NCBI RefSeq assembly: GCF_023516715.1
Contig: NZ_JAMGSI010000003.1
Location: forward strand, 62,001-126,000
DNA: 64,000 nucleotides
Direction of reading: 5' to 3'
Origin: Akkermansia massiliensis
Lineage (GTDB): Bacteria; Verrucomicrobiota; Verrucomicrobiia; Verrucomicrobiales; Akkermansiaceae
How positions within the stretch are numbered: the stretch's first letter is position 1; the number at the start of each line of letters is the position of its first letter. The notes beneath the pieces were generated by a model. That model saw nothing but the letters and a program-made list of their open reading frames with translations, had not been told where the DNA came from and did not search any database. This document shows, piece by piece, positions 1 through 64,000 of this stretch. Made by a program: the position numbers and the translations under genes.

Positions 1-860
1 TGTTGCTTGTGATGCTCCTCATGGGCCAAAGACGCCGCAAGAGTATGCCACTTCCAAACTCCCGGACGAGACTGGTATCCGTTCATGCAATTGACAGCCT
101 CAATAGCCTCGGCTTCGGTAACCGGTGGCTTGAAAAGAGTATCCCTATAGAAACCTGTATGAATTTCAATGTCACATCCGCTGGATACCATCTGGACGCG
201 CAATCTCCACACATTGTTCTGGGTATCCTTGCAGGCAGTCGTACGAACATCCACCAATAGAGGGATACACTGGCACTCACCGGTCCCCTCATCTTGAGTC
301 AGGGAATTTTTCTCCCATTTAATCTCTACATTTTGAGAAGGTTCGCATGTAATTCCTTCTTCCTTTTCAATCGTCCAAAGTTTGATTTTTGGCGAAGGAG
401 AAAAAGAGCGTTTCATGGTTGATGCTGCAGAGTAGTCGCCTTCCTTAATGGGTTCTTTATCCATCGTCACATTCAAGGCGACGGCATTGCCGCTGACAGG
501 CTTATAGGCGTTATTGGTATATGAAATCCTGACTTTGTAGAATCCGGGTTTCAAATACTGTTTTCCAGTAGCCAATTCCAAACGTCCGTGTTTTTCAGGA
601 GCCTGTTTGTCACATACGCAGAACTCTCCAATGAAAAGTTGACCAATATCATCAGCTTCCACGCCAAAATGATACAGCGCCTCTTCTTCCACCTTGATGA
701 ACATTTCCGGTGCTCCGGCACAGGAGGCATGTTCGCACGAGCCTCCATCAAAAGTGAAGGTCATTTCATCGACACCTAGTTTCTGCGGAATGAGGGCTTC
801 GTAACCGTCACAGAGAACCTTCGGACCAATAGCCTTATTGAAAGGAATATAATTATTCAT
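1..860 (-). CDS. Unrecognised protein, C-terminus beyond the window edge
   Basis: An uninterrupted frame runs leftward from ATG at 860 to the window edge (286 codons, no stop), so the protein is truncated here only by the window. I do not recognise the family. The sequence is polar, rich in Thr/Lys/Glu, with several Cys pairs in the first 100 residues (for example GGSCEHASCAG) and no membrane segment or signal peptide. The last residues visible before the edge read AHEEHHKQ, which fits the zincin pattern HExxH; with no third ligand visible, a metallopeptidase role is only a possibility. There is no clear Shine-Dalgarno before the ATG. Its base composition is more AT-rich than the core genes further right, and it lies on the element side of a tRNA-Pro fragment, so it is probably cargo of an integrated element. 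Confidence 0.6.
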   Translation of the reverse strand, partial: MNNYIPFNKAIGPKVLCDGYEALIPQKLGVDEMTFTFDGGSCEHASCAGAPEMFIKVEEEALYHFGVEADDIGQLFIGEFCVCDKQAPEKHGRLELATGKQYLKPGFYKVRISYTNNAYKPVSGNAVALNVTMDKEPIKEGDYSAASTMKRSFSPSPKIKLWTIEKEEGITCEPSQNVEIKWEKNSLTQDEGTGECQCIPLLVDVRTTACKDTQNNVWRLRVQMVSSGCDIEIHTGFYRDTLFKPPVTEAEAIEAVNCMNGYQSRPGVWKWHTLAASLAHEEHHKQ

Positions 861-1082
861 TTTATTGAGTGTTGTTTATTTTTTGGAAAGACTGAACCAT
901 CAGTCTTCTAGTATCCTGCCGATGTTCCATTGAACATATCAATACGTTTAACGCGCAGTTCACCCCTCATTCGCCACGTAGGGGAAGGTTAAAACGACAC
1001 GATAATCAAGCGGAAAATAAAGGGTATGAAAGGGGTACAAAAAGTATAACCATTGATTATCAATAGTTAAAAATTGAATTCT
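861..1082. other. AT-rich non-coding end of an integrated element
   Basis: No supportable gene. This stretch is clearly more AT-rich than the chromosome further right and carries a short dyad (1048-1068). The only frame through it on the minus strand reads through the tRNA fragment and is not a gene. Confidence 0.4.
1048..1068. repeat. Inverted repeat next to the tRNA-Pro fragment
   Basis: Two 10-base arms around a central T (AACCATTGAT / ATCAATAGTT) match at 9 of 10 positions; the inner 11 bases TTGATTATCAA are a perfect palindrome. Its place 15-20 bp from the putative attachment core suggests an integrase or excisionase binding site, but it could be incidental. Confidence 0.35.
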
Positions 1083-1132
1083 CTTCATTCGGGACGAAGA
1101 GGTCGCAGGTTCGAATCCTGTCAGCTCGACCA
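1083..1132 (+). other. 3' fragment of tRNA-Pro(CGG), probable attachment site (attR)
   Basis: This stretch reproduces the 3' part of a proline tRNA: anticodon arm with CGG at 1090-1092, variable loop, T arm with TTCGAAT, acceptor 3' strand and encoded CCA (1130-1132). The D arm and 5' acceptor strand are absent; the sequence to the left is AT-rich and cannot complete the cloverleaf. The last anticodon-stem pair is broken (A1087 opposite C1095), as expected if the shared core begins at about 1088. Tyrosine integrases commonly use tRNA 3' ends, leaving an intact tRNA at one end and a 3' fragment at the other. By orientation the element, with the intact tRNA-Pro, should lie to the left. A plain tRNA pseudogene is the alternative. 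Confidence 0.7.
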
Positions 1133-1146
1133 TATTTCCCCATTGC

Positions 1147-1180
1147 AAGGCCTTGTAACCCATTCACGTTACAAGGCCTT
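1147..1180 (+). terminator. Rho-independent terminator after the tRNA-Pro fragment
   Basis: A perfect 13-bp stem (AAGGCCTTGTAAC / GTTACAAGGCCTT) with an 8-nt loop, followed by TCTCTTTT. Presumably the original terminator of the host tRNA-Pro gene, now separated from the 5' part of that gene. Confidence 0.8.
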
Positions 1181-1447
1181 TCTCTTTTCCGACTTGTGTA
1201 TTCCGCGACCTTGTGGATAAACTATCCTGCCCCCGTACTTTTACTTGAACACCAGCTTGAGCCCTCTCTCCTGCGGTTCCATGCACAACAGCATTATCTT
1301 GTTCGTACGGAGAGATATGCACAGGAAAAGCGGCCTATCCATTCCGGAAATTTAATAGCCCCCGGCGCTCTGACGACTTGCGACATGGCTTTTATTCAAG
1401 GCCAGGCATCTGGCATGGGACTTTATCAGTCATCCGTCAAATTCCCA

Positions 1448-1477
1448 TTGCCCAGAGCCTGCTTCTTTTTCTAAAAT
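1448..1477 (+). promoter_or_regulatory. Candidate sigma70-type promoter of the GYF-domain gene
   Basis: TTGCCC (1448-1453), an 18-bp spacer, then TAAAAT (1472-1477). The -10 box ends 7 nt before the ATG at 1485, which would make the transcript leaderless or nearly so. Confidence 0.5.
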
Positions 1478-1484
1478 ACAGGTA

Positions 1485-2330
1485 ATGAGTGAATACTTCC
1501 TGAAACTCCCCGGCGATTCCCAGCCGAGAGCCTATTCCGAATATGAAGTCCGTGAATTTCTGGGACAGGGCGTGATCGACTCAACAACGCTCACCTGGAA
1601 ACAGGGCATGGATGGATGGCAGCCTGTGGACCAGGTTCTGCCGTCAATGTCCCCCGTCCGGAAAGAATTGCAGGAGGCAGAAGAGGAAAACCAGCCAGCG
1701 GAACAGGAATACCGTTTGCGTTATCCTCTGGCCGGGCTTGCCAAATTATCCATCCTGGCGTGCTTCGTGCTGCTGCCTTTCATGCTCTGGAGCAGCTGGA
1801 TTGTTTTCTCCAACAACGTCACCAATTATGAGGAAATCCAGATGCTCATCCAGCAGAACATGGCTCACCTGCCGTCCTTCGCGGTTCCGCTGGTTTTCCT
1901 TTTCAGCATCCTGTTCATTCCTTCCCTGCTCATCCAGTTGATCTGGCTGTACCGGGCATCCGCCAATGTCCAGGGCTTCCAAATTCCGGGGCTGCGGTTC
2001 ACGCCATTCCTGAGCGTCCTCCTGAGCTGCATGCCGGTAGTCGGCATGGTGCTCAATGCCCTGATCCTTCAGGAATTATACCGGGCTTCAAAGAATCCGG
2101 CGGCATGGATGCTGCAAGCCCCCTCCCGGTCGCTGCGGCTGTATCTGCTCGTTACCACGGCTTTGACCCTGTGCGCGCTCTTCCCCTTTGGGGCGGAACA
2201 TTACCTGACGGCATTTCTGGTGATCGGCTCGCTGATGACGGCGGCCAGCATTCTGTGGCTGGTCTGCGTCCTGCAAATCACCAGGAAGCAGCAGGAGCTG
2301 GTTTCCAAAAATCCGGACACACGCTCCTGA
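1485..2330 (+). CDS. GYF_2 domain membrane protein with DUF4328-like C-terminal region
   Basis: 281 aa. Residues 1-53 fit the GYF_2 pattern (an early Tyr, a hydrophobic helix, then TWKQGMDGWQPVDQV), a small fold often placed on the cytoplasmic end of bacterial membrane proteins. A short acidic linker (about 60-80) leads to four or five hydrophobic segments at roughly 90-112, 135-160, 175-198, 220-240 and 245-268. The motif LIWLYRASANVQG followed by a Pro-rich turn and a second amphipathic stretch is like DUF4328 proteins. Function unknown; probably inner-membrane. It converges on the M23 peptidase gene with a 17-nt gap. The start is supported by a -10 box immediately upstream. Confidence 0.75.
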   Translation: MSEYFLKLPGDSQPRAYSEYEVREFLGQGVIDSTTLTWKQGMDGWQPVDQVLPSMSPVRKELQEAEEENQPAEQEYRLRYPLAGLAKLSILACFVLLPFMLWSSWIVFSNNVTNYEEIQMLIQQNMAHLPSFAVPLVFLFSILFIPSLLIQLIWLYRASANVQGFQIPGLRFTPFLSVLLSCMPVVGMVLNALILQELYRASKNPAAWMLQAPSRSLRLYLLVTTALTLCALFPFGAEHYLTAFLVIGSLMTAASILWLVCVLQITRKQQELVSKNPDTRS

Positions 2331-2347
2331 CGGGGAAAACGCCGGGG

Positions 2348-3217
2348 TCAGCGGTCTCCCTTTTCCTCCGTGTCCGGACGGTCGTCCGGAAGGATTTTAT
2401 CCAGCGCTTCCATACTATTGTCCTTGTACAGGTTCTCCAGCAGCTTTTCCCATCCCGCCGCCATTTGAACCTGTTTCAGGGCAATAACGGGATCAGGCAT
2501 CATCATTTCCGGGGAGGGAGCGTATTGTTTCAATACTTCATCCGGATTGATCCGGTTGAACGTCGTTTTTCCATAGCCCGGCATTCCCGCTTCATGGGCG
2601 ATGGATTCAATCATCTCAAAATGCAGATGCGCCAGATAGTTGCCGTGCGCCGTTCCGACCGTGCCGATCTGCTCTCCGCGCCCCACCAGCGCCCCCAAAG
2701 GAATGTCGCTGACGGTTTTCAAATGAGCGTACAGGCTCTGCACAAAACGCCCGTCCGGCAGGCGGTGGAGCAGGACGACGACATTGCCCCAGTCCGGCGA
2801 AGGCTCTCCCGCGTAAATCAACAGCCCGCGTCCAGCGGCCCTCACGGGCAGACCCTCATCCGTGTTCTCGCCACCAATCCCATTCAAATCCTGTCCGGTA
2901 TGCCGCCCTCCACGGGCGGCATTCATATCACCCAGTCCCTGGGCAACATAGGTAAAGGCGCCGTTTTCATCTCCGAGAGGGGACGTGAACGCATCCGCCA
3001 GCGGAGCCTTTGCCAGCTCCTGGGGCGTCAGCAAAATCATCCGGTAATCCACAGGCACCGGAGCAGACCGGGGAACATCCTCATCATAAATATTATGGCG
3101 CATCCCGGCATCCGGAGAGGCGGCATGGCTGGTTTTATACCAGGCAAACGCCGTAATCAGGATGCAGGCCGTTCCCAGAAGGCCCAGAATGACGCGGGAT
3201 GTCGTCTTGTCTATCAT
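2348..3217 (-). CDS. M23 family metallopeptidase (LytM-type), membrane anchored
   Basis: 289 aa. An N-terminal hydrophobic segment (about 9-28) acts as signal or anchor, so the catalytic part should lie in the periplasm. The M23 zinc site is recognisable: H106-T-G-Q-D110 supplies the first His and Asp, and H197-L-H199-F-E the second His pair; YAHL at 163-166 is the usual accompanying motif. All expected catalytic residues are present, so an active peptidoglycan endopeptidase is likely. The C-terminal 70 residues form an additional helical, charged tail not typical of the minimal domain. It runs leftward after the TIM-barrel gene with about 50 nt between, and converges on the GYF-domain gene. 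Confidence 0.85.
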   Translation of the reverse strand: MIDKTTSRVILGLLGTACILITAFAWYKTSHAASPDAGMRHNIYDEDVPRSAPVPVDYRMILLTPQELAKAPLADAFTSPLGDENGAFTYVAQGLGDMNAARGGRHTGQDLNGIGGENTDEGLPVRAAGRGLLIYAGEPSPDWGNVVVLLHRLPDGRFVQSLYAHLKTVSDIPLGALVGRGEQIGTVGTAHGNYLAHLHFEMIESIAHEAGMPGYGKTTFNRINPDEVLKQYAPSPEMMMPDPVIALKQVQMAAGWEKLLENLYKDNSMEALDKILPDDRPDTEEKGDR

Positions 3218-3264
3218 CGTGCCGACTTTATATCCAATGAGCCGTATTTACAATCACAAGATGG

Positions 3265-4206
3265 TCAGACCAGCGTCTCCGGAAACTTTTCCGTCCACAA
3301 TTCGCGCGCCGCACGGATGTCCTCCGCGGAAGCGCGTCCGGAGAGTTCCCAGACGAGCGGAACTCCATGCGGGAAAAAAGGCAGCAGGCGTTCAAACGGC
3401 ACTCCGCCGCCCAGCAGGGGAACCTGGTGGTCCCGCGACGGCCACTTGACGTCGTTTACATGCCCACCTATCAAATGGGAAGACATCCTGCGGAGAAATT
3501 GTTCATGATTCAATATAAGGAGATTGTGCTTCCTTTGAATATGACCGAAGTCATGCCAGTACCCGATGAAGGGATTTTCCCCAAATTCCTGCATCAGCAG
3601 GCCCATTTCATCCTCGCTGGGAACCTGTTCATAATGGCTGCGCCCTTCAATGCCCAGCTTTACGCCAAGTTCCGCAGCATGGGGCAGAAGCTGCCGGATG
3701 GCCTCACGGGCACGTTCCAGATAAACGGGAGCAAGCCGGTTGCGGCGGCGCACAAACTCCCCCTTGGTTCCGGCAAATGACTCCGTTTCCACCATTCCCT
3801 GACGCGCCAGGCTCTGCAAATGAGCCGTATCCGTACGCTTCACCAGAGGTTCCACCGTCCCCATGTGCAGCACAATGTATCCGGCGCCCAGGGCGGCCCC
3901 CTGCTCCATGGATTTTTTCGTCAGCTCAATCGCCTTGGCGCGCACCTGCGGCAAATCTGCGGTAAACGGCCTGCTGTCCGGAGCGTCCCCCACCTCGTCG
4001 ATGGGTGCCGGGAAATAATTATGGACCCCGGCCACCTGAACCTTTCCGGCTTCCACCGCCCTCATGATGCCGGGCAGAAGGGAAAGCTTGATGCCGTGGG
4101 AAAGTTCCACATGGTCAAATCCCAGGGAGAGGATTTCATCAATCATCTCTTCCCCGTCCTGGTGGCGGTGGGAGTTCCAGCATGTAGAAAATACCAGCAT
4201 AGGCAA
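3265..4206 (-). CDS. Sugar phosphate isomerase/epimerase family TIM-barrel protein
   Basis: 313 aa. The order of motifs (FDHVELSHGIKL, GVHNYFPAP, YIVLHMGTVE, LGIEGRSHYEQ, IGYWHDFGHIQ, HLIGGHVND, PLVWELSG) is that of AP-endonuclease-2-like / xylose-isomerase-like barrels, where His, Glu and Asp at strand ends bind a divalent metal. Likely metal ligands are E in GIEGR, HD in YWHDFGH and H in GGHVND. The substrate cannot be read from sequence. It follows panB by 10 nt on the same strand, which suggests co-transcription but not necessarily a pantothenate role. Cytosolic; no signal peptide. Confidence 0.75.
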   Translation of the reverse strand: MPMLVFSTCWNSHRHQDGEEMIDEILSLGFDHVELSHGIKLSLLPGIMRAVEAGKVQVAGVHNYFPAPIDEVGDAPDSRPFTADLPQVRAKAIELTKKSMEQGAALGAGYIVLHMGTVEPLVKRTDTAHLQSLARQGMVETESFAGTKGEFVRRRNRLAPVYLERAREAIRQLLPHAAELGVKLGIEGRSHYEQVPSEDEMGLLMQEFGENPFIGYWHDFGHIQRKHNLLILNHEQFLRRMSSHLIGGHVNDVKWPSRDHQVPLLGGGVPFERLLPFFPHGVPLVWELSGRASAEDIRAARELWTEKFPETLV

Positions 4207-4216
4207 CGGTCAACTG

Positions 4217-5005
4217 TTATGAACTGATGGAGCCGGGGTCCGTATAGGAATCCTTCATCCATTCCCTGACGGCGGCAGTCATGCTGCCGGCCACATCCGC
4301 TCGCGGTTTGACGAAGGCCGGGACAAACCACGGGAACGCCCCCACCAGGTCATGAATCACCACCACGTCCCCGTCACACGTATGCGCGCCGGAACCGATG
4401 CCCAGCGTGGGAATGGGGGAATGCACGGTAATCTGGCGGGCCGCATGAGGCGTCACGCCCTCCACGACCACAGCGCAGGCACCCGCCTCCGCCACGGCTT
4501 CCACATCCTTCACCAGGGCTTCCTCCTCAGCGGAGGATTTCCCTTTGATTTTATATCCGCCTTCCTCCAGCACCTTTTGCGGCAAGAGGCCGATATGCCC
4601 TACCGCGGGAATGCCGGCATCCACAATGGCACGGATCTTTTCCGCCTGGGCGGCTCCCCCCTCCAGCTTGACGGCGTCCGCTCCGGCCTGGAACAGCCTC
4701 CTTGCAGACTGCACGGCCTGCTCCACCGTATCATAGGTATGAATGGGCATATCTCCCACCAGCAGGGCATTCTTCACGCCGCGCGCCGTGGCTTCCACAT
4801 GGTGAATCATGTGGTCCAGCGTCACATGGGTGGTATCCGGAAACCCCAGAAGCACCATTCCCACGGAATCGCCTACCAGCACAATATCCACGCCGGCCTC
4901 ATCCAGAAGGCGGCCCGTAGGGTAGTCATAAGCAGTCACCAGCGTCACGTGCCGCCTGTTCTTGCAGGCGCGGATGCGTTCCGCTTTTTCAAGAGATTGA
5001 TTCAT
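4217..5005 (-). CDS. panB: 3-methyl-2-oxobutanoate hydroxymethyltransferase
   Basis: 262 aa, the usual length for PanB. It transfers a hydroxymethyl group from 5,10-methylenetetrahydrofolate to alpha-ketoisovalerate, giving ketopantoate, the first committed step of pantothenate and CoA synthesis. Family motifs are intact: VTAYDYPTGRLLDEAG, LVGDSVGMVLLG (metal/substrate Asp), VGDMPIHTY, VKLEGG, PAVGHIGLLPQ and VVVEGV with the conserved Glu. It sits 20 nt after folK; a folate-synthesis gene next to a folate-consuming enzyme is a sensible pairing. panC is not in the window. Confidence 0.95.
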   Translation of the reverse strand: MNQSLEKAERIRACKNRRHVTLVTAYDYPTGRLLDEAGVDIVLVGDSVGMVLLGFPDTTHVTLDHMIHHVEATARGVKNALLVGDMPIHTYDTVEQAVQSARRLFQAGADAVKLEGGAAQAEKIRAIVDAGIPAVGHIGLLPQKVLEEGGYKIKGKSSAEEEALVKDVEAVAEAGACAVVVEGVTPHAARQITVHSPIPTLGIGSGAHTCDGDVVVIHDLVGAFPWFVPAFVKPRADVAGSMTAAVREWMKDSYTDPGSISS

Positions 5006-5025
5006 GATGTTCTATAAACATGCAG

Positions 5026-5535
5026 TTACCAGCGTTCCGATACCAGGAGCGGGTCAGCCTCATCCGTATCCAGTTCCGCCAGCAGGCAGGAAACCGTTTT
5101 AGCCTGGCGGGGCAGAATGAGGTCCGGCCTGATGTCGGAAAGAGGCTTCAAGACAAATTTTCTCAAATGAGCCCTGGGATGGGGGAGAATCAGGCGGGGC
5201 GGATCGTTGACCACCATGTCCCCCGCGTAAATGATGTCCACGTCCGCCGTACGGGGTTCGCAGCGGATTCCGGAGCGGATGCGTCCCAGGGCGCGTTCTA
5301 TGCCCTGGCAATGCACCAGCAGTTCTTCCACCGTACCGGGCCAGGTGAACTCCACCACGGCATTCAAATAATCATCCGCGCCATGCGGACATCCCTGCGG
5401 ACTGGTAGCATACAGGGAGGATTGCAGGAAAGGATCGTCGGACAGGCTCATCTTCAGCAGATGGTCCCTGGCCTGAACCATCAGGCTGTTTTTGTCCCCC
5501 ATATTGGATCCCAGTGCGATGCCGGCTCTCTTCAT
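5026..5535 (-). CDS. folK: 2-amino-4-hydroxy-6-hydroxymethyldihydropteridine pyrophosphokinase
   Basis: About 169 aa from ATG 5535. HPPK transfers pyrophosphate from ATP to hydroxymethyl-dihydropterin in folate synthesis. Visible motifs: AGIALGSNMGDK at the N-terminus, SPQGCPHGADDYLNAVVEF, and the signature CEPRTADVDIIYAGD with the two metal-binding Asp. The open frame extends upstream to 5688, overlapping dapB by about 95 nt, but that extension has no HPPK homology. ATG 5553 (MMPFLL, then MKRAG) is the main alternative start. No strong Shine-Dalgarno precedes either. It lies in a left-running series with dapA, dapB and panB. Confidence 0.85.
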   Translation of the reverse strand: MKRAGIALGSNMGDKNSLMVQARDHLLKMSLSDDPFLQSSLYATSPQGCPHGADDYLNAVVEFTWPGTVEELLVHCQGIERALGRIRSGIRCEPRTADVDIIYAGDMVVNDPPRLILPHPRAHLRKFVLKPLSDIRPDLILPRQAKTVSCLLAELDTDEADPLLVSERW

Positions 5536-5593
5536 CAGCAAAAAAGGCATCATGGCCGTTCCGGGAAGGGGAGACGACCATGATGCGGAAAAA

Positions 5594-6334
5594 TTATAAT
5601 TGGGAAAGGCCCAGAACGTCTTCCATGGTATACAGCCCCGGTTCCCTGCCCTGCAGCCAGAGAGCTGCACGGACCGCTCCGGAGGCAAACGTCATGCGGC
5701 TGGATGCCTTGTGGGTAAGCTCCAAACGTTCTCCGTCAGAGGCGAACACCACGGTATGGTCTCCTACTACATCCCCTCCGCGCAGGGAATGCATGCCTAT
5801 TTCATTGGCGGGACGGGGACCCACCAGGCCTTCGCGGCCAAAAACCACGCTGTCTTCATAATTCCTGCCAATGGCGCCGGACAGGATTTCCGCCAGCGTC
5901 CGGGCCGTGCCGGAAGGAGCGTCAATCTTGTGGCGGTGATGCATTTCCATCACCTCAATGTCGCAGCTGCCGCCCAGGATCTGGGCCGCCTTGCGCGTCA
6001 GCCAGAACAGGGCGTTTACTCCTGCGGAATAGTTGGACGCGAATACGATCGGGATGGATGCGGCTGCATCCATAATCTCCTGACGTTCCAGCTCCGTATG
6101 CCCCGTGGTGCCTATCACCAGGGGCTTGTTATTGGCTACGGCTTCCGCCAGCAGGGTGCTGGTGAAAGCATGGTGGGAAAAATCAATGGCGACGTCGCAT
6201 TTGGCGAGAGCCGGATAAAGCTCCTGCCCCTGGTCGTACGTGGCGCCCACGCAGGTGTCCGGATTCTGCGTCACCGCCTCCTGGACAGCCTGGCCCATGC
6301 GGCCCGAAATGCCTGTAACAAGAATGGAAATCAT
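5594..6334 (-). CDS. dapB: 4-hydroxy-tetrahydrodipicolinate reductase
   Basis: 246 aa. It reduces the DapA product with NAD(P)H on the way to meso-diaminopimelate and lysine. The Rossmann motif GISGRMG is at 8-14, the NAD-binding loop IGTTGH lies mid-protein, and the catalytic segment MEMHHRHKIDAPSGTA carries the His and Lys of the active site. Slightly shorter than the E. coli enzyme but without a missing motif. It starts 12 nt after the dapA stop, so the two consecutive pathway steps are very likely co-transcribed. Confidence 0.95.
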   Translation of the reverse strand: MISILVTGISGRMGQAVQEAVTQNPDTCVGATYDQGQELYPALAKCDVAIDFSHHAFTSTLLAEAVANNKPLVIGTTGHTELERQEIMDAAASIPIVFASNYSAGVNALFWLTRKAAQILGGSCDIEVMEMHHRHKIDAPSGTARTLAEILSGAIGRNYEDSVVFGREGLVGPRPANEIGMHSLRGGDVVGDHTVVFASDGERLELTHKASSRMTFASGAVRAALWLQGREPGLYTMEDVLGLSQL

Positions 6335-6346
6335 ATAGTTGAGATA

Positions 6347-7228
6347 TCAAAGAACGTTGAAACGTTGAAGAAGCGCGGAAAGCTGGGCTTCCTTTTCTTC
6401 CGGCAAAGGAACCAGCGGAAGCCGCACGCCGGGCTGGATATCCCCCCTCAGCGCCAGCGCCGCCTTGATCGGGACGGGGTTGGAATCCAGTGTCATGAGG
6501 CCCTTCATCAGTGGATAAAATGTTTTCTGGAGGGAAAGCATTTCACCCATATTCTGATCCAGGCCGGCTTTCACGATGGAATTCATGATTCCGGGAACCA
6601 GATTGGACGTTACGGAAACCAAGCCACTGGCGCCACAGGCCATAAAGGGAACCGTCAGGCCGTCATCACCGCACAGGACGGTAAAATCTTCCGGAACCAC
6701 CTGCATCAGCTGGTTCACGCGGTCCACGCTGCCGCCGGCCTCTTTCACGCAAATAATGTGGGGACAGTCCTTTGCCAGGCGTCCCACCGTCTCCACGCTG
6801 ATTTCAATACCGCAACGGCCCGGGATGCTGTACAGCATGATCGGCAGGCGGGTGGCGTCCGCAATGGCCTTGAAATGGGCATAAACGCCATCCTGGGAAG
6901 GCTTGTTGTAATAAGGGCACACCTGAAGCGTACCGTCCACGCCCATCTTCTCCGCCTCCTGGGTCATATGGATGGCCTCCGCGGTAGAATTGGCCCCCGT
7001 ACCTGCAACTACCTGAATGCGGCCTGCCGCGCTCTCCACGGCCAGTTCAATCACCCTCAAGTGTTCTTTTACAGTCAAGGTGGGGGATTCACCCGTGGTG
7101 CCGACGGCCACAATGCCGGCCACGCCGGCAGCCACCTGGGCTTCCACAAGCATTCTAAAAGCCTCTTCATCGACCCGATTGCCGACAAACGGAGTCACAA
7201 TTGCTGTATAAAGACCTTGAAACTTCAT
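6347..7228 (-). CDS. dapA: 4-hydroxy-tetrahydrodipicolinate synthase
   Basis: 293 aa, normal length. It condenses pyruvate with aspartate semialdehyde. Active-site residues are present: GTTGESPT (43-50), the triad Tyr Y133, R138 for carboxylate binding, and the Schiff-base lysine K162 in CVKEAGG. PYYNKPSQDG (105-114) is the family motif around the tetramer interface. A GTAAGG-like purine stretch lies close to the ATG. It leads into dapB 12 nt later. An SDR-like gene ends 73 nt upstream on the same strand, so dapA may have its own promoter or be second in the transcript. Confidence 0.96.
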   Translation of the reverse strand: MKFQGLYTAIVTPFVGNRVDEEAFRMLVEAQVAAGVAGIVAVGTTGESPTLTVKEHLRVIELAVESAAGRIQVVAGTGANSTAEAIHMTQEAEKMGVDGTLQVCPYYNKPSQDGVYAHFKAIADATRLPIMLYSIPGRCGIEISVETVGRLAKDCPHIICVKEAGGSVDRVNQLMQVVPEDFTVLCGDDGLTVPFMACGASGLVSVTSNLVPGIMNSIVKAGLDQNMGEMLSLQKTFYPLMKGLMTLDSNPVPIKAALALRGDIQPGVRLPLVPLPEEKEAQLSALLQRFNVL

Positions 7229-7301
7229 AACCTTACTTGGAAATATACTATATTAACAGACACTTTTTGTCACGACAGAATACAGAAATATGGCATGCCT
7301 G

Positions 7302-8024
7302 TCAGGCATCCCGGAATACCGTTCGGGAACAGACGGAACAAAATTCCAGACAGGAGTTGAACAAGGAAAGAGATGCTTCCGTCCTCATGCCGGGCTTCCA
7401 AGCGGCTTTTCTTCCATTGACAACGATGTATTCACGGTGAATATGACGCCCTTCCCTCCCGCACAGAAATAACGCCGCCGCACACGCGGAGGAAGCCAGC
7501 CTGGACTGGGAGACGTGCCGAAATACCGGACGGTGAATCACAACCTGGTTTATCCTGACGTCCTTCCTATTCAGACAATTCTCCAACCCTGCGGCATCTT
7601 CCTTCCAACATTGTTCCCTCCATCTTACCTTTCTTCCGGAACGGGAGACCATATTCACAATCATGGCGCCGGAAACAAAAGCGTGCTCAAGCAGAATGGA
7701 CAGGCGACTGCGTGCGGAACAATTCAGGCCCTGCACCTCAACCGCGGCATCCTCACAGTTGATCAAATAATCGACTCGTCCATAGAGGGTATGTACCAGC
7801 CCTGCGAAGGAAGCCAGATCCGGAGGATGGCCCAGACAGCCCGACATGCCAAAGTGATTGCCCCCTGGCAGACAGTCCACCACGCGGGAAGACTCTTCAC
7901 CGGCTTCATGCAGCATGGCAACCACAGTTCCCCGGCACGCAAACGCCTTGGCGGCGAGGTATCCTATGTTGCCGGCGTTCCCCAGGATGACCGCAACGGG
8001 CTTCTGAATGATATGGGATTTCAT
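7302..8024 (-). CDS. Short-chain dehydrogenase-like protein lacking the catalytic Tyr-x-x-x-Lys
   Basis: 240 aa. The N-terminus is a classical SDR Rossmann start (VILGNAGNIGYLAAKAFACRG; Gly motif 15-21), followed by an NNAG-equivalent (LINCEDAA) and a strand ending in VNMVSRSG where the catalytic Ser region lies. The segment that should carry YxxxK reads REQCWKEDAAGLENCL and has no Tyr. The end (ALFLCGREGRHIHREYIVVNG) matches the FabG-type tail that normally ends in a GG motif. I infer a cofactor-binding but catalytically impaired SDR paralogue, or a decaying gene. An unusual number of Cys and Arg supports relaxed constraint. It precedes dapA on the same strand. Confidence 0.6.
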   Translation of the reverse strand: MKSHIIQKPVAVILGNAGNIGYLAAKAFACRGTVVAMLHEAGEESSRVVDCLPGGNHFGMSGCLGHPPDLASFAGLVHTLYGRVDYLINCEDAAVEVQGLNCSARSRLSILLEHAFVSGAMIVNMVSRSGRKVRWREQCWKEDAAGLENCLNRKDVRINQVVIHRPVFRHVSQSRLASSACAAALFLCGREGRHIHREYIVVNGRKAAWKPGMRTEASLSLFNSCLEFCSVCSRTVFRDA

Positions 8025-8247
8025 ACGCCGCCATTTTTGATGGAAGAACGGGTGCCGTCAATAGCAGGAATATTCTTAAACCGTTAATAAAGAAAGAGTG
8101 ATAGTTAAGAAAATGTTACGTAAGGTAAGAACTCTATTACGACAGGGATAGCCGTCCTCCTTGTTTGCCTCATCCTCCTTCAGTTCCTTTTAGCAAAGTA
8201 TAGGAAGAGAAGGAGATTCAAGATCGCGCCATCAAGAAAACGAACAA

Positions 8248-8275
8248 GCCCCGCCAGTTGAGGAACTGGCGGGGC
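8248..8275 (-). terminator. Terminator of the rRNA operon
   Basis: A 12-bp perfect stem (GCCCCGCCAGTT / AACTGGCGGGGC) with a 4-nt loop. On the minus strand it is followed by TTGTTCGTTTTCTT. It lies 15 nt beyond the 5S 3' end. Confidence 0.9.
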
Positions 8276-8290
8276 CTGATGAAAAAAAAT

Positions 8291-8405
8291 CCCGGCGGCG
8301 ACCTACTCTTGCGGGACCTATCGTCCGACTACCATTGGCGCGGCAGCGTTTCACTTCCGGGTTCGGAACGGGACCGGGTGGGACCACTGCGCTCTGGCCA
8401 CCGGG
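8291..8405 (-). rRNA. rrf: 5S ribosomal RNA
   Basis: About 115 nt. The termini pair (CCCGGTGGC at the 5' end with GCCGCCGGG at the 3' end) and the internal CCGAACCCGGAAGTGAAAC box is the conserved 5S loop region. It is the last gene of the operon, about 240 nt after 23S. Ends are estimated to within a few bases from the terminal helix. Confidence 0.95.
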
Positions 8406-8644
8406 CTTCAGGGGGAAGAGTTTTTCATTTTCTTCATCCTGCCTGCCCGGGAGCCCTTGGGGGGGCTTTGAGGGGGATTTTTTAAGGGTTGTTGTGTGTG
8501 TGGCTAAGAAGATTTCCTCTCGTTACGAGGGGAAGGAATCAGCGTAAACTGACATCTGCGTGGCTGGTGGTGTTACTTTTAAACATACATCCAATGAACA
8601 AGACAACAGCAAGTTGTTATTCACGAACGGGAGTGATGTAATAT

Positions 8645-11482
<2,838 letters not shown>

Positions 11483-11688
11483 TGCAAAAGTTTTTTACCA
11501 CTTCCACAATACCACAAAGCCCTTTCGTGACTTACTGTATTGTCTTATTTCTTGGTATGCATGTTTTAAATTGTGTATTGTAGTTGTTTTTCAACTACCC
11601 ACTTTGTTGGAAAGCAATTGCTTCTCAGCAATTGTTTTCTTTGCCACGCAGATGTCAATTTTCGCTTTCCCTCAATAATCGATTTTTT

Positions 11689-11765
11689 TGGTGGGCCTGA
11701 CAGGACTTGAACCTGTGACCCCGCGCTTATCAAGCGCGTGCTCTAACCAACTGAGCTACAGGCCC
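11689..11765 (-). tRNA. ileT: tRNA-Ile(GAT)
   Basis: 77 nt. Acceptor GGGCCTG/CAGGCCC, D arm GCTCAGTTGGTTAGAGC, anticodon loop TTGATAA (GAT), T arm ACAGG-TTCAAGT-CCTGT, and encoded CCA. It lies in the 16S-23S spacer, 3' of tRNA-Ala, the reverse of the E. coli rrnA order. Confidence 0.97.
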
Positions 11766-11847
11766 GGCTTTGGGTCTCTGAGAGACAGTTACCAAATACT
11801 AAAGTTTAGTTACTAAAGTTTTCCGGCTCCCGCCTTCTTACCGAAAC

Positions 11848-11923
11848 TGGTGGAGGCACGGGGACTCGAACCCCGGACATCCAGCTTGCAAAGCTGGCGC
11901 TCTACCAACTGAGCTATACCCCC
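11848..11923 (-). tRNA. alaT: tRNA-Ala(TGC)
   Basis: 76 nt. Acceptor GGGGGTA/TGCCTCC with G-U pairs, D arm GCTCAGTTGGTAGAGC, anticodon loop TTTGCAA (TGC), T loop TTCGAGT, and encoded CCA. First tRNA in the 16S-23S spacer. Confidence 0.97.
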
Positions 11924-12090
11924 AGTTGCGGTTCTTTTTGAAAAAAGGTCGTCACGCACGTCGTGCCTAGTTTCGCTCCAAGCGAACTGGCTGTTTACAC
12001 ATCTTTGGTTCGTTGCGGGCCCTCGCGGGTTCCGCTCTCTCTTCCCTCGGGAAGAGATCCGACCTGTGCATTTTTCATGCACTTTCTCCA

Positions 12091-13608
<1,518 letters not shown>

Positions 13609-13995
13609 TAATTTTTGAAATTGCTGGACCAAATGGAATCTTTCGATTTCATCTGCGCCATGCTTCAGTCAGCTCTTCCCTCAAGTTGTGTCTCTTGAAG
13701 TCCTCTTCGCTCTGCCAAGCACGGCGCGCGTCACGACCTTTTTTCTTTCCCCTTGCTTCTACCAATCCGCCCCTCTCGGAGCTAGGTCGCTCCTTTGGGT
13801 TTTTTCTCCCTCACACGTCTCTCGACGCATTCGGGAAAACCCTCGGCGGGTTCGGTAGTCATTCCCTTGAAATCTTCTTATCGGCCCCTTTAATGAGGCT
13901 CTTCCGGGTGGCCGGCCCCGGCTTCATTCAGGCCCTCTTTCGAGTCCCTCCTGCCGCCGGGCTTTTCATCCCGTCGCCGTGTTGGCGTGCCGAGA
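13609..13995 (-). other. 5' leader of the rRNA operon
   Basis: About 385 nt between the rrn promoter and 16S. No protein gene is supportable; the plus-strand frame here is low-complexity Pro/Ser/Phe. It presumably holds the antitermination and RNase III processing sequences, which I could not delimit. Confidence 0.5.
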
Positions 13996-14023
13996 AGTCT
14001 ACCATTTTCACCTCCCTTGTCAA
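13996..14023 (-). promoter_or_regulatory. rRNA operon promoter
   Basis: On the minus strand: a consensus -35 TTGACA (14018-14023), a 16-bp spacer, then -10 TAGACT (13996-14001). Upstream lies an A/T-rich run with A-tracts out to about 14060, resembling an UP element. It points into the 16S gene. Confidence 0.8.
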
Positions 14024-14115
14024 TTTTTTTCGATATGTTTTTGCGGAGATTTTTTTAGAATTCTAAATATTACTGATTCTTAACGTATTACATTTTTCTC
14101 TTTTCCCGCAAAAAA

Positions 14116-14140
14116 GGCCCCTTTCATCACGAAAGGGGCC
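14116..14140 (-). terminator. Terminator of the double thioredoxin-fold gene
   Basis: 10-bp perfect stem GGCCCCTTTC/GAAAGGGGCC with a 5-nt loop, followed on the minus strand by TTTTTTGCGGG. It lies 18 nt after the stop at 14158. Confidence 0.9.
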
Positions 14141-14157
14141 TAAACGTTTCAGAATTC

Positions 14158-16353
14158 TTAAGCTTCCGCCTGTTTTTTCTTCATGGCTACATACTGGTGC
14201 ATGAGGGGTAATTCCCGGAGTGCATTCACAGCGTCTTTTTTCGCCTGGGCGTAGTCTTTTTTCTCCATGGCCATTTCCATCATGACTTGATAGCAAGCCG
14301 CATTATAACCACCGTCATCCCGCGTATTGAAGTCTTTCATGATCTGGAGGGCATGCCGGGCCGCTTGATAGTTGTATCCACGCATTTCATCCGACCCATT
14401 CAGGATTTTCAGGAGGTAAGAAGCCAGGGAGTCTTCCTTCGGAAAACGCTTCAGCACTTGGTCTATGATGTCCGCCACCTTTTGGTAGTCCTTCTCCTTC
14501 CAGGCTTTCCCCGCCTGAACTTCCGCCACTGTAGAGGCAAACCATCCGTCATCGGCAAATCGCTCGGCGTTTTCCTCAATCAGTTTTTTGTATTCATCAA
14601 ATTTCTTTTCCTTGCGCAGTTCAAAAGATTTTTTGATGACAGCCTGCAGGGCCTGCTGATGAGCTTTGCGCTTCGCATCCTCCTCAGCAAACCGGTTCTT
14701 GTCAAAAGAGTCCCAGAGGGCCGTTTCCGCCACCCACGCGGGCATCCTTTTAATTTCCCCTGCCCACAGCAATGTTCCGTCACGAACGACGGCGGCGGCA
14801 GGGAACGAATTAAGCTTCAGGGAATCAAAAAGTTCCATCACGGAATGGTCCGACGGAATACCGACAGGGTAGGCAGTCCATCCTTCCGGACCAGACAGAT
14901 ATTCCTGCATCTGTTTTTGATCCATCGGAATGACACCCAATACCACAGCCTTCACCTTGGGATTGTCCAGAAGACCATATTTTTTCAGGACTACATCAAG
15001 CGTTTTCCCCGGAGCTCCATCACTCCACATGCCATTGTTCCTCGCAGCTCCTCTCCAGAAGCTGATAAATACGGTTTTGTCAGAAGGCAAGCCCGTCAGC
15101 CCGGGATGATTGAACCAATTCAGCTTGCTGAAAAGGGGCGTGTATTCCTTGTCTTCCTGCACAGGCCCCATTTCCTGCATTTTCCGAGGAGGCTCCGGCT
15201 TAATTTCCTCAGCTACCTGGTCCACAAGGGATTGGAACGTCTCCGAATTGCCCGAAAGCTGCTGCAGCTTCGTCCACGCCTTGCTGATGGAGGTCAGGGA
15301 AAGCGCCTTTTCCATATCCCGAAGCGCTTCCTTCATGTTGCCCTGCCGCTCCCGGAGTTCACCCATCAGACGCCAGGGAAGGGAAGCTTCCTTGTTGCCT
15401 TTCCTTGAGATTTCAATGCAACGGTTCAGACACCGCTCCACCAGAGCGGCATCCATCTTGCCGGCAGGAACTGATTTTCCTTCCATCAAGGTTCCAGCCA
15501 CATTGATCTGCACGCGGTAGTTGTCCGGATATTCCTTGCACAAGCTGTCAAGTACCGACTGAGCTTCCTGGAATTCTCCTTTTTCCGCTAGTACGATGAA
15601 CGGGATCATCTTCAGTTGAATCATCTGATCCTGTTGAAATTCCCTTGAATCCTGGATTTGCTTTAAAAACGCCATGGCTCCCTGTTTTCCTTCTTTCCGG
15701 ACCACCTCGCCCAGCTTTTTCGAGACTTCCCGATAACGCTTCCACTCACGGGCGCCCGCATCAGAATTTTCCGACGGAAGGGAAGCGGCGGAAAAATCAG
15801 GTTTCAACATGGCCTGCATGATTTCTTCCGAGAGTTTTACGGGATGTCCGCGCCAGATGAGTTTACCGTTCTTTACGGCAAAGGCATGCGGAATGCCGTT
15901 CACATCCATAGGAGCCAGCCATTTTTCCCTGGTTCTCTTTCCATCCACATCCACCGCCATTGTGTAAGTAAGGGGAGACGGCCGATTTTTTAAAAATTCC
16001 TTCAGAGCCTCCGGAGATTTCCGGTCCATGACATTGACTCCTATGATCTGCATGCCCGGGTTGTCTTTAAATGCCTGATGCAGTTGTTCCATATGGGGCA
16101 TGGCGGCCAGGCACGGTCCGCACCAGGTGGCCCAGAATTCAAAGATGTATACCTTGTCCTTTTCCCATTCCTTGACAGGCGTTCCCTGCAGCCATACTTC
16201 CGGCAATCCCTCCAGGGAAAGGGTGGGAAGAGCATCCGCAGAAGCGGCAGTTTTATTTTCTTTTTTTTCAGGAGAGGCAGCCAGTAAAGGCATTCCCGCA
16301 GACATCATAAAAACCGCGGAACACCCCAAGGCGAATAAAGAGGAATTTAACAT
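14158..16353 (-). CDS. Exported TlpA-like protein with two thioredoxin folds and a helical repeat region
   Basis: 731 aa with a signal peptide (hydrophobic 5-25, AAS cleavage region), so probably periplasmic. Domain 1 (about 45-180) is TlpA/AhpC-like with the redox motif W-C78-G-P-C81 in an FWATWCGPC context and the cis-Pro segment NGIPHAF. Residues about 220-390 are TPR-like helices. Domain 2 (about 400-560) again reads as a thioredoxin-like fold (VFISFWRGAARNNGMW ... LNSFPAAAVV) but has no CxxC, so it is probably structural or substrate binding. The last 150 residues are helical and Lys-rich, TPR-like (YNAACYQVMMEMAMEKKDYAQAK). Likely a thiol-disulfide oxidoreductase for envelope proteins. 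A promoter with its -10 box 6 nt before the ATG precedes it. Confidence 0.8.
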   Translation of the reverse strand: MLNSSLFALGCSAVFMMSAGMPLLAASPEKKENKTAASADALPTLSLEGLPEVWLQGTPVKEWEKDKVYIFEFWATWCGPCLAAMPHMEQLHQAFKDNPGMQIIGVNVMDRKSPEALKEFLKNRPSPLTYTMAVDVDGKRTREKWLAPMDVNGIPHAFAVKNGKLIWRGHPVKLSEEIMQAMLKPDFSAASLPSENSDAGAREWKRYREVSKKLGEVVRKEGKQGAMAFLKQIQDSREFQQDQMIQLKMIPFIVLAEKGEFQEAQSVLDSLCKEYPDNYRVQINVAGTLMEGKSVPAGKMDAALVERCLNRCIEISRKGNKEASLPWRLMGELRERQGNMKEALRDMEKALSLTSISKAWTKLQQLSGNSETFQSLVDQVAEEIKPEPPRKMQEMGPVQEDKEYTPLFSKLNWFNHPGLTGLPSDKTVFISFWRGAARNNGMWSDGAPGKTLDVVLKKYGLLDNPKVKAVVLGVIPMDQKQMQEYLSGPEGWTAYPVGIPSDHSVMELFDSLKLNSFPAAAVVRDGTLLWAGEIKRMPAWVAETALWDSFDKNRFAEEDAKRKAHQQALQAVIKKSFELRKEKKFDEYKKLIEENAERFADDGWFASTVAEVQAGKAWKEKDYQKVADIIDQVLKRFPKEDSLASYLLKILNGSDEMRGYNYQAARHALQIMKDFNTRDDGGYNAACYQVMMEMAMEKKDYAQAKKDAVNALRELPLMHQYVAMKKKQAEA

Positions 16354-16359
16354 GATAAC

Positions 16360-16387
16360 ACGGTACTCCCGGAACGGGCTTCGTCAA
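16360..16387 (-). promoter_or_regulatory. Candidate promoter of the double thioredoxin-fold gene, apparently leaderless
   Basis: On the minus strand: TTGACG (16382-16387), a 16-bp spacer, TACCGT (16360-16365), ending 6 nt before the ATG at 16353. Confidence 0.5.
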
Positions 16388-16498
16388 GCCAATAGAAGAA
16401 GATGAACCAGAAAGGATCCCTCCCAACGGGCGCTCCTTTTCCGGAACAGCGGTAAAAATACCTTGAAGAAGGAAGAATATTAAACATGAAGTTTTTCG

Positions 16499-16514
16499 TC
16501 TAAAATAAGAAAAC
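16499..16514. promoter_or_regulatory. Upstream copy of a TCTAAAATA..GAAAA motif
   Basis: TCTAAAATAAGAAAAC, an imperfect palindromic copy of the element at 16600-16618, 106 bp apart (motif start to motif start). A possible second operator for the adjacent HTH-RHH gene. Confidence 0.35.
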
Positions 16515-16599
16515 AGGCGCTTCCAGGATTCACATTTTTTTGAGTTTCATTGGATTTAGGAAAAACGATTTACCTTTTCGGATACACAAAGACAATATT

Positions 16600-16618
16600 A
16601 TTTTCTAAAATAGAAAAT
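16600..16618. promoter_or_regulatory. Perfect palindrome upstream of the first HTH-RHH regulator
   Basis: ATTTTCTA-AAA-TAGAAAAT: two 8-bp arms around a 3-bp centre, ending 48 bp before the chosen ATG at 16667. The symmetry and place suggest an operator for a dimeric regulator, perhaps the protein encoded next to it. Confidence 0.45.
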
Positions 16619-16666
16619 ATGCCAGAAATGGCTTGCCAGATTTTTCTGAATGCGAAAAATGCGCGC

Positions 16667-17011
16667 ATGGATGAAATGAAGTCCAGCATCAGAAAGTTTC
16701 TTGCCCTTACGAAGATGACACGTGACGAGTTCGCCGATCTTTGCGGCGTTAGCAAAAGCCAGGTTGATAAATGGCTTTCTACTGTTCCTATTCCCCGTGC
16801 ACGACAACGCCTCATCATCAGAATCATGAAAGAGGAGTACGCCAAACACGCACGTTTGGTGCAGACCAAGAACCCGAACAGTATTTATGTTCCCGTTACT
16901 CCTCAAAAGTATGAGAAGTTCAGAAATGAAGCGGAACGCCACGGTTTGACCGTTCCGGAATGGGCCAGTGAGGCTTTGGATGCTCTTTCCAGCATCAAGA
17001 GCAAAAGTTAA
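16667..17011 (+). CDS. Small HTH plus ribbon-helix-helix-like DNA-binding protein, copy A
   Basis: 114 aa from ATG 16667 (MDEMKSS); ATG 16676 is an alternative. The open frame extends to 16550, but that part covers the palindrome and has no homology to copy B. Residues about 4-45 form an HTH with the typical pattern RDEFADLCGVSKSQVDKWL (helix, tight turn, recognition helix). The C-terminal 40 residues (SIYVPVTPQKYEKFRNEAER, then HGLTVPEWASEALDAL) look like a ribbon-helix-helix: one beta-strand, a helix, a turn, a second helix. Copy B, 102 nt downstream, has the same order of domains. I infer a sequence-specific dimeric regulator; the target is unknown, and autoregulation through the palindromes upstream is plausible. 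Confidence 0.65.
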   Translation: MDEMKSSIRKFLALTKMTRDEFADLCGVSKSQVDKWLSTVPIPRARQRLIIRIMKEEYAKHARLVQTKNPNSIYVPVTPQKYEKFRNEAERHGLTVPEWASEALDALSSIKSKS

Positions 17012-17056
17012 AAGCAGGGTTCACTATCCCGGAACAGTTCCAAGGAAAGAGAAAAT

Positions 17057-17071
17057 AGCGTTTCAAACGCT
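17057..17071. promoter_or_regulatory. Perfect palindrome between the two HTH-RHH genes
   Basis: AGCGTTT-C-AAACGCT, 7-bp arms around one base. The one-base centre makes a hairpin unlikely, so a protein-binding site is the better reading. It lies 42 bp before the ATG of copy B. Confidence 0.4.
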
Positions 17072-17113
17072 GCCATCCTATTTTTTCTTTCATCACATAA
17101 CCTGCATCAATTC

Positions 17114-17740
17114 ATGTCTGACGACGATATACGCACCATGGTCAAGGAATGGCTGCAATGCCAAAAACGCAAGTCCTACCAATTGGCGGAGGAAATAGGA
17201 ATCCGGCCCCAGACGTTTTACGCACAGATGAGCGTTCGCAAAATATCGGCCAATACGAAAAAAGCACTTTCCCGAATCATTCCGGAGCTGGCTGCCGATG
17301 CGGATTTAAACGCTTCTTCCTCTGAGAAAGAAAACAATCCTGAAAAGCTTAAAATCAAGGAATGGCTCCGCACACACGGTAAAACGCGCCAATGGCTGGC
17401 GGAACAATGCCGGGTTTCCGTCCGCACCGTGCACACCTGGTTTGCCTTTCGCGGCAGCATTCCCGTCACCCAGTCCCTTTTCATCGGCAAGCTGATGAGT
17501 GAGGGCGAACCCTGGAAAATTCAAATATCAAATACCATTCCCGTGATTTTTTCAGAGACGGAAATGAGCATTATCCACAAGTTTCAGGAACGCCATCCGG
17601 AGATCGACCTTCCCATGTACGGCATGCATAAAATTCTGGAGTTGTGCGTAAATGTACTCGTTCAGGATGAATATTCAAATCCGCTCCAAACTTCCGGTTT
17701 CATCAGAACCCCAGAGATTTGCACCCGGCAGTCAGAATAA
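17114..17740 (+). CDS. HTH-HTH-RHH-like DNA-binding protein, copy B
   Basis: 208 aa. Two HTH units in series: 1-58 (YQLAEEIGIRPQTFYAQM) and about 76-130 (RQWLAEQCRVSVRTVHTWF), the second closely parallel to the HTH of copy A, including the KEWL/RKFL helix before it. A C-terminal segment (about 138-185: IPVIFSETEMSIIHKFQERH, then PEIDLPMYGMHKILEL) parallels the RHH-like end of copy A. Copy B thus looks like copy A with an extra N-terminal HTH. Tandem placement on one strand with palindromes in front of each gene suggests a regulatory pair. No neighbouring target operon is obvious; the next gene to the right is a tRNA on the other strand. Confidence 0.65.
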   Translation: MSDDDIRTMVKEWLQCQKRKSYQLAEEIGIRPQTFYAQMSVRKISANTKKALSRIIPELAADADLNASSSEKENNPEKLKIKEWLRTHGKTRQWLAEQCRVSVRTVHTWFAFRGSIPVTQSLFIGKLMSEGEPWKIQISNTIPVIFSETEMSIIHKFQERHPEIDLPMYGMHKILELCVNVLVQDEYSNPLQTSGFIRTPEICTRQSE

Positions 17741-18178
17741 AAAATATTCAGCCTCCCGGTTCCCTTTCTGTGAATACATGCGCTATTGAATGCACTAGCC
17801 CCGTGCGCGGACCATCTCCGGAACGCCTCAGTATTCCCGCCAGTCTGAACCGTTTCTTTCCATCCAGTATGGCGCCCATTCGGAGGCCCTTCCCTCCCCT
17901 TCCGGTGTGATGACGGCAGAAGGATTTTTTAACTACGGCCCCCATTCCATCAGTTCCATCGCCCAACAGGATTGATTGAAGAACAGGAGGCCCCCTTTTC
18001 CGTGCACAAGATAAGAACGGGAACTGCTATTTCTTCCGACAACGGAGCAAGACAGCCACACGGGATAATGCCGCTTTATTCAGGCCGCCCATCCGTATTT
18101 GCACCATTTCCGGCCCCGTGCCACCGTTCTTGCAGGGATGCTTCCACCGATGAAAGAAACTTTTCCCTCACATGAAAG
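17741..18178. other. Intergenic stretch without a supportable gene
   Basis: About 440 bp between copy B and the tRNA-Arg terminator. Only short frames without recognisable domains or start signals are present on either strand. Confidence 0.4.
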
Positions 18179-18210
18179 AACCCCGTTTTTCTTAAAAAGA
18201 ATACGGGGTT
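18179..18210 (-). terminator. Terminator of tRNA-Arg
   Basis: AACCCCGT / ACGGGGTT stem with an inner TTCTT/AAGAA-type extension, immediately 3' of the tRNA on the minus strand. Confidence 0.75.
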
Positions 18211-18218
18211 CCGAAAGA

Positions 18219-18295
<77 letters not shown>

Positions 18296-18375
18296 ATGGT
18301 GCGGAAAAAGATTAACAGAGTTCATCTCGGCTTGGCAAGCCCGTATCTTTTAAAAGCGCGCTTTCAGCCGCCGGG

Positions 18376-18861
18376 TCAGCAGTTATCCGGGAAAGAGATG
18401 CCTGCCAGGGCAGTCCCGAATTCCCGCACCAGCGGTTCCTGACGGGAGAACATGCGTTCCCGTTCTTCCGGCTCCGTGTCTATGTAGCCGTGCAGGTGCA
18501 GGAGACCATGCACCATGTACCGGAAGAGCTCCCTGAAAACCGGCTCATTGAATTCCGACGCCTGCCGGATGGCGGTATCATAACTGACGATGATTTCCCC
18601 CATTCCGTCCCCATGCGGGAAGGTGATGACGTCCGTCACCGTGGGATCATTCAGAAAACGGGCGTGCACGTCCCGGATCACGTCATCGTCCACCACGCTT
18701 ATTTCCACCTCGTCCAATACGGAGAGGACGGGCACAGGGCCTTCAGGCAATGCCAGCACAGCGGGGAGGCAGGCATCCAGGGCGCGGGCCAGGGCATCCG
18801 CAACGGACGGACTGAGACGCCCTTCTTCCAGATGATTATAAAGTTCAAGACGCGGTTTCAT
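18376..18861 (-). CDS. ybeY: Endoribonuclease YbeY / rRNA maturation factor
   Basis: 161 aa from ATG 18861; the open frame runs further but the extension lies inside the preceding gene and is not YbeY-like. Family motifs: FLNDPTVTDVITFPHGDGMGEI (seen as its parts) and the metal site H118-G-L-L-H122-L-H-G-Y-I-D128. In the family the site is usually H-x3-H-x5-H; here the third ligand position is Asp rather than His, which can still bind metal. YbeY takes part in 16S 3' end maturation and ribosome quality control. It overlaps the end of the HD-phosphohydrolase gene by 17 nt, an order (pgpH then ybeY) also known from Bacillus. Confidence 0.9.
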   Translation of the reverse strand: MKPRLELYNHLEEGRLSPSVADALARALDACLPAVLALPEGPVPVLSVLDEVEISVVDDDVIRDVHARFLNDPTVTDVITFPHGDGMGEIIVSYDTAIRQASEFNEPVFRELFRYMVHGLLHLHGYIDTEPEERERMFSRQEPLVREFGTALAGISFPDNC

Positions 18862-20599
18862 TTTTCTCCGTATCCGTCCCGTCCTTCTGCTCCACCTCTG
18901 CGGGCTTTTCCTGCTGACCGGCATCGGGCAGTTCCATGATTTCCGGAACAGCTTTGCCTTCCTTTTCCTTTTTCTCCGCTTTTTCCTCTTCCTTCATGGC
19001 AGTCACCACAGGAAGAACAGGCTTTTCAATTTTTGCCTCCGGATTGTGGGAAGGATACGCAATGCGGTTGTGGTGAATGCTTTTCAGCGTCTTGATGAAG
19101 CTGTTGCGGATTTTCTTGAGATCCCCGAAGGTAAGGCCGCAATCGTCCAAATGGCCGTCCACCACCCTCTGCTTCAGGAGTTCATCCACCCTTTTCTGCA
19201 TTTCCTCACAGGAGATTTTTCCCATGGAGCGCGTGGCGCTTTCCACGATGTCCGCCAGGCTGACGATGCCCGTTTCCTTGCTCTGGGGGTTGGGGCCCTT
19301 GTAGCGGAAGTTGGATTCCACCACTTCCGGCACATCGTCCGGAGAGGCCAGCCCGCTTTCCACCCGGCTCAGAATTTCATCCCGGTATTGAAGGGCCTTC
19401 CGGTAAAAGAAGTAGGCCAGCGAGGTGCCGTGATGCTGCTCAATAACGTCCACCAGAGGACGCGGAAGGTTGTTCGCCCTGGCCAGCTCCACCCCGTCCT
19501 GAACGTGGTCGATGATGATGCGGGCGCTCATGCTGGGCGTGAGCTCATCATGGGGGTTGGGGCCGTCCATGATGTTTTCAATGAAGTAGAGGGGGTTCTG
19601 CATTTTGCCGATGTCATGGTAATAGGCCGCTACCCGGCATTCAATGGGGTTGGCGCCGATGGCTTCCGCCGCCGCTTCCGCCAGCTGGGCGACCATCAGG
19701 CAGTGGTGGAAGGTACCCGGAGCTTCCATTTGCAGCCTCTTCATCAGCGGGCGGTTCATGTCCGCCATTTCCAGCCAGGAAATGGGCGTAATGATTTTAA
19801 AGACCCCTTCTATAATAGGCAGTACGCCGCTGATCAGCACGCTGGTCAGCATGCTTACGCCAAACGCCACGGCCAGGCATACCAGTACGCCTACCAGGTT
19901 GTAGTCCCACGCCTGGAGATTGATGACGCCCATGATGCAGCACAATACCATGACGAGCAGCCCCACGAAGAAGCCCGCACGCAGCAACTGGGCACGGTTC
20001 CGCAGGTTATGGGTAAGCAGCACGGTGAGCATGCCGGAGAGGGAGCTCAAGATCCAGAATTGGACCTGCTTTTCCGGTACGTACTGCTCCGGCAGGATGA
20101 AGAATCCACCGAGCATGCAGATGGAGATGGTGGCGAACATGCCCAGCAGCGGCCCCAGCAGCACCGTTACAATCAGCGGTGCCATCATATAGGGCAGGTA
20201 CAGGAGTTCGTTGCCGATGTCGGACGTAATATCAGCCGTCACATGCCGGATAAGGCCAAAGAACAGGAGCTGGACCAGAATGGCCCCCCACGTGACGACA
20301 AAGGTTTTGTTTTTCCTGCGCAGGGAACCGGCGCAGAGCCAGTACATGGGCATCAGCGCCAGCGTCACGGAGAAGAGCAGAAAGGCTTCCGACACATGGT
20401 GCCAGACGGATTTCCCCCAATGGGGACTGTAACTGCCCATCCATTGAAGAACGATGAAGACCAGCACGCACAGGCCCACGGATACCGCCAGGCTGGAGTC
20501 CAGTCGGTCACCGGGGGAGCGGGGCACGGAGGCCGCCTCTTCCGGTTTTTTTCCTTCTTTTGCCGCTGCTGCGGCATGTTTTTTCAGAAAATGAAACAT
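18845..20599 (-). CDS. PgpH-type membrane HD phosphohydrolase
   Basis: 584 aa. A hydrophobic N-terminal half (about 37-260, seven or so membrane segments) precedes a cytosolic HD domain (about 285-480) with H298/H299, H328-D329 in YYHDIGKM, PHDE at 349-352 and EQHHGTS. This is the 7TM-HD layout of PgpH/YqfF, c-di-AMP phosphodiesterases in Firmicutes. The large extracytoplasmic sensor domain between the first two segments of classical PgpH is absent (only about 10-15 residues there). The C-terminal 80 residues are a charged Lys/Glu tail. It starts 6 nt after plsX and leads into ybeY, so it is probably part of one transcript. The nucleotide substrate is inferred from the family only. Confidence 0.8.
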   Translation of the reverse strand: MFHFLKKHAAAAAKEGKKPEEAASVPRSPGDRLDSSLAVSVGLCVLVFIVLQWMGSYSPHWGKSVWHHVSEAFLLFSVTLALMPMYWLCAGSLRRKNKTFVVTWGAILVQLLFFGLIRHVTADITSDIGNELLYLPYMMAPLIVTVLLGPLLGMFATISICMLGGFFILPEQYVPEKQVQFWILSSLSGMLTVLLTHNLRNRAQLLRAGFFVGLLVMVLCCIMGVINLQAWDYNLVGVLVCLAVAFGVSMLTSVLISGVLPIIEGVFKIITPISWLEMADMNRPLMKRLQMEAPGTFHHCLMVAQLAEAAAEAIGANPIECRVAAYYHDIGKMQNPLYFIENIMDGPNPHDELTPSMSARIIIDHVQDGVELARANNLPRPLVDVIEQHHGTSLAYFFYRKALQYRDEILSRVESGLASPDDVPEVVESNFRYKGPNPQSKETGIVSLADIVESATRSMGKISCEEMQKRVDELLKQRVVDGHLDDCGLTFGDLKKIRNSFIKTLKSIHHNRIAYPSHNPEAKIEKPVLPVVTAMKEEEKAEKKEKEGKAVPEIMELPDAGQQEKPAEVEQKDGTDTEKNETAS

Positions 20600-20605
20600 G
20601 ATTGA

Positions 20606-21655
20606 TTATTTGGGGTACACTTCGGAAACCTCCGGAATAGTGCCCAGCCTGGCCATCTCCTCTTCAATGAGGGGATTGACACCCTGCTGCACCATTTCCA
20701 TGGAGACTCTCAGGGCATTGCGGATAGCGACGGGGGTGGAGCTGCCATGCGCAATGATCGTCACGCCCCGGACGCCCAGCAGGGGGCTTCCCCCCACGGA
20801 GTCTGCAGAGAGGCGCGCCTTCATGGCGCGGAATGCGCCGGAAGCGCAGGCGGCTCCCATCATGCGGAGCGGGTTTGCCTGAAGTTCCTCCTTCAGCCAT
20901 TTGCCGAACGCCTTGGCGGTGGCCTCGCAGGTTTTCAGCAGGACGTTCCCGGTAAAGCCGTCCGTCAGCGCCACGTCTATTTCATGTTCAAAGAGATCGT
21001 GGCCTTCCACATTGCCCACAAATTTAAAAGGGAGCGCGCCGCGCTCCTCCAGATGCTTCAACAGACAAAAAGTTCCCTTGGTAAAGTCCGTTCCCTTTTC
21101 ATCCTCGGAGCCATTGCTCATGACGCCCACCTTGGGCATCGGCTTGCCGTATACGGAACGCGCCAGAATGCTGGCCATAACGGCATAGCCCACCAGATGA
21201 CGGGGCTTGGCGTCCGGATTGGCTCCGGTGTCCGTCACATTGCAGACTCCGAATTCATTCGGAAGCTGGGTCACGATGCCCGCGCGCTCCACGCCGTCGA
21301 GCAGCCTGAGCTTGATGGTGGCGGCCGCTACGGCCGCGCCCGTGTTGCCCGCGCTGACCACGGCGTCCGCATCCCCGGTCTTGACCAAGTCCACGGAGAC
21401 GGACATGGAAGAGTTTTTCTTTTTCCTTACCGCCAGCAGCCCGGATTCATTCATTTCCACCACTTCCGCGGCGGGAACGATTTCCACGCGCGGGCCGGAA
21501 AGCCCCCAGCGGTCACAGGAGCTGCGCACCACCTCTTCCCTCCCCACAAGATAGATTTTTTCAATGAGAGGGAAATCCTGCAGGGCCCGCTTCGCCCCGT
21601 CCATGTTAATATCGGGCGCATTGTCGCCGCCCATCACATCCAGTGCAATCTTCAT
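20606..21655 (-). CDS. plsX: Phosphate acyltransferase
   Basis: 349 aa. It converts acyl-ACP to acyl-phosphate for phospholipid synthesis. The N-terminus KIALDVMGGDNAP is diagnostic; further motifs GAAVAAATIKLRLL, NGSEDEKGTDFTKG, FVGNVEGHDL and ALTDGFTGNVLLKTCE follow in the usual order. It lies in the widely conserved order yceD-rpmF-plsX. A stem-loop lies in the 149-nt gap after rpmF. Confidence 0.96.
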   Translation of the reverse strand: MKIALDVMGGDNAPDINMDGAKRALQDFPLIEKIYLVGREEVVRSSCDRWGLSGPRVEIVPAAEVVEMNESGLLAVRKKKNSSMSVSVDLVKTGDADAVVSAGNTGAAVAAATIKLRLLDGVERAGIVTQLPNEFGVCNVTDTGANPDAKPRHLVGYAVMASILARSVYGKPMPKVGVMSNGSEDEKGTDFTKGTFCLLKHLEERGALPFKFVGNVEGHDLFEHEIDVALTDGFTGNVLLKTCEATAKAFGKWLKEELQANPLRMMGAACASGAFRAMKARLSADSVGGSPLLGVRGVTIIAHGSSTPVAIRNALRVSMEMVQQGVNPLIEEEMARLGTIPEVSEVYPK

Positions 21656-21710
21656 AGTATTTGTTGAAGAAGTGTGTTAGCAGAAAAAATAGCCTGCTTC
21701 AAGCAAGTTC

Positions 21711-21736
21711 AGCCGCTTTGCGGAGCAAAAGCGGCT
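21711..21736. other. Stem-loop between rpmF and plsX
   Basis: 9-bp perfect stem AGCCGCTTT/AAAGCGGCT with an 8-nt loop and no T-run on the minus side. More likely an mRNA stability or processing hairpin than a terminator. Confidence 0.4.
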
Positions 21737-21804
21737 GGAGAGGTCTACATGGTAGCGCCGCAGTACGGCGATAACTTTCAAGGCAAATGCGGCGCCTGCG
21801 GAGC

Positions 21805-21996
21805 TTACGCTTCCGCCTTCACCACGATTTCCTTGCCGGAGCGGGTCGTGTACGTACCGCAATTGGGGCAGGCGGTATGACCGGGGGTGCTGCTGCCGCA
21901 ATTCTGGCACTTGCGGAGCTTCGGAGCACGCCATGCCTGCGCGGCAAGGCGGGTACGCTGCTTCATCTTGGACGTTCTGCGCTTAGGTGCTGCCAT
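21805..21996 (-). CDS. rpmF: 50S ribosomal protein L32
   Basis: 63 aa. The N-terminus [16 protein letters not shown] is typical of bL32. It is the zinc form: KCQNCGS and ACPNCGTY give two CxxC pairs. Placed between yceD and plsX as in many bacteria. Confidence 0.97.
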
Positions 21997-22019
21997 AATT
22001 TTAGTTGGTAAAAAGGTGA

Positions 22020-22511
22020 TTAATGATGATCCCCCAGCTCATTGAGGGCGTCCCACACGCCGCTATTCTTGCTCGGGGCAGAACTGTTTACACCCGTTCC
22101 CCCCTCTTTGTCCACTCCAAAATATGGAGTTTTCGCCATACAGTCATTTTCCATGCCTCCGTCCGCACATTTCGGATAGGCAGGAAAATCCAGGACTATT
22201 TCCTCCCTCATGGAGTCTGAAACGTCCACAACACTCTGTGCGTCAATTTCAAAAGAGGCGGCAAAATCGCTCACCTCCACCACGTAGTCAAAGTAGCCCA
22301 GGCAGCGCACGCAACGGAATTTGAACGGAGCGGAAATATTGCCCCGTACGAATAATTCGTTTTCAAATCTCTGCACCTGCAAGTCAAAAGCAAGAGGCCC
22401 AATGGAAGTAACCTCTTCATCATCGATGCCGAAGATTTCGGAATCCAGCTCACCGCTGTATTTTTTCCCCGCTTCCGGCAAGTTTTCAAGCTCTACCAGC
22501 AATCTTTTCAT
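22020..22511 (-). CDS. yceD: YceD/DUF177 family protein
   Basis: 163 aa. The family signature is seen in [26 protein letters not shown], read as a beta-strand, a CxxC pair and a following strand. YceD proteins are linked to 23S rRNA accumulation and always sit next to rpmF; here rpmF starts 23 nt later. The C-terminal 45 residues are low-complexity (Gly/Ser/Asn) and specific to this lineage. It is the first gene of the yceD-rpmF-plsX-pgpH-ybeY series and has a good promoter whose -10 box is 6 nt before the ATG. Confidence 0.85.
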
Positions 22512-22517
22512 GAATGC

Positions 22518-22546
22518 ATCTTACAGGCAGACTCCACGCCTGACAA
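22518..22546 (-). promoter_or_regulatory. Promoter of the yceD-rpmF-plsX series, apparently leaderless
   Basis: On the minus strand: TTGTCA (22541-22546), a 17-bp spacer, TAAGAT (22518-22523), then 6 nt to the ATG at 22511. One of the best-spaced promoters in the window. Confidence 0.65.
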
Positions 22547-22630
22547 GCAGACAGGGCGGCACCATCCCCGGAAAAGGGCAGGAATGACACATCCCCTCCC
22601 TCCCACCGGCGGCACTAATTCCGCTCCGGC

Positions 22631-22975
22631 CTAACCGGGAGGCCATTCCAGCTTGCGGCCTGCCAGCAGGTGCATGTGCAGATGGGGTACCGCCTCTCCG
22701 GCGTCCGGGCCGTTGTTGATGACTAGGCGGAAGCCGCTTTCATCCAGGTGGAGGGTCCGTGCAATCCGTCCGGCGGCCAGCATCATATGGCCCAGCAGGG
22801 CGGCATCTTCCTCCCCTGCACCGGAAAGGCGGGGAATGGGTTTGCGAGGAACCAGCAGCAGGTGTTCCGGAGCCTGGGGGCTGATGTCCCGGAAGCAGAC
22901 GCATTGTTCATCCTGGTACACGATGTCCGCAGGGATTTCCCCGGAACAGATTTTTTCAAATAACGTAGCGGCCAT
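22631..22975 (-). CDS. hinT: HIT family purine nucleoside phosphoramidase
   Basis: 114 aa from ATG 22975; the frame is open further upstream but without homology. The HIT signature PH98-L-H100-M-H102-LL is at the C-terminus, with the preceding VINNGPDAGEAVPH, and the N-terminus LFEKICSGEIPADIVYQDE is characteristic of HinT-type proteins. It hydrolyses nucleoside phosphoramidates. It follows sua5 by 55 nt on the same strand. Confidence 0.92.
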   Translation of the reverse strand: MAATLFEKICSGEIPADIVYQDEQCVCFRDISPQAPEHLLLVPRKPIPRLSGAGEEDAALLGHMMLAAGRIARTLHLDESGFRLVINNGPDAGEAVPHLHMHLLAGRKLEWPPG

Positions 22976-23030
22976 AAGTTCAAAAAGGGATTCGCGGTGA
23001 CTGTAGCATATCCGGGGAGCCGTGGACAAG

Positions 23031-24077
23031 TCATTCCCTGGAGGCGGAGGCGCGGCGCAGGCGGTCCATGATGGCCCGGCCCAGCCCGGCTTCCGGAACG
23101 GGTTCCGCCACGATGACGTCAATGGCTTCATTTTCATCCATCTGCCTCATCAGGGCAAACAGGCGCACGGCAGCCTCCGCCAGCCGTCCGCTGCCGGGGC
23201 TCATGGCCACCACTTCCGTCCACCTGCCCTCCTGGGCAAGATCAGACGTTCCCTCATAGGAGAGCAGACCGTACCGCACTCCTTCCACGGGCACGAATTC
23301 TTCCCCGGCTTCCAGCAGCGTCATGGGTTTGCGCGGAGCGTAATGGCTGCCGAGCTGGCCCGGAGCATCCGCCGGAGCTTCTTCCGAAACGGGACGGACA
23401 GCAGGCTTGCGGCGCACCACCTTCACCAGGTTCCGGAACTGCTCCCGGGTCACCGGACCTTCACGCAGCAGTTCCAGCGCGGGCTTTCCCTTCTCGTCAA
23501 GCATGGGACGCACGATGGTGCTTTCCAGCCCCTCGGAGCAGGCTCCGGCGTCCAGAATCATTTCTATGCGTCCATCCAGCTCCTTCTGCACGGCGGAGGC
23601 GGAAGTAGGGCTGATATGGCCGAAGCGGTTGGCGCTGGGCGCAGCCACGGGACGGCCCAGCGCTTTCGCCACCCCGCGCATGGCGGGATGCGCGCTTACG
23701 CGCACGGCCACCGTAGGCAGGCCGCTGGTCACGATGTCCGGGATGATGTCCGCCTTCGGCAATACCATCGTCAGCGGCCCCGGCCAGAATTTGGAGGCCA
23801 GCGTATGCACCAGTTCCTTCAGTTCCTCCGGAATGGCGGTGTATTTGTCCACCTCCTTTCCATGATGAACATGGATAATCAGGGGATCGAAGGAGGGCCT
23901 TCCCTTGGCTTCAAAAACTCTGGCTACCGCTTCCGGATTCAAGGCATCCGCTCCCAGGCCATACACGGTCTCCGTGGGGATTCCCACCAGCGCTCCCGCA
24001 GCCAGCGCTTCCGCCGCACGGACATACAGCTTGCGGTTGTCTGACAGGGGGTCTACCTCGAACATTTCGGTTTGCAT
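23031..24077 (-). CDS. L-threonylcarbamoyladenylate synthase (Sua5 type)
   Basis: 348 aa from ATG 24077. The YrdC domain (about 15-205) carries GIPTETVYGLGADA, KGRPSFDPLIIHV, FWPGPLTMVL, VAVRVSAHP and PSANRFGHISPT; a linker leads to a C-terminal Sua5 domain starting around GQLGSHYAPRKPMTL. This two-domain length distinguishes Sua5 from the shorter TsaC. It makes the threonylcarbamoyl-AMP used for t6A37 of ANN-decoding tRNAs. The frame is open to 24149, but the extension is not conserved in kind. Confidence 0.93.
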   Translation of the reverse strand: MQTEMFEVDPLSDNRKLYVRAAEALAAGALVGIPTETVYGLGADALNPEAVARVFEAKGRPSFDPLIIHVHHGKEVDKYTAIPEELKELVHTLASKFWPGPLTMVLPKADIIPDIVTSGLPTVAVRVSAHPAMRGVAKALGRPVAAPSANRFGHISPTSASAVQKELDGRIEMILDAGACSEGLESTIVRPMLDEKGKPALELLREGPVTREQFRNLVKVVRRKPAVRPVSEEAPADAPGQLGSHYAPRKPMTLLEAGEEFVPVEGVRYGLLSYEGTSDLAQEGRWTEVVAMSPGSGRLAEAAVRLFALMRQMDENEAIDVIVAEPVPEAGLGRAIMDRLRRASASRE

Positions 24078-24319
24078 GGCCTTATCCTTGCCTGAAGGAA
24101 GCTCCTGCGTCAAGTAAGACCTCCTTCCCCGGAGGGGAGAAGCCGTCAAATTCGCGGAAGTGCGGCATCTCAGCCGGACATGAAGGTTCCTGGCCTTCCC
24201 CTATTTGCCAAACCGGGTCTCCTTGACCCTTCCCATTGCGGCATTCCGCCCGGAGCGGAAGAGGGAGACGGAAAAGGCCATACGGCTAAAAAGTTGTTTT
24301 CTCACGCCGCCGGATTGAG

Positions 24320-24325
24320 TACAAT
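24320..24325 (+). promoter_or_regulatory. -10 box directly before aroK
   Basis: TACAAT ends 6 nt before the ATG at 24332. No convincing -35: TTTTCT sits at 17-bp spacing and TTGTTT at 20-bp spacing. Confidence 0.4.
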
Positions 24326-24331
24326 CAGGCC

Positions 24332-24886
24332 ATGAAGGGGGCCGCGCCAACATCCTTGCCAAACATCATCCTGATCGGGCTGATGGGGTGCGGCAAAACG
24401 ACCATCGGGAAGGAATTGCACCGGGAGACGAGCCTTCGTTTCACGGATACGGACCAGATGATCGAGCACCAGACGGGAATGAGCATTCCGCAGATTTTCA
24501 AGGCTCATGGAGAATCACATTTCCGTGACCTGGAAACCGGAATTCTGCGCCAATTGCATGGGGCGGCCAGGCAAAGCCGCATTATTTCAACAGGCGGCGG
24601 CATCACTATCAGGCCGGAAAACCGGGACCTGCTGAAAAAGCTGGGCTTCGTCGTCTGGCTTCATACGGATGTGAACACCCTGTACCAGCGCATTTCCAGA
24701 TGCACCAACCGCCCCCTGCTCCAGCAGCCCAATCCCAAAGCCGTGCTGGGGCGCCTCATGAAAGAGCGGCATGATTTTTACCGGGAAACGGCGCACCTGA
24801 CCATTGACACGGCCAATCTTCACATTCATGAGATCGCGTTCGGCATTCTGGAATCCGCCAGGGTGTTCCAGTCCCGCCGGCAGTGA
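24332..24886 (+). CDS. aroK: Shikimate kinase
   Basis: 184 aa. The P-loop IGLMGCGKTTIG (Walker A, G16-T23), the DTDQMIE segment with shikimate/Mg Asp, FRDLETGIL with the conserved Arg, STGGGI (shikimate-binding Gly triplet) and the lid RCTNRPLL are all present. It phosphorylates shikimate in the chorismate pathway. It stands alone on the plus strand between two left-running genes, and its start codon sits almost on its -10 box. Confidence 0.95.
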   Translation: MKGAAPTSLPNIILIGLMGCGKTTIGKELHRETSLRFTDTDQMIEHQTGMSIPQIFKAHGESHFRDLETGILRQLHGAARQSRIISTGGGITIRPENRDLLKKLGFVVWLHTDVNTLYQRISRCTNRPLLQQPNPKAVLGRLMKERHDFYRETAHLTIDTANLHIHEIAFGILESARVFQSRRQ

Positions 24887-24972
24887 CGCCGGGCCGTTTT
24901 TCTATGTACGGGAGATTCCCGACGCAGGGATGCCACCTGACAATTCTCCCGCATCAGCGCAAGAAACAACAA

Positions 24973-25000
24973 AAGGCGGTCCCCGTCAGAGGAACGCCTT
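24973..25000 (-). terminator. Probable terminator of rpsP
   Basis: AAGGCG / CGCCTT outer stem extended by GGGGAC against TTCC, followed on the minus strand by TTTTGTTGTTTC. It lies 26 nt after the rpsP stop and may also serve aroK from the other side. Confidence 0.6.
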
Positions 25001-25025
25001 CAGGAAAGATGATGAAGAACCGGGC

Positions 25026-25268
25026 TTAGGCCTTGCGGGCCTTGCGGATCATGGAATTGACCGTTTCAGAGGGCTGCGCGCCGTTGGCAAGCCACTTGTC
25101 AACCTTTTCCAGGTTGATGGTGTAGTTGACGCCTTCCTTCATGGGATCATAGGAGCCCACTTGTTCGATGTAACGGCCGTCGCGACGAGCACGGCTGTCG
25201 ACAACTACGATTTTATAGTAAGGACGGTCCTTGGAACCCTGACGGTTGAGTCTGATTGCTACTGCCAT
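25026..25268 (-). CDS. rpsP: 30S ribosomal protein S16
   Basis: 80 aa; [24 protein letters not shown] is the universal bS16 start (read here in two parts), with [15 protein letters not shown] following. It is not followed by rimM/trmD/rplS as in many bacteria. A TATAAT lies 4 nt before the ATG, so its transcript may also have almost no leader. Confidence 0.97.
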
Positions 25269-25435
25269 ATCAATTATAAGTAAAAGGTGTTAATGGGGAA
25301 CTTGCGCGCCTTGTCACTCACATGCGTGCGCGTTCAGCTCCCCACAGCGGGTGCAGATGTATGCGATATAATGGAGTCATTGTCAATACCAGAGTTATTT
25401 TTCCGAGAAAAAAGCCGTTCCCTCCCATCTCCGCA

Positions 25436-26062
25436 TCAGGAAAAACTTTCCACCGCCATGCGCCCGAAGGAGTACAGCATGCTGAGGCCGAACCCCGCCA
25501 GCACAAGAGACAGCACTCCATCCACCCCTCCGGCATGCCGGTCATAAAAGGACCGGATAGGCTGCCAGCGGAAAACCAGAGCCCACAGAATCCACCCCGC
25601 CGTCCCAGTCACCACGATCAATGCGCCAAGGAACAGGGCATAGGAAGGGTCATGATTCTTTTCCAGCAGCGGGGCGGAGAGGGCCACGAAGAAGAACGTG
25701 GCCTTGGGGTTCATCAGGTTGGTCACCAGGGCATCCCGGTAAATGCCGGAAGCCGGGGGAATATCCCCGCTCCCGGCAAGGCTGCCCTTCCTCCCCCGCG
25801 GCCATATCTTCCACGCCAGGTACAGCATCCAGCAGGAGGCGGCACAGAAAAGCACCAGCCCCAGGGAGCTGTGAAAAACGGAAGCCCCCACCGTGCAAGC
25901 CAGCGCCGCGTGGGCGACCACCCCTGTTCCAATGCCCAGAGCCGCCATCACCCCGGCGCCAAAGCCGTAAGCCAGGGTGCTCCGGGTGACAAAAGCCTGG
26001 TCAGGGCCCGGAGACGCCTGGGAGAGCAGCAGGATTCCTGCGAATATGAGTTCTTCCGTCAT
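25436..26062 (-). CDS. LysE/RhtB family amino-acid exporter
   Basis: 208 aa with about six hydrophobic segments. The family motifs SPGPDQAFVTRSTL near the N-terminus and LVTNLMNPKATFFFVAL in the middle are present. These inner-membrane proteins export amino acids such as lysine, homoserine or threonine; the substrate is not readable. It follows the Xer recombinase gene by 14 nt and may share its transcript. Confidence 0.85.
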   Translation of the reverse strand: MTEELIFAGILLLSQASPGPDQAFVTRSTLAYGFGAGVMAALGIGTGVVAHAALACTVGASVFHSSLGLVLFCAASCWMLYLAWKIWPRGRKGSLAGSGDIPPASGIYRDALVTNLMNPKATFFFVALSAPLLEKNHDPSYALFLGALIVVTGTAGWILWALVFRWQPIRSFYDRHAGGVDGVLSLVLAGFGLSMLYSFGRMAVESFS

Positions 26063-26076
26063 GGGATAAAACGGCC

Positions 26077-26979
26077 TTATGCCCTGGGATGCGCCTGCCT
26101 GTAAACTTCCGCCATTCTGGCCCGCGTCACATGCGTATAAATCTGAGTGGTGGACAGGGAGGCATGGCCCAGCAGTTCCTGGACGGAACGAAGATCCGCC
26201 CCGGCATCCAGAATGTGCGTGGCAAACGTGTGCCTGATCTTGTGGGGGGAAATGGTGAAAGGAATGGAAGACAGCTTCACGTACTTGTCCAGCATCATCT
26301 GAACGGCGCGCGCGCTGAGCCGGGTTCCTATGCGGGAGACAAACAGGGGGGAATTCTTAGGCAGGCAGGCCATGGAGGCATAGGCCTCCAGAGCCGCCAG
26401 CGCAGGAGCGCCCACAGGCAGAATGCGCTCCTTGCGCCCCTTTCCCATCACCCGCACCCCCCGGAAACGGTGGTCCACGCTGCTGACGTCCAGCCCCACC
26501 AGTTCACTCAGGCGCATCCCGCAGGAATAAAAAAGTTCCAGAATAGCCGCGTCACGGTAGGGAAGCCACGCGGGGGCATTCGCAGGAACGGGCGTCTTGT
26601 ACGGCAGCTCCAGCAATTCCAGCATCTGGTTAAGCGTCAGGAAAACGGGCAGGTTTTTCTTTTTCCTGGGGAGGGAGACGCCCGTCATCGGGCTCGCTTC
26701 CAGGCTGCGCCGCCGCATCATGAAACGGTAAAAACTGCGCAGGGCGGCAAACCTCAGGCGGATGGAGGCGGTAGCGGCCTCATCCTTCAGTTCCTGGAAC
26801 AGCCAGTCCCTCATCTGGTCCGGAGTACAGTTTTCCCACCCCGTGAACATCCCGTCCGCCCAGGCCCGGAACTGGCGCAGCGCGCGGGCATATACCTCCA
26901 CCGTATGGGGGGAGGCCTGCTTTTCCACCTCCAGATATTGCAGGAAGGCCTGTTCCGGTTCCAGAGGGTTCTCCATCAT
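26077..26979 (-). CDS. Tyrosine recombinase of the XerC/XerD type
   Basis: 300 aa, the usual Xer length. N-terminal SAM-like core-binding domain (about 5-95), then the catalytic domain with the full set: R156 (CGMRLSEL), K180, H246-x-x-R249-H250, H272 (LLGHASLSTTQ) and nucleophile Y281. Likely resolves chromosome dimers at dif. Because every catalytic residue is present and the neighbours are housekeeping genes, a chromosomal Xer is more likely than an element integrase. I cannot decide between XerC and XerD. It starts 11 nt after the EF-hand gene. Confidence 0.9.
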   Translation of the reverse strand: MMENPLEPEQAFLQYLEVEKQASPHTVEVYARALRQFRAWADGMFTGWENCTPDQMRDWLFQELKDEAATASIRLRFAALRSFYRFMMRRRSLEASPMTGVSLPRKKKNLPVFLTLNQMLELLELPYKTPVPANAPAWLPYRDAAILELFYSCGMRLSELVGLDVSSVDHRFRGVRVMGKGRKERILPVGAPALAALEAYASMACLPKNSPLFVSRIGTRLSARAVQMMLDKYVKLSSIPFTISPHKIRHTFATHILDAGADLRSVQELLGHASLSTTQIYTHVTRARMAEVYRQAHPRA

Positions 26980-26990
26980 GAAGAATAAAA

Positions 26991-27833
26991 TTATTCCGTG
27001 CCCTTCTCCTTTTCCTCCCCGCTGTTCACGGGAGCCTCCTTCAGCAGCACTTCACTGATATTCGCCCGGATGAACAGGTCAATGTCGTCCGGTTCCTCCA
27101 TGGCATACAGGGGACTGTCCTTATGGCTGTCCGCCAGAGCCTGCTCCTTCTCCACCGGGCTGAGCACGCCATCCTGGTCCAGGTCGTAAAGGTCCATCAT
27201 CTCCTTCATTCTGGCCCAGTACAGAGCCGCCGCATCCTTCATGACAGCGGCATGCTCCTCCGGATCAATGCGGCCGTTTCCGTTGGCGTCATACTTCTGC
27301 ATCAGCATGTTCCGGGTCAGCAGGAACAGGCCGGGAGCCACCATGAAGCGCTTCCGGGCCGCCGTCCGGATTTCCACCATGGGCATTTCCCGCCCTTCGC
27401 CGGGAGGGGGGGGAGGAGGGGGCAGCTCGCCCCGCTTGTCCGGGGCGGCGTCCGGCCTGCGGGAACCGCGGCGTTTCTCCACATGCTCCCGGAAGGCCTT
27501 GTACTCTTCCGGAGAAAGCTTTCCGTCCCCATCCTTGTCAAACTGCATCAGGAACTTCTTCCGGGCTTCCCTTTGCGCAGCGCGCGCATCCTCCACCAGC
27601 CGGGCCTTGTCCTGTTCGGACAAAATGCCCGTTCCTGTGCTGTCATACCGGCCCAGAACCATCTGGCGGATCAACAGGGTTACCTGAAGACATTCCAGTC
27701 CGGGCCTGGGAACAGGCTCCCCTTCCCTGCGGTCTACGGAAGCCGCGGTCTGACCTGCCGCAGGCGGCAGAAAACCGAACGCCAGCGCCGCGGAACAGGA
27801 CAGGATGAACGTGTGAGGCAATCTCATGATCAT
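26991..27833 (-). CDS. Exported EF-hand repeat protein
   Basis: 280 aa with a signal peptide (hydrophobic 8-28). Four EF-hand loops can be read: DSTGTGILSEQD, DKDGDGKLSPEE, DANGNGRIDPEE and DLDQDGVLSPVE, spaced as two pairs separated by a Pro-rich linker (about 135-150). The last three have complete Ca-binding positions; the first lacks a final Glu. Probably a periplasmic or surface Ca2+-binding protein of unknown role. ATG 27827 (third residue) is an equally possible start. It leads a series with the Xer and LysE genes. Confidence 0.85.
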   Translation of the reverse strand: MIMRLPHTFILSCSAALAFGFLPPAAGQTAASVDRREGEPVPRPGLECLQVTLLIRQMVLGRYDSTGTGILSEQDKARLVEDARAAQREARKKFLMQFDKDGDGKLSPEEYKAFREHVEKRRGSRRPDAAPDKRGELPPPPPPPGEGREMPMVEIRTAARKRFMVAPGLFLLTRNMLMQKYDANGNGRIDPEEHAAVMKDAAALYWARMKEMMDLYDLDQDGVLSPVEKEQALADSHKDSPLYAMEEPDDIDLFIRANISEVLLKEAPVNSGEEKEKGTE

Positions 27834-27874
27834 TCTTATTAACCCCGCCGGGAAAAGACGGTTTCAAAAATAAA

Positions 27875-27909
27875 CATCCGCCCTTGCCGTCAGGCGACAC
27901 GGGCGGATG
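27875..27909 (-). terminator. Terminator of the trmB-tgt-yajC transcript
   Basis: 9-bp stem CATCCGCCC/GGGCGGATG, loop about 17 nt, followed on the minus strand by TTTATTTTTG; 28 nt after the yajC stop. Confidence 0.75.
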
Positions 27910-27936
27910 CTGAAAACGTACGGAAGGCGGAAAACC

Positions 27937-28269
27937 TTACTTCTCCACTTGAACGATGGCGTTCTTTTCCAGTTCAACCACCACGCCTTCCGCAATCTTG
28001 AGGGAGACGGTGCGGTCATTCACCTTTTCCACAAATCCGTGCAGCCCGGCGTTCGTGACCACCTTGTCCCCGCGCTGCAGGGCCGCGATGCGCGCCTGCT
28101 GTTCCTTCTGGGCCTTTCTCTGGGGGCGGATCAGCATCACCCAGAACAGGACGATGATGATCACAAACATGAACATGGGGCTGCTGAGAATCTGCTGGAA
28201 CATATTGGAGGGTTCCTGTCCGGCGGCGGCCGCCGCATCCTGAGCCTGTGCTAACATGAAGATATTCAT
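27937..28269 (-). CDS. yajC: Preprotein translocase subunit YajC
   Basis: 110 aa. One N-terminal membrane segment (about 28-47, MFMFVIIIVLFWVMLIRPQ) followed by the family signature RPQRKAQKEQQA and a small beta domain (LQRGDKVVTNAGLHGFVEKV). It is an accessory of SecDF. It overlaps the end of tgt by 4 nt, the tgt-yajC order seen in many bacteria; secD is not in the window. Confidence 0.95.
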   Translation of the reverse strand: MNIFMLAQAQDAAAAAGQEPSNMFQQILSSPMFMFVIIIVLFWVMLIRPQRKAQKEQQARIAALQRGDKVVTNAGLHGFVEKVNDRTVSLKIAEGVVVELEKNAIVQVEK

Positions 28270-29399
28270 AAAATGTCGTTTGCTTTGTACCGCGCGATGA
28301 ATGAATCCTTGAAGGAGCCGAACGTGCCGGCGGCTATGGCCTCACGCGCCTGAGCCATTAGCCGGAGATAGAATTCCAGATTCTGGAAAGAAAGCAATCT
28401 TAAAGCGAGTATTTCACCGGCTTTGAATAGGTGGCGCACGTAAGCGCGGGAGAATTGTGTGACATGCGGATGCCCTTCCGGGTCGATCGGGCGGGAATCC
28501 GCCGCCCAGCGCTGGTTCTTGATATGCATGGGGCCGTCCGGAGTCAGGGCCACGCCGTGGCGCGCCAGGCGGGTAGGCATCACGCAGTCAAACATGTCCA
28601 CGCCGCGGGCGATCATCTCCAATAGCTGGGGAGGCGTGCCCAGCCCCATGGCATACCGCGGCTTGTCCTCCGGCAGCCAGGGTGCGGAATGGTCGATGGC
28701 CCGGAGCATCTCCTCCTCCGGCTCTCCCACGGAAACGCCCCCGATGGCATAACCGTCAAACTCCATGGCGGCCAGTTCCTCCGCGCACCTCTTTCTCAAA
28801 TCCGCATACACGGACCCCTGCACAATGCCGAAATGGTGCTGACGCCCTTCCCCGGAACGGGGCCGGTGCTCCTGCACCCAGTCCTTGCAGCGGCGCGCCC
28901 ACCGGAGCGTATAGCCCAGGGAGGCTTCCGCGTACTTCCTGTCGCAGGGATAAGGGGGGCACTCGTCAAACAGCATGGCAATGTCACTGCCCAAGTCCGC
29001 CTGGATCTCCATGGAACGCTCCGGACTCAGCATCATGTACGCGCCGTCCAGATGGTTCTGGAAGCGCACCCCTTCCTCCGTAATCTTGCGGAGCTTGGCA
29101 AGGGACCAGACCTGGAAACCGCCGGAATCCGTCAGAATGGGGCGGTTCCAGGAGGAAAACCGGTGCAGGCCGCCCATTTCCCGGATCAGGGCGGAACCGG
29201 GACGCAGGGACAAATGGTAGGTATTCCCCAGAATAATCCGGGCCCCCAGCGTCTCCAAATCCTGCGGATGCATGGTTTTCACGGAACCCTGCGTTCCCAC
29301 CGGCATGAAGATGGGGGTGGGAACCCGGCCGTGCGGCAAATCAAGCGTGCCCAGGCGCGCAGCCGTGGAGGAATCTTTCTGGTGAAGTGTAAAAGGCAT
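28266..29399 (-). CDS. tgt: tRNA-guanine transglycosylase without the zinc site
   Basis: 377 aa. It exchanges G34 in GUN-anticodon tRNAs for a queuine-type base. Active-site residues are present: D91 (DSGGFQVWSL), D145 (FDECPPY), the substrate loop GGVSVGEPEEE and nucleophile D271 (FDCVMPTRLARHG). The structural zinc site is not: where bacterial Tgt has C-x-C-x2-C, residues 307-314 read PEGHPHVT, and the downstream zinc His is Q339 (LLSFQNLEF). All four ligands are thus replaced while flanking motifs (IKNQRW, FSRAYVRHL, EILALRL) are well kept. The protein is probably active with a metal-free fold, or uses the two His of GHPH differently. It lies between trmB (5 nt) and yajC (overlap). Confidence 0.93.
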   Translation of the reverse strand: MPFTLHQKDSSTAARLGTLDLPHGRVPTPIFMPVGTQGSVKTMHPQDLETLGARIILGNTYHLSLRPGSALIREMGGLHRFSSWNRPILTDSGGFQVWSLAKLRKITEEGVRFQNHLDGAYMMLSPERSMEIQADLGSDIAMLFDECPPYPCDRKYAEASLGYTLRWARRCKDWVQEHRPRSGEGRQHHFGIVQGSVYADLRKRCAEELAAMEFDGYAIGGVSVGEPEEEMLRAIDHSAPWLPEDKPRYAMGLGTPPQLLEMIARGVDMFDCVMPTRLARHGVALTPDGPMHIKNQRWAADSRPIDPEGHPHVTQFSRAYVRHLFKAGEILALRLLSFQNLEFYLRLMAQAREAIAAGTFGSFKDSFIARYKANDIL

Positions 29400-29404
29400 C
29401 GGAA

Positions 29405-30001
29405 TCAGGCTTTCTGCAATTTAATGAAGCGGGCGCGGTAAATCGGTTTTCCCATGGACTCCCATTGAAGCTGGAAATCCGTCCGGGGATAAAAAAACTC
29501 ATCATCCTCCCAACCGGACCGGCTGAACAGGCCGCTGCGCGCCACATGGTCCAGCACCCACAGGAAATACTCCTCATGATCCGTTTTAAACAGGAACTCC
29601 CCGCCGTCCGCCAGGGAACGGTGCAGCACGGGCAGAAAATCATCCTGCACCAGGCGGTTCTTGTGGTGCCTCTCCTTGGGCCACGGGTCCGGGCACAAAT
29701 AGTGAAGCCGGGAAACGCAGCCGGGCCGCACCATCCATTCCAGGAAATAACGGCTCTCCACCCGGAGCACCTTCACGTTTTCCAGGCCGCGGACGGCTGC
29801 CCGGGAGCAAACGCCCCGCACGCGGCCCAACAGCCGCTCAATGCCCAGAAAACGGCGTTCCGGATAATGGGCCGCCATCTGGAGCAGGAACCCTCCGTCT
29901 CCACAGCCCAGATCCACTTCAAACGGGCCGTCCGTTCCAAAAATATCGGAAGGCGCCAGCACCTTGAAAAAATCGTCTGGAATGAAGGCCGGATCTGTCA
30001 T
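29405..30001 (-). CDS. trmB: tRNA (guanine-N7-)-methyltransferase
   Basis: 198 aa from ATG 30001; the frame is open to 30130, but that part covers the terminator of the gene upstream. SAM motif I is VDLGCGDGGFLLQMA and the TrmB signature is CPDPWPKERHHKNRLV, followed by LFKTDHEEYF. It methylates G46 in the tRNA variable loop. It lies 5 nt before tgt, so two tRNA-modifying enzymes share a transcript. Confidence 0.93.
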   Translation of the reverse strand: MTDPAFIPDDFFKVLAPSDIFGTDGPFEVDLGCGDGGFLLQMAAHYPERRFLGIERLLGRVRGVCSRAAVRGLENVKVLRVESRYFLEWMVRPGCVSRLHYLCPDPWPKERHHKNRLVQDDFLPVLHRSLADGGEFLFKTDHEEYFLWVLDHVARSGLFSRSGWEDDEFFYPRTDFQLQWESMGKPIYRARFIKLQKA

Positions 30002-30057
30002 GGGAATCAACGTGCGGATAAGATGCGTTACAAAACGGACTCTGTCAAATGAGAAGA

Positions 30058-30088
30058 GCCCCTCCCCGCAAACATGGCGGGAAGAGGC
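30058..30088 (-). terminator. Terminator of the Nudix-like regulator gene
   Basis: 12-bp near-perfect GC-rich stem (GCCCCTCCCCGC against GCGGGAAGAGGC with one G-A type mismatch), then TCTTCTCATTTG on the minus strand. Confidence 0.65.
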
Positions 30089-30129
30089 CCGGCAAGGCGG
30101 AACGGCCGCACCCGGACAGCCGGACGGCA

Positions 30130-30852
30130 TCAGCTCCGGTAATAAAGGCGGTTGTAAATCTTGCGGTCAAAACGATAATAGCGCGCGGCGCGGTGGGCCA
30201 CGCCCTCCTCCTTCTCATCCAGCGGCACAATGTAGGGACGGGAGGCAATCTTCTTGTGGAAATTGCGCACGTCCATGGGCTTGCCGTGAATCTCCTCATT
30301 CAGCCGCCGGAGCTGAAGCGCCGTAAACTTGGCGGGCAGCATGTCGTAAATCAGCGCGGGCTCCTTCTTCACGGAAGAACGTATCCTCTCCAGAGCCAGA
30401 TCAATAATGTCCCGGTGGTCAAACGCCAGCTCCGGCAGGCCGTCCACGGGCACCCAGCGGGTTTTGTGGCTCTCCATCAGCTTGCGCAGCTTGGTGGAAA
30501 TCCTCAGCATGGCCATGTAAGCCACCGTCACCAGGCGGCCTATCTTCTGGCCGGAGATGGCCTCCACCCACTCCCTGTCCGCCGGATTCTTGATGCGCGA
30601 CGGCGCGCCGAAGGTATGGAACTGCTCCAAATGGGGGGAAGACATGCCGGTCATGTCAAACAGGATACGGCGTGCGGCGGCGTCAAGTTCCTCCTCCTCA
30701 TAAATCAAATCACCGGGCAGCTTGGAAATAGCGCCGGTATGGCCGGGTGCGACATGTGTCTTTTCAACCAGAAGGACCTTCAGCCCTTCCTCATCGAACC
30801 CGATCAACACACAATCCACTGAGAGATGCGGATAAAATGCCTGTCTGCTCAT
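30130..30852 (-). CDS. Nudix-like protein with C-terminal winged-helix region (NrtR-like)
   Basis: 240 aa. Residues about 8-150 follow the Nudix fold (LSVDCVLIGF start, KLPGDLIYEEEELDAAARRI box). The Nudix box is degenerate: the catalytic RExxEE portion reads RRILFD, so hydrolysis is doubtful. The C-terminal part (about 165-230: PALIYDMLPAKFTALQLRRL, then NFHKKIASRPYIVPL) matches the winged-helix end of NrtR-type transcription factors, which use the Nudix fold as a ligand sensor. I infer a repressor-like regulator sensing a nucleotide or sugar-nucleotide. No NAD-synthesis gene is adjacent; rlpA is transcribed divergently. Confidence 0.7.
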   Translation of the reverse strand: MSRQAFYPHLSVDCVLIGFDEEGLKVLLVEKTHVAPGHTGAISKLPGDLIYEEEELDAAARRILFDMTGMSSPHLEQFHTFGAPSRIKNPADREWVEAISGQKIGRLVTVAYMAMLRISTKLRKLMESHKTRWVPVDGLPELAFDHRDIIDLALERIRSSVKKEPALIYDMLPAKFTALQLRRLNEEIHGKPMDVRNFHKKIASRPYIVPLDEKEEGVAHRAARYYRFDRKIYNRLYYRS

Positions 30853-31076
30853 TATGTTATCTATTATTTGTAGTAAGTTCCCAGAATCGCACCAACGCTA
30901 CGCAAGCGGCCCAGTCAAGTCAACCAAAATCAAAACAAGATCGGCAAAGGCCATTCCATCCCTCTCCCTGTCCCTGCGGCCCGGCTGCCGCAGACACGCC
31001 AGCATTCCCGGCAGCGGCGTCCTCTCCGGAGCGGGAAAACGCATCGGCGTCTTGCATTACCCCATCTTCCCGGCCA

Positions 31077-31082
31077 TATAAT
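31077..31082 (+). promoter_or_regulatory. Consensus -10 box directly before rlpA
   Basis: TATAAT ends 5 nt before the ATG at 31088. A TTGCAT at 31052-31057 gives a long 19-bp spacer. The bases AAGG just before the ATG could also act as a weak ribosome binding site. Confidence 0.5.
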
Positions 31083-31087
31083 AAGGT

Positions 31088-31606
31088 ATGCAGACGGGCA
31101 TCATCAGGGGAGCGGCCATGCTGGCCGGGCTGTTATGGCTGGCCTCCTGCTCCTCCTCACCCAAAAGCCGGGACTATACGGGCTACATGACCCGCCCCTA
31201 CACCATCCGGGGCCACCGCTACCACCCCATGAGCGTGGAACAGGCGCTGTCCTATGAACAAACGGGCATCGCCTCCCATTATAATGAATGCGCGCTGTGG
31301 GGGCTCGTCAGCGGAGAAACGGCCATCGGGGAAAACGTGCGCCCCTGGCACCTGCACGCGGCGCATCCCACCCTGCCCCTCCCGTGCGAGGTGCTCGTCC
31401 AGTCCCTCCGCACGGGAAAAACCGTGAAAGTGCGCGTCAACGACCGGGGCCCCTTCATCAAAAACCGCATCATTGACCTTAGTGAAAAAGCTGCAGAACG
31501 GCTGGACATGAAACACCACGGACTGGACAGGGTCAGAATCACCGTCCTCTCCGTGGGAGACGGGAAATGGAAAAGGGAAGCGCCGCCCTACGCCACGCCG
31601 GCCTGA
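31088..31606 (+). CDS. rlpA: RlpA-like lipoprotein with double-psi beta-barrel
   Basis: 172 aa. Lipoprotein signal with lipobox LAS-C21. The mature part is a single DPBB domain with TGIASHYNE, SGETAIGE, and the RlpA-defining PCEVLVQSLRTGKTVKVRVNDRGPF region (V.VNDRGPF) followed by IIDLSEKAAERL. In Pseudomonas the catalytic Asp and His cleave glycan strands lacking stem peptides; Asp of NDRGPF is present here. No SPOR domain. It converges on rnhC with a 4-nt gap and has an apparent leaderless start. Confidence 0.9.
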   Translation: MQTGIIRGAAMLAGLLWLASCSSSPKSRDYTGYMTRPYTIRGHRYHPMSVEQALSYEQTGIASHYNECALWGLVSGETAIGENVRPWHLHAAHPTLPLPCEVLVQSLRTGKTVKVRVNDRGPFIKNRIIDLSEKAAERLDMKHHGLDRVRITVLSVGDGKWKREAPPYATPA

Positions 31607-31610
31607 CCCT

Positions 31611-32519
31611 TCACTTCAGCACGTTCTGCGTGGTCTTGAAATGCATCTTGGCCACCTTCGGAAGCATCTGCTCCCCATGCTGGGCCACCAACTGGCGAGC
31701 GGCCTTTACCACCTGGCCGGAAGCCCCCAGCGGCAGCTTCATGCCGGCGGCCTCTCCCGCCGCATCCATCCAGTTCACAAAACGTTCGCGCGCCAGAATG
31801 GACGCCGCGGCCACCGCCACGTCACTTTCCGCCCGGACGCGCTGTTCCAGCCTGATGGACAGCTTTTTGGCCGCCAGGGCCCTTTTCAGTACAAACGGAT
31901 TGGCAAACTGGTCGCTCAGCGCCATGGGGCAGTCCGGCACCTTGGCCGCCAGGCCCTCAATCACCGTGGCATGCCCCCAGGCCAGAAAACGGTTCAAATT
32001 CTTGAACTCCGGATAAAGCTGGTTGTACCTCTCCGGGCCGATGCTCACCAGATGGAACCGGATGCCGGGCACCCTGCGTATCCCTTCCGCCAGGGAACGG
32101 ATTCTGGAGGAAGAACCCACCAGCTTGCTGTCACAGACGCCCAGCTTGCGCAACGCGGCGCCTATGCGCCCGTCCGCATAAACACCGGCCACCACCAGAG
32201 GGCCGAAATAATCCCCCTTGCCGCTCTCATCAATGCCGAAATGGGCTCCCTTACCCCCCTCATCCTCTTCCGCTTCCTCCTGCAGTGACAGGAGGCCGGT
32301 CACCTGCGGCTCCAGCGTAAACTCTATAAAATCGTCCGTTCCCTTCCCCTGTAAAAGAAGCTTGTTCTTCTTCTCATAAACCGTCACCAGCAGGGAAGGC
32401 CCGGCAAAGGAAAAGCGCGCGTAGGGAACCTCCCTTCTTTCAAACCCCTTTCCCTCAAGAATGGACTCAAGCCTTCCGGCCTGAGCGTCAGTCAGCATGG
32501 TTGTAAACGTGGTGCGCAT
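31611..32519 (-). CDS. rnhC: Ribonuclease HIII
   Basis: 302 aa from ATG 32519, preceded by a GGGAGGGAG stretch suitable as Shine-Dalgarno. An N-terminal TBP-like substrate-binding domain (about 1-85) precedes the RNase H domain with FGIDESGKGDYFGPLVVAG, the RNase HIII signature (Asp-Glu pair), VCDSKLVG, and the later catalytic Asp in ALSDQFANP/RAESDVAVAAASILAR. It removes RNA from RNA-DNA hybrids. The frame is open to 32567, but the earlier start lacks support. Confidence 0.93.
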   Translation of the reverse strand: MRTTFTTMLTDAQAGRLESILEGKGFERREVPYARFSFAGPSLLVTVYEKKNKLLLQGKGTDDFIEFTLEPQVTGLLSLQEEAEEDEGGKGAHFGIDESGKGDYFGPLVVAGVYADGRIGAALRKLGVCDSKLVGSSSRIRSLAEGIRRVPGIRFHLVSIGPERYNQLYPEFKNLNRFLAWGHATVIEGLAAKVPDCPMALSDQFANPFVLKRALAAKKLSIRLEQRVRAESDVAVAAASILARERFVNWMDAAGEAAGMKLPLGASGQVVKAARQLVAQHGEQMLPKVAKMHFKTTQNVLK

Positions 32520-32654
32520 ATGCTCCCTCCCGGCGCCGGAACGCCCGGCGGGAAATAATGGAAGCATTCAAACCGTTCCGGTCAAGCAAAATCCCCGCAT
32601 CACGCAGTTGAGGACGCAAAAATCAAGCATGCCACGGATTATGTGATTTTTTAG

Positions 32655-32683
32655 GAGACAAATCACGCACGCTGAACTATAAA
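32655..32683 (+). promoter_or_regulatory. Candidate promoter of the HU gene
   Basis: GAGACA (32655-32660), a 17-bp spacer, TATAAA (32678-32683); ATG 31 nt further at 32715, so this gene would have a normal short leader. Confidence 0.5.
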
Positions 32684-32714
32684 ACTCATACATTCATATC
32701 ATTCTGCACTCCAT

Positions 32715-33020
32715 ATGGCTAAAACATTAACAAAACGAGACCTCGTTAACAAGATCAGCGCCGAAACCAACTTCACCCAGATTGAAGTGTTCGACATCGT
32801 ACAGCGTGCCGTGGACATTATCTCCAGCACACTTGCGGAAGGTGACCGTGTGGTGATTCGCAACTTTGGTACCTTCCAGGTGAAGGAAGTGAAGCCCAAG
32901 GTAGGCCGCAATCCCAAGAATCCTGACCAGGACGTGCCGATTCCGGCCCGCTCCGTCGTCAAATTCAAGGTCGGCAAGGAACTGAAGGACCAGGTCGCCA
33001 AGCTGACCGCCTCCAAGTAA
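32715..33020 (+). CDS. HU/IHF family nucleoid protein
   Basis: 101 aa. The DNABII fold is clear: TKRDLVNKISAETNFTQIE helices, the beta-arm signature GDRVVIRNFGTFQVKEVKPK, then GRNPKNPDQDVPIPARSVVKF with the intercalating Pro and C-terminal helix. The ten or so residues at the end are extra. It binds and bends DNA as a dimer. Monocistronic: own promoter and terminator. Confidence 0.93.
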   Translation: MAKTLTKRDLVNKISAETNFTQIEVFDIVQRAVDIISSTLAEGDRVVIRNFGTFQVKEVKPKVGRNPKNPDQDVPIPARSVVKFKVGKELKDQVAKLTASK

Positions 33021-33049
33021 TCCCCGCAGGGACCAGACAAATTACACCG

Positions 33050-33077
33050 GGCGTCTCCATTCAGCGATGGAGGCGCC
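33050..33077 (+). terminator. Terminator of the HU gene
   Basis: 11-bp stem GGCGTCTCCAT/ATGGAGGCGCC (one mismatch), 6-nt loop, then TTTTTG. Confidence 0.9.
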
Positions 33078-33120
33078 TTTTTGTTTGCAATTTGCGCGGC
33101 AATCGGGAATATAGGGAACC

Positions 33121-33759
33121 GTGAGCATGTTCCGGATACAGCACATTCTCCTGATCGCCGCCGCAGGGCTCTGCTCCTGCGCCACCGAACGTACGGTGAC
33201 CACCAGCCTTCAGCCCAAACAGCGCCCGGACTCGGCAAAAACGGACGCGGAGCTGATGGATGCCCTGGAGGCGAAATTCGCCGGCGGCTTCGGCCAGCAG
33301 ACGGACAAGGAAGGCAACACCAAGATGGTCTCCCAGAAACGGAGCTCCTTTGAAGGACTCCGGTACAACGGCGACATGTCCCAATTTGAGAAAAAGGCCT
33401 TTGAAACCACCGCCTTTGAAAAAAAGAAATTTGACGGAGCCGCCACACAGTTTGAAACCAGGAAATGGGACGGCGTCAAATCCTTCACGGATGGAAAACT
33501 GGAAACACCGGACTTCATTGCCCGGGCCAAGGGCGTGAATACCCAGTCCTGGCAAGATGCCTCCAAACAATACGCCACGCAGCAATCCGACCTTCAGGGC
33601 CGCTCCTGGAAGGAGGCGGACAAACACCTCGGACGCACCGTCAACCGGGACATTGAAGCCAAGCGGCAGAGCTTTGAACAACCCACCATGATGAGCGCTC
33701 GCCAGGCCCAGGCCCGCACCATCCAGGAAACACGGGAAATGATGGGGCGGACGGACTAG
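33121..33759 (+). CDS. Lipoprotein with short Phe-Glu-Lys repeats, unrecognised family
   Basis: 212 aa from GTG 33121 (ATG 33127 possible). Lipoprotein signal ending LCS-C20. The mature part is hydrophilic, Gln/Lys/Glu-rich, without membrane segments. Residues about 85-135 contain an imperfect repeat of the form F-E-K-K-x-F / K-F-D-G / K-W-D-G (QFEKKAFETTAFEKKKFDGA, then QFETRKWDGVKSF), reminiscent of short beta or coiled repeats. A TATAGG box ends 5 nt before the GTG, supporting the GTG start if the gene is leaderless. Function unknown; outer-membrane or inner-membrane anchoring by lipid is expected. Confidence 0.65.
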   Translation: MSMFRIQHILLIAAAGLCSCATERTVTTSLQPKQRPDSAKTDAELMDALEAKFAGGFGQQTDKEGNTKMVSQKRSSFEGLRYNGDMSQFEKKAFETTAFEKKKFDGAATQFETRKWDGVKSFTDGKLETPDFIARAKGVNTQSWQDASKQYATQQSDLQGRSWKEADKHLGRTVNRDIEAKRQSFEQPTMMSARQAQARTIQETREMMGRTD

Positions 33760-33801
33760 CGCGCCAACGTTCCGGACGTGATCCCATGCCACATTTCAGG
33801 T

Positions 33802-33831
33802 TCGACATTGTTTTCAGCCGCCCTCTATAAT
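33802..33831 (+). promoter_or_regulatory. Promoter of the 87-aa protein gene, apparently leaderless
   Basis: TCGACA (33802-33807), an 18-bp spacer, consensus TATAAT (33826-33831), then 7 nt to the GTG at 33839. Confidence 0.6.
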
Positions 33832-33838
33832 CCCGCCC

Positions 33839-34102
33839 GTGAGTGCCAAAGACGTTCCACCTTCCATCACCCTGCCTACCAGCGACTACTATACCATTGT
33901 CAAAATGAGCAATCATGCCGTCGTGGGAGTATTCCGCCAGCATGTCTTTGCACGCCGCGGCACGCGCCGTTACGCACCCCCCATTCCGGAAGAGCACGAC
34001 TCCTACTGCGTTAAAAGAACTCCGGAACGTGTCATGGTGCAAATCTTTCATGACGGCAACGAAGTTTACCGTTGCATTTTTGTGCCGCCTGCCGATTATT
34101 GA
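33839..34102 (+). CDS. Small basic protein of unknown function
   Basis: 87 aa from GTG. No recognised domain. It has a conserved-looking compact pattern: a Ser/Thr-rich start, SNHAVVGVFRQHVFARRGTR, then a C-terminal pair of beta-strands RVMVQIFHDGNEVYRCIFVPP. No membrane segment or signal peptide, so cytosolic. A strong promoter lies right before the GTG, which makes a real gene likely. The lipoprotein gene at 34116 follows 13 nt later and probably shares the transcript. Confidence 0.55.
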   Translation: MSAKDVPPSITLPTSDYYTIVKMSNHAVVGVFRQHVFARRGTRRYAPPIPEEHDSYCVKRTPERVMVQIFHDGNEVYRCIFVPPADY

Positions 34103-34115
34103 CGGCAGGACAACC

Positions 34116-34559
34116 ATGAAAGCGCCTTTTTTCAGTCTGGCCTTCTGCCTCATTACAAGTCTGATTGCAGCCTGTTCCTCCCCCTCGGGACCCAATGCGT
34201 GGACGCCGGTCACTTCCGGCCCACCGCGTGCGCCCATCCCTCAGAACGAAGTTCTGGTCATTGATGAATACCCCATGGGGGAATATACCAACGTAGGGCA
34301 CTTTAACGGTCCTGAAGGGCGCATTGTCCATGTCTCCATGGAAGACAAGGAACTGATCGACTACTTCACCAGGGAGGCTGCCGCCATGGGCGGCAACACC
34401 GTCGTCATCAGGGAACCGCGCATCCGCTACCGTTCCGGTGAAGGCAAGAGCAGCCGGGTGGACGTCATCCATGTGCGGGAGGAAATGGGAACGCACGGCG
34501 CGGAAGACCTGGGCATGGACTCGCTCCCCATTGATGAAGAATCCCTGCGGATTTATTAA
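34116..34559 (+). CDS. Small lipoprotein, unrecognised family
   Basis: 147 aa from ATG 34116; the longer open frame from 33915 overlaps the 87-aa gene and is rejected. Lipoprotein signal with lipobox IAA-C20, then a Pro-rich linker and an alpha/beta domain (NEVLVIDEYPMGEYTNVGHF, REAAAMGGNTVVIREPRIRY). The combination of Gly-Gly-Asn-x-Val strand and preceding helix is like small periplasmic domains of the DUF4156/YbjQ type, but I cannot assign it with confidence. Second gene after the 87-aa protein. Confidence 0.65.
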   Translation: MKAPFFSLAFCLITSLIAACSSPSGPNAWTPVTSGPPRAPIPQNEVLVIDEYPMGEYTNVGHFNGPEGRIVHVSMEDKELIDYFTREAAAMGGNTVVIREPRIRYRSGEGKSSRVDVIHVREEMGTHGAEDLGMDSLPIDEESLRIY

Positions 34560-34563
34560 TCCG

Positions 34564-34608
34564 GCCCCACTACCCTGCGCGATCTCCCGCCCGGGGCTTT
34601 TTTCAGCC
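34564..34608 (+). terminator. Weak candidate terminator after the lipoprotein
   Basis: GCCCC pairs with GGGGC across a long loop and is followed by TTTTTTC (34602-34608). Stem is short, so this is tentative. Confidence 0.3.
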
Positions 34609-34818
34609 TTTTCTATTGGCCGCGCCGCAATGCGGGCACTCCGCATGGGAATTCCCGTCCTCCACATAAAACCGGAACCCGCATATCCGGCACCGCACCT
34701 TGCGCCTCCGGTCCAGGAAAGACCGTACCCACCCCATTGCCAGGCAAATGAACACTACGGCGCAAAAACCGCCGGACGCCAGCAAAAACAGGCGCAGCAA
34801 AAAATCGTGAAGGGTCAT
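34603..34818 (-). CDS. Small membrane protein with C-terminal zinc ribbon
   Basis: 71 aa from ATG 34818, 2 nt after the stop of the TonB-like gene. One membrane segment (about 7-30) followed by a basic linker and a zinc ribbon with two knuckles, CRICGF and CPHCGA, 18 residues apart. The ribbon should face the cytosol by the positive-inside rule (WVRSFLDRRRK follows the segment). Last gene of the ExbB-ExbD-TonB series; its role there is unknown. Confidence 0.6.
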   Translation of the reverse strand: MTLHDFLLRLFLLASGGFCAVVFICLAMGWVRSFLDRRRKVRCRICGFRFYVEDGNSHAECPHCGAANRKG

Positions 34819-34820
34819 GC

Positions 34821-35585
34821 TCACGGCTCTTCCTCCTTCCATTCAATGGACATGGTGCCGCTCCGCGGCTCCCGGGACGGAACCCAGCGCAGGGAGCGGG
34901 CAAACCTCATGGCGGACTCGTCCGCTCCATTGCTGCCGGAAGACTCCAGCAGCAGCACCTGGGAGGGAACGCCCCATACGTCCACTACCACAAAAAACTC
35001 GCTTCTCAGCCCCGTATGGTCCTCGCTCCTGGAAAAACCGGACAGGGAGCCGGCTGTAACAATCCGGCCGTCCAGCCCCGGAGAACAAAAAGACAGGTAG
35101 GGAATGCACGTGCCGGAAACATCCAGGGAAGGATTCATCATGGCGCGTATATGGAAATCCGGATGCTGCCACATGCGCCACACCTGGTCCGCCACGGTGG
35201 GGACGGACACGGGGGGAAGAGGAGCCAGAGGCGTATCGGCGGAGCGCAGGGAAGGCAGAGTCACGCCCGTTTCCCCGATCGGGCCGGCTGTCACCGGATT
35301 AGCCCAGACGGGGCCCCTCACGGGCAGCGGAGTATTGCGCAGCACATACTGGTGCAGGCGCGGATTATCCGCAGGAAGCAGAACCACGGCGCCCGGCTGG
35401 TCCCCACGGCGGCGGACTCCCGGCACCTCCACATGGACAAACACGGCGGCCACGGATGCGCAAACGCCGAACAAAAGCATCCACAGCAAAATGCGCCAGC
35501 GCAAAATGCCGGTCTCCCGCCAGTCAAACGTCAACCCCACGTGGAGGTCGAAAATCTTGGCCCGGCTCTTTTTGTTCAGCTTCAT
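34821..35585 (-). CDS. TonB-like energy transducer
   Basis: 254 aa from ATG 35585. A single N-terminal membrane segment (about 30-50) follows a basic cytosolic stretch, as in TonB. A Pro-rich middle (PSLRSADTPLAPLPPVSVPT) is followed by a C-terminal domain in which SEFFVVVDVWGVPSQVLLLE, then SSGSNGADESAMRFARSLRW, fits the TonB_C pattern (strand, G-x-V turn, SSG, helix, W-P end). It lies 20 nt after exbD on the same strand, which strongly supports the assignment. It would couple the proton motive force to outer-membrane receptors; no receptor is in the window. Confidence 0.7.
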   Translation of the reverse strand: MKLNKKSRAKIFDLHVGLTFDWRETGILRWRILLWMLLFGVCASVAAVFVHVEVPGVRRRGDQPGAVVLLPADNPRLHQYVLRNTPLPVRGPVWANPVTAGPIGETGVTLPSLRSADTPLAPLPPVSVPTVADQVWRMWQHPDFHIRAMMNPSLDVSGTCIPYLSFCSPGLDGRIVTAGSLSGFSRSEDHTGLRSEFFVVVDVWGVPSQVLLLESSGSNGADESAMRFARSLRWVPSREPRSGTMSIEWKEEEP

Positions 35586-35604
35586 GCGGCAGAATGGAAA
35601 AAAA

Positions 35605-36039
35605 TCAATCCGCAGGCTCGGCGGCAATATAGCACGTCATTCCCTTGGCAAGCACCATATCCACCAACTGCTGTTCCAGAGCCCGAGAAACGGCGGAATC
35701 CAGCCGCAAGGCAATCCCCACGCGTCCCCCTCCATCCCCCTCGTTCTCCCGGGAAATCCGGTCCAATTCTGCGGAAACGCCGGGAAGGCCGCCTTCAATC
35801 AGGCGGTTCCCAATGTAAAAAGCGGGCTGGTCGCCGGCCGTGACGGAAATAAACTCCACATCCCCCACAATATTCATCAGGAAACGGGAGGACGGGGCCT
35901 TCACCTCATACCCGTACGCCATCCCCACGCGGGAAGTCATGATCGTCAGCACGCAAACAAGCACGACCAAATCCAGCAGGACGACCACCTGCATGAAAAA
36001 CGCCCCGGTGGGCAACGTTGAGCGCGTCTTGATCTGCAT
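35605..36039 (-). CDS. ExbD/TolR family protein
   Basis: 144 aa. One membrane segment with the conserved Asp, D23 in MQVVVLLDLVVLVCVL, which carries protons in this family. The periplasmic part ends in a small alpha/beta domain. Part of the stator with the ExbB-like protein encoded 24 nt upstream. Confidence 0.75.
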   Translation of the reverse strand: MQIKTRSTLPTGAFFMQVVVLLDLVVLVCVLTIMTSRVGMAYGYEVKAPSSRFLMNIVGDVEFISVTAGDQPAFYIGNRLIEGGLPGVSAELDRISRENEGDGGGRVGIALRLDSAVSRALEQQLVDMVLAKGMTCYIAAEPAD

Positions 36040-36063
36040 GCCTTTTTTCCTTCCCTGTTACGC

Positions 36064-36714
36064 TTACACTCCCCGTCCGGCCATGCTCTCCCCCTCCTCG
36101 CGCCTCTGGCGGGCGTCGCACACCAGGCACACGGCCTCCGTGCCGGCCCGTTCCAGGGAATGCACGATCTGGCGGGAGCGGGAAGCCAGGTAGGAATAAA
36201 ACAAATAAGCGGGAATCGCAATGCTCAGCCCAAGGGCGGAGCTCAGCAGGGCCTGGTAAACGGCGTCCGACATGGCGAGGGTGGGGGCCTTCCCTTCCAG
36301 GAGGCCCGGCTGGGAATAAAAACCCACCAGCCCCTGAATCGTCCCCAGGACGCCTATCAGCGGACTCACCGTAGCCACCACCAGGAGGCCGCGGATATTC
36401 TTCTCAATCTGGAACACCTCCATCTGCACGGAATCCTCCGCCACGGTCCGGAGCTCTTCACGCCGCAATCCGGCATGCGCCAGCACGGAGGCAACCACAC
36501 GGGCCGCCGGGCCAGGCAGAATGGAAGCCTCATGCCGGGCTTCATCCGTCTTTCCGGCATTCACCAGCTTGGAAATGCCCCTTAAAAAATCCCCGGTATT
36601 AATCTGAATCCTGTGGAAATATAAAATCCGCTCCGCAACAACCGCCAGCGCGTACACGGCCAGAATGCTTAAAACCCAGAACAACGGCCCTATCTTGATG
36701 ATCAATTCATTCAT
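36064..36714 (-). CDS. MotA/TolQ/ExbB family proton channel protein
   Basis: 216 aa from ATG 36714; the frame is open to 36939, but the extension is Cys-rich and overlaps the ubiA-like gene. Three membrane segments: about 7-26, 110-132 and 150-172. The signature VATVSPLIGVLGTIQGLVGFY with the channel-lining Thr and the following SDAVYQALLSSALGLSIAIPA is the ExbB/TolQ core. First gene of the exbB-exbD-tonB-zinc ribbon series. Confidence 0.88.
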   Translation of the reverse strand: MNELIIKIGPLFWVLSILAVYALAVVAERILYFHRIQINTGDFLRGISKLVNAGKTDEARHEASILPGPAARVVASVLAHAGLRREELRTVAEDSVQMEVFQIEKNIRGLLVVATVSPLIGVLGTIQGLVGFYSQPGLLEGKAPTLAMSDAVYQALLSSALGLSIAIPAYLFYSYLASRSRQIVHSLERAGTEAVCLVCDARQRREEGESMAGRGV

Positions 36715-36769
36715 AACCCACTTTCTCGCGTCAGATGATGCACACTTTCCATGTAAATTCAATCCAAAC

Positions 36770-37495
36770 CTATGTAGCCCGGCAGCCGAGCTTCTGCAGC
36801 AGCCGCGTTCCGGCCCACAATAAAACGGCGCCGATCCACAGCAGGGAACCCAGGCACAACAGCCATACCGCATCAAACAGGCACATGCCGGAAAGCAGCA
36901 GCACCACGGCCGCCTGAACCCGGGGCCTGCCCGCTTCACGCCGGGCCACCATGGAAATCAGGCAGGTAAACGCAAACAGGCCGAAAGCATACCACAGCAG
37001 GGACGCGGGCAGCACGGGTTCCCCGGCCGCATGGGCAAACACCAGCCCGGCGGCCAGCACCCACAGCCCGCGGCACAGCCCCATCAGAAAAACGGAGCCG
37101 CTCCACAACTTGTGAAACATATTGTACAGGGAAATCACGATCAGCAGCACAGCGCCCGCGGCAAACTCCCCGCCCAGCGCCATATTCAGCACCAGGCCGG
37201 ACAGCCCGGCCACCAGGGACAGCAGCCTCAGCACGGACACGCTCACCGCGCCGCACGGCACGGGACGGTCCGGATAACGGGAAGCGTCCCACCTGGCATC
37301 CACACGGTCATTCTCCCACATGCCGTACAAATAAAAGCACAGCCCCATCAGCACCACGCCCGCATACAGGCCGGCAGGCGGCAGCTCCGCTCCCCGGACG
37401 GCAGCCCACGCCACGGCCGCATTGGTGAACAGCGTGGGAATATTGGCCGGACGGGAGGAACGGATCACTCCCCTCAATAAACGGCAATCATGCAT
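36770..37495 (-). CDS. UbiA-family prenyltransferase-like membrane protein
   Basis: 241 aa from ATG 37495. About seven or eight hydrophobic segments. The first Asp-rich motif of the family is present as WENDRVDARWDASRYPDRPV (NDxxD plus the D-x-x-x-x-PDRP signature). The second Asp motif is not obvious, and the matching region is more divergent. These enzymes attach prenyl chains to aromatic acceptors or hemes. The substrate cannot be read here; no menaquinone gene is adjacent. It shares a divergent intergenic region with surA. Confidence 0.7.
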   Translation of the reverse strand: MHDCRLLRGVIRSSRPANIPTLFTNAAVAWAAVRGAELPPAGLYAGVVLMGLCFYLYGMWENDRVDARWDASRYPDRPVPCGAVSVSVLRLLSLVAGLSGLVLNMALGGEFAAGAVLLIVISLYNMFHKLWSGSVFLMGLCRGLWVLAAGLVFAHAAGEPVLPASLLWYAFGLFAFTCLISMVARREAGRPRVQAAVVLLLSGMCLFDAVWLLCLGSLLWIGAVLLWAGTRLLQKLGCRAT

Positions 37496-37611
37496 CGACG
37501 CACACTGTATAGGGAAAAACGGCATTTACCAAGCACATCCACAGTCAGCAAAAGTGTGGAGACGGCCCTCCCTACCATGCAGGGCGGTATCCATACATAC
37601 CCAGAAATAGA

Positions 37612-37639
37612 TTGTCTTTACAGGGCTGTTCCCTATCAT
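37612..37639 (+). promoter_or_regulatory. Candidate promoter of the SurA-like gene
   Basis: TTGTCT (37612-37617), a 16-bp spacer, TATCAT (37634-37639); ATG at 37673, leaving a leader of about 27 nt. Confidence 0.5.
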
Positions 37640-37672
37640 CCGGAAACATTAAAGCTTCTTTTTCTCCCCTCC

Positions 37673-38791
37673 ATGAATATCAGAACCCACATCCAGGCGC
37701 TTCTCATCTGTACCATGGCCTTATCTGCACAGGCGCAAAGCATCGTGGATTCCCGGGCCTCCCTTCCCCGGGCCGTTCAGCTCCACGGGGATGAAGGAAG
37801 AGAAACGGTGCGTCCGGACGAATCCAAGCGCATCTCCCCGAACGAAGCGCCGGCCTCCCGCATGCAGCCCCAGCGCATCGTCAACCGGATAGCGGCCACC
37901 GTCAACGGTCGCCCGATCACGGCCAATGAAGTCAGCGTGCGGCTCATGCCCATCGGCGCGCAACTCGCGGCCCAGTACCCCAAACAGGGTCCCGAATTCT
38001 ACAAACAGCTCGCCCTGGCGAAAAAAAACATCATTGAAGACCTGGTGGAGCGCGAACTGCTCCGCAACGAATTCGAAGGCATGGGCGGCGTCATCCGCGA
38101 CTCCCTCATTGACCAGGAAATCAACCGCACCATCCTGACCACCTTCAACGGTGACCGCTCCGCTTTCCTGAAAAACCTCAACCTCTCCGGCATGACCATC
38201 CGCGCCTTCCGGGAAATGACGAAAAAACAGCTCCAGGTCCAGATCATGCGCGCCTCCAAATACGACCAGGAAATACCGCCCACCCCGGAAGAAATACGGC
38301 AGGAATACGAGGCAACCAAGGAACAATACCGGGACCTGACCAAGGACAAAATCAAATTCAAGAAAATCTTCATCCCCATGCTGGGGGACGACTCCGCCTC
38401 CACGCCGGAAGTGCAGCTCAACCTGGCGGAACTCATCGCCAAGGAAATCAAATCCAAAAACGCCACCTTTGAAGACATGGCCAAGCGGTACTCCAAAGAC
38501 CTCTATGCGGAAAAAGGCGGCGATTGGCCCGTCACGGAGCGCTCCACGCTCTCCCCGGAATCCGCCGCCATCATCTTTGGCGCGCAGCCCGGCGAAATCA
38601 TCGGGCCGCTGGTGGACTCCACCGGCTTCACCATCGTGCTGGTGGAAAAAAAGGAACTGGCCCCTCCTCCGCCACTTTCCGCCATCAAGGAGCAGATCGA
38701 CATGATGGCGCGCAACAAGCGCAGCAATGAACGCTATAAAAAATGGGTGGAACGCCTCCGGAAAAAAGCCATCGTCAAGGTGTACATCTGA
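37673..38791 (+). CDS. SurA-like periplasmic peptidylprolyl isomerase
   Basis: 372 aa from ATG 37673, which begins a good signal peptide (MNIRTHIQALLICTMALSAQ, cleavage after AQA). The open frame starts at 37490 but the longer N-terminus has no signal. A SurA-N chaperone region (about 60-205: IAATVNGRPITANEVSVRL, IIEDLVERELLRNEFEGMG) precedes one parvulin domain (about 235-350: KIKFKKIFIP, FEDMAKRYSKDLYAEKGGDW, LVDSTGFTIVLVEKKE). Only one PPIase domain, against two in E. coli SurA. It should help fold outer-membrane proteins. Followed by its own terminator. Confidence 0.88.
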   Translation: MNIRTHIQALLICTMALSAQAQSIVDSRASLPRAVQLHGDEGRETVRPDESKRISPNEAPASRMQPQRIVNRIAATVNGRPITANEVSVRLMPIGAQLAAQYPKQGPEFYKQLALAKKNIIEDLVERELLRNEFEGMGGVIRDSLIDQEINRTILTTFNGDRSAFLKNLNLSGMTIRAFREMTKKQLQVQIMRASKYDQEIPPTPEEIRQEYEATKEQYRDLTKDKIKFKKIFIPMLGDDSASTPEVQLNLAELIAKEIKSKNATFEDMAKRYSKDLYAEKGGDWPVTERSTLSPESAAIIFGAQPGEIIGPLVDSTGFTIVLVEKKELAPPPPLSAIKEQIDMMARNKRSNERYKKWVERLRKKAIVKVYI

Positions 38792-38821
38792 GTTCCTCCC
38801 GCCTCTCCCCTTTCCCCCGTT

Positions 38822-38855
38822 GCCGGACCGGCCCATTCAACAAGGCCGGTCCGGC
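38822..38855 (+). terminator. Terminator of the SurA-like gene
   Basis: 12-bp perfect stem GCCGGACCGGCC/GGCCGGTCCGGC, 10-nt loop, then ATTCTCTTTTTC. Confidence 0.9.
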
Positions 38856-39055
38856 ATTCTCTTTTTCATTCCCCCGGTTCCAGTCCATCCAACCGATTCA
38901 TTCGTCCTCTTTCTTTGACCGGGGGCAGCTTCCTCTCAACCATATTTCCGGAAGACGCCTCCATACATAACCGGACGGCGGCTGCAAGTCATCCCGCCGA
39001 ATACGTGAAGCCCTGCTGACGGAATCCGTGCAGAAACCGCATTCTGCTGAATAAA

Positions 39056-39069
39056 AATCTTGCAAGATT
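39056..39069. promoter_or_regulatory. Perfect palindrome overlapping the -35 of the beta-galactosidase gene
   Basis: AATCTTGCAAGATT, 14 bp, fully self-complementary; it contains the TTGCAA that serves as -35. A repressor bound here would block the promoter. Confidence 0.5.
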
Positions 39070-39090
39070 GCAGATTTCCAGTCGTAATAC
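39060..39090 (+). promoter_or_regulatory. Candidate promoter of the GH2 gene
   Basis: TTGCAA (39060-39065), a 19-bp spacer, TAATAC (39085-39090), then 7 nt to the ATG at 39098. The long spacer suggests a weak or activated promoter. Confidence 0.45.
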
Positions 39091-39097
39091 CACAGAT

Positions 39098-42061
39098 ATG
39101 TTCACCAACATTACACGCACGACCCTCTGCATTACTGCGTTCAGCATCGCCAGCCTCATGGCGGCGCCCCTGGACGCCACCAAAACGGAGAGCCTGGATT
39201 GGAACTGGAAATTTGCCCGTTTCGGAAAAATGCCGGATGGCAGCACACAGCCGGAACCGGGAAAAGCCATGGGATTCGCCACTGCCACCAGTGAGGAATC
39301 CGGCAATCCGGCGGACAATGCCGTGGACGGGGACAAGTCCACCCGCTGGTGTGCCGACGGCGGCAAAAGCGGGGAGAAAATCACTGTGGACATGGGACGC
39401 CCCGTGGACGTGAAAACCGTCAACATCCTGTGGGAAAAACAAAACAACCATCTCTTCAAGCTGGAAGGCTCCGGTGACGGAAAACGCTGGACGACCATTG
39501 AAGACAAAACTTCCGGACAAAACGACTCCAAGGAAGACACGGTGGAAAACAAAACCGGCAAGCCACGCTACTTCCGCGTCACCGTCACGGGCAACAACCA
39601 GAGCAACTGGGCCAGCATCCGTGAAATCACCTTTAAAAACGACAAGGGGGAAATCATCCGCCCGCAGGCCGCCGCCGGAGCCAGCAAGACGGACCATCCC
39701 TCCAGCCCCGGTTTCAACGACAAAAACTGGCGTTCTCTGAACCTGCCGCATGACTGGGGTGTGGAAGGGCCATACCGCATGGACCTTCCCAATGAAACAG
39801 GCAAGCTCCCGTGGGACGGCATCGGCTGGTACCGCAAAACGCTGGAAGTACCGGCGGACGCCAAGGGCAACCAATTCTATCTGGACTTTGACGGCATCAT
39901 GTCCCGCCCGAAAATCTATGTAAACGGAGACCTGGCCGGCGAATGGAAATACGGGTACGGCTCCTTCCGCGTGGACATCACGCCCTTCCTGAAATTCGGC
40001 CAGAAAAACACCATCGCCGTCAGGGTGGACAATCCCCCCAACTCCTCCCGCTGGTATCCGGGCGGCGGCATCCACCGCCATGTGTGGCTCACGGAATCCA
40101 ACCCCGTGCACATCGAACACTGGGGCGTCTTCGTCAAAACCCCGGAAATCACTAAATCCTCCGCCAAGGTGGAAGTGGACACCACGGTGAAAAACACCAC
40201 GGACAAGGCCGTCACCCCCTCCGTTACGGAAGAAATTCTGGACGGTGACAAGGTAGTGGCCACAACCACCACCAGGGGGGAAGCGATCCCCGCCGGGGAA
40301 AAAGGCAAGGTCACCAGCACGCTGACGCTTAAAAACCCCACCCTGTGGACGCTTGAGGCCCCCCATCTGTACAAGATGAAAACCACGGTCAAGCTGGGTG
40401 ACAAGGTCATTGACCAGAAACTCACGAACTTTGGCGTGCGCACCATTGAATGGAAGCCCACGGGCTTCTACCTCAACGGGGAGCGCGTGCAGCTCAAGGG
40501 CGTCTGCCAGCACCATGACCTGGGGCCCCTGGGCGGAGCCGCCCATACGCGCGGCTATGAACGCCAGATTGAAATCCTGAAGGAATTCGGCGTCAACTCC
40601 ATCCGTACGTCCCACAACCCTCCCGCGCCGGAAGTGCTGGACCTGTGCGACAAGATGGGCATCCTGGTCATTGACGAACTCTTCGACATGTGGCACAGCG
40701 CCAAAAAAGGGCAGGACTACCACAACTACTTTGACGAATGGCATGAACGCGACCTGGTCAACTTCTGCCACCGGGACCGCAACCATCCCAGCGTCATCGC
40801 CTGGAGCACGGGCAACGAAGTGCCGGAACAGGGCAACAAAAACCTGCATAGCGTCTCCCAGAACCTCACGGACCTCTTCCACCGGGAAGACCCCACCCGC
40901 AAGGTGACGGCCGGCTGCAATGACGCAGGGGCCGCCCGGAACGGCTTCGCGGACACGATGGACGTCTATGGCTACAACTACAAGCCCTGGGCGTACAAGG
41001 CCTTCTCCAAGGACCGCCCGGACCAGCCCTTCTACGCCAGTGAAACCTCCTCCTGCGTCAGCACGCGCGGAGAATACTTCTTCCCCGTGGACTGGAACAA
41101 GAGCAAGGGCTTCTTCCTCTACCAGGTCAGCTCCTATGACCTCTACGCCCCCGGCTGGGCCTACCGCCCGGACGTGGAATTCGCCGCCCAGGACGACAAC
41201 CCCAACAGCGCGGGCGAATACGTGTGGACGGGCTTCGACTACCTGGGAGAACCCACCCCGTACAACCTGGACGCCACCAACGCCCTGAACGTGCCGGAAG
41301 GTCCGGAACGTGAAAAACTGATGGCCGAGCTCAAGAAGCTGGGCAACCGCGCTCCCTCCCGCAGTTCCTACTTCGGCATCGTGGACCTGTGCGGCTTCAA
41401 GAAAGACCGCTTCTACATCTACCAGGCCCACTGGAGGCCGGATGTCAAAATGGCCCACATCCTGCCGCACTGGAACTGGCCGGAACGCAAGGGCCAGGTA
41501 ACGCCCGTGCATGTCTACACCAGCGGGGATGAAGCGGAACTCTTCCTCAACGGGAAATCCCAGGGCGTCCGCAAAAAGGGCACCGGTGAAAAAGACCGCT
41601 ACCGCCTCGTGTGGGAAGACGTGAAATACACGCCCGGCACCCTCAAAGTCGTCGTCAAAAAAGACGGCAAGCCCTGGGCTACGGACACGGTAACCACCAC
41701 CGGAAAACCGGCGGCGCTCACCCTCAAGCCGGACCGCAGTGAAATCAAGGGAGACGGCTATGACCTCTCCTACGTCACCGTGGCCGTCCGCGACGCGCAG
41801 GGCCGCATGGTGCCCCGCAGCAAAAACCAGCTCACCTTCAAGGTAAGCGGCCCCGCGGACATTGCCGGCATCTGCAACGGCGATCCCACAGACTTCACCA
41901 CCATGGCGAACCCGGAAAACAAAAACATCATGAAAATCAAGGCCTTCAACGGTCTTGCCCAGGTCATTCTGCGTTCCCGCAAGGGTGAATCCGGAAAAGT
42001 GACGCTCCAGGTCATCTCCAACGGCCTCAAGCCGGCCCAGACGACCGTGACGGTCAAATAA
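39098..42061 (+). CDS. Secreted GH2 beta-galactosidase-type enzyme with inserted discoidin domain
   Basis: 987 aa from ATG 39098 with a signal peptide (TLCITAFSIASLMAAP). The first GH2 strand (SLDWNWKFARFG, about 33-44) is followed by an F5/8 type C (CBM32-like) domain at about 58-185 (NPADNAVDGDKSTRWCADGG, FRVTVTGNNQSNWASIREI), after which the GH2 sugar-binding domain resumes (WRSLNLPHDWGVEGPY, about 211-345). The immunoglobulin-like domain follows, then the TIM barrel with acid/base E574 (AWSTGNEVPEQ) and nucleophile E649 (PFYASETSS). C-terminal Ig-like and DUF4982-type parts complete it. The domain order fits exo-acting mucin- or glycan-trimming galactosidases of gut Verrucomicrobia; the exact linkage is unknown. 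Own promoter, operator-like palindrome and terminator. Confidence 0.9.
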   Translation: MFTNITRTTLCITAFSIASLMAAPLDATKTESLDWNWKFARFGKMPDGSTQPEPGKAMGFATATSEESGNPADNAVDGDKSTRWCADGGKSGEKITVDMGRPVDVKTVNILWEKQNNHLFKLEGSGDGKRWTTIEDKTSGQNDSKEDTVENKTGKPRYFRVTVTGNNQSNWASIREITFKNDKGEIIRPQAAAGASKTDHPSSPGFNDKNWRSLNLPHDWGVEGPYRMDLPNETGKLPWDGIGWYRKTLEVPADAKGNQFYLDFDGIMSRPKIYVNGDLAGEWKYGYGSFRVDITPFLKFGQKNTIAVRVDNPPNSSRWYPGGGIHRHVWLTESNPVHIEHWGVFVKTPEITKSSAKVEVDTTVKNTTDKAVTPSVTEEILDGDKVVATTTTRGEAIPAGEKGKVTSTLTLKNPTLWTLEAPHLYKMKTTVKLGDKVIDQKLTNFGVRTIEWKPTGFYLNGERVQLKGVCQHHDLGPLGGAAHTRGYERQIEILKEFGVNSIRTSHNPPAPEVLDLCDKMGILVIDELFDMWHSAKKGQDYHNYFDEWHERDLVNFCHRDRNHPSVIAWSTGNEVPEQGNKNLHSVSQNLTDLFHREDPTRKVTAGCNDAGAARNGFADTMDVYGYNYKPWAYKAFSKDRPDQPFYASETSSCVSTRGEYFFPVDWNKSKGFFLYQVSSYDLYAPGWAYRPDVEFAAQDDNPNSAGEYVWTGFDYLGEPTPYNLDATNALNVPEGPEREKLMAELKKLGNRAPSRSSYFGIVDLCGFKKDRFYIYQAHWRPDVKMAHILPHWNWPERKGQVTPVHVYTSGDEAELFLNGKSQGVRKKGTGEKDRYRLVWEDVKYTPGTLKVVVKKDGKPWATDTVTTTGKPAALTLKPDRSEIKGDGYDLSYVTVAVRDAQGRMVPRSKNQLTFKVSGPADIAGICNGDPTDFTTMANPENKNIMKIKAFNGLAQVILRSRKGESGKVTLQVISNGLKPAQTTVTVK

Positions 42062-42083
42062 ATCCTGAAAAAACTCCGCTCAG

Positions 42084-42113
42084 GCCGCCGGTTCCCGCCA
42101 GGGAGCCGGCGGC
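42084..42113 (+). terminator. Terminator of the GH2 gene
   Basis: 13-bp stem GCCGCCGGTTCCC/GGGAGCCGGCGGC (one G-U), 4-nt loop, then TTTTTCA. Confidence 0.9.
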
Positions 42114-42180
42114 TTTTTCATACTGCTGCCCCTGGGGCGGAAAGGGCCGGTTTTTCCACCCATCCCAGGGCAGGTAGGGA

Positions 42181-42208
42181 TTGAAAGAAAAAAACTTTAT
42201 GGTACCCT
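42181..42208 (+). promoter_or_regulatory. Candidate promoter of valS, apparently leaderless
   Basis: TTGAAA (42181-42186), a 16-bp spacer, TACCCT (42203-42208), then 7 nt to the ATG at 42216. Confidence 0.45.
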
Positions 42209-42215
42209 TTTGCCC

Positions 42216-44888
42216 ATGTCTGATCTGCCCAAAGCATATGATCCGTCCCTAGTGGAAGAAAAATGGCAATCCCGCTGGATTGAAGAAGGTTGTTTCAAGG
42301 CTGACCCGGCTTCTGAAAAGCCTGCCTACTCCGTCGTCATTCCTCCCCCCAACGTCACGGGAGTGCTCCACCTGGGCCATGTGCTGAACAACACCATCCA
42401 GGACATCCTGGTGCGCCGCGCGCGCCAGAAAGGATATGAAGCCCTGTGGCTGCCGGGCACGGACCACGCCGGAATCGCCACTCAGGTACGGGTGGAAAAG
42501 GACCTCAAGCAGACGACGGGAAAGAGCCGCCATGACCTGGGCCGTGAAGCCTTCCTGGAAAAAGTCTGGGAATGGAAGGAAAAACACGGCGGCATCATCA
42601 TCAACCAGCTCCACAAGCTGGGCTGCTCCTGTGACTGGGACCGCGAACGCTTCACGATGGATGAGGAATACACCAAAGCCGTCGGGCAGGTATTCATTGA
42701 CCTCTTCCGGGAAGGCCTCATCTACCGCGGCCGCCGCATGGTCAACTGGTGCCCCGTTTCCCTCACCGCCCTCTCCGATGAGGAAGTCATCATGACGGAG
42801 CAAAAAAGCAAGCTTTACACCGTCCTCTACAAGCTGGAAGACGGCTCCGGAGCCCTTCACGTAGCCACCACCCGTCCGGAAACCATCATGGCGGACGTGG
42901 CCGTGGCCGTCAACCCGAAGGACCCGCGGTACGCCCACCTCATCGGCAAAAACGTCATGCGCCCGCTCAACGCCGCCCCCATTCCCATCATCGGGGATGA
43001 ATACGTGGAAATAGAATTCGGCACGGGCGCTCTGAAAATCACCCCGGCCCATGACAAGGCCGACTTTGAAATAGGCCGGAAATTCAATCTGGAAATCATA
43101 GACATCCTCACCCCCGACGGCCATATCAACTGCACGGAAGTGCCGGAACTGCACGGCATGGACCGCTTTGACGCGCGCCGGAAATCCGTGGAAATGCTGG
43201 AAGCCGCGGGCCTCATGGTCAAAATTGAAGACTATGACAACAAGGTGGGCTTCTCCGAACGCGCCAACGTCCCGATCGAACCGCGCCTCTCCATGCAATG
43301 GTTCCTCAAATACCCGTGCGTGAAGGAGGCGGCGGACGCCGTGGCCGGCGGGGACATCACCTTCCGCCCCGCGCGCTGGGCGAAAACCTATGCCCACTGG
43401 CTGGAAAACATCCAGGACTGGTGCATCTCCCGCCAGCTCTGGTGGGGGCACCGCATCCCCGTCTGGTACCGGAAGGACAAGGCGGAAGAACTCAGGAACG
43501 CCCCTGCTCTGGACGCCTCCGCCCTGGAGCAAGGCTTCCTCTACGTGGGAACCGAGCCGCCCGCGGATCCGGAAAACTGGACTCAGGACAGCGACGTGAT
43601 GGACACATGGTTCTCCTCCTGGCTGTGGCCCTTCTCCACCATGGATGACGAAACCCGCGCCAAATTCTACCCCACCACGGACCTCGTCACGGGACCGGAC
43701 ATCATCTTCTTCTGGGTGGCCCGCATGATCATGGCCGGCTACCGCTTCCAGCATGACAAGCCGTTCAGCAACGTCTTCTTCACGTCCATCATCCGCGACA
43801 AAATAGGACGTAAAATGAGCAAATCCCTGGGCAACTCCCCGGACCCGCTGGACCTGATCGCCAACTACGGCGCGGACGGCCTCCGCTTCGGCCTCATGCG
43901 CATCGCCCCCACGGGCACGGACGTGCGCTTTGACGAAAACCAGATCGGCGAGGGCAGGAACTTTGCCAACAAACTTTACAACGCCACCCGCTTCCGCCTG
44001 ATGCAGGGCGCGGCGGAGGAAGACGCTGCGCCGCACTACTCCCCCGTGCACATCTCCATCATCTCCAAGCTCAAGCAGCTCCATGCAGATGTGGAAAAAG
44101 CGCTGGCGGACTACGAATTCAACGCCCTCATCCAGAACCTGTACCAATTCTTCTGGAACGAATACTGCGACCGCTTCCTGGAAGCCGTCAAGGGAGATTT
44201 GAGGGACGGAGCGGACCCTGCGGCACGGGCGGCCACGCTAACCACCATGGACACGGTGCTCAGGCACTACCTGGCCCTGCTGCATCCGGTCATGCCGCAC
44301 ATCACGGAGGAACTCTGGGTTTCCCTGGGCTTTGCGGACGCCAACGGCGGCCTTCCGCTCATGCGCACCCCGCTCCCCTCCGCGGACGGTCTTCTGGCAG
44401 GGCTGGACGAAACCCGCATCACGCTGGCGAACACCCAGGCTGCGGCTCTCTATGAAACGGCCAACAAGGCCCGGAACCTGAAGGCGGAATACGACCTCTC
44501 CAACAACAAAAACGTCAGCTTCATCCTGAAAACCACCCATGACGTCCCGCTGGACATCCTCTCCCGGCTGTCCATTCTGGCAAACGCCAAATCCGTCACC
44601 CGGGACGCTGCCTACTCCGCCCCCAAGGGAACGCCTGCGGCCCTCACGCCGCTGGGAGAGCTCTTCCTTCCCCTGGAAGGACTCATTGACGTGGAAGCGG
44701 AAAAGGAACGACTGGGCAAGGAGCTGGACAAAATTGCCAGGGAAATCGCCAAATCCTCCTCCAAGCTGGGCAATGCGGGCTTTGTAGAAAGAGCCCCGGC
44801 GGAAGTCGTGGACCAGGAAAAAGCCCGTCTGGCGGATTGGGAGGCAAAACAGGCCCAACTGAAAGGGATGCTTGATTCCCTTTCCTAA
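42216..44888 (+). CDS. valS: Valyl-tRNA synthetase
   Basis: 890 aa from ATG 42216 (MSDLPKAYDP); the TTG at 42210 only adds two residues. Class I signatures are intact: HLGH at 52-55 within PPPNVTGVLHLGH, and K533-M-S-K-S537 in GRKMSKSLGNSPDP. The CP1 editing domain (about 195-345) has TTRPETIMADVAVAV and the C-terminal coiled-coil arm (about 825-890, LIDVEAEKERLGKELDKIAR) is the tRNA-binding arm typical of ValRS. No T-box is expected or seen. Confidence 0.97.
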   Translation: MSDLPKAYDPSLVEEKWQSRWIEEGCFKADPASEKPAYSVVIPPPNVTGVLHLGHVLNNTIQDILVRRARQKGYEALWLPGTDHAGIATQVRVEKDLKQTTGKSRHDLGREAFLEKVWEWKEKHGGIIINQLHKLGCSCDWDRERFTMDEEYTKAVGQVFIDLFREGLIYRGRRMVNWCPVSLTALSDEEVIMTEQKSKLYTVLYKLEDGSGALHVATTRPETIMADVAVAVNPKDPRYAHLIGKNVMRPLNAAPIPIIGDEYVEIEFGTGALKITPAHDKADFEIGRKFNLEIIDILTPDGHINCTEVPELHGMDRFDARRKSVEMLEAAGLMVKIEDYDNKVGFSERANVPIEPRLSMQWFLKYPCVKEAADAVAGGDITFRPARWAKTYAHWLENIQDWCISRQLWWGHRIPVWYRKDKAEELRNAPALDASALEQGFLYVGTEPPADPENWTQDSDVMDTWFSSWLWPFSTMDDETRAKFYPTTDLVTGPDIIFFWVARMIMAGYRFQHDKPFSNVFFTSIIRDKIGRKMSKSLGNSPDPLDLIANYGADGLRFGLMRIAPTGTDVRFDENQIGEGRNFANKLYNATRFRLMQGAAEEDAAPHYSPVHISIISKLKQLHADVEKALADYEFNALIQNLYQFFWNEYCDRFLEAVKGDLRDGADPAARAATLTTMDTVLRHYLALLHPVMPHITEELWVSLGFADANGGLPLMRTPLPSADGLLAGLDETRITLANTQAAALYETANKARNLKAEYDLSNNKNVSFILKTTHDVPLDILSRLSILANAKSVTRDAAYSAPKGTPAALTPLGELFLPLEGLIDVEAEKERLGKELDKIAREIAKSSSKLGNAGFVERAPAEVVDQEKARLADWEAKQAQLKGMLDSLS

Positions 44889-44899
44889 TCATCTATTCT
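44872..44899 (+). promoter_or_regulatory. Candidate promoter of the zinc-ribbon membrane protein gene
   Basis: TTGATT (44872-44877, inside the end of valS), a 16-bp spacer, TATTCT (44894-44899), then 7 nt to the ATG at 44907. Confidence 0.4.
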
Positions 44900-44906
44900 T
44901 CCGGGA

Positions 44907-45770
44907 ATGAATGACCTTCAACAGTACTTTGCCGGTCGTGAGCAATTCATTGAATTGCTGGAAGCGGTGGGCATACGTACTCTTGAACAATTCGCTTCCG
45001 CGGACCCTTTCACCGTTTTGCCTGAACTCCATCAGGCAAAACGGATGCTGAAACTGCGCACGGAAATACCTCCGGCTCCCGTTTTCAGGGAATGGGTGAA
45101 CCAGGCGCTTGCAATGCCCATAGCGCCGGAACCGGCTGCACTGCACGCTTCCACGGACGGAAGCCTCCCGCTTGCCACTCCCGTGGTGGAACTGGCTCCG
45201 GCGGTGCAGACAACTCCGCGGACATCCGGACCCGGCAGGGAAAAACGGCCACGCCCCCGTGCCGACGGCCCTGCGAAACATCTCTCCACCAAGGCAAGGC
45301 GCCAGGAAGAACAAAGCTACCAGCCCGCCAAGCGCGTCCATGTCCGGCAAGAGCCAAAAACCTACCTGCGCAAAAAGGGCGTCAAGCACATGACTCCTTT
45401 CCGGACATGGCTGGGAGCCGCCTCCGTCCTCCTCCTCTTCGTCTGCACCCTCTTTTCCATCGCAATCATCACCCTCGTGCTTCTCAACGGGGAACGAGGC
45501 TGGTTAATCATCAGCCTATGCTTCGGCCCCTGGTTTCTGGCGCTGATCCTGTATCTTTCCCTGGCGTTGCCCCGGAAATGTAGCGTATGCCGCGCCCACG
45601 TCTTCTCCTTTAAAAAATACACCCGCAACAAGGCGGCCCATCGCATCCCCCTCTTCGGCTACGTATTTGCCACGGCTCTGCATATATTCCTCTTCCACTG
45701 GTTCCGGTGCCCGGCCTGCGGTTCCTCCCAGCAGTTGGAAAAAACCCGCGCGGAACAGCACAAACACTAG
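44907..45770 (+). CDS. Membrane protein with N-terminal HhH-like region and zinc ribbon, unrecognised
   Basis: 287 aa. Residues about 10-50 (FIELLEAVGIRTLEQFASAD) have the look of a helix-hairpin-helix or DUF4332-like motif. A long Pro/Arg-rich disordered linker (about 75-160) follows, then three hydrophobic segments (about 168-190, 197-217, 250-267). Two CxxC knuckles (CSVCRAH between segments 2 and 3, and RCPACGSS after segment 3) could form a split zinc ribbon at the membrane face. This layout does not match a family I know. It begins 18 nt after valS, with a -10 box in the gap, so it may be transcribed both with valS and on its own. Confidence 0.6.
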   Translation: MNDLQQYFAGREQFIELLEAVGIRTLEQFASADPFTVLPELHQAKRMLKLRTEIPPAPVFREWVNQALAMPIAPEPAALHASTDGSLPLATPVVELAPAVQTTPRTSGPGREKRPRPRADGPAKHLSTKARRQEEQSYQPAKRVHVRQEPKTYLRKKGVKHMTPFRTWLGAASVLLLFVCTLFSIAIITLVLLNGERGWLIISLCFGPWFLALILYLSLALPRKCSVCRAHVFSFKKYTRNKAAHRIPLFGYVFATALHIFLFHWFRCPACGSSQQLEKTRAEQHKH

Positions 45771-46352
45771 CGTGCGCGTGGCCCCCTCCGCCTTGGCCTC
45801 CCCGGGATCTCCCGGCCTTTCTCCTGCGCGTAACGCCCGGAAAAAGGCTCCTTTCCTGTCCGGCGGCAGCAAGAACAGCAATCCCGAACAACGCGTTTCC
45901 CGCTCTTTGCCCTATCCCTGGGCCCCAAATCCGGATTCAGACGGGACAAACAGCCTTCCCTCTCCGAATTCTCTGAAATGGCCTTCTATCAGCGGTTCCC
46001 GCATCTTCCGCCGTCATCCCCTGCCCGGAAGCGGAACGGGCGCATCTCAAGTCTCTTGGCTCCCGGCACGCCCCAAGACATTCTCTCAGACAGACCGCCT
46101 GAGGCCCTTGCCTCCCTTCCGCCTGAAAAACCCGTATCGACATCTTCATGCCGTGCGATGTAAAAACACGTTCCCAACTCGGAAACACGGGAATCCATCG
46201 GGACGTTTCAAAAACAGGAAAAAACCTGCCCCATAAACTATTCCGGACTCTCTTCCCAGACGCCCGGCAAACTCGTAGTTCCGGTGACTTTATTGTTTCT
46301 CATGAAAAACGCCTCAAACACACATTCACCGGAAAAATACGGGCAACAAAAA
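45771..46352. other. Intergenic stretch without a supportable gene
   Basis: About 580 bp between a right-running gene and the terminator of the left-running ribosomal operon. Frames are present on both strands but are low-complexity Pro/Arg/Ser sequences without start signals or domains. No tRNA or known RNA fold was noticed. The expected continuation of the spc cluster (rplX, rplE) is not here. Confidence 0.45.
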
Positions 46353-46382
46353 AACGCCGTCCTCTCTTCAGAGAACGGCGTT
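46353..46382 (-). terminator. Terminator closing the ribosomal operon after rplN
   Basis: AACGCCGT/ACGGCGTT outer stem with inner CTCT/AGAG pairing, followed on the minus strand by TTTTTTTGTTG. It lies 21 nt after the rplN stop and separates rplN from any further spc genes. Confidence 0.9.
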
Positions 46383-46403
46383 CAAAATCCTGAGGTGTCT
46401 CGG

Positions 46404-46769
46404 TTAGAGCACTTCCGGAGCAAGGGAAACAATCTTCATGAACTTCTTTTCACGGAGTTCACGGGCGACCGGCCCGAAAATACGGGTGCCGCGCGGGTTG
46501 TTGTCCTTGTCGATAATGACGACGGCGTTGCCGTCAAAACGGAGCACGGAGCCGTCATCACGGCGGATCGGGGCGGCGGTGCGCACCACTACGGCCTTCA
46601 CCACAGTACCTTTCTTCACGGAAGCGGTGGGAATGGACTCGCGGATGTGGCAGGTAATAATGTCGCCAATGTGGGCCTGACGGGTGCGCTTGCCGATGAC
46701 GCCAATCATCTTGGCGGAGCGGGCGCCGGTGTTGTCGGCCACCTGGACTAGGGATTCCATCTGGATCAT
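46404..46769 (-). CDS. rplN: 50S ribosomal protein L14
   Basis: 121 aa, universal uL14 start [20 protein letters not shown] and [47 protein letters not shown] precedes the ATG by 10 nt, a clear Shine-Dalgarno. Normally the first gene of the spc cluster, here it is the last gene of the operon. Confidence 0.98.
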
Positions 46770-46806
46770 GGTATCAAATCTCCTTTATTTAATGGTTGAT
46801 TCCTGA

Positions 46807-47079
46807 TTAGTGGGTAAGCACTTCCACCAGTTCCCAGCACTTGAGCTTGGAAAGCGGGCGGGTTTCAACGATACGTACCTTATCGCCTACCTTGGCCGTG
46901 GAATTTTCGTCATGGGCATAGAACTTCTTGCTCTTCTTGACGATCTTCTTGAACTTGGGGTGCGGAACGCGGGCAACGTATTCCACGACGATGGTCTTGT
47001 CCATCTTGGTGGAGGTCACCACGCCGACGCGCGTCTTGCGAAGGCCGGGCTTCTTGGTTGTTTCGGTTTGTTCGGACAT
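46807..47079 (-). CDS. rpsQ: 30S ribosomal protein S17
   Basis: 90 aa. [19 protein letters not shown] and [35 protein letters not shown] are the uS17 motifs. It binds 16S rRNA early in 30S assembly. Between rpmC and rplN as usual. Confidence 0.98.
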
Positions 47080-47128
47080 TGGATTCTAAAAGTGTTAGAA
47101 TATTCTGTTGTTACCGGAAATCCTCAGT

Positions 47129-47332
47129 TTACGCTTCCCCGGTTTCACCCTTGATGGTAAGGGCGCGGGCAAGGTCCTTGCGGACGGTGCGGATTCTCTG
47201 GTTGTTTTCCAGCTGGCCGGTGGCCTGCTGGAGACGGAGATTGAAGAGTTCTTCACGAAGGCTGCGCACCAGAGCGGAAAGCTCTTTGGCGGACATAGCA
47301 CGAAGTTCTTTGGGGGAATTCTTATCAGACAT
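47129..47332 (-). CDS. rpmC: 50S ribosomal protein L29
   Basis: 67 aa. RAMSAKELSALVRSLREELF and QLENNQRIRTVRKDLARAL are the uL29 helices; the protein lies at the peptide exit. Standard position between rplP and rpsQ. Confidence 0.98.
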   Translation of the reverse strand: MSDKNSPKELRAMSAKELSALVRSLREELFNLRLQQATGQLENNQRIRTVRKDLARALTIKGETGEA

Positions 47333-47346
47333 GGTGATGAGTAGCT

Positions 47347-47769
47347 TTAGTGTTGAACGCCTTGACGATAGACGAAGCGGGTCGGCACGCCCAGCTTGTT
47401 GGAAGCCAGACGAAGAGCTTCGCGGGCCTGGGATTCGGTCACGCCGCCTACTTCAAACAGAATGTTGCCGGGACGGACAACGGCCACCCAGCCTTCCACG
47501 GCGCCCTTGCCCTTACCCATACGAGTATCCGGGGGACGGGACGTAAAGGACTTCTGCGGGAAAATGCGGATGAACACCTTACCTTTACGTTTCAGGTAAC
47601 GGTTGATCGCAATACGGCAGGCTTCAATCTGGTTGTTGGTGATCCAACCGCGGTCGAGCACCTGAAGGCCGAAGTCACCAAAGGCAACATAGGTACCGCT
47701 GGTGGCATTGCCGGAACGGCTGCCGCGGTGCATCTTGCGGTGCTTCACTCTTTTGGGCATTAAAGGCAT
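47347..47769 (-). CDS. rplP: 50S ribosomal protein L16
   Basis: 140 aa. [12 protein letters not shown] start and the uL16 signature [22 protein letters not shown] (seen in parts) with [23 protein letters not shown] lies 8 nt before the ATG at 47769, which supports this start over ATG 47760. Confidence 0.98.
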
Positions 47770-47820
47770 ATCTTATTCCTCCTTGTGTTAAGTGTGATGA
47801 ACAATGTGATGGCGGCTTTC

Positions 47821-48510
47821 TTAGGCACGCGGACGACGGGGACCGCGGGGGCCGGACGGGCGTGAGGTCTGCTGGGAGACGACTTCATCGCGCTTGTTGA
47901 CCCAGCACTTCACGCCGATGATGCCGTACAGGGTGCGGGCTTCGGCGAAACCGTAGTCAATCGGGGTGCGGAGCGTCTGCAACGGCACTTTGCCTTCGCG
48001 GTACCATTCGGCACGGGCGATATCGGCGCCGCCGAGACGGCCGGCGCAGCGGATGCGGATGCCGTCGGCGCCACGTTCCATGGCTACCTGCACGGCGCGC
48101 TTCATGGCGCGGCGGAAGGAAACGCGGCGTTCCAGCTGGACGGCCACGTTTTCAGCGATGAGCTGGGCGTCCGTTTCAGGAGAACGGATTTCCACGATGT
48201 CAATGTTGACCTGGGTGGAAGCGCCGCACAGGCCCTGGAGGTACTGGCGGATCTTTTCAATTTCTTCACCCTTGCGGCCGATGACAAGACCCGGACGGGC
48301 GGTGTGGACGGTAATGCGGACGCTGTTCCAGGCACGTTCAATCACGATGCTGGAGACGGCGGCGGACATCAACTGTTCCTTGATGTACTTGCGCATCACC
48401 AAGTCTTCATGCAGCTTGGTGGCGTAATCCTGGCCCGTGGCGTACCACTTGGAACGCCAGTCCTTGTTGACGGCGAGGCGGAACCCGATTGGATTTACTT
48501 TCTGACCCAT
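47821..48510 (-). CDS. rpsC: 30S ribosomal protein S3
   Basis: 229 aa. [20 protein letters not shown] start, KH-domain [18 protein letters not shown] and the C-terminal [20 protein letters not shown] signature of uS3. It is part of the mRNA entry site. Confidence 0.98.
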
Positions 48511-48549
48511 GATATTAGTTCAGCTATATGTGTGTTAGATTGGAATGAC

Positions 48550-48900
48550 TTAGCCTTCTTGATCGGCCAGTACGACGGTGATATGGGATGTGCGCTTGCG
48601 GATCATGTTGGCGGATCCACGGGCGCGGGGCATCGTGCGGCGCATCGTGGGGCGCATCGTGGGGCCTTCATCGACCATGACGGACTTGACCACCAGCGTG
48701 TCAACGGACAGTTCCGCATTATTCTCGGCGTTGGCCAAGGCGGACTTGAGCGTCTTATTCAGCAGGTAGGCACCCTTCTTGGGGGTGTAGGACAGGATGT
48801 CGGTCGCCTGGGAGACGGACAAGCCTTGAATTTCTTGAGCAATATCGCGCATCTTCTTGGCAGAGATGCGGGCGTATTTGTAAACAGCTTTCACTTCCAT
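48550..48900 (-). CDS. rplV: 50S ribosomal protein L22
   Basis: 116 aa. KYARISAKKMRDIAQEIQGL start and TPKKGAYLLNKTLKSALANA; the exit-tunnel hairpin lies around EGPTMRPTMRRTMPRARGSA, with the usual Arg-rich uL22 tip. It follows the inserted coiled-coil gene by 39 nt rather than rpsS directly. Confidence 0.98.
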   Translation of the reverse strand: MEVKAVYKYARISAKKMRDIAQEIQGLSVSQATDILSYTPKKGAYLLNKTLKSALANAENNAELSVDTLVVKSVMVDEGPTMRPTMRRTMPRARGSANMIRKRTSHITVVLADQEG

Positions 48901-48939
48901 GGGTTTTTCCTCGTAGTGCAGGTTATTGATGAAGATGAT

Positions 48940-49650
48940 TTAGTCGTTGGTTTTTACTGAGGCAGAATCTCCGACGCGCACCGGCTCGGCGGGCGCCGCA
49001 AGTTTCTGAACAAGCGCGCCACATACTTCCTTGCGGACGTCCGTGACTACGGCTTCTCCGATGGTTTGCGCTCCCCGGGTCACCTGTACGGGCATCCCGA
49101 CTTGCATCCCTGCCGTTCTGCCGGCGTTCAGCACCACTACTCCGGATTCGGAGTCAATGCTGAGCACCTTGGCTTCCGCCAGGGTTCCCGCGCCATCTCG
49201 CACGGGCTGTTGCCTGTATCCCAGAACGGACTCCAGCAGGCGCAGGGAGCTTTCCACTGCCGTCCTTGCATTTGCGTCCTCGGATATGGCTTGTTTCATG
49301 TAGGCGAGGATGGCTCCGGAGAGCTTGACGGACGCCTGCTCCAGCCGCTGAATGCGGTCATTGGAGGCTTCGATGTCTGCCACCGCCTGAATCAGGCGTT
49401 CCTCACTATTACCTAGCGCTGCGCCTCCCAAAGCTTCCAGCCGGGTACGGATGTCCACCAGCTGGGCGGCCGCCTTGTCGGCGTCGCTGCGGGCCTGGAC
49501 ATAGGATGCCTTGAGGGCCGCATTCTGCTTTTCGAGACGCTCGATTCTGCGCGTCAGTGCCGCCGTATCCTCTTCCGCTCCCTGCAGTATCCCGCCCAGC
49601 CCTACAAGGGTGGTAAGGGAATAGGCAAGGATGGAAGAAGAGTTCGACAT
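48940..49650 (-). CDS. Coiled-coil envelope-like protein inserted between rpsS and rplV
   Basis: 236 aa, not a ribosomal protein. The N-terminus has a hydrophobic segment (about 7-24, LAYSLTTLVGLGGILQGA) like a signal peptide or anchor. A heptad-rich coiled coil follows (about 27-75, RRIERLEKQNAALKASYVQA) with a second helical part to about 140. The C-terminal 75 residues form a beta domain (VLSIDSESGVVVLNAGRTAG, MQVGMPVQV, IGEAVVTDVRKEVCGALV, VRVGDSASV) that resembles the MreC/FlgT-like barrel pattern in which N-x-G-x-x-x-G-x-x-x-G-x-x-x-x-V recurs. It starts 20 nt after rpsS and ends 39 nt before rplV, on the same strand, so it must be co-transcribed with ribosomal genes. The role is unknown; a link between cell-envelope growth and ribosome output is only speculation. 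Confidence 0.75.
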   Translation of the reverse strand: MSNSSSILAYSLTTLVGLGGILQGAEEDTAALTRRIERLEKQNAALKASYVQARSDADKAAAQLVDIRTRLEALGGAALGNSEERLIQAVADIEASNDRIQRLEQASVKLSGAILAYMKQAISEDANARTAVESSLRLLESVLGYRQQPVRDGAGTLAEAKVLSIDSESGVVVLNAGRTAGMQVGMPVQVTRGAQTIGEAVVTDVRKEVCGALVQKLAAPAEPVRVGDSASVKTND

Positions 49651-49670
49651 GTTGATTGTTAACTTACTGA

Positions 49671-49940
49671 TTACTTCTTACCGATACCGCCGTGCTGTTT
49701 GAAGACACGAGTCGGGGCAAATTCACCAAGCTTGTGGCCTACCATGTTTTCCGTGACGTACACCGTGGCAAAGTTCTTGCCGGCGTGCACCAGGAAGGTC
49801 AGACCGACGAAGTCAGGCGTAATCATGGATGCGCGGCTCCAGGTCTTGATCGGCTTGCGGTCACCGGTTTCAAGCTGAGCGTCGATCTTGGCGAGAAGCT
49901 TTTGACTGACAAAAGGGCCTTTTTTGAGAGAACGTCCCAT
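49671..49940 (-). CDS. rpsS: 30S ribosomal protein S19
   Basis: 89 aa. [20 protein letters not shown] start and [19 protein letters not shown] are uS19 hallmarks. It is followed by a non-ribosomal gene instead of rplV. Confidence 0.98.
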
Positions 49941-49975
49941 GTTATATGATCCTAGTTAAAGTTATTGTGTATTGG

Positions 49976-50812
49976 TTACTTGGCGTTGCGGCGCTGTACG
50001 ATGACGGAGTCGCTGGGCTTGCGGAGACGGCGGGTCTTCTGGCCCTTGACGTGGCCCCACGGAGACTTGAGGTGCTGACGACCACCGCCGGACTTGGACT
50101 TGCCTTCACCACCACCGTTCGGGTGGTCGACGGGGTTCATCGTCATACCGCGCACGGTGGGACGAACGCCCATCCAGCGGGTGCGGCCGGCCTTGCCGGA
50201 CATTTCGTTCATGTGCTGGGTATTGCCAACCTGACCGATGGTGCAGTAGCAATCCTCATTGAAACGGCGGATTTCGCCGGAGGGCATCTTGATCAGCGCA
50301 TAGCCTGCTTCACGGTTGGAAACAATGGCCTGCTGGCCGGCTGCACGGGCAACCTTGCCGCCGGAACCCGGACGGATTTCAATGTTGTGAACGGAGGTAC
50401 CCAGGGGAACGTTCTTCAGGGGCATCGCATTGCCGACCTTGGGAGCAACCTTCTGGCCGCTTTCCACCTTCATGCCCACCTGGAGGCCCGTAGGAGCCAG
50501 GATGTAGGACTTTTCACCGTCCTTGTATTCGATCAAGGCGATGCGGCAGGTGCGGTTGGGATCGTATTCGATGGTAAGCACGGTGGCGGGCACGTCAAAC
50601 TTGTTGCGCTTGAAGTCCACCAGGCGATACTTGCGCTTGTGGCCACCGCCGATGTGGCGGGTGGTGATGCGGCCGTTGTTATTGCGGCCACCGGATTTCT
50701 TGAGGGGTCTGCAGAGACTCTTTTCCGGGGTAGAGGTAGTGATTTCGTCAAAGGACGGCCACACCTTGTAGCGGTTAGAGGGAGTAACTGGCTTGAATGA
50801 CTTGAGGGACAT
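49976..50812 (-). CDS. rplB: 50S ribosomal protein L2
   Basis: 278 aa. [20 protein letters not shown] start, [20 protein letters not shown] and the C-terminal [40 protein letters not shown] with the conserved His near the peptidyl-transferase centre. Confidence 0.98.
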
Positions 50813-50839
50813 GATAGCTTTCCTTCCTAGTAGGGGGCT

Positions 50840-51124
50840 TTAAACGAGGTCAAGGGTTTCACCGTTGGCAAGCTTGATGTAAGCTTTTTTCCAATGAGCG
50901 GTGCGACCTGCATCAGCACGGCGCTGACGCTTGAGCTTGCCGTCATAGTTGGCGGTGCGCACGGAAGCGACCTTCTTGCCGAAAGCGACTTCGACAGCCT
51001 TTTTGATTTCGATTTTGTTGGCGTCGCGGTCAACTTCAAGGACCAGCTCGCCAGTGGTTTCCTGGAGCATGGTGGCCTTTTCGCTGATGCGCACCTTCTT
51101 GATGACTTGGTAAATGTCTTTCAT
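50840..51124 (-). CDS. rplW: 50S ribosomal protein L23
   Basis: 94 aa. IYQVIKKVRISEKATMLQE start, VDRDANKIEIKKAVEVAFG and RTAHWKKAYIKLANGETLDL are uL23 motifs. It sits at the exit tunnel as a chaperone dock. 6 nt after rplD. Confidence 0.97.
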   Translation of the reverse strand: MKDIYQVIKKVRISEKATMLQETTGELVLEVDRDANKIEIKKAVEVAFGKKVASVRTANYDGKLKRQRRADAGRTAHWKKAYIKLANGETLDLV

Positions 51125-51130
51125 GGCTTC

Positions 51131-51739
51131 TTAAGCAGTACGGCTGGCGAGGGTTTCTAAAGCGTTGTCAACGAGGATCACTGCATCAGCGTTCATGAGC
51201 TGTTCAATGTTCACTTCTGCGGCGGTCATCAGGAGAACTTCCTGAACGTTGCGGCCGGCAAGATAGGTGGAATCGTCAAAGGAGGCGGCTACGATGAGCA
51301 CCTTCCTGGCGTCCGTCAGATCCTTGACGGCCTTGATGAAGGACTTGGTCTTGCCGTCAGCGACAGAGAATTCGGCAACGGTGCTGACCTTGGAAGCGGC
51401 GATCAGATCGCCCAGCACGCGGCGCAGGGCCAGGCGGCGGGTGCTCTTGTTCACCTTCTTGGTGTAGTCGCAGGGGCGGGGACCGAAGACCACGCCGCCG
51501 CCCACAAAGATGGGAGCGCGCTTGTCGCCGTGACGGGCATTACCGGTGCCCTTCTGGCGGAAGATCTTCTTGTTGTTGCCGCTGACTTCAGCACGGGTCT
51601 TGGAGTTGGCGGAACCGGTGCGGCGGTTCGCCTGGTAGGCCACGATGAGGTCATGCACGGCCTGGGAGCCCTTGTCACTGCCTACAAGCTGGATGTTGGC
51701 GGCAGCGGCGGCTTCTAATGTAAAGGTATTTGCGGACAT
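51131..51739 (-). CDS. rplD: 50S ribosomal protein L4
   Basis: 202 aa. The basic tunnel loop (RRTGSANSKTRAEVSGNNKK, FRQKGTGNARHGDKRAPIFV) and KVNKSTRRLALRRVLGDLI are diagnostic of uL4. In Proteobacteria L4 autoregulates the S10 operon; no such leader is identified here. Confidence 0.98.
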   Translation of the reverse strand: MSANTFTLEAAAAANIQLVGSDKGSQAVHDLIVAYQANRRTGSANSKTRAEVSGNNKKIFRQKGTGNARHGDKRAPIFVGGGVVFGPRPCDYTKKVNKSTRRLALRRVLGDLIAASKVSTVAEFSVADGKTKSFIKAVKDLTDARKVLIVAASFDDSTYLAGRNVQEVLLMTAAEVNIEQLMNADAVILVDNALETLASRTA

Positions 51740-51780
51740 AGATAGGTTTTCCTATAATCAATGTGAGGTTAACTAAAGCC

Positions 51781-52416
51781 TTACTTCTTCTTGGCGGGGC
51801 GGATCACGAGGTAGGAACCGCGTGCACCGGGAACGGCGCCGGAGATAAGAATGACGTTGTCTTCCGGACGTACGGCCACAACCTTCAGGTTCTGTACCGT
51901 GCGCTTGGCATTGCCCATCTGTCCGGGCATCTTCTGGTTCTTCCAGACGCGGCCGGGGGTGGAACAGCCACCCACACCACCGGTACGGCGGTGCATCATG
52001 GAACCGTGGGCGGCGGGAGAGCCGTGGAAGTTGTGGCGGCGCATCGCGCCCTGGAAGCCCTTCCCCTTGGAAGTGCCGATCACGTCAACCCACTGGCCGG
52101 CGGAAAAGAGGTCCACGCCGGGATCTTCAGCACCTTCAGCAGGCAGTTCGGAAGCTTCCACGCGGAATTCCTTGAGGAGCTTGGTGGGCTGGATGCCCAG
52201 TTTCTTGAAGTGGCCGGCCTGAGGCTTGGCCACGCGGCTTTCCTTCTGCGCATCAAAGGCAACCTGAATGGCGTTGTAGCCATCCTTGTCTTCCGTTTTG
52301 ATCTGGGCGAAGGTGTTGCCCTTTACGTCAATGACGGTCACGGGCACCATAGCGCCGGATTCCTGGTCAAACAGACGGGTCATACCGACCTTTTTTCCGA
52401 TAAGTCCTAGAGCCAT
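51781..52416 (-). CDS. rplC: 50S ribosomal protein L3
   Basis: 211 aa. ALGLIGKKVGMTRLFDQES start, the GTSKGKGFQGAMRRHNFHGS segment with the Gln that is often methylated, and MPGQMGNAKRTVQNLKVVAV. Standard uL3. Confidence 0.98.
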   Translation of the reverse strand: MALGLIGKKVGMTRLFDQESGAMVPVTVIDVKGNTFAQIKTEDKDGYNAIQVAFDAQKESRVAKPQAGHFKKLGIQPTKLLKEFRVEASELPAEGAEDPGVDLFSAGQWVDVIGTSKGKGFQGAMRRHNFHGSPAAHGSMMHRRTGGVGGCSTPGRVWKNQKMPGQMGNAKRTVQNLKVVAVRPEDNVILISGAVPGARGSYLVIRPAKKK

Positions 52417-52461
52417 TGTAGTGTGTCTTTCTGTTTTTTAATTACTTATCCGGGTACCAAA

Positions 52462-52770
52462 CTAGATGCGGATCGTGATGTCCACACCGGCCGGGAGATT
52501 GAGCTTCTTGAGCTCATCAATCGTGCGGGCGGTCGGGTCGACGATGTCGAGCAGGCGCTTGTGGGTGCGGATTTCAAATTGTTCAGCCGACTTCTTGTTG
52601 ACGTGAACGGAACGGTTCACGGAGAATTTTTCAATGCGGGTCGGCAACGGGATCGGGCCGTGAACTTTGGCTCCGGTGCGCTTGGCGGTTTCAACGATCT
52701 CCTGGGAGGAGCGGTCGATGGCGCGGGAGTCAAATGCGCGGAGTCGAATGCGGATTTTTGGACTTTGCAT
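52462..52770 (-). CDS. rpsJ: 30S ribosomal protein S10
   Basis: 102 aa. [20 protein letters not shown] start and [35 protein letters not shown] are uS10. It comes 38 nt after fusA with no tuf gene between, joining str and S10 clusters. Confidence 0.98.
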
Positions 52771-52807
52771 GGACGTGCGGTCTATTGGTTATACTTCAAA
52801 GGTTTGT

Positions 52808-54955
52808 TTATTTAGCCTTCTCGGTGACGATCTGGTCAACGAGGTTCTGAGGCACCTGTTCAAAGTGGGAGGGCTCCATGGAGTAGGAGGCGCGGCCACT
52901 GGAAAGGGTACGGATGGCGGTGGAATAACCGAACATTTCGGACAAGGGAACCATGGCCTTCAGGATGCAGGCGTTGGCCTTGTTTTCCATGTTGCTGATC
53001 TGACCGCGGCGGCGGTTCAGGTCACCCATGATGTCGCCCTGGTAGTCGGTCGGCGTGGAAGCTTCAACGGACATGATGGGTTCCAGCATGATGGGCTTGG
53101 CCTTCTTGAAGGCGTCCTTCATGGCGAAGATGGCGGCCATCTTGAATGCGTTTTCGTTGGAGTCCACTTCGTGGTAGGAACCGTCCACCACTTCAACGTG
53201 CACGTCCACCACCGGATAACCGGCGATAACGCCCGTGGTCATGGCTTCATTGAGGCCGGCATAGACGGCGTTCATGTATTCCTTCGGAATGGCGCCGCCC
53301 ACGATCTTGTTTTCGATGGTGAGGCCCTTGCCGCGTTCGTTCGGCTTCACGTCAATCACCACGTGGCCGTACTGGCCGCGGCCGCCGGACTGCTTGACCA
53401 GCTTGCCGTCGCCATGGGCGGGGGCAGTGATGGTTTCGCGGTAGGCGATCTGGGGCTTGCCGATGTCGGCTTCCACCTTGAATTCGCGCATCAGGCGGTC
53501 AATGATGATTTCCAGGTGAAGTTCACCCATGCCGGAGATCAGGGTTTGTCCGGTTTCTTCGTCGGTCTTCACGCGGAAGGTCGGGTCTTCTTCAGACAGG
53601 CGGCCCAGAGCGTTGGACATTTTTTCCTGGTCGGCCTTGGTCTTGGGTTCCACGGCCATGGAAATAACGGTTTCCGGGAAGGTAGGGGGTTCCAGGCAGA
53701 CATCGTTGTCCGGGCTGGTGATGGTGTCGCCCGTGGTCACGTTGCGCAGGCCCACGATGGCGGCGATGTCGCCGGAGTATACGGCGTCAATGTCCGTGTG
53801 CTGGTCAGCCTGGATCTGGATGATGCGGCCCACGCGTTCCGTCTTGCGGGTGCGGGGGTTGTACACGGTGTCACCCTTCTTGAGGACGCCGGCGTACACG
53901 CGGATGAACACCAGCTTGCCGACGAACTTGTCAGCCCAGAGCTTGAATGCCAGAACCATGGGCTTGGCGTCGTCCGTAGCGGTAATCTTGAAGGTTTCTT
54001 CCGCATCCAGCGTGCTTTCAGCGTGGGCGGGAACGGTTTCCACCGGAGAGGGGAGGTAATCCACCACGGCGTCAAGCAGGAACTGGACGCCCTTGTTCTT
54101 GAAGGCGGAACCACCGGCAACAGGGATGAACTTGTTGGTGATGGTGGCGCGGCGGATGGCTTCCTTGAGTTCCTTGGGGGTGAAGGGTTCTTCCATGAGA
54201 ACCTTTTCAGCAAGTTCGTCGTCCACGTCGGCCACGCGGCTCACCAGTTCATGGTAGGCCAGTTCGGCTTCTTCCTTGAGTTCAGCGGGGATTTCCTCAA
54301 CCGTGTAGGTGGAGCCCAGACGGTCGTTGTCGGCATACATGACAGCCTTCTGGTTCACCACGTCAATCTGGCCGCGGAGCTGGTCTTCAGCGCCGATGGG
54401 GATCAGAATGGCGGCGGCGTTCGCACCCAGCTTGTTGTGGATGTCGTCCAGCACGTTGTTGAAGTTGGCGCCGGTACGGTCCATCTTGTTCACGAAGCAC
54501 ATGCGGGGAACGCTGTACTTGGTGGCCTGGCGCCATACGGTTTCCGTCTGGGGCTGCACGCCGGCCACACCGCAGAATACCACGATGGCGCCGTCAAGCA
54601 CGCGGAGGGAACGTTCCACTTCAGCGGTGAAGTCAACGTGCCCGGGGGTGTCAATAATGTTCAGCTGGAAGTTTTCGCCTTCGAACATTTTGCTGATACC
54701 TTCATTTTTCACCTGCTTCCAGTTGGTGGTAACGGCAGCGGAGGTAATGGTGATACCGCGTTCGCGTTCCTGCTCCATCCAGTCGGTAGTGGTGGAACCG
54801 TCGTGGGTTTCACCGATCTTGTGAATCATGCCGGTGTAGAAAAGAATACGCTCGGACAAAGTAGTTTTGCCGGCGTCAATGTGAGCGGAGATACCGATGT
54901 TGCGGTAGCGCTCAAGGGGAGCCTTGCGATTGGGATTGTTTACGTGATCGGACAT
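52808..54955 (-). CDS. fusA: Elongation factor G
   Basis: 715 aa. GTPase motifs: AHIDAGKTTLSER (P-loop), DTPGHVDFTAEVERSLRVLD and NKMDRTGANF; domain IV has GGRGQYGHVVIDVKP and domain V GSYHEVDSNENAF. It translocates tRNA-mRNA. The frame is intact and of normal length, so this is a main EF-G. Confidence 0.98.
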   Translation of the reverse strand: MSDHVNNPNRKAPLERYRNIGISAHIDAGKTTLSERILFYTGMIHKIGETHDGSTTTDWMEQERERGITITSAAVTTNWKQVKNEGISKMFEGENFQLNIIDTPGHVDFTAEVERSLRVLDGAIVVFCGVAGVQPQTETVWRQATKYSVPRMCFVNKMDRTGANFNNVLDDIHNKLGANAAAILIPIGAEDQLRGQIDVVNQKAVMYADNDRLGSTYTVEEIPAELKEEAELAYHELVSRVADVDDELAEKVLMEEPFTPKELKEAIRRATITNKFIPVAGGSAFKNKGVQFLLDAVVDYLPSPVETVPAHAESTLDAEETFKITATDDAKPMVLAFKLWADKFVGKLVFIRVYAGVLKKGDTVYNPRTRKTERVGRIIQIQADQHTDIDAVYSGDIAAIVGLRNVTTGDTITSPDNDVCLEPPTFPETVISMAVEPKTKADQEKMSNALGRLSEEDPTFRVKTDEETGQTLISGMGELHLEIIIDRLMREFKVEADIGKPQIAYRETITAPAHGDGKLVKQSGGRGQYGHVVIDVKPNERGKGLTIENKIVGGAIPKEYMNAVYAGLNEAMTTGVIAGYPVVDVHVEVVDGSYHEVDSNENAFKMAAIFAMKDAFKKAKPIMLEPIMSVEASTPTDYQGDIMGDLNRRRGQISNMENKANACILKAMVPLSEMFGYSTAIRTLSSGRASYSMEPSHFEQVPQNLVDQIVTEKAK

Positions 54956-55018
54956 AGTGTCTGGAAAGTATCTGTAATGATCGAAAGTGAATGGTTCGGC
55001 TGACAGTCGCTGAAGGGA

Positions 55019-55492
55019 TTACCAGCGGAAGTGGGCAAAGGCGCGGTTGGCCTGGGCCATCTTGTGAACGTCGTCGCGCTTGCGGACGGAGGAACCCTGG
55101 TTGTTGGCGGCTTCCTTGATTTCGTTGGCAAGAGCCTTGTGCATCGGCACGCCCTTGCGGTTGCGGGCGTAGTTCACAATCCAGCGCATGGCCAGGGATT
55201 CGGAACGGGCCGGGTCCACTTCCAGAGGCACCTGGTAGGTGGCGCCACCTACGCGGCGGCTCTTCACTTCCACACGGGGCTTGGCATTTTCAATGGCGCG
55301 GGTGATCACTTCCAGGGGATCAATGCTGTCCGTGCCTTCGTTAGCCATGTCGATGGCGGCATAAACAATGCGTTCCGCAAGGGAGCGCTTGCCATCCAGC
55401 ATAACCTTGCTGATCAGTTTGCCAACAAGAGCGCTGTCGTAACGGGGGTCACGACGTTCGATTTTTCTATAGACGCGTTTACGGCGGGCCAT
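55019..55492 (-). CDS. rpsG: 30S ribosomal protein S7
   Basis: 157 aa. ARRKRVYRKIERRDPRYDSA start, LIYKVMLDGKR-type segment (LISKVMLDGKRSLAERIVYA), PRVEVKSRRVGGATYQVPLE and RWIVNYARNRKGVPMHKAL. It organises the 3' major domain of 16S. Confidence 0.98.
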   Translation of the reverse strand: MARRKRVYRKIERRDPRYDSALVGKLISKVMLDGKRSLAERIVYAAIDMANEGTDSIDPLEVITRAIENAKPRVEVKSRRVGGATYQVPLEVDPARSESLAMRWIVNYARNRKGVPMHKALANEIKEAANNQGSSVRKRDDVHKMAQANRAFAHFRW

Positions 55493-55519
55493 AATATATA
55501 GTAGGTAAGATGTTAATGT

Positions 55520-55903
55520 TTACTTGGCGGCAACCTTCGGGCGCTTGGCGCCATACTTGGAGCGGCCCTGGCGGCGCTTGTCAACACCGAGGCAGTCAAG
55601 AGCCCCGCGGACGATATGGTAGCGAACACCCGGCAAGTCCTTCACACGACCGCCGCGAACGAGCACGATAGAGTGTTCCTGGAGGTTGTGACCTTCACCG
55701 CCGATGTAGGCGATCACTTCTTCACCATTGGTAAGACGGACTTTAGCCACTTTACGAAGAGCCGAGTTCGGCTTCTTGGGCGTACGGGTCATTACCTGGA
55801 GACAAACACCGCGGCGTTGCGGGCAGCTATGAAGAGCGCGTGACTTGGACTTCTCTTCCGGAGTAATACGTCCCTTGCGGACGAGCTGATTAATGGTCGG
55901 CAT
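55520..55903 (-). CDS. rpsL: 30S ribosomal protein S12
   Basis: 127 aa. [12 protein letters not shown] start, [20 protein letters not shown] with the wild-type Lys in TPKKPNS, where changes give streptomycin resistance, and [20 protein letters not shown]. First gene of the ribosomal superoperon; AGGAAA lies just before the ATG. Confidence 0.98.
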
Positions 55904-56023
55904 GTTTTCCTGCTTTGGTTGTGGTTCGTCGGTCTGGTCCGATATTCAAGGCGAACATCCCTTTCAGTAAGCAGGAAGCGCGCCTTTTTTCCGGAGGCAA
56001 ACCCGATAGAAAACGTATTTCTT

Positions 56024-56037
56024 GCGCCTTTCGGCGC
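56024..56037 (-). other. GNRA-type hairpin in the rpsL leader
   Basis: GCGCC-GAAA-GGCGC in the minus-strand transcript, about 120 nt before the rpsL start. Possibly regulatory or a stabilising leader hairpin. Confidence 0.4.
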
Positions 56038-56051
56038 GTTTGGGGACGGCC

Positions 56052-56079
56052 AATATAACGTGATTTTATATCATGACAA
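56052..56079 (-). promoter_or_regulatory. Promoter of the ribosomal superoperon
   Basis: On the minus strand: TTGTCA (56074-56079), a 16-bp spacer, TATATT (56052-56057). It leaves a leader of about 140 nt before rpsL, unlike most promoters in this window. Confidence 0.65.
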
Positions 56080-56088
56080 GTCTTTTAT

Positions 56089-57165
56089 TCATCTTTTCCT
56101 AAATATTTCATCCGTACCATTTTCCCCTGCTCTTTCCCAAGCTTCATTCCGGGTTGCCGGCGCCTTTTTCAGCCTCTTCCCCACCTGGCAGACCTCCACA
56201 TGCTGATAGACGAAATAGGCGATAACCAGGGAAACACACAAGGCGATTCCCCAGAATAAAACTGGAGGCCATCCACCCCCCACTTCATTCCCGCATGTTC
56301 CCGCAGCATGCGGAGTACTTCGGCCATGCCCCGCATCACCGGCATGTGGAACAGAAAAAGGGCGTAAGCCATTCCCGCGCCAATCCCCACCCATTTCAGG
56401 AGGGGGCAGGCAGGGACGGCAGGCGGACGCTCCACAGGGAGGCAATGCACAGGGCAAAGATGACGGAAGAAACAACGTACCCCGGGAATGAATAGCTCAG
56501 GGCTCCGATTCCTTCATGGGTGGCGGCAGAAGAAGCCAGCAGCCACGCCGCGCCTGCTCCAATCCAAAACCATCGCCATGGACTCTTCCACCGTTCCATA
56601 TTCCAGGACGCACACCACATCCCCAGCAAAAACTGCCACAGGCGGAAACTCACCTGATAATACAGCCTGCCGTAGTCCATCACGGTGCCGCTCCGGAACG
56701 CAGCAAAAAGAACGCTTGCCGCCAGAAGCCACAGGAACGGCCTTTTCTCGTAATAACGGTAAAGCCACGGAAACAGCGCCAGAAAGGCCATGATGCAGAC
56801 GATGAACCAGACCGCCGCCTTCCCCATCATCTTCCACATCGCAAGTGTTGGCGCGGCTATCAGCAGCCTGACTCCGGCCCACGCCGTCGCCTGCTGGCCT
56901 TCAATAAGAAGAACGGCAAAACCGGCAGTCCAGGCAATCAACAGCACCGGCAGCAGGCGTCAGCCTTTTTCCGGCAATATTCCCCGATGCTTCCTTGTGT
57001 GAAACCTCCGGCGGATCGAACGGCCAGAAAACCGCTCAAGACAAAAAAGCCATCCACAGCCACGCTCCCTCCGCAATTCCATCCCCCGCTGTAATGGAAA
57101 AAGACAACCGTCAGGCACAACAAAATTCTCAGCAGATCCAATCCATAATTCCTGACAGGCAGCAT
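56089..57165 (-). pseudogene. Acyltransferase-3 family membrane protein, broken by frameshifts
   Basis: Three overlapping frames together spell an OafA/YrhL-type acyltransferase-3 protein. Frame 1 from ATG 57165 gives NYGLDLLRILLCLTVVFFHY and DGFFVLSGFLAVRSAGGF. After a shift near 56955-56970, frame 2 continues LLIAWTAGFAVLLIEGQQ to about 56396. After a second shift near 56395-56415, frame 3 gives LLKWVGIGAGMAYALFLFHM. A third shift at a run of six C (56276-56281) leads to FWGIALCVSLVIAYFVYQHV. The shifts at 56395-56415 and 56276-56281 lie at C5 and C6 homopolymers. The protein would O-acylate a surface glycan. Decay, phase variation or sequencing error in homopolymers are all possible. Confidence 0.75.
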
Positions 57166-57524
57166 ATCCGGAAGCCAACGGATAAGCAATCCGTTACAGA
57201 CTGGAGACGGGGAAGCATTCCCCTGTCCACGGGGAGCGGAGCAGTCCTTTGTGGAACTGGAATGCAAACGTCCGCCAGGATGTACCGGCTTTAGGGAAGA
57301 GGGTTCGCTAACGTTCCCTTTCAAATTGAGATGCCGGAGAGGCTTGCGCCGCATCCCGTCCGGGCACGCAGTTCCGAAGGTTTTCCCTTTCCATGCAAAC
57401 GGCTTCCGATAGGCAAGGGGGAGTCATCGCAAGTTTTTCTCCCTTGGAAATACCGCTTGACCACGGATTGCTTATCCGCATCCTTTTCCGGCGTTTTTCC
57501 GTCAGGGCAACACGGAGACAAAAA
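57166..57524. other. Intergenic stretch without a supportable gene
   Basis: About 360 bp between the gpmI terminator and the broken acyltransferase. It should hold the promoter of the latter. Nothing else is recognised. Confidence 0.4.
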
Positions 57525-57559
57525 AATCCGTTTCCAGCCACGCAAGCTGGAAACGGATT
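57525..57559 (-). terminator. Terminator of gpmI
   Basis: 14-bp perfect stem AATCCGTTTCCAGC/GCTGGAAACGGATT, 7-nt loop, followed on the minus strand by TTTTTTTGTCTCC in part of the stem end. Confidence 0.92.
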
Positions 57560-57582
57560 CCAAAGATCAACTGCGGGAACCG

Positions 57583-59127
57583 TTATTTTTTCGGCGTCAC
57601 CAGGGAATGCCCGGACATTTCGGCAGGCTGTTTCAGCCCCATCAGGTTCAGCAGGGTGGGGGCCACGTCCGCCAGAATGCCGTTGGAGAGGTTGACCTGG
57701 TCCTTGTCGTCCGCCACATAAATGAGGTCCACAAGATTGGTGGTATGGGCCGTGTTCGGGGAGCCGTCCTCATTGCGCATGTGTTCGGCATTGCCATGGT
57801 CCGCGGTGATGAGCAGCTTGCCGCCCAGGGCCAGCACCTTCTTCACGCACTTTTCCAGGGCGCTGTCCACCGCTTCGCAGGCGGCGACTCCGGCTTCCAC
57901 AAATCCGGTATGGCCCACCATGTCCCCGTTGGCAAAATTCATGATCACCACGTCGTACTTGTCCACGGCGTCCACAAACTTGTCCGCCACTTCCTCCGCG
58001 CTCATCTGGGGCTTGAGGTCATAAGTGGCCACTTCACGGGGGGAGGGAACCAGAATGCGGTCCTCGCCGGGGAACTGCGTTTCCACGCCTCCGTTAAAGA
58101 AGAAAGTGACGTGGGCGTATTTTTCCGTTTCCGCAATGCGGAGCTGAGTCTTCCCGGCTTCTGACACAATCTGTCCGAAAATGTTGTCCAGCTGCTCCTG
58201 TTCAAAAACGATGGGGGAGGGATACTTGGCATCGTACTCCGTCAGCGTCACATAATGAACCCTGGGCGTCACTTCACGGTCAAAGCCGTCAAACCCGGGA
58301 TACAGGAAGGCATCGCTCATCTGGCGGGCGCGGTCCGCACGGAAGTTGAAGAAAAACACCACGTCATTATCGCGCACGCGCTGTTCGTTGCCGTAGGCAA
58401 AAATGCCGGGCTTCAGGAATTCATCCGTCTCGCCCTTGGCGTAGCACTGTTCCACATATTCGGAGGGGGAACAGGTGCACTGTTCGCCGCGGCCCAGCAC
58501 GATGGCGTCCCATGCCAGCTTGTTGCGGTCCCAGCGCTTGTCGCGGTCCATCGCATAGAAGCGGCCGATAACCGTGGCGATTTTCGCGCCGTAAGGCTTG
58601 ATGGCTTCTTCCAGTTGGCGCATGAATCCGGCCCCGCTGGTGAGGGAACAGTCACGGCCGTCCGTGATGGCATGGATGCAGATGTCGCGCACGCCCGCTT
58701 CATAGGCGTATTTGACGATGCCTACCAAATGGTTGATATGGCTGTGCACGCCGCCGTCGCTCACCAGGCCGAGCAGGTGCAGGCGGGAGCCGGCGGCCTG
58801 GGAAAAAGCGGTCTTCAGCACGGAATTTTCACCCATGGAGCCGTCCTTGATGGCGTTGTCCACCCGGCAAAGATCCTGGAAAACCACGCGGCCAGCGCCC
58901 AGGTTCAGGTGCCCCACTTCGGAGTTGCCCATCTGCCCGTCCGGAAGGCCCACGTCCTCCCCGGAAGCGCCCAGCAGGCTGTGGGGATAGTTGGCCAGGA
59001 GGTAATCAGTAAAGGGGGTATCAGCCAGAACAGTGGCGTCACCGTACTCTTTCGCGACATCAGGCCCCAACGGATTGCGGCCCCAGCCGTCGCGAATGAC
59101 AAGAACGACAGGCTTTTTAGAAGACAT
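57583..59127 (-). CDS. gpmI: 2,3-bisphosphoglycerate-independent phosphoglycerate mutase
   Basis: 514 aa, normal length. It interconverts 3- and 2-phosphoglycerate in glycolysis with two Mn ions. VLVIRDGWG (D13, metal), the phosphoserine S69 in PDGQMGNSEVGHLNLGAG, HAITDGRDC, and the later metal site ITADHGNAEHM are all present. It follows the hotdog thioesterase gene by 5 nt. Confidence 0.97.
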   Translation of the reverse strand: MSSKKPVVLVIRDGWGRNPLGPDVAKEYGDATVLADTPFTDYLLANYPHSLLGASGEDVGLPDGQMGNSEVGHLNLGAGRVVFQDLCRVDNAIKDGSMGENSVLKTAFSQAAGSRLHLLGLVSDGGVHSHINHLVGIVKYAYEAGVRDICIHAITDGRDCSLTSGAGFMRQLEEAIKPYGAKIATVIGRFYAMDRDKRWDRNKLAWDAIVLGRGEQCTCSPSEYVEQCYAKGETDEFLKPGIFAYGNEQRVRDNDVVFFFNFRADRARQMSDAFLYPGFDGFDREVTPRVHYVTLTEYDAKYPSPIVFEQEQLDNIFGQIVSEAGKTQLRIAETEKYAHVTFFFNGGVETQFPGEDRILVPSPREVATYDLKPQMSAEEVADKFVDAVDKYDVVIMNFANGDMVGHTGFVEAGVAACEAVDSALEKCVKKVLALGGKLLITADHGNAEHMRNEDGSPNTAHTTNLVDLIYVADDKDQVNLSNGILADVAPTLLNLMGLKQPAEMSGHSLVTPKK

Positions 59128-59132
59128 GGGCC

Positions 59133-59564
59133 TTATTTACAGGCATCCCCTCCTTTTGAAAAGCCTGAAATCAGGCATTCCTTCTCCGACTCTGAAATAG
59201 CCTGCGGTTTCCCCCCCTTCCCCACGCGGACAACTACATACCTTCCACTCATGACCGGATGCTCCGAATGGAACACCGCAAACTTCCATTCCAGCGAACT
59301 GGTTCCCACCGCTCCCAGGCTCAATTCAATGCTCAACCAGTCGCCCAGACCGGCGGAACTGGCGTAATCCACCTCCACATGCACGCGGGGCCAGCCGCAA
59401 TCGGGGGAAAGAACCTCCAGCCCCTGGGAACGCAGGTACTCGTGCTCCACCTCCTCTACCAGGCACAGCAGCCGGGTGAAATGAGCCACGCCGGAGGCGT
59501 CCGTATCGTGAAAGGCTACCTGGCGTGTTCTGACAAAGGGGATGCAGGGAAGTTCTTCAGGCAT
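59133..59564 (-). CDS. Hotdog-fold acyl-CoA thioesterase, YbgC-like
   Basis: 143 aa from ATG 59564; an upstream extension to 59618 has no homology. The 4HBT signature FVRTRQVAFHDTDASGVAHF (Asp of H-D-T-D as catalytic base) is followed by EYLRSQGLEVLSPDCGWPRV and VEVDYASSAGLGDWLSIE, the standard hotdog layout. It hydrolyses short acyl-CoA or acyl-ACP thioesters; in E. coli YbgC sits with tol genes, but here it pairs with gpmI. Confidence 0.85.
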   Translation of the reverse strand: MPEELPCIPFVRTRQVAFHDTDASGVAHFTRLLCLVEEVEHEYLRSQGLEVLSPDCGWPRVHVEVDYASSAGLGDWLSIELSLGAVGTSSLEWKFAVFHSEHPVMSGRYVVVRVGKGGKPQAISESEKECLISGFSKGGDACK

Positions 59565-59690
59565 GCCTTCATCCTGCCTCCTTTCCCGGAAGCATGTCCA
59601 GCCGCAAATGCGTGACAATATGTCACATCAGCTTGATTTGTGACATCCCTCTCTTTATATATAGGGGCGAGCCCGGACGGAAACGCCGCC

Positions 59691-60842
59691 ATGAAGAAAG
59701 ACACCATCGATAAGCTGATCGGCCGCATTGACCATATCAAGGAAGAGGACCTCCAGCGTTTCTTTGTAAAGCTGGCGGAACAGCAGGGTTTTTTCCAGCA
59801 GGTGTTTGAAGCCATCCAGGAAGGCCTGATCCTGCTGGACAGCAAGGGAAAAATCCTGTTTGTCAACCAGGCCGCCCTCAAGCTCCTTGACAAGGAACGC
59901 GGCCAGATCACGCCGGAAGACTTCTGCATCTTCCTGGGCAGGGACTGCACCTGGGACACCATCCAGCAGAGCCGGACCGCCGTTTCCCGGGACGTGGAGA
60001 TTTTTTATCCGGAGCACAAATTCCTGAACATTTTCATCTCCCCCATCGGCGGCAGGAGCCAGGGCCATCTGATCCTGATACGGGATGAAACGCCCCGGCA
60101 GAAGAAAAACGCGGAGAACATCGAGGCGGAACGCCTGAACGCCCTCACGCTGCTGGCCGCGGGGGTGGCCCATGAAATAGGCAACCCCCTCAACTCCATC
60201 GGCCTTCATCTCCAGCTCCTGGCCCGGAAGGCAAAACAACTGCCCGCGGAGTACCGGACGGACATGGAAGAACTGCTGAAAACGGCAGAGAGCGAAACCA
60301 CGCGGCTGGACGTCATTCTGAAACAATTCCTCCAGGCCATCCGCCCCACCAAGCCCATCCGGGAACCCCACAACATTGAAACCATCATCATGGAGGTCCT
60401 GAAACTGCTGGAGCCGGAAATCCGCCAGCGCGGCATCCAGATCAACACGGACCTCCAGCCCAGCCTCCCCATCCTCAGCCTGGACCCCGTCCAGATCAAG
60501 CAGGTCTTCTACAACCTGATCAAAAACGCCTACCAGTCCATCCCGCCGGAGGGAGGCACCATTCTGGTTAAAAGCGGTTATACGGATGACAGCGTGTTCG
60601 TCACCGTGGCGGATACCGGCTGCGGCATTTCCCCGGAAGTCATGGGCAGCATTTACGAACCTTTCCTGACCACCAAATCCACCGGCTCCGGCCTGGGCCT
60701 GCTCATCGTGCGCCGCATCGTGAAGGAACACGGCGGCTCCATCACCCTGGCCAGCCAGCCGGGGCAGGGAACCACCATCACGGTCTTCCTGCCGCGCGTG
60801 GAACGCACCATCAGGCTCCTGCCCTCCTCCATCCCGTCATGA
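59691..60842 (+). CDS. Sensor histidine kinase, NtrB/AtoS type, with PAS domain
   Basis: 383 aa from ATG 59691; the frame opens at GTG 59640, but the extension covers the TATATA-rich promoter area. No membrane segment, so it is cytosolic. PAS domain about 35-135 (FEAIQEGLILLDSKGKILFV), HisKA with phosphoacceptor H161 in GVAHEIGNPLNSIGLHLQ, HATPase with N box NLIKNAYQSIPPEGG, DTGCGIS and GSGLGLLIVRRIVKEHGG. It overlaps the response-regulator gene by 4 nt, so the two form a cognate pair. Signal unknown. Confidence 0.93.
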   Translation: MKKDTIDKLIGRIDHIKEEDLQRFFVKLAEQQGFFQQVFEAIQEGLILLDSKGKILFVNQAALKLLDKERGQITPEDFCIFLGRDCTWDTIQQSRTAVSRDVEIFYPEHKFLNIFISPIGGRSQGHLILIRDETPRQKKNAENIEAERLNALTLLAAGVAHEIGNPLNSIGLHLQLLARKAKQLPAEYRTDMEELLKTAESETTRLDVILKQFLQAIRPTKPIREPHNIETIIMEVLKLLEPEIRQRGIQINTDLQPSLPILSLDPVQIKQVFYNLIKNAYQSIPPEGGTILVKSGYTDDSVFVTVADTGCGISPEVMGSIYEPFLTTKSTGSGLGLLIVRRIVKEHGGSITLASQPGQGTTITVFLPRVERTIRLLPSSIPS

Positions 60843-62242
60843 AGATGCCCGTTCTGCTGATCGTAGATGATGAAAAACCCACGCGCGACGCCCTGCGCAT
60901 GGGCTTTCAGGACGATTACGAAGTGTACACTGCCGCCAATCTTTCCCAGGCCGTCACTCTCCTGCGGGAGGAATCCCCGGACCTGGTCCTGACGGACCTG
61001 CGGCTGGGCGGGGAAAGCGGCATGGACGTGCTGAAAGCCGCGGCTTCTCTGCCCCATCCCCCCCAGAGCATCATGATGACCGCCTACGGATCCGTGGACG
61101 CCGCCGTGGAAGCCATGAAACAGGGCGCGTACGACTTCGTCACAAAGCCCCTGAACCTGGATGCCGTGGAGCTGGTGCTCAAAAGGGCGCTCCATACCCG
61201 GAACCTGGAGACGGCCAACCAGGAGCTCACCACCCGCATCCAGGCGGACTCCGGCCTGCAAAAACTGCTCGGACGGTCCGCCGCCATGGAACACGTGTTC
61301 TCCATCATCCGCCAGGTGGCGCCCAGCAAGACGACGGTGCTGATTGAAGGGGAAAGCGGAACCGGGAAGGAACTGGTGGCCCAGGCCATCCATTCCCTTT
61401 CCGGCAGGCCGGAGAATAAATTCGTGGCCGTCAACTGCGCGGCCCTTTCCCCCCAGTTATTGGAAAGCGAGCTGTTCGGCCATGAAAAAGGCTCCTTCAC
61501 CGGAGCCGGGCAGCGCCGCATCGGCCGCTTTGAACAGGCGGACGGCGGCACCATCTTCCTGGATGAAATCGGGGAAATAGACGCCGGAACGCAGGTCCGC
61601 CTGCTGAGGGTGCTGTCCGAACGGACCATTGAACGCGTAGGCTCCAACACGCCCATTCCGGTGAATGTGCGCATTATTGCCGCCACCAACAAATCACTGA
61701 AGAAACTCGTCCAGGAGGGCAAATTCCGGGAAGACCTCTATTTCCGCCTCAACGTGGTCCACATCCAGATGCCCCCCCTCCGGGACCGGCGAGAGGACGT
61801 GCCCCTGCTCGCCACCGCCTTCCTGAAAGAATTCGCCAGGGAGAACAACAAGGAATTCAAACCCCTTTCCCGGGACGCCCTTGACGCCGTACGGAACTAC
61901 TCCTGGCCCGGAAACGTGCGGGAGCTGCGCACAGCCATGGAGCACGGCGTCGTCATGAGCAACTCCGCCAGCATAGAACTCTCCCATCTCCCACCCCGGC
62001 TGCACGCGCCGCAGCAGCCGGCCGCCCCGGGGAGCATGGCGCAGGAACAATTGGAGGACAATGCCCCCAGCACACAGAATGGGCTTGTCCCGGCAGGGGT
62101 TTTGAATTTATCCTTGCTGGAGCGGAATGCCATCCAACAAGCGCTGGCCCGGTCAAACGGCAACAGAACGGCGGCAGCCCACCTTCTGGGCATCAGCCGC
62201 CGCACCCTTCAACGCAAATTACAAGATATTCAACCTTCATGA
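60839..62242 (+). CDS. Sigma-54-dependent response regulator, NtrC family
   Basis: 467 aa. Receiver domain with D53 (LVLTDLRLGG) and acidic pocket D10-D11; AAA+ domain with Walker A GESGTGKE, the sigma54-contact loop as GSFTGAGQRR (family GAFTGA with Ala to Ser), Walker B GGTIFLDEIGEI and the Arg-finger region; C-terminal Fis-type HTH GNRTAAAHLLGISRRTLQRK. It activates sigma-54 promoters. It overlaps both its neighbours by 4 nt (ATGA). Confidence 0.95.
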   Translation: MKMPVLLIVDDEKPTRDALRMGFQDDYEVYTAANLSQAVTLLREESPDLVLTDLRLGGESGMDVLKAAASLPHPPQSIMMTAYGSVDAAVEAMKQGAYDFVTKPLNLDAVELVLKRALHTRNLETANQELTTRIQADSGLQKLLGRSAAMEHVFSIIRQVAPSKTTVLIEGESGTGKELVAQAIHSLSGRPENKFVAVNCAALSPQLLESELFGHEKGSFTGAGQRRIGRFEQADGGTIFLDEIGEIDAGTQVRLLRVLSERTIERVGSNTPIPVNVRIIAATNKSLKKLVQEGKFREDLYFRLNVVHIQMPPLRDRREDVPLLATAFLKEFARENNKEFKPLSRDALDAVRNYSWPGNVRELRTAMEHGVVMSNSASIELSHLPPRLHAPQQPAAPGSMAQEQLEDNAPSTQNGLVPAGVLNLSLLERNAIQQALARSNGNRTAAAHLLGISRRTLQRKLQDIQPS

Positions 62243-64000
62243 ATGCGCCCACCACGGCATCCCGCACACCGTTTATCATCATCCTCATCCTGCTGCTGGC
62301 GATTACGGGTGTGCAGTACTTTTTCAATTTTAACGGCCTGAACGCCAGCGCCGCCATGGACCAGGCCCAAATCGCCCGGAACGTGGCCAGGGGACAGGGA
62401 ATGGCCACCAACTGGCTGAGACCCATCCAGATGGTCTCCGGGAGCACCCGCGCCGGCCTCAACCCCTTTCTTTCCGACGCCCAGATCCGCGAACAGGAAA
62501 CCATTCTGGCGGGACAGGGGGAATCCCTCGTCAATCCGGAAAAATTCAATCCCTACGCCCTCCGGGACACACGCAACGCCCCTCTGAACATCCTGGTGGA
62601 AGCCGCCGTCTTCAAGGTGGCCGGCGTCCACAAGTTTGACCTGTGGAGCATGACGGGCAGCTCCATGATCTACCTGCCGGACCGCATCGTGGCGGGCATT
62701 TCCTGCATGTTCTTCATCCTGGCTGTCCTGAGCTGCTATTACATCCTCCACCAAATGTTTGATGTCACCATCGCCAGCTTCACCTGCCTGACGATGATTC
62801 TCAGCAACCTCTTCCTGCAATACGCCACCAGCGGCCTCCCGCAGATGATGATGCTCTTCTTCTTTGCCTGGGGCATCCATTTCCTGTCCACGGCCCTGCA
62901 AAACAGGGAGGAGAAGCGTAAATTCCTGATGCCGCTCATTTACAGCTCCATCTGTTTTTCATGCGTCTGCCTCACCGGCTGGATCGGCCTGTGGCCCATG
63001 GCCGGCTTTCTGATTTTCGTGGGCATCCGCTTCAAGCCTCACGGCCTGTACTGCATTCCGGGACTTGTGATCCTGTTCCTCCTCCTGGCCTACCCCGTTT
63101 ACATCAACCGCTCCCTCAGCGGAGGCTTCTTCGGAACGGCCTATTACACCATCTTCACGGGGCTGACCGGCAATGAAGAAATCGCGATGAACTCCCTGGC
63201 CGCCGGGGACATTCCCATCGCCGCCCAGAAAGCCGTCACCTCCATCGTCAACAACATCCTGACGCAGGGCGACCTCCTTTACGAAAACCTCGGGAACCTT
63301 CCCCTGGCCATGGTGTTCCTGCTGGCCCTCCTGCACAAATTCAGAAGGCCGGAAGTCAACCAGGCCAAATGGGGCGTCTTCGCCATGTGGGTGCCCGCCG
63401 TCATCGGCATGGCCCTTTACACCTCCAACAAATCCGGTATTTCCCTGGGACAGATTCAAATCCTCTTCGCCCCCTTCTTCACGGCCTACGGCACGGCCTT
63501 CGTCCTCAACCTGATCGCACGGCACTCCAACAAGGAGGTAGTCCCCATCCTGCGGGGCGGCGTCCTGCTGCTCGCCCTGCTCATCACTTCCCTCCCCCTT
63601 CTGCTCAGCCTTCCCCAGATGGTGCGGGTGGGCATCCTGACGGCCAGCCGCGGCATTCCTGCATGGCCCCCTTATTTCCCCCCGGGCCTCAACCGGGACC
63701 TTCGCGCCCAGACGTCGGAAAAGGATTTCATCCTCACGGACCAGCCGTCCGCCGTCGGCTGGTACGCAGACAGGAAAGCCATCGGACTCCCCAAAATGGT
63801 GGAGCAATTCATGGTGCTGGAACGCATTCTGAAATTCCACGGCGGCAAGGTGGGCAGCATCCTGGTGACTCCCTCATCCACGCTCAACGCGGACCTCCGC
63901 ACCATTGCCGCCTCCTACGGGGAATTCACCCCCCTCGTTCTGGAAGGCACCGTCCTGCTTCAGACGAAGGACAGGAATCCCGTATACCTCTTTGACCACA
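62239..64000 (+). CDS. Polytopic membrane protein, GT-C glycosyltransferase-like, C-terminus beyond the window
   Basis: An uninterrupted frame of 587 codons from ATG 62239 to the window edge. About ten hydrophobic segments (first at about 12-30). The N-terminal periplasmic loop with DQAQIARNVARGQGMATNWL is the pattern of GT-C/ArnT/PMT-like proteins, in which an Asp-rich early loop holds the catalytic residue, and a soluble part follows after residue 500 (DFILTDQPSAVGWYADRKAI). I infer a lipid-linked-sugar transferase; the acceptor is unknown. It overlaps the response-regulator stop by 4 nt, which ties it to the two-component system. Confidence 0.65.
   Translation, partial: MNAPTTASRTPFIIILILLLAITGVQYFFNFNGLNASAAMDQAQIARNVARGQGMATNWLRPIQMVSGSTRAGLNPFLSDAQIREQETILAGQGESLVNPEKFNPYALRDTRNAPLNILVEAAVFKVAGVHKFDLWSMTGSSMIYLPDRIVAGISCMFFILAVLSCYYILHQMFDVTIASFTCLTMILSNLFLQYATSGLPQMMMLFFFAWGIHFLSTALQNREEKRKFLMPLIYSSICFSCVCLTGWIGLWPMAGFLIFVGIRFKPHGLYCIPGLVILFLLLAYPVYINRSLSGGFFGTAYYTIFTGLTGNEEIAMNSLAAGDIPIAAQKAVTSIVNNILTQGDLLYENLGNLPLAMVFLLALLHKFRRPEVNQAKWGVFAMWVPAVIGMALYTSNKSGISLGQIQILFAPFFTAYGTAFVLNLIARHSNKEVVPILRGGVLLLALLITSLPLLLSLPQMVRVGILTASRGIPAWPPYFPPGLNRDLRAQTSEKDFILTDQPSAVGWYADRKAIGLPKMVEQFMVLERILKFHGGKVGSILVTPSSTLNADLRTIAASYGEFTPLVLEGTVLLQTKDRNPVYLFDH

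Follow-up and report, generated by a model that had tools for sequence, protein, structure and literature searches.

Gene X, situated between rpsS and rplV within the S10 operon of Akkermansia massiliensis, may be an ancestral exported envelope protein of the Verrucomicrobiota that would be read from a ribosomal-protein transcript; we consider this reading, with export, co-transcription and growth coupling as its putative elements, to be evenly poised. Few gene orders in Bacteria are as conserved as that of the S10 operon, and it is already known that ribosomal operons can carry non-ribosomal genes such as secY, adk and map. In the window (the whole stretch of DNA analyzed, 64,000 nucleotides), X combines a conserved domain, a conserved position, purifying selection, a hydrophobic N-terminus and a codon usage that is not ribosomal. 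We found no description of X in the literature: titles and the starts of abstracts yielded no paper on a gene that separates rpsS from rplV in the phylum, and such a gene is unmentioned in passages of PMC2474590, PMC3444138, PMC12283558 (with its outline and abstract) and PMC4960237.

The features of the locus and of the protein are the following.

46352..46383, minus strand: terminator-like hairpin 3' of rplN, 14 pairs with a T-rich tail; possible transcript end
48550..48900, minus strand: rplV (L22), downstream neighbor of X; Pfam L22, E 6.1e-36
48901..48939, minus strand: spacer between X and rplV, 39 nt, with a Shine-Dalgarno-like GAGG match
48940..49650, minus strand: gene X, 236 aa, ATG start; exported-looking helical protein with a C-terminal beta domain
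48949..49182, minus strand: C-terminal six-stranded beta-barrel domain, residues 157-234, the conserved core; predicted from AF2 of the last 87 aa
49222..49575, minus strand: helical, coiled-coil-like middle, residues 26-143; helices 26-73, 79-121 and 126-143 in a low-confidence AF2 model, and a periodicity test
49576..49650, minus strand: N-terminal hydrophobic segment, residues 1-25, Kyte-Doolittle 1.7 at residue 7; putative signal peptide or membrane anchor
49651..49670, minus strand: spacer between rpsS and X, 20 nt, without a clear Shine-Dalgarno match
49671..49940, minus strand: rpsS (S19), upstream neighbor of X; Pfam S19, E 7e-35

The original prediction had described a co-directional frame of 236 aa that is separated from rpsS and rplV by gaps of 20 and 39 nt, and both the coordinates and the Pfam neighbors agree with it. 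Compared with five Akkermansia-type loci, X evolves under purifying selection (dN/dS 0.06-0.20); the values for rplV, and for rpsC against L033, were left unused as apparently spoiled by unequal lengths. Because of this selection and of the homologues at the same position across the order, X is not a chance ORF. No Rfam family matched at gathering score within 44500-57500.

To determine how widely the insertion is conserved, as the original prediction had proposed, rplV stretches from the genus, the order and the phylum were compared. X was directly upstream of rplV in all 26 genus genomes having rplV, in 22/22 other genomes of the order (with rpsS upstream in 21 and a contig start in one), and in the six named Akkermansia-type records. 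A further 11 genomes of the genus, in which X gave no strong match, were set aside as assembly gaps, since rplV was also missing from every one of them. A protein search in 59 relatives gave X matches in 55 (E <= 0.01, paralogues counted). At the level of the phylum, X was immediately upstream of rplV in 94 of the 143 genomes examined, representing 30 of 43 families, so that a gene suggested to be possibly specific to one lineage turned out to be spread across the Verrucomicrobiota. These counts refer to the rplV stretches of 143 out of 194 sampled genomes; part of the remaining 51 had no L22 match. The order rpsS-X-rplV was found in 58 of the 94 (47.7-103.2 bits); in the other 36, X adjoined rplV and rpsS was not found upstream (14.5-54.8 bits) within the stretch read, which covered at least 500 nt upstream of the X frame in 30 of them and less in six. 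The domain profile contained no row from 70 of the 94 X-bearing genomes, and all 36 without an upstream rpsS belong to ten families without a row in it. The X and L22 distances among the 94 genomes were correlated (Spearman 0.505; the maximum of 500 permutations was 0.082), as expected under vertical descent.

The junction is not occupied everywhere. In 33/143 genomes rpsS and rplV were at most 316 nt apart and X was absent, and in 16 others both X and rpsS were missing upstream of rplV; in all, rpsS was not found in the stretch read upstream of rplV in 52 of the 143. In 48 of 194 genomes the domain had no match anywhere. It was found in none of seven genomes of family f25, none of five of f26 and one of five of f19 (E 7e-4), and X must be dispensable in these families, given its absence from nearly all their genomes. 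In four genomes (G063, G137, G170 and G202) rpsS is far from rplV on one contig, which shows that the S10 operon was split at this junction, and X stays on the rplV side. In one further genome (G231) roughly 3.4 kb, including another frame, separate an X-like match from rplV downstream of it.

In one genus (g58, family f18) X has left rplV altogether: it was missing there in all 13 genomes examined, 12 of which carry a single X-like match elsewhere. In the four loci tested (L269, L271, L275 and L280) the relocated gene is preceded by an ACR_tran gene for an RND pump of the AcrB type. Both frames are visible in L269, L275 and L280, and the match of L271 starts 415 nt past the pump frame; the arrangement in L270 and L274 is similar as judged by eye only, and further relocated copies have neighbors other than an RND pump. 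Whatever X does, linkage to rplV is thus not required for it in this genus. The absence from the 33 genomes with rpsS and rplV close together and the relocation in one genus constitute the main counter-evidence to the preferred reading, and they fit a place that is habitual rather than needed.

These observations bear on a neutral origin of the arrangement, in which X would have inserted long ago at a permissive junction and stayed since the operon resists rearrangement, without any link to translation. The variable junction (33/143 genomes without X, 52 without rpsS found upstream) speaks for this explanation, as does the copy elsewhere in 12/13 genomes of g58, which implies that the job of X does not need the operon. 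It accords poorly, however, with purifying selection at dN/dS 0.06-0.20, with the presence of X in 30/43 families, with its staying beside rplV in the 36 genomes without an upstream rpsS found, and with the lack of any protein match in phage or plasmid collections. We regard it as rather unlikely. A mobile origin of X was dropped on the same search of phages and plasmids, in collections that may omit records very near the genome of the window. The specific version first put forward, in which strong expression keeps a hitch-hiker in place, agrees poorly with an average codon usage and, again, with the 36 genomes in which X is found at rplV and no rpsS was found upstream.

The codon adaptation index of X in the window was 0.354, against a median of 0.3545 for 43 other long ORFs, a mechanically compiled background in which some ORFs run antisense to ribosomal genes and one gene, with 0.715, is itself ribosomal-like. 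The twelve ribosomal genes and fusA ranged from 0.556 to 0.782. Over 85 loci, the codon bias of X was below that of rpsS in 76, below that of rplV in 65 and below both in 60, so the lower bias is general, not universal. Since X is under purifying selection without having ribosomal codon usage, it is probably not a component of the ribosome. This agrees with the prediction that X would lack ribosomal-protein features; no ribosomal-protein family was among the Pfam and NCBIfam matches listed for X or for 41 diverse copies of its domain.

No minus-strand promoter-like or terminator-like site was found between rpsS and rplV. A promoter-like site lies ahead of rpsC (48538-48509), and the best terminator-like site follows rplN; the region has 15 such sites in total against 12.7 in shuffled sequence, a difference that is weak alone. 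X is without a Shine-Dalgarno sequence in the human Akkermansia group, as is rpsC, and neighboring genes often lack one in the genus; Shine-Dalgarno strength was therefore dropped as evidence. We also observed that rplN, followed by the terminator-like hairpin (46352-46404), is the last gene of the S10 cluster and that the spc-cluster gene for L5 lies on a different contig (G000:C2:419838).

The protein has three parts. As predicted, its N-terminus is hydrophobic, with a best 15-aa Kyte-Doolittle mean of 1.7 at residue 7. Among the X proteins of the phylum, 82/94 reached a hydrophobicity of at least 1.6 at the N-terminus, against 4/94 L22 controls and 31/94 shuffled N-termini. This segment, assessed by its hydrophobicity, marks X as a candidate for export; in the X of the window the hydrophobicity is modest and the positive residues usual in signal peptides are absent. 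The heptad repeats proposed for the middle were recovered as a periodicity in the heptad range over residues 26-145, matched by 6 of 1000 shuffles. AF2 of full-length X, with seven close sequences, reached a mean pLDDT of 51.7, too poor for a fold search. The C-terminal 87 aa modeled alone gave six predicted strands (pLDDT 77.1, pTM 0.67), and an alignment of the 41 diverse domains (A1, 87 columns) contains two invariant glycines. This C-terminal domain of about 80 aa is the constant part of X, and the helical middle is variable: by longest frame the 94 proteins are 111-501 aa long (median 242.5), and in the short forms of about 112-130 aa the helical middle is missing, leaving little beyond the hydrophobic start and the barrel.

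A family of X paralogues in the phylum, Y, is like X in having a hydrophobic N-terminus, a long helix and a C-terminal domain homologous to that of X (E 2.6e-21 in a profile comparison). It differs in that its genes are elsewhere in the genome, paired in tandem at 7 of 20 loci that were retrieved for carrying such a domain. The genome of the window itself has tandem X paralogues of this layout, 271 and 283 aa long, close to a radC-like gene (L242 7282-8996, on G000:C2).

The whole X protein had no Pfam or NCBIfam match above cut-off, and its best PDB chain was not below E 0.038. The C-terminal domain had been described as MreC/FlgT-like, a likeness that holds only as a weak, sub-threshold resemblance: FlgT_C (PF16538) was found in 13 of the 41 domains (best E 2.2e-3) and the commonest NCBIfam MreC model in eight (best E 1.7e-4). 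FlgT and TsaP are envelope proteins, and the C-terminal domain of the former and the C-terminal region of the latter share with X a glycine-rich beta motif; unlike the FlgT domain, X was nowhere above the PF16538 cut-off in 115 genomes. The best PDB profile match of the domain was TsaP (3jc8), with a whole-chain E of 3.5e-5 and only 0.068 for the best single stretch. 

The likeness to MreC raises the idea that X is an elongasome scaffold of the MreC type, perhaps replacing MreC in Akkermansia. The layout of X, with its N-terminal hydrophobic segment, coiled coil and beta domain, is that of MreC, and a short glycine-containing stretch is shared in addition to the weak matches given above. MreC (PF04085) was found in none of 37 genus genomes, while eight of the nine genus genomes searched have a clear MreB (E below 1e-130), the ninth, which is 80% complete, giving a weak partial match. 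In the genome of the window no mreC lies beside mreB (L262, G000:C2:1010000-1026000), the next frame being RNase G-like by eye. The two genes are not adjacent either, mreB being on contig C2 and X on contig C3. In the rest of the order MreC is present in 22/22 genomes, all of which also have X, so X is not simply the MreC of these organisms; a stand-in confined to Akkermansia would be compatible with this. Aligned by hhalign to 22 MreC proteins, the X domain reached a probability of 2.5% over 44 columns, and the single predicted barrel of X differs from the beta core of MreC, which is two-part. The AF2 model bore out the predicted C-terminal beta domain. Membership in MreC is not supported, the profile comparison being not significant, and we find an MreC-type scaffold quite improbable.

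A search of the barrel model against the PDB with Foldseek gave no match at E <= 0.001. In a structure comparison by Z-score the barrel resembled many unrelated proteins equally, as a common barrel would. FlgT, TsaP and MreC were not among the structural matches listed by either method, which excludes nothing. The periplasmic adaptors EmrA, MacA and ZneB were among the top rows (Z 8.9 to 8.0), EmrA aligning over 84 residues with an rmsd of 2.9 at Z 8.9. That X belongs to an efflux or secretion assembly as a periplasmic, adaptor-like component would also accord with a MexC-like match to a PDB profile (whole-chain E 0.0011, best stretch 0.03) and with the ACR_tran genes adjoining relocated X. 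The barrels of F1/V1-ATPases score about Z 8, though, within 1 of the best (8.0 for the F1-ATPase rows), no adaptor family was above its cut-off, and the RND neighbors are confined to one genus and may stem from one event. An adaptor role appears improbable to us.

The same comparisons bear on the proposal that X works on the cytoplasmic side as a factor associated with the ribosome or the translocon, which its location among ribosomal genes would suggest. Ribosomal protein L35Ae was rank 2 with Foldseek, but weakly (E 0.02, TM 0.48), and the maturation factor RimP weakly matched one of the 41 domains (E 0.023). Against such a factor stand the hydrophobic N-terminus in 82/94 proteins, a codon usage different from that of ribosomal genes, an amino-acid change that is faster in X than in rplB, and a barrel equally like many unrelated proteins. 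We hold this to be very improbable.

Under the preferred reading of X as an exported envelope protein, the product would be exported or anchored through its hydrophobic N-terminus. The helical region of the long forms would probably serve for oligomerization or reach across the periplasm, and the conserved barrel at the C-terminus may be the part that binds a partner; the short forms would retain just the hydrophobic start and the barrel. X would be part of the S10-operon transcript, or of its rplV half where rpsS is elsewhere. If X is on this transcript, its mRNA should track ribosome synthesis, and ordinary codon usage may hold the protein below ribosomal-protein amounts. A coupling of envelope and translation via X, as originally proposed, is possible. 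The strongest form of the idea, that Verrucomicrobiota hard-wire envelope growth to ribosome synthesis through a scaffold whose dose follows ribosomal-protein transcription, whose barrel controls envelope assembly and which stayed with rplV where rpsS is no longer near, we think doubtful.

A non-ribosomal gene with an exported-looking product, kept in the S10 operon of 30 of the 43 families sampled and remaining at rplV where rpsS is elsewhere, would present a natural case for the matching of envelope growth with ribosome synthesis, and in Akkermansia X can serve as a marker as well as a candidate gene. Another small conserved protein of the PVC group, the signature protein CT421.2 (about 53 to more than 80 aa), has been put forward as a marker for the wider group (PMC3444138); X is likened to it by description. 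Elsewhere in the window, a plus-strand frame of 287 aa (44907-45770) has hydrophobic segments and a borderline match to DUF4332 (22.4 bits against a cut-off of 23.2).
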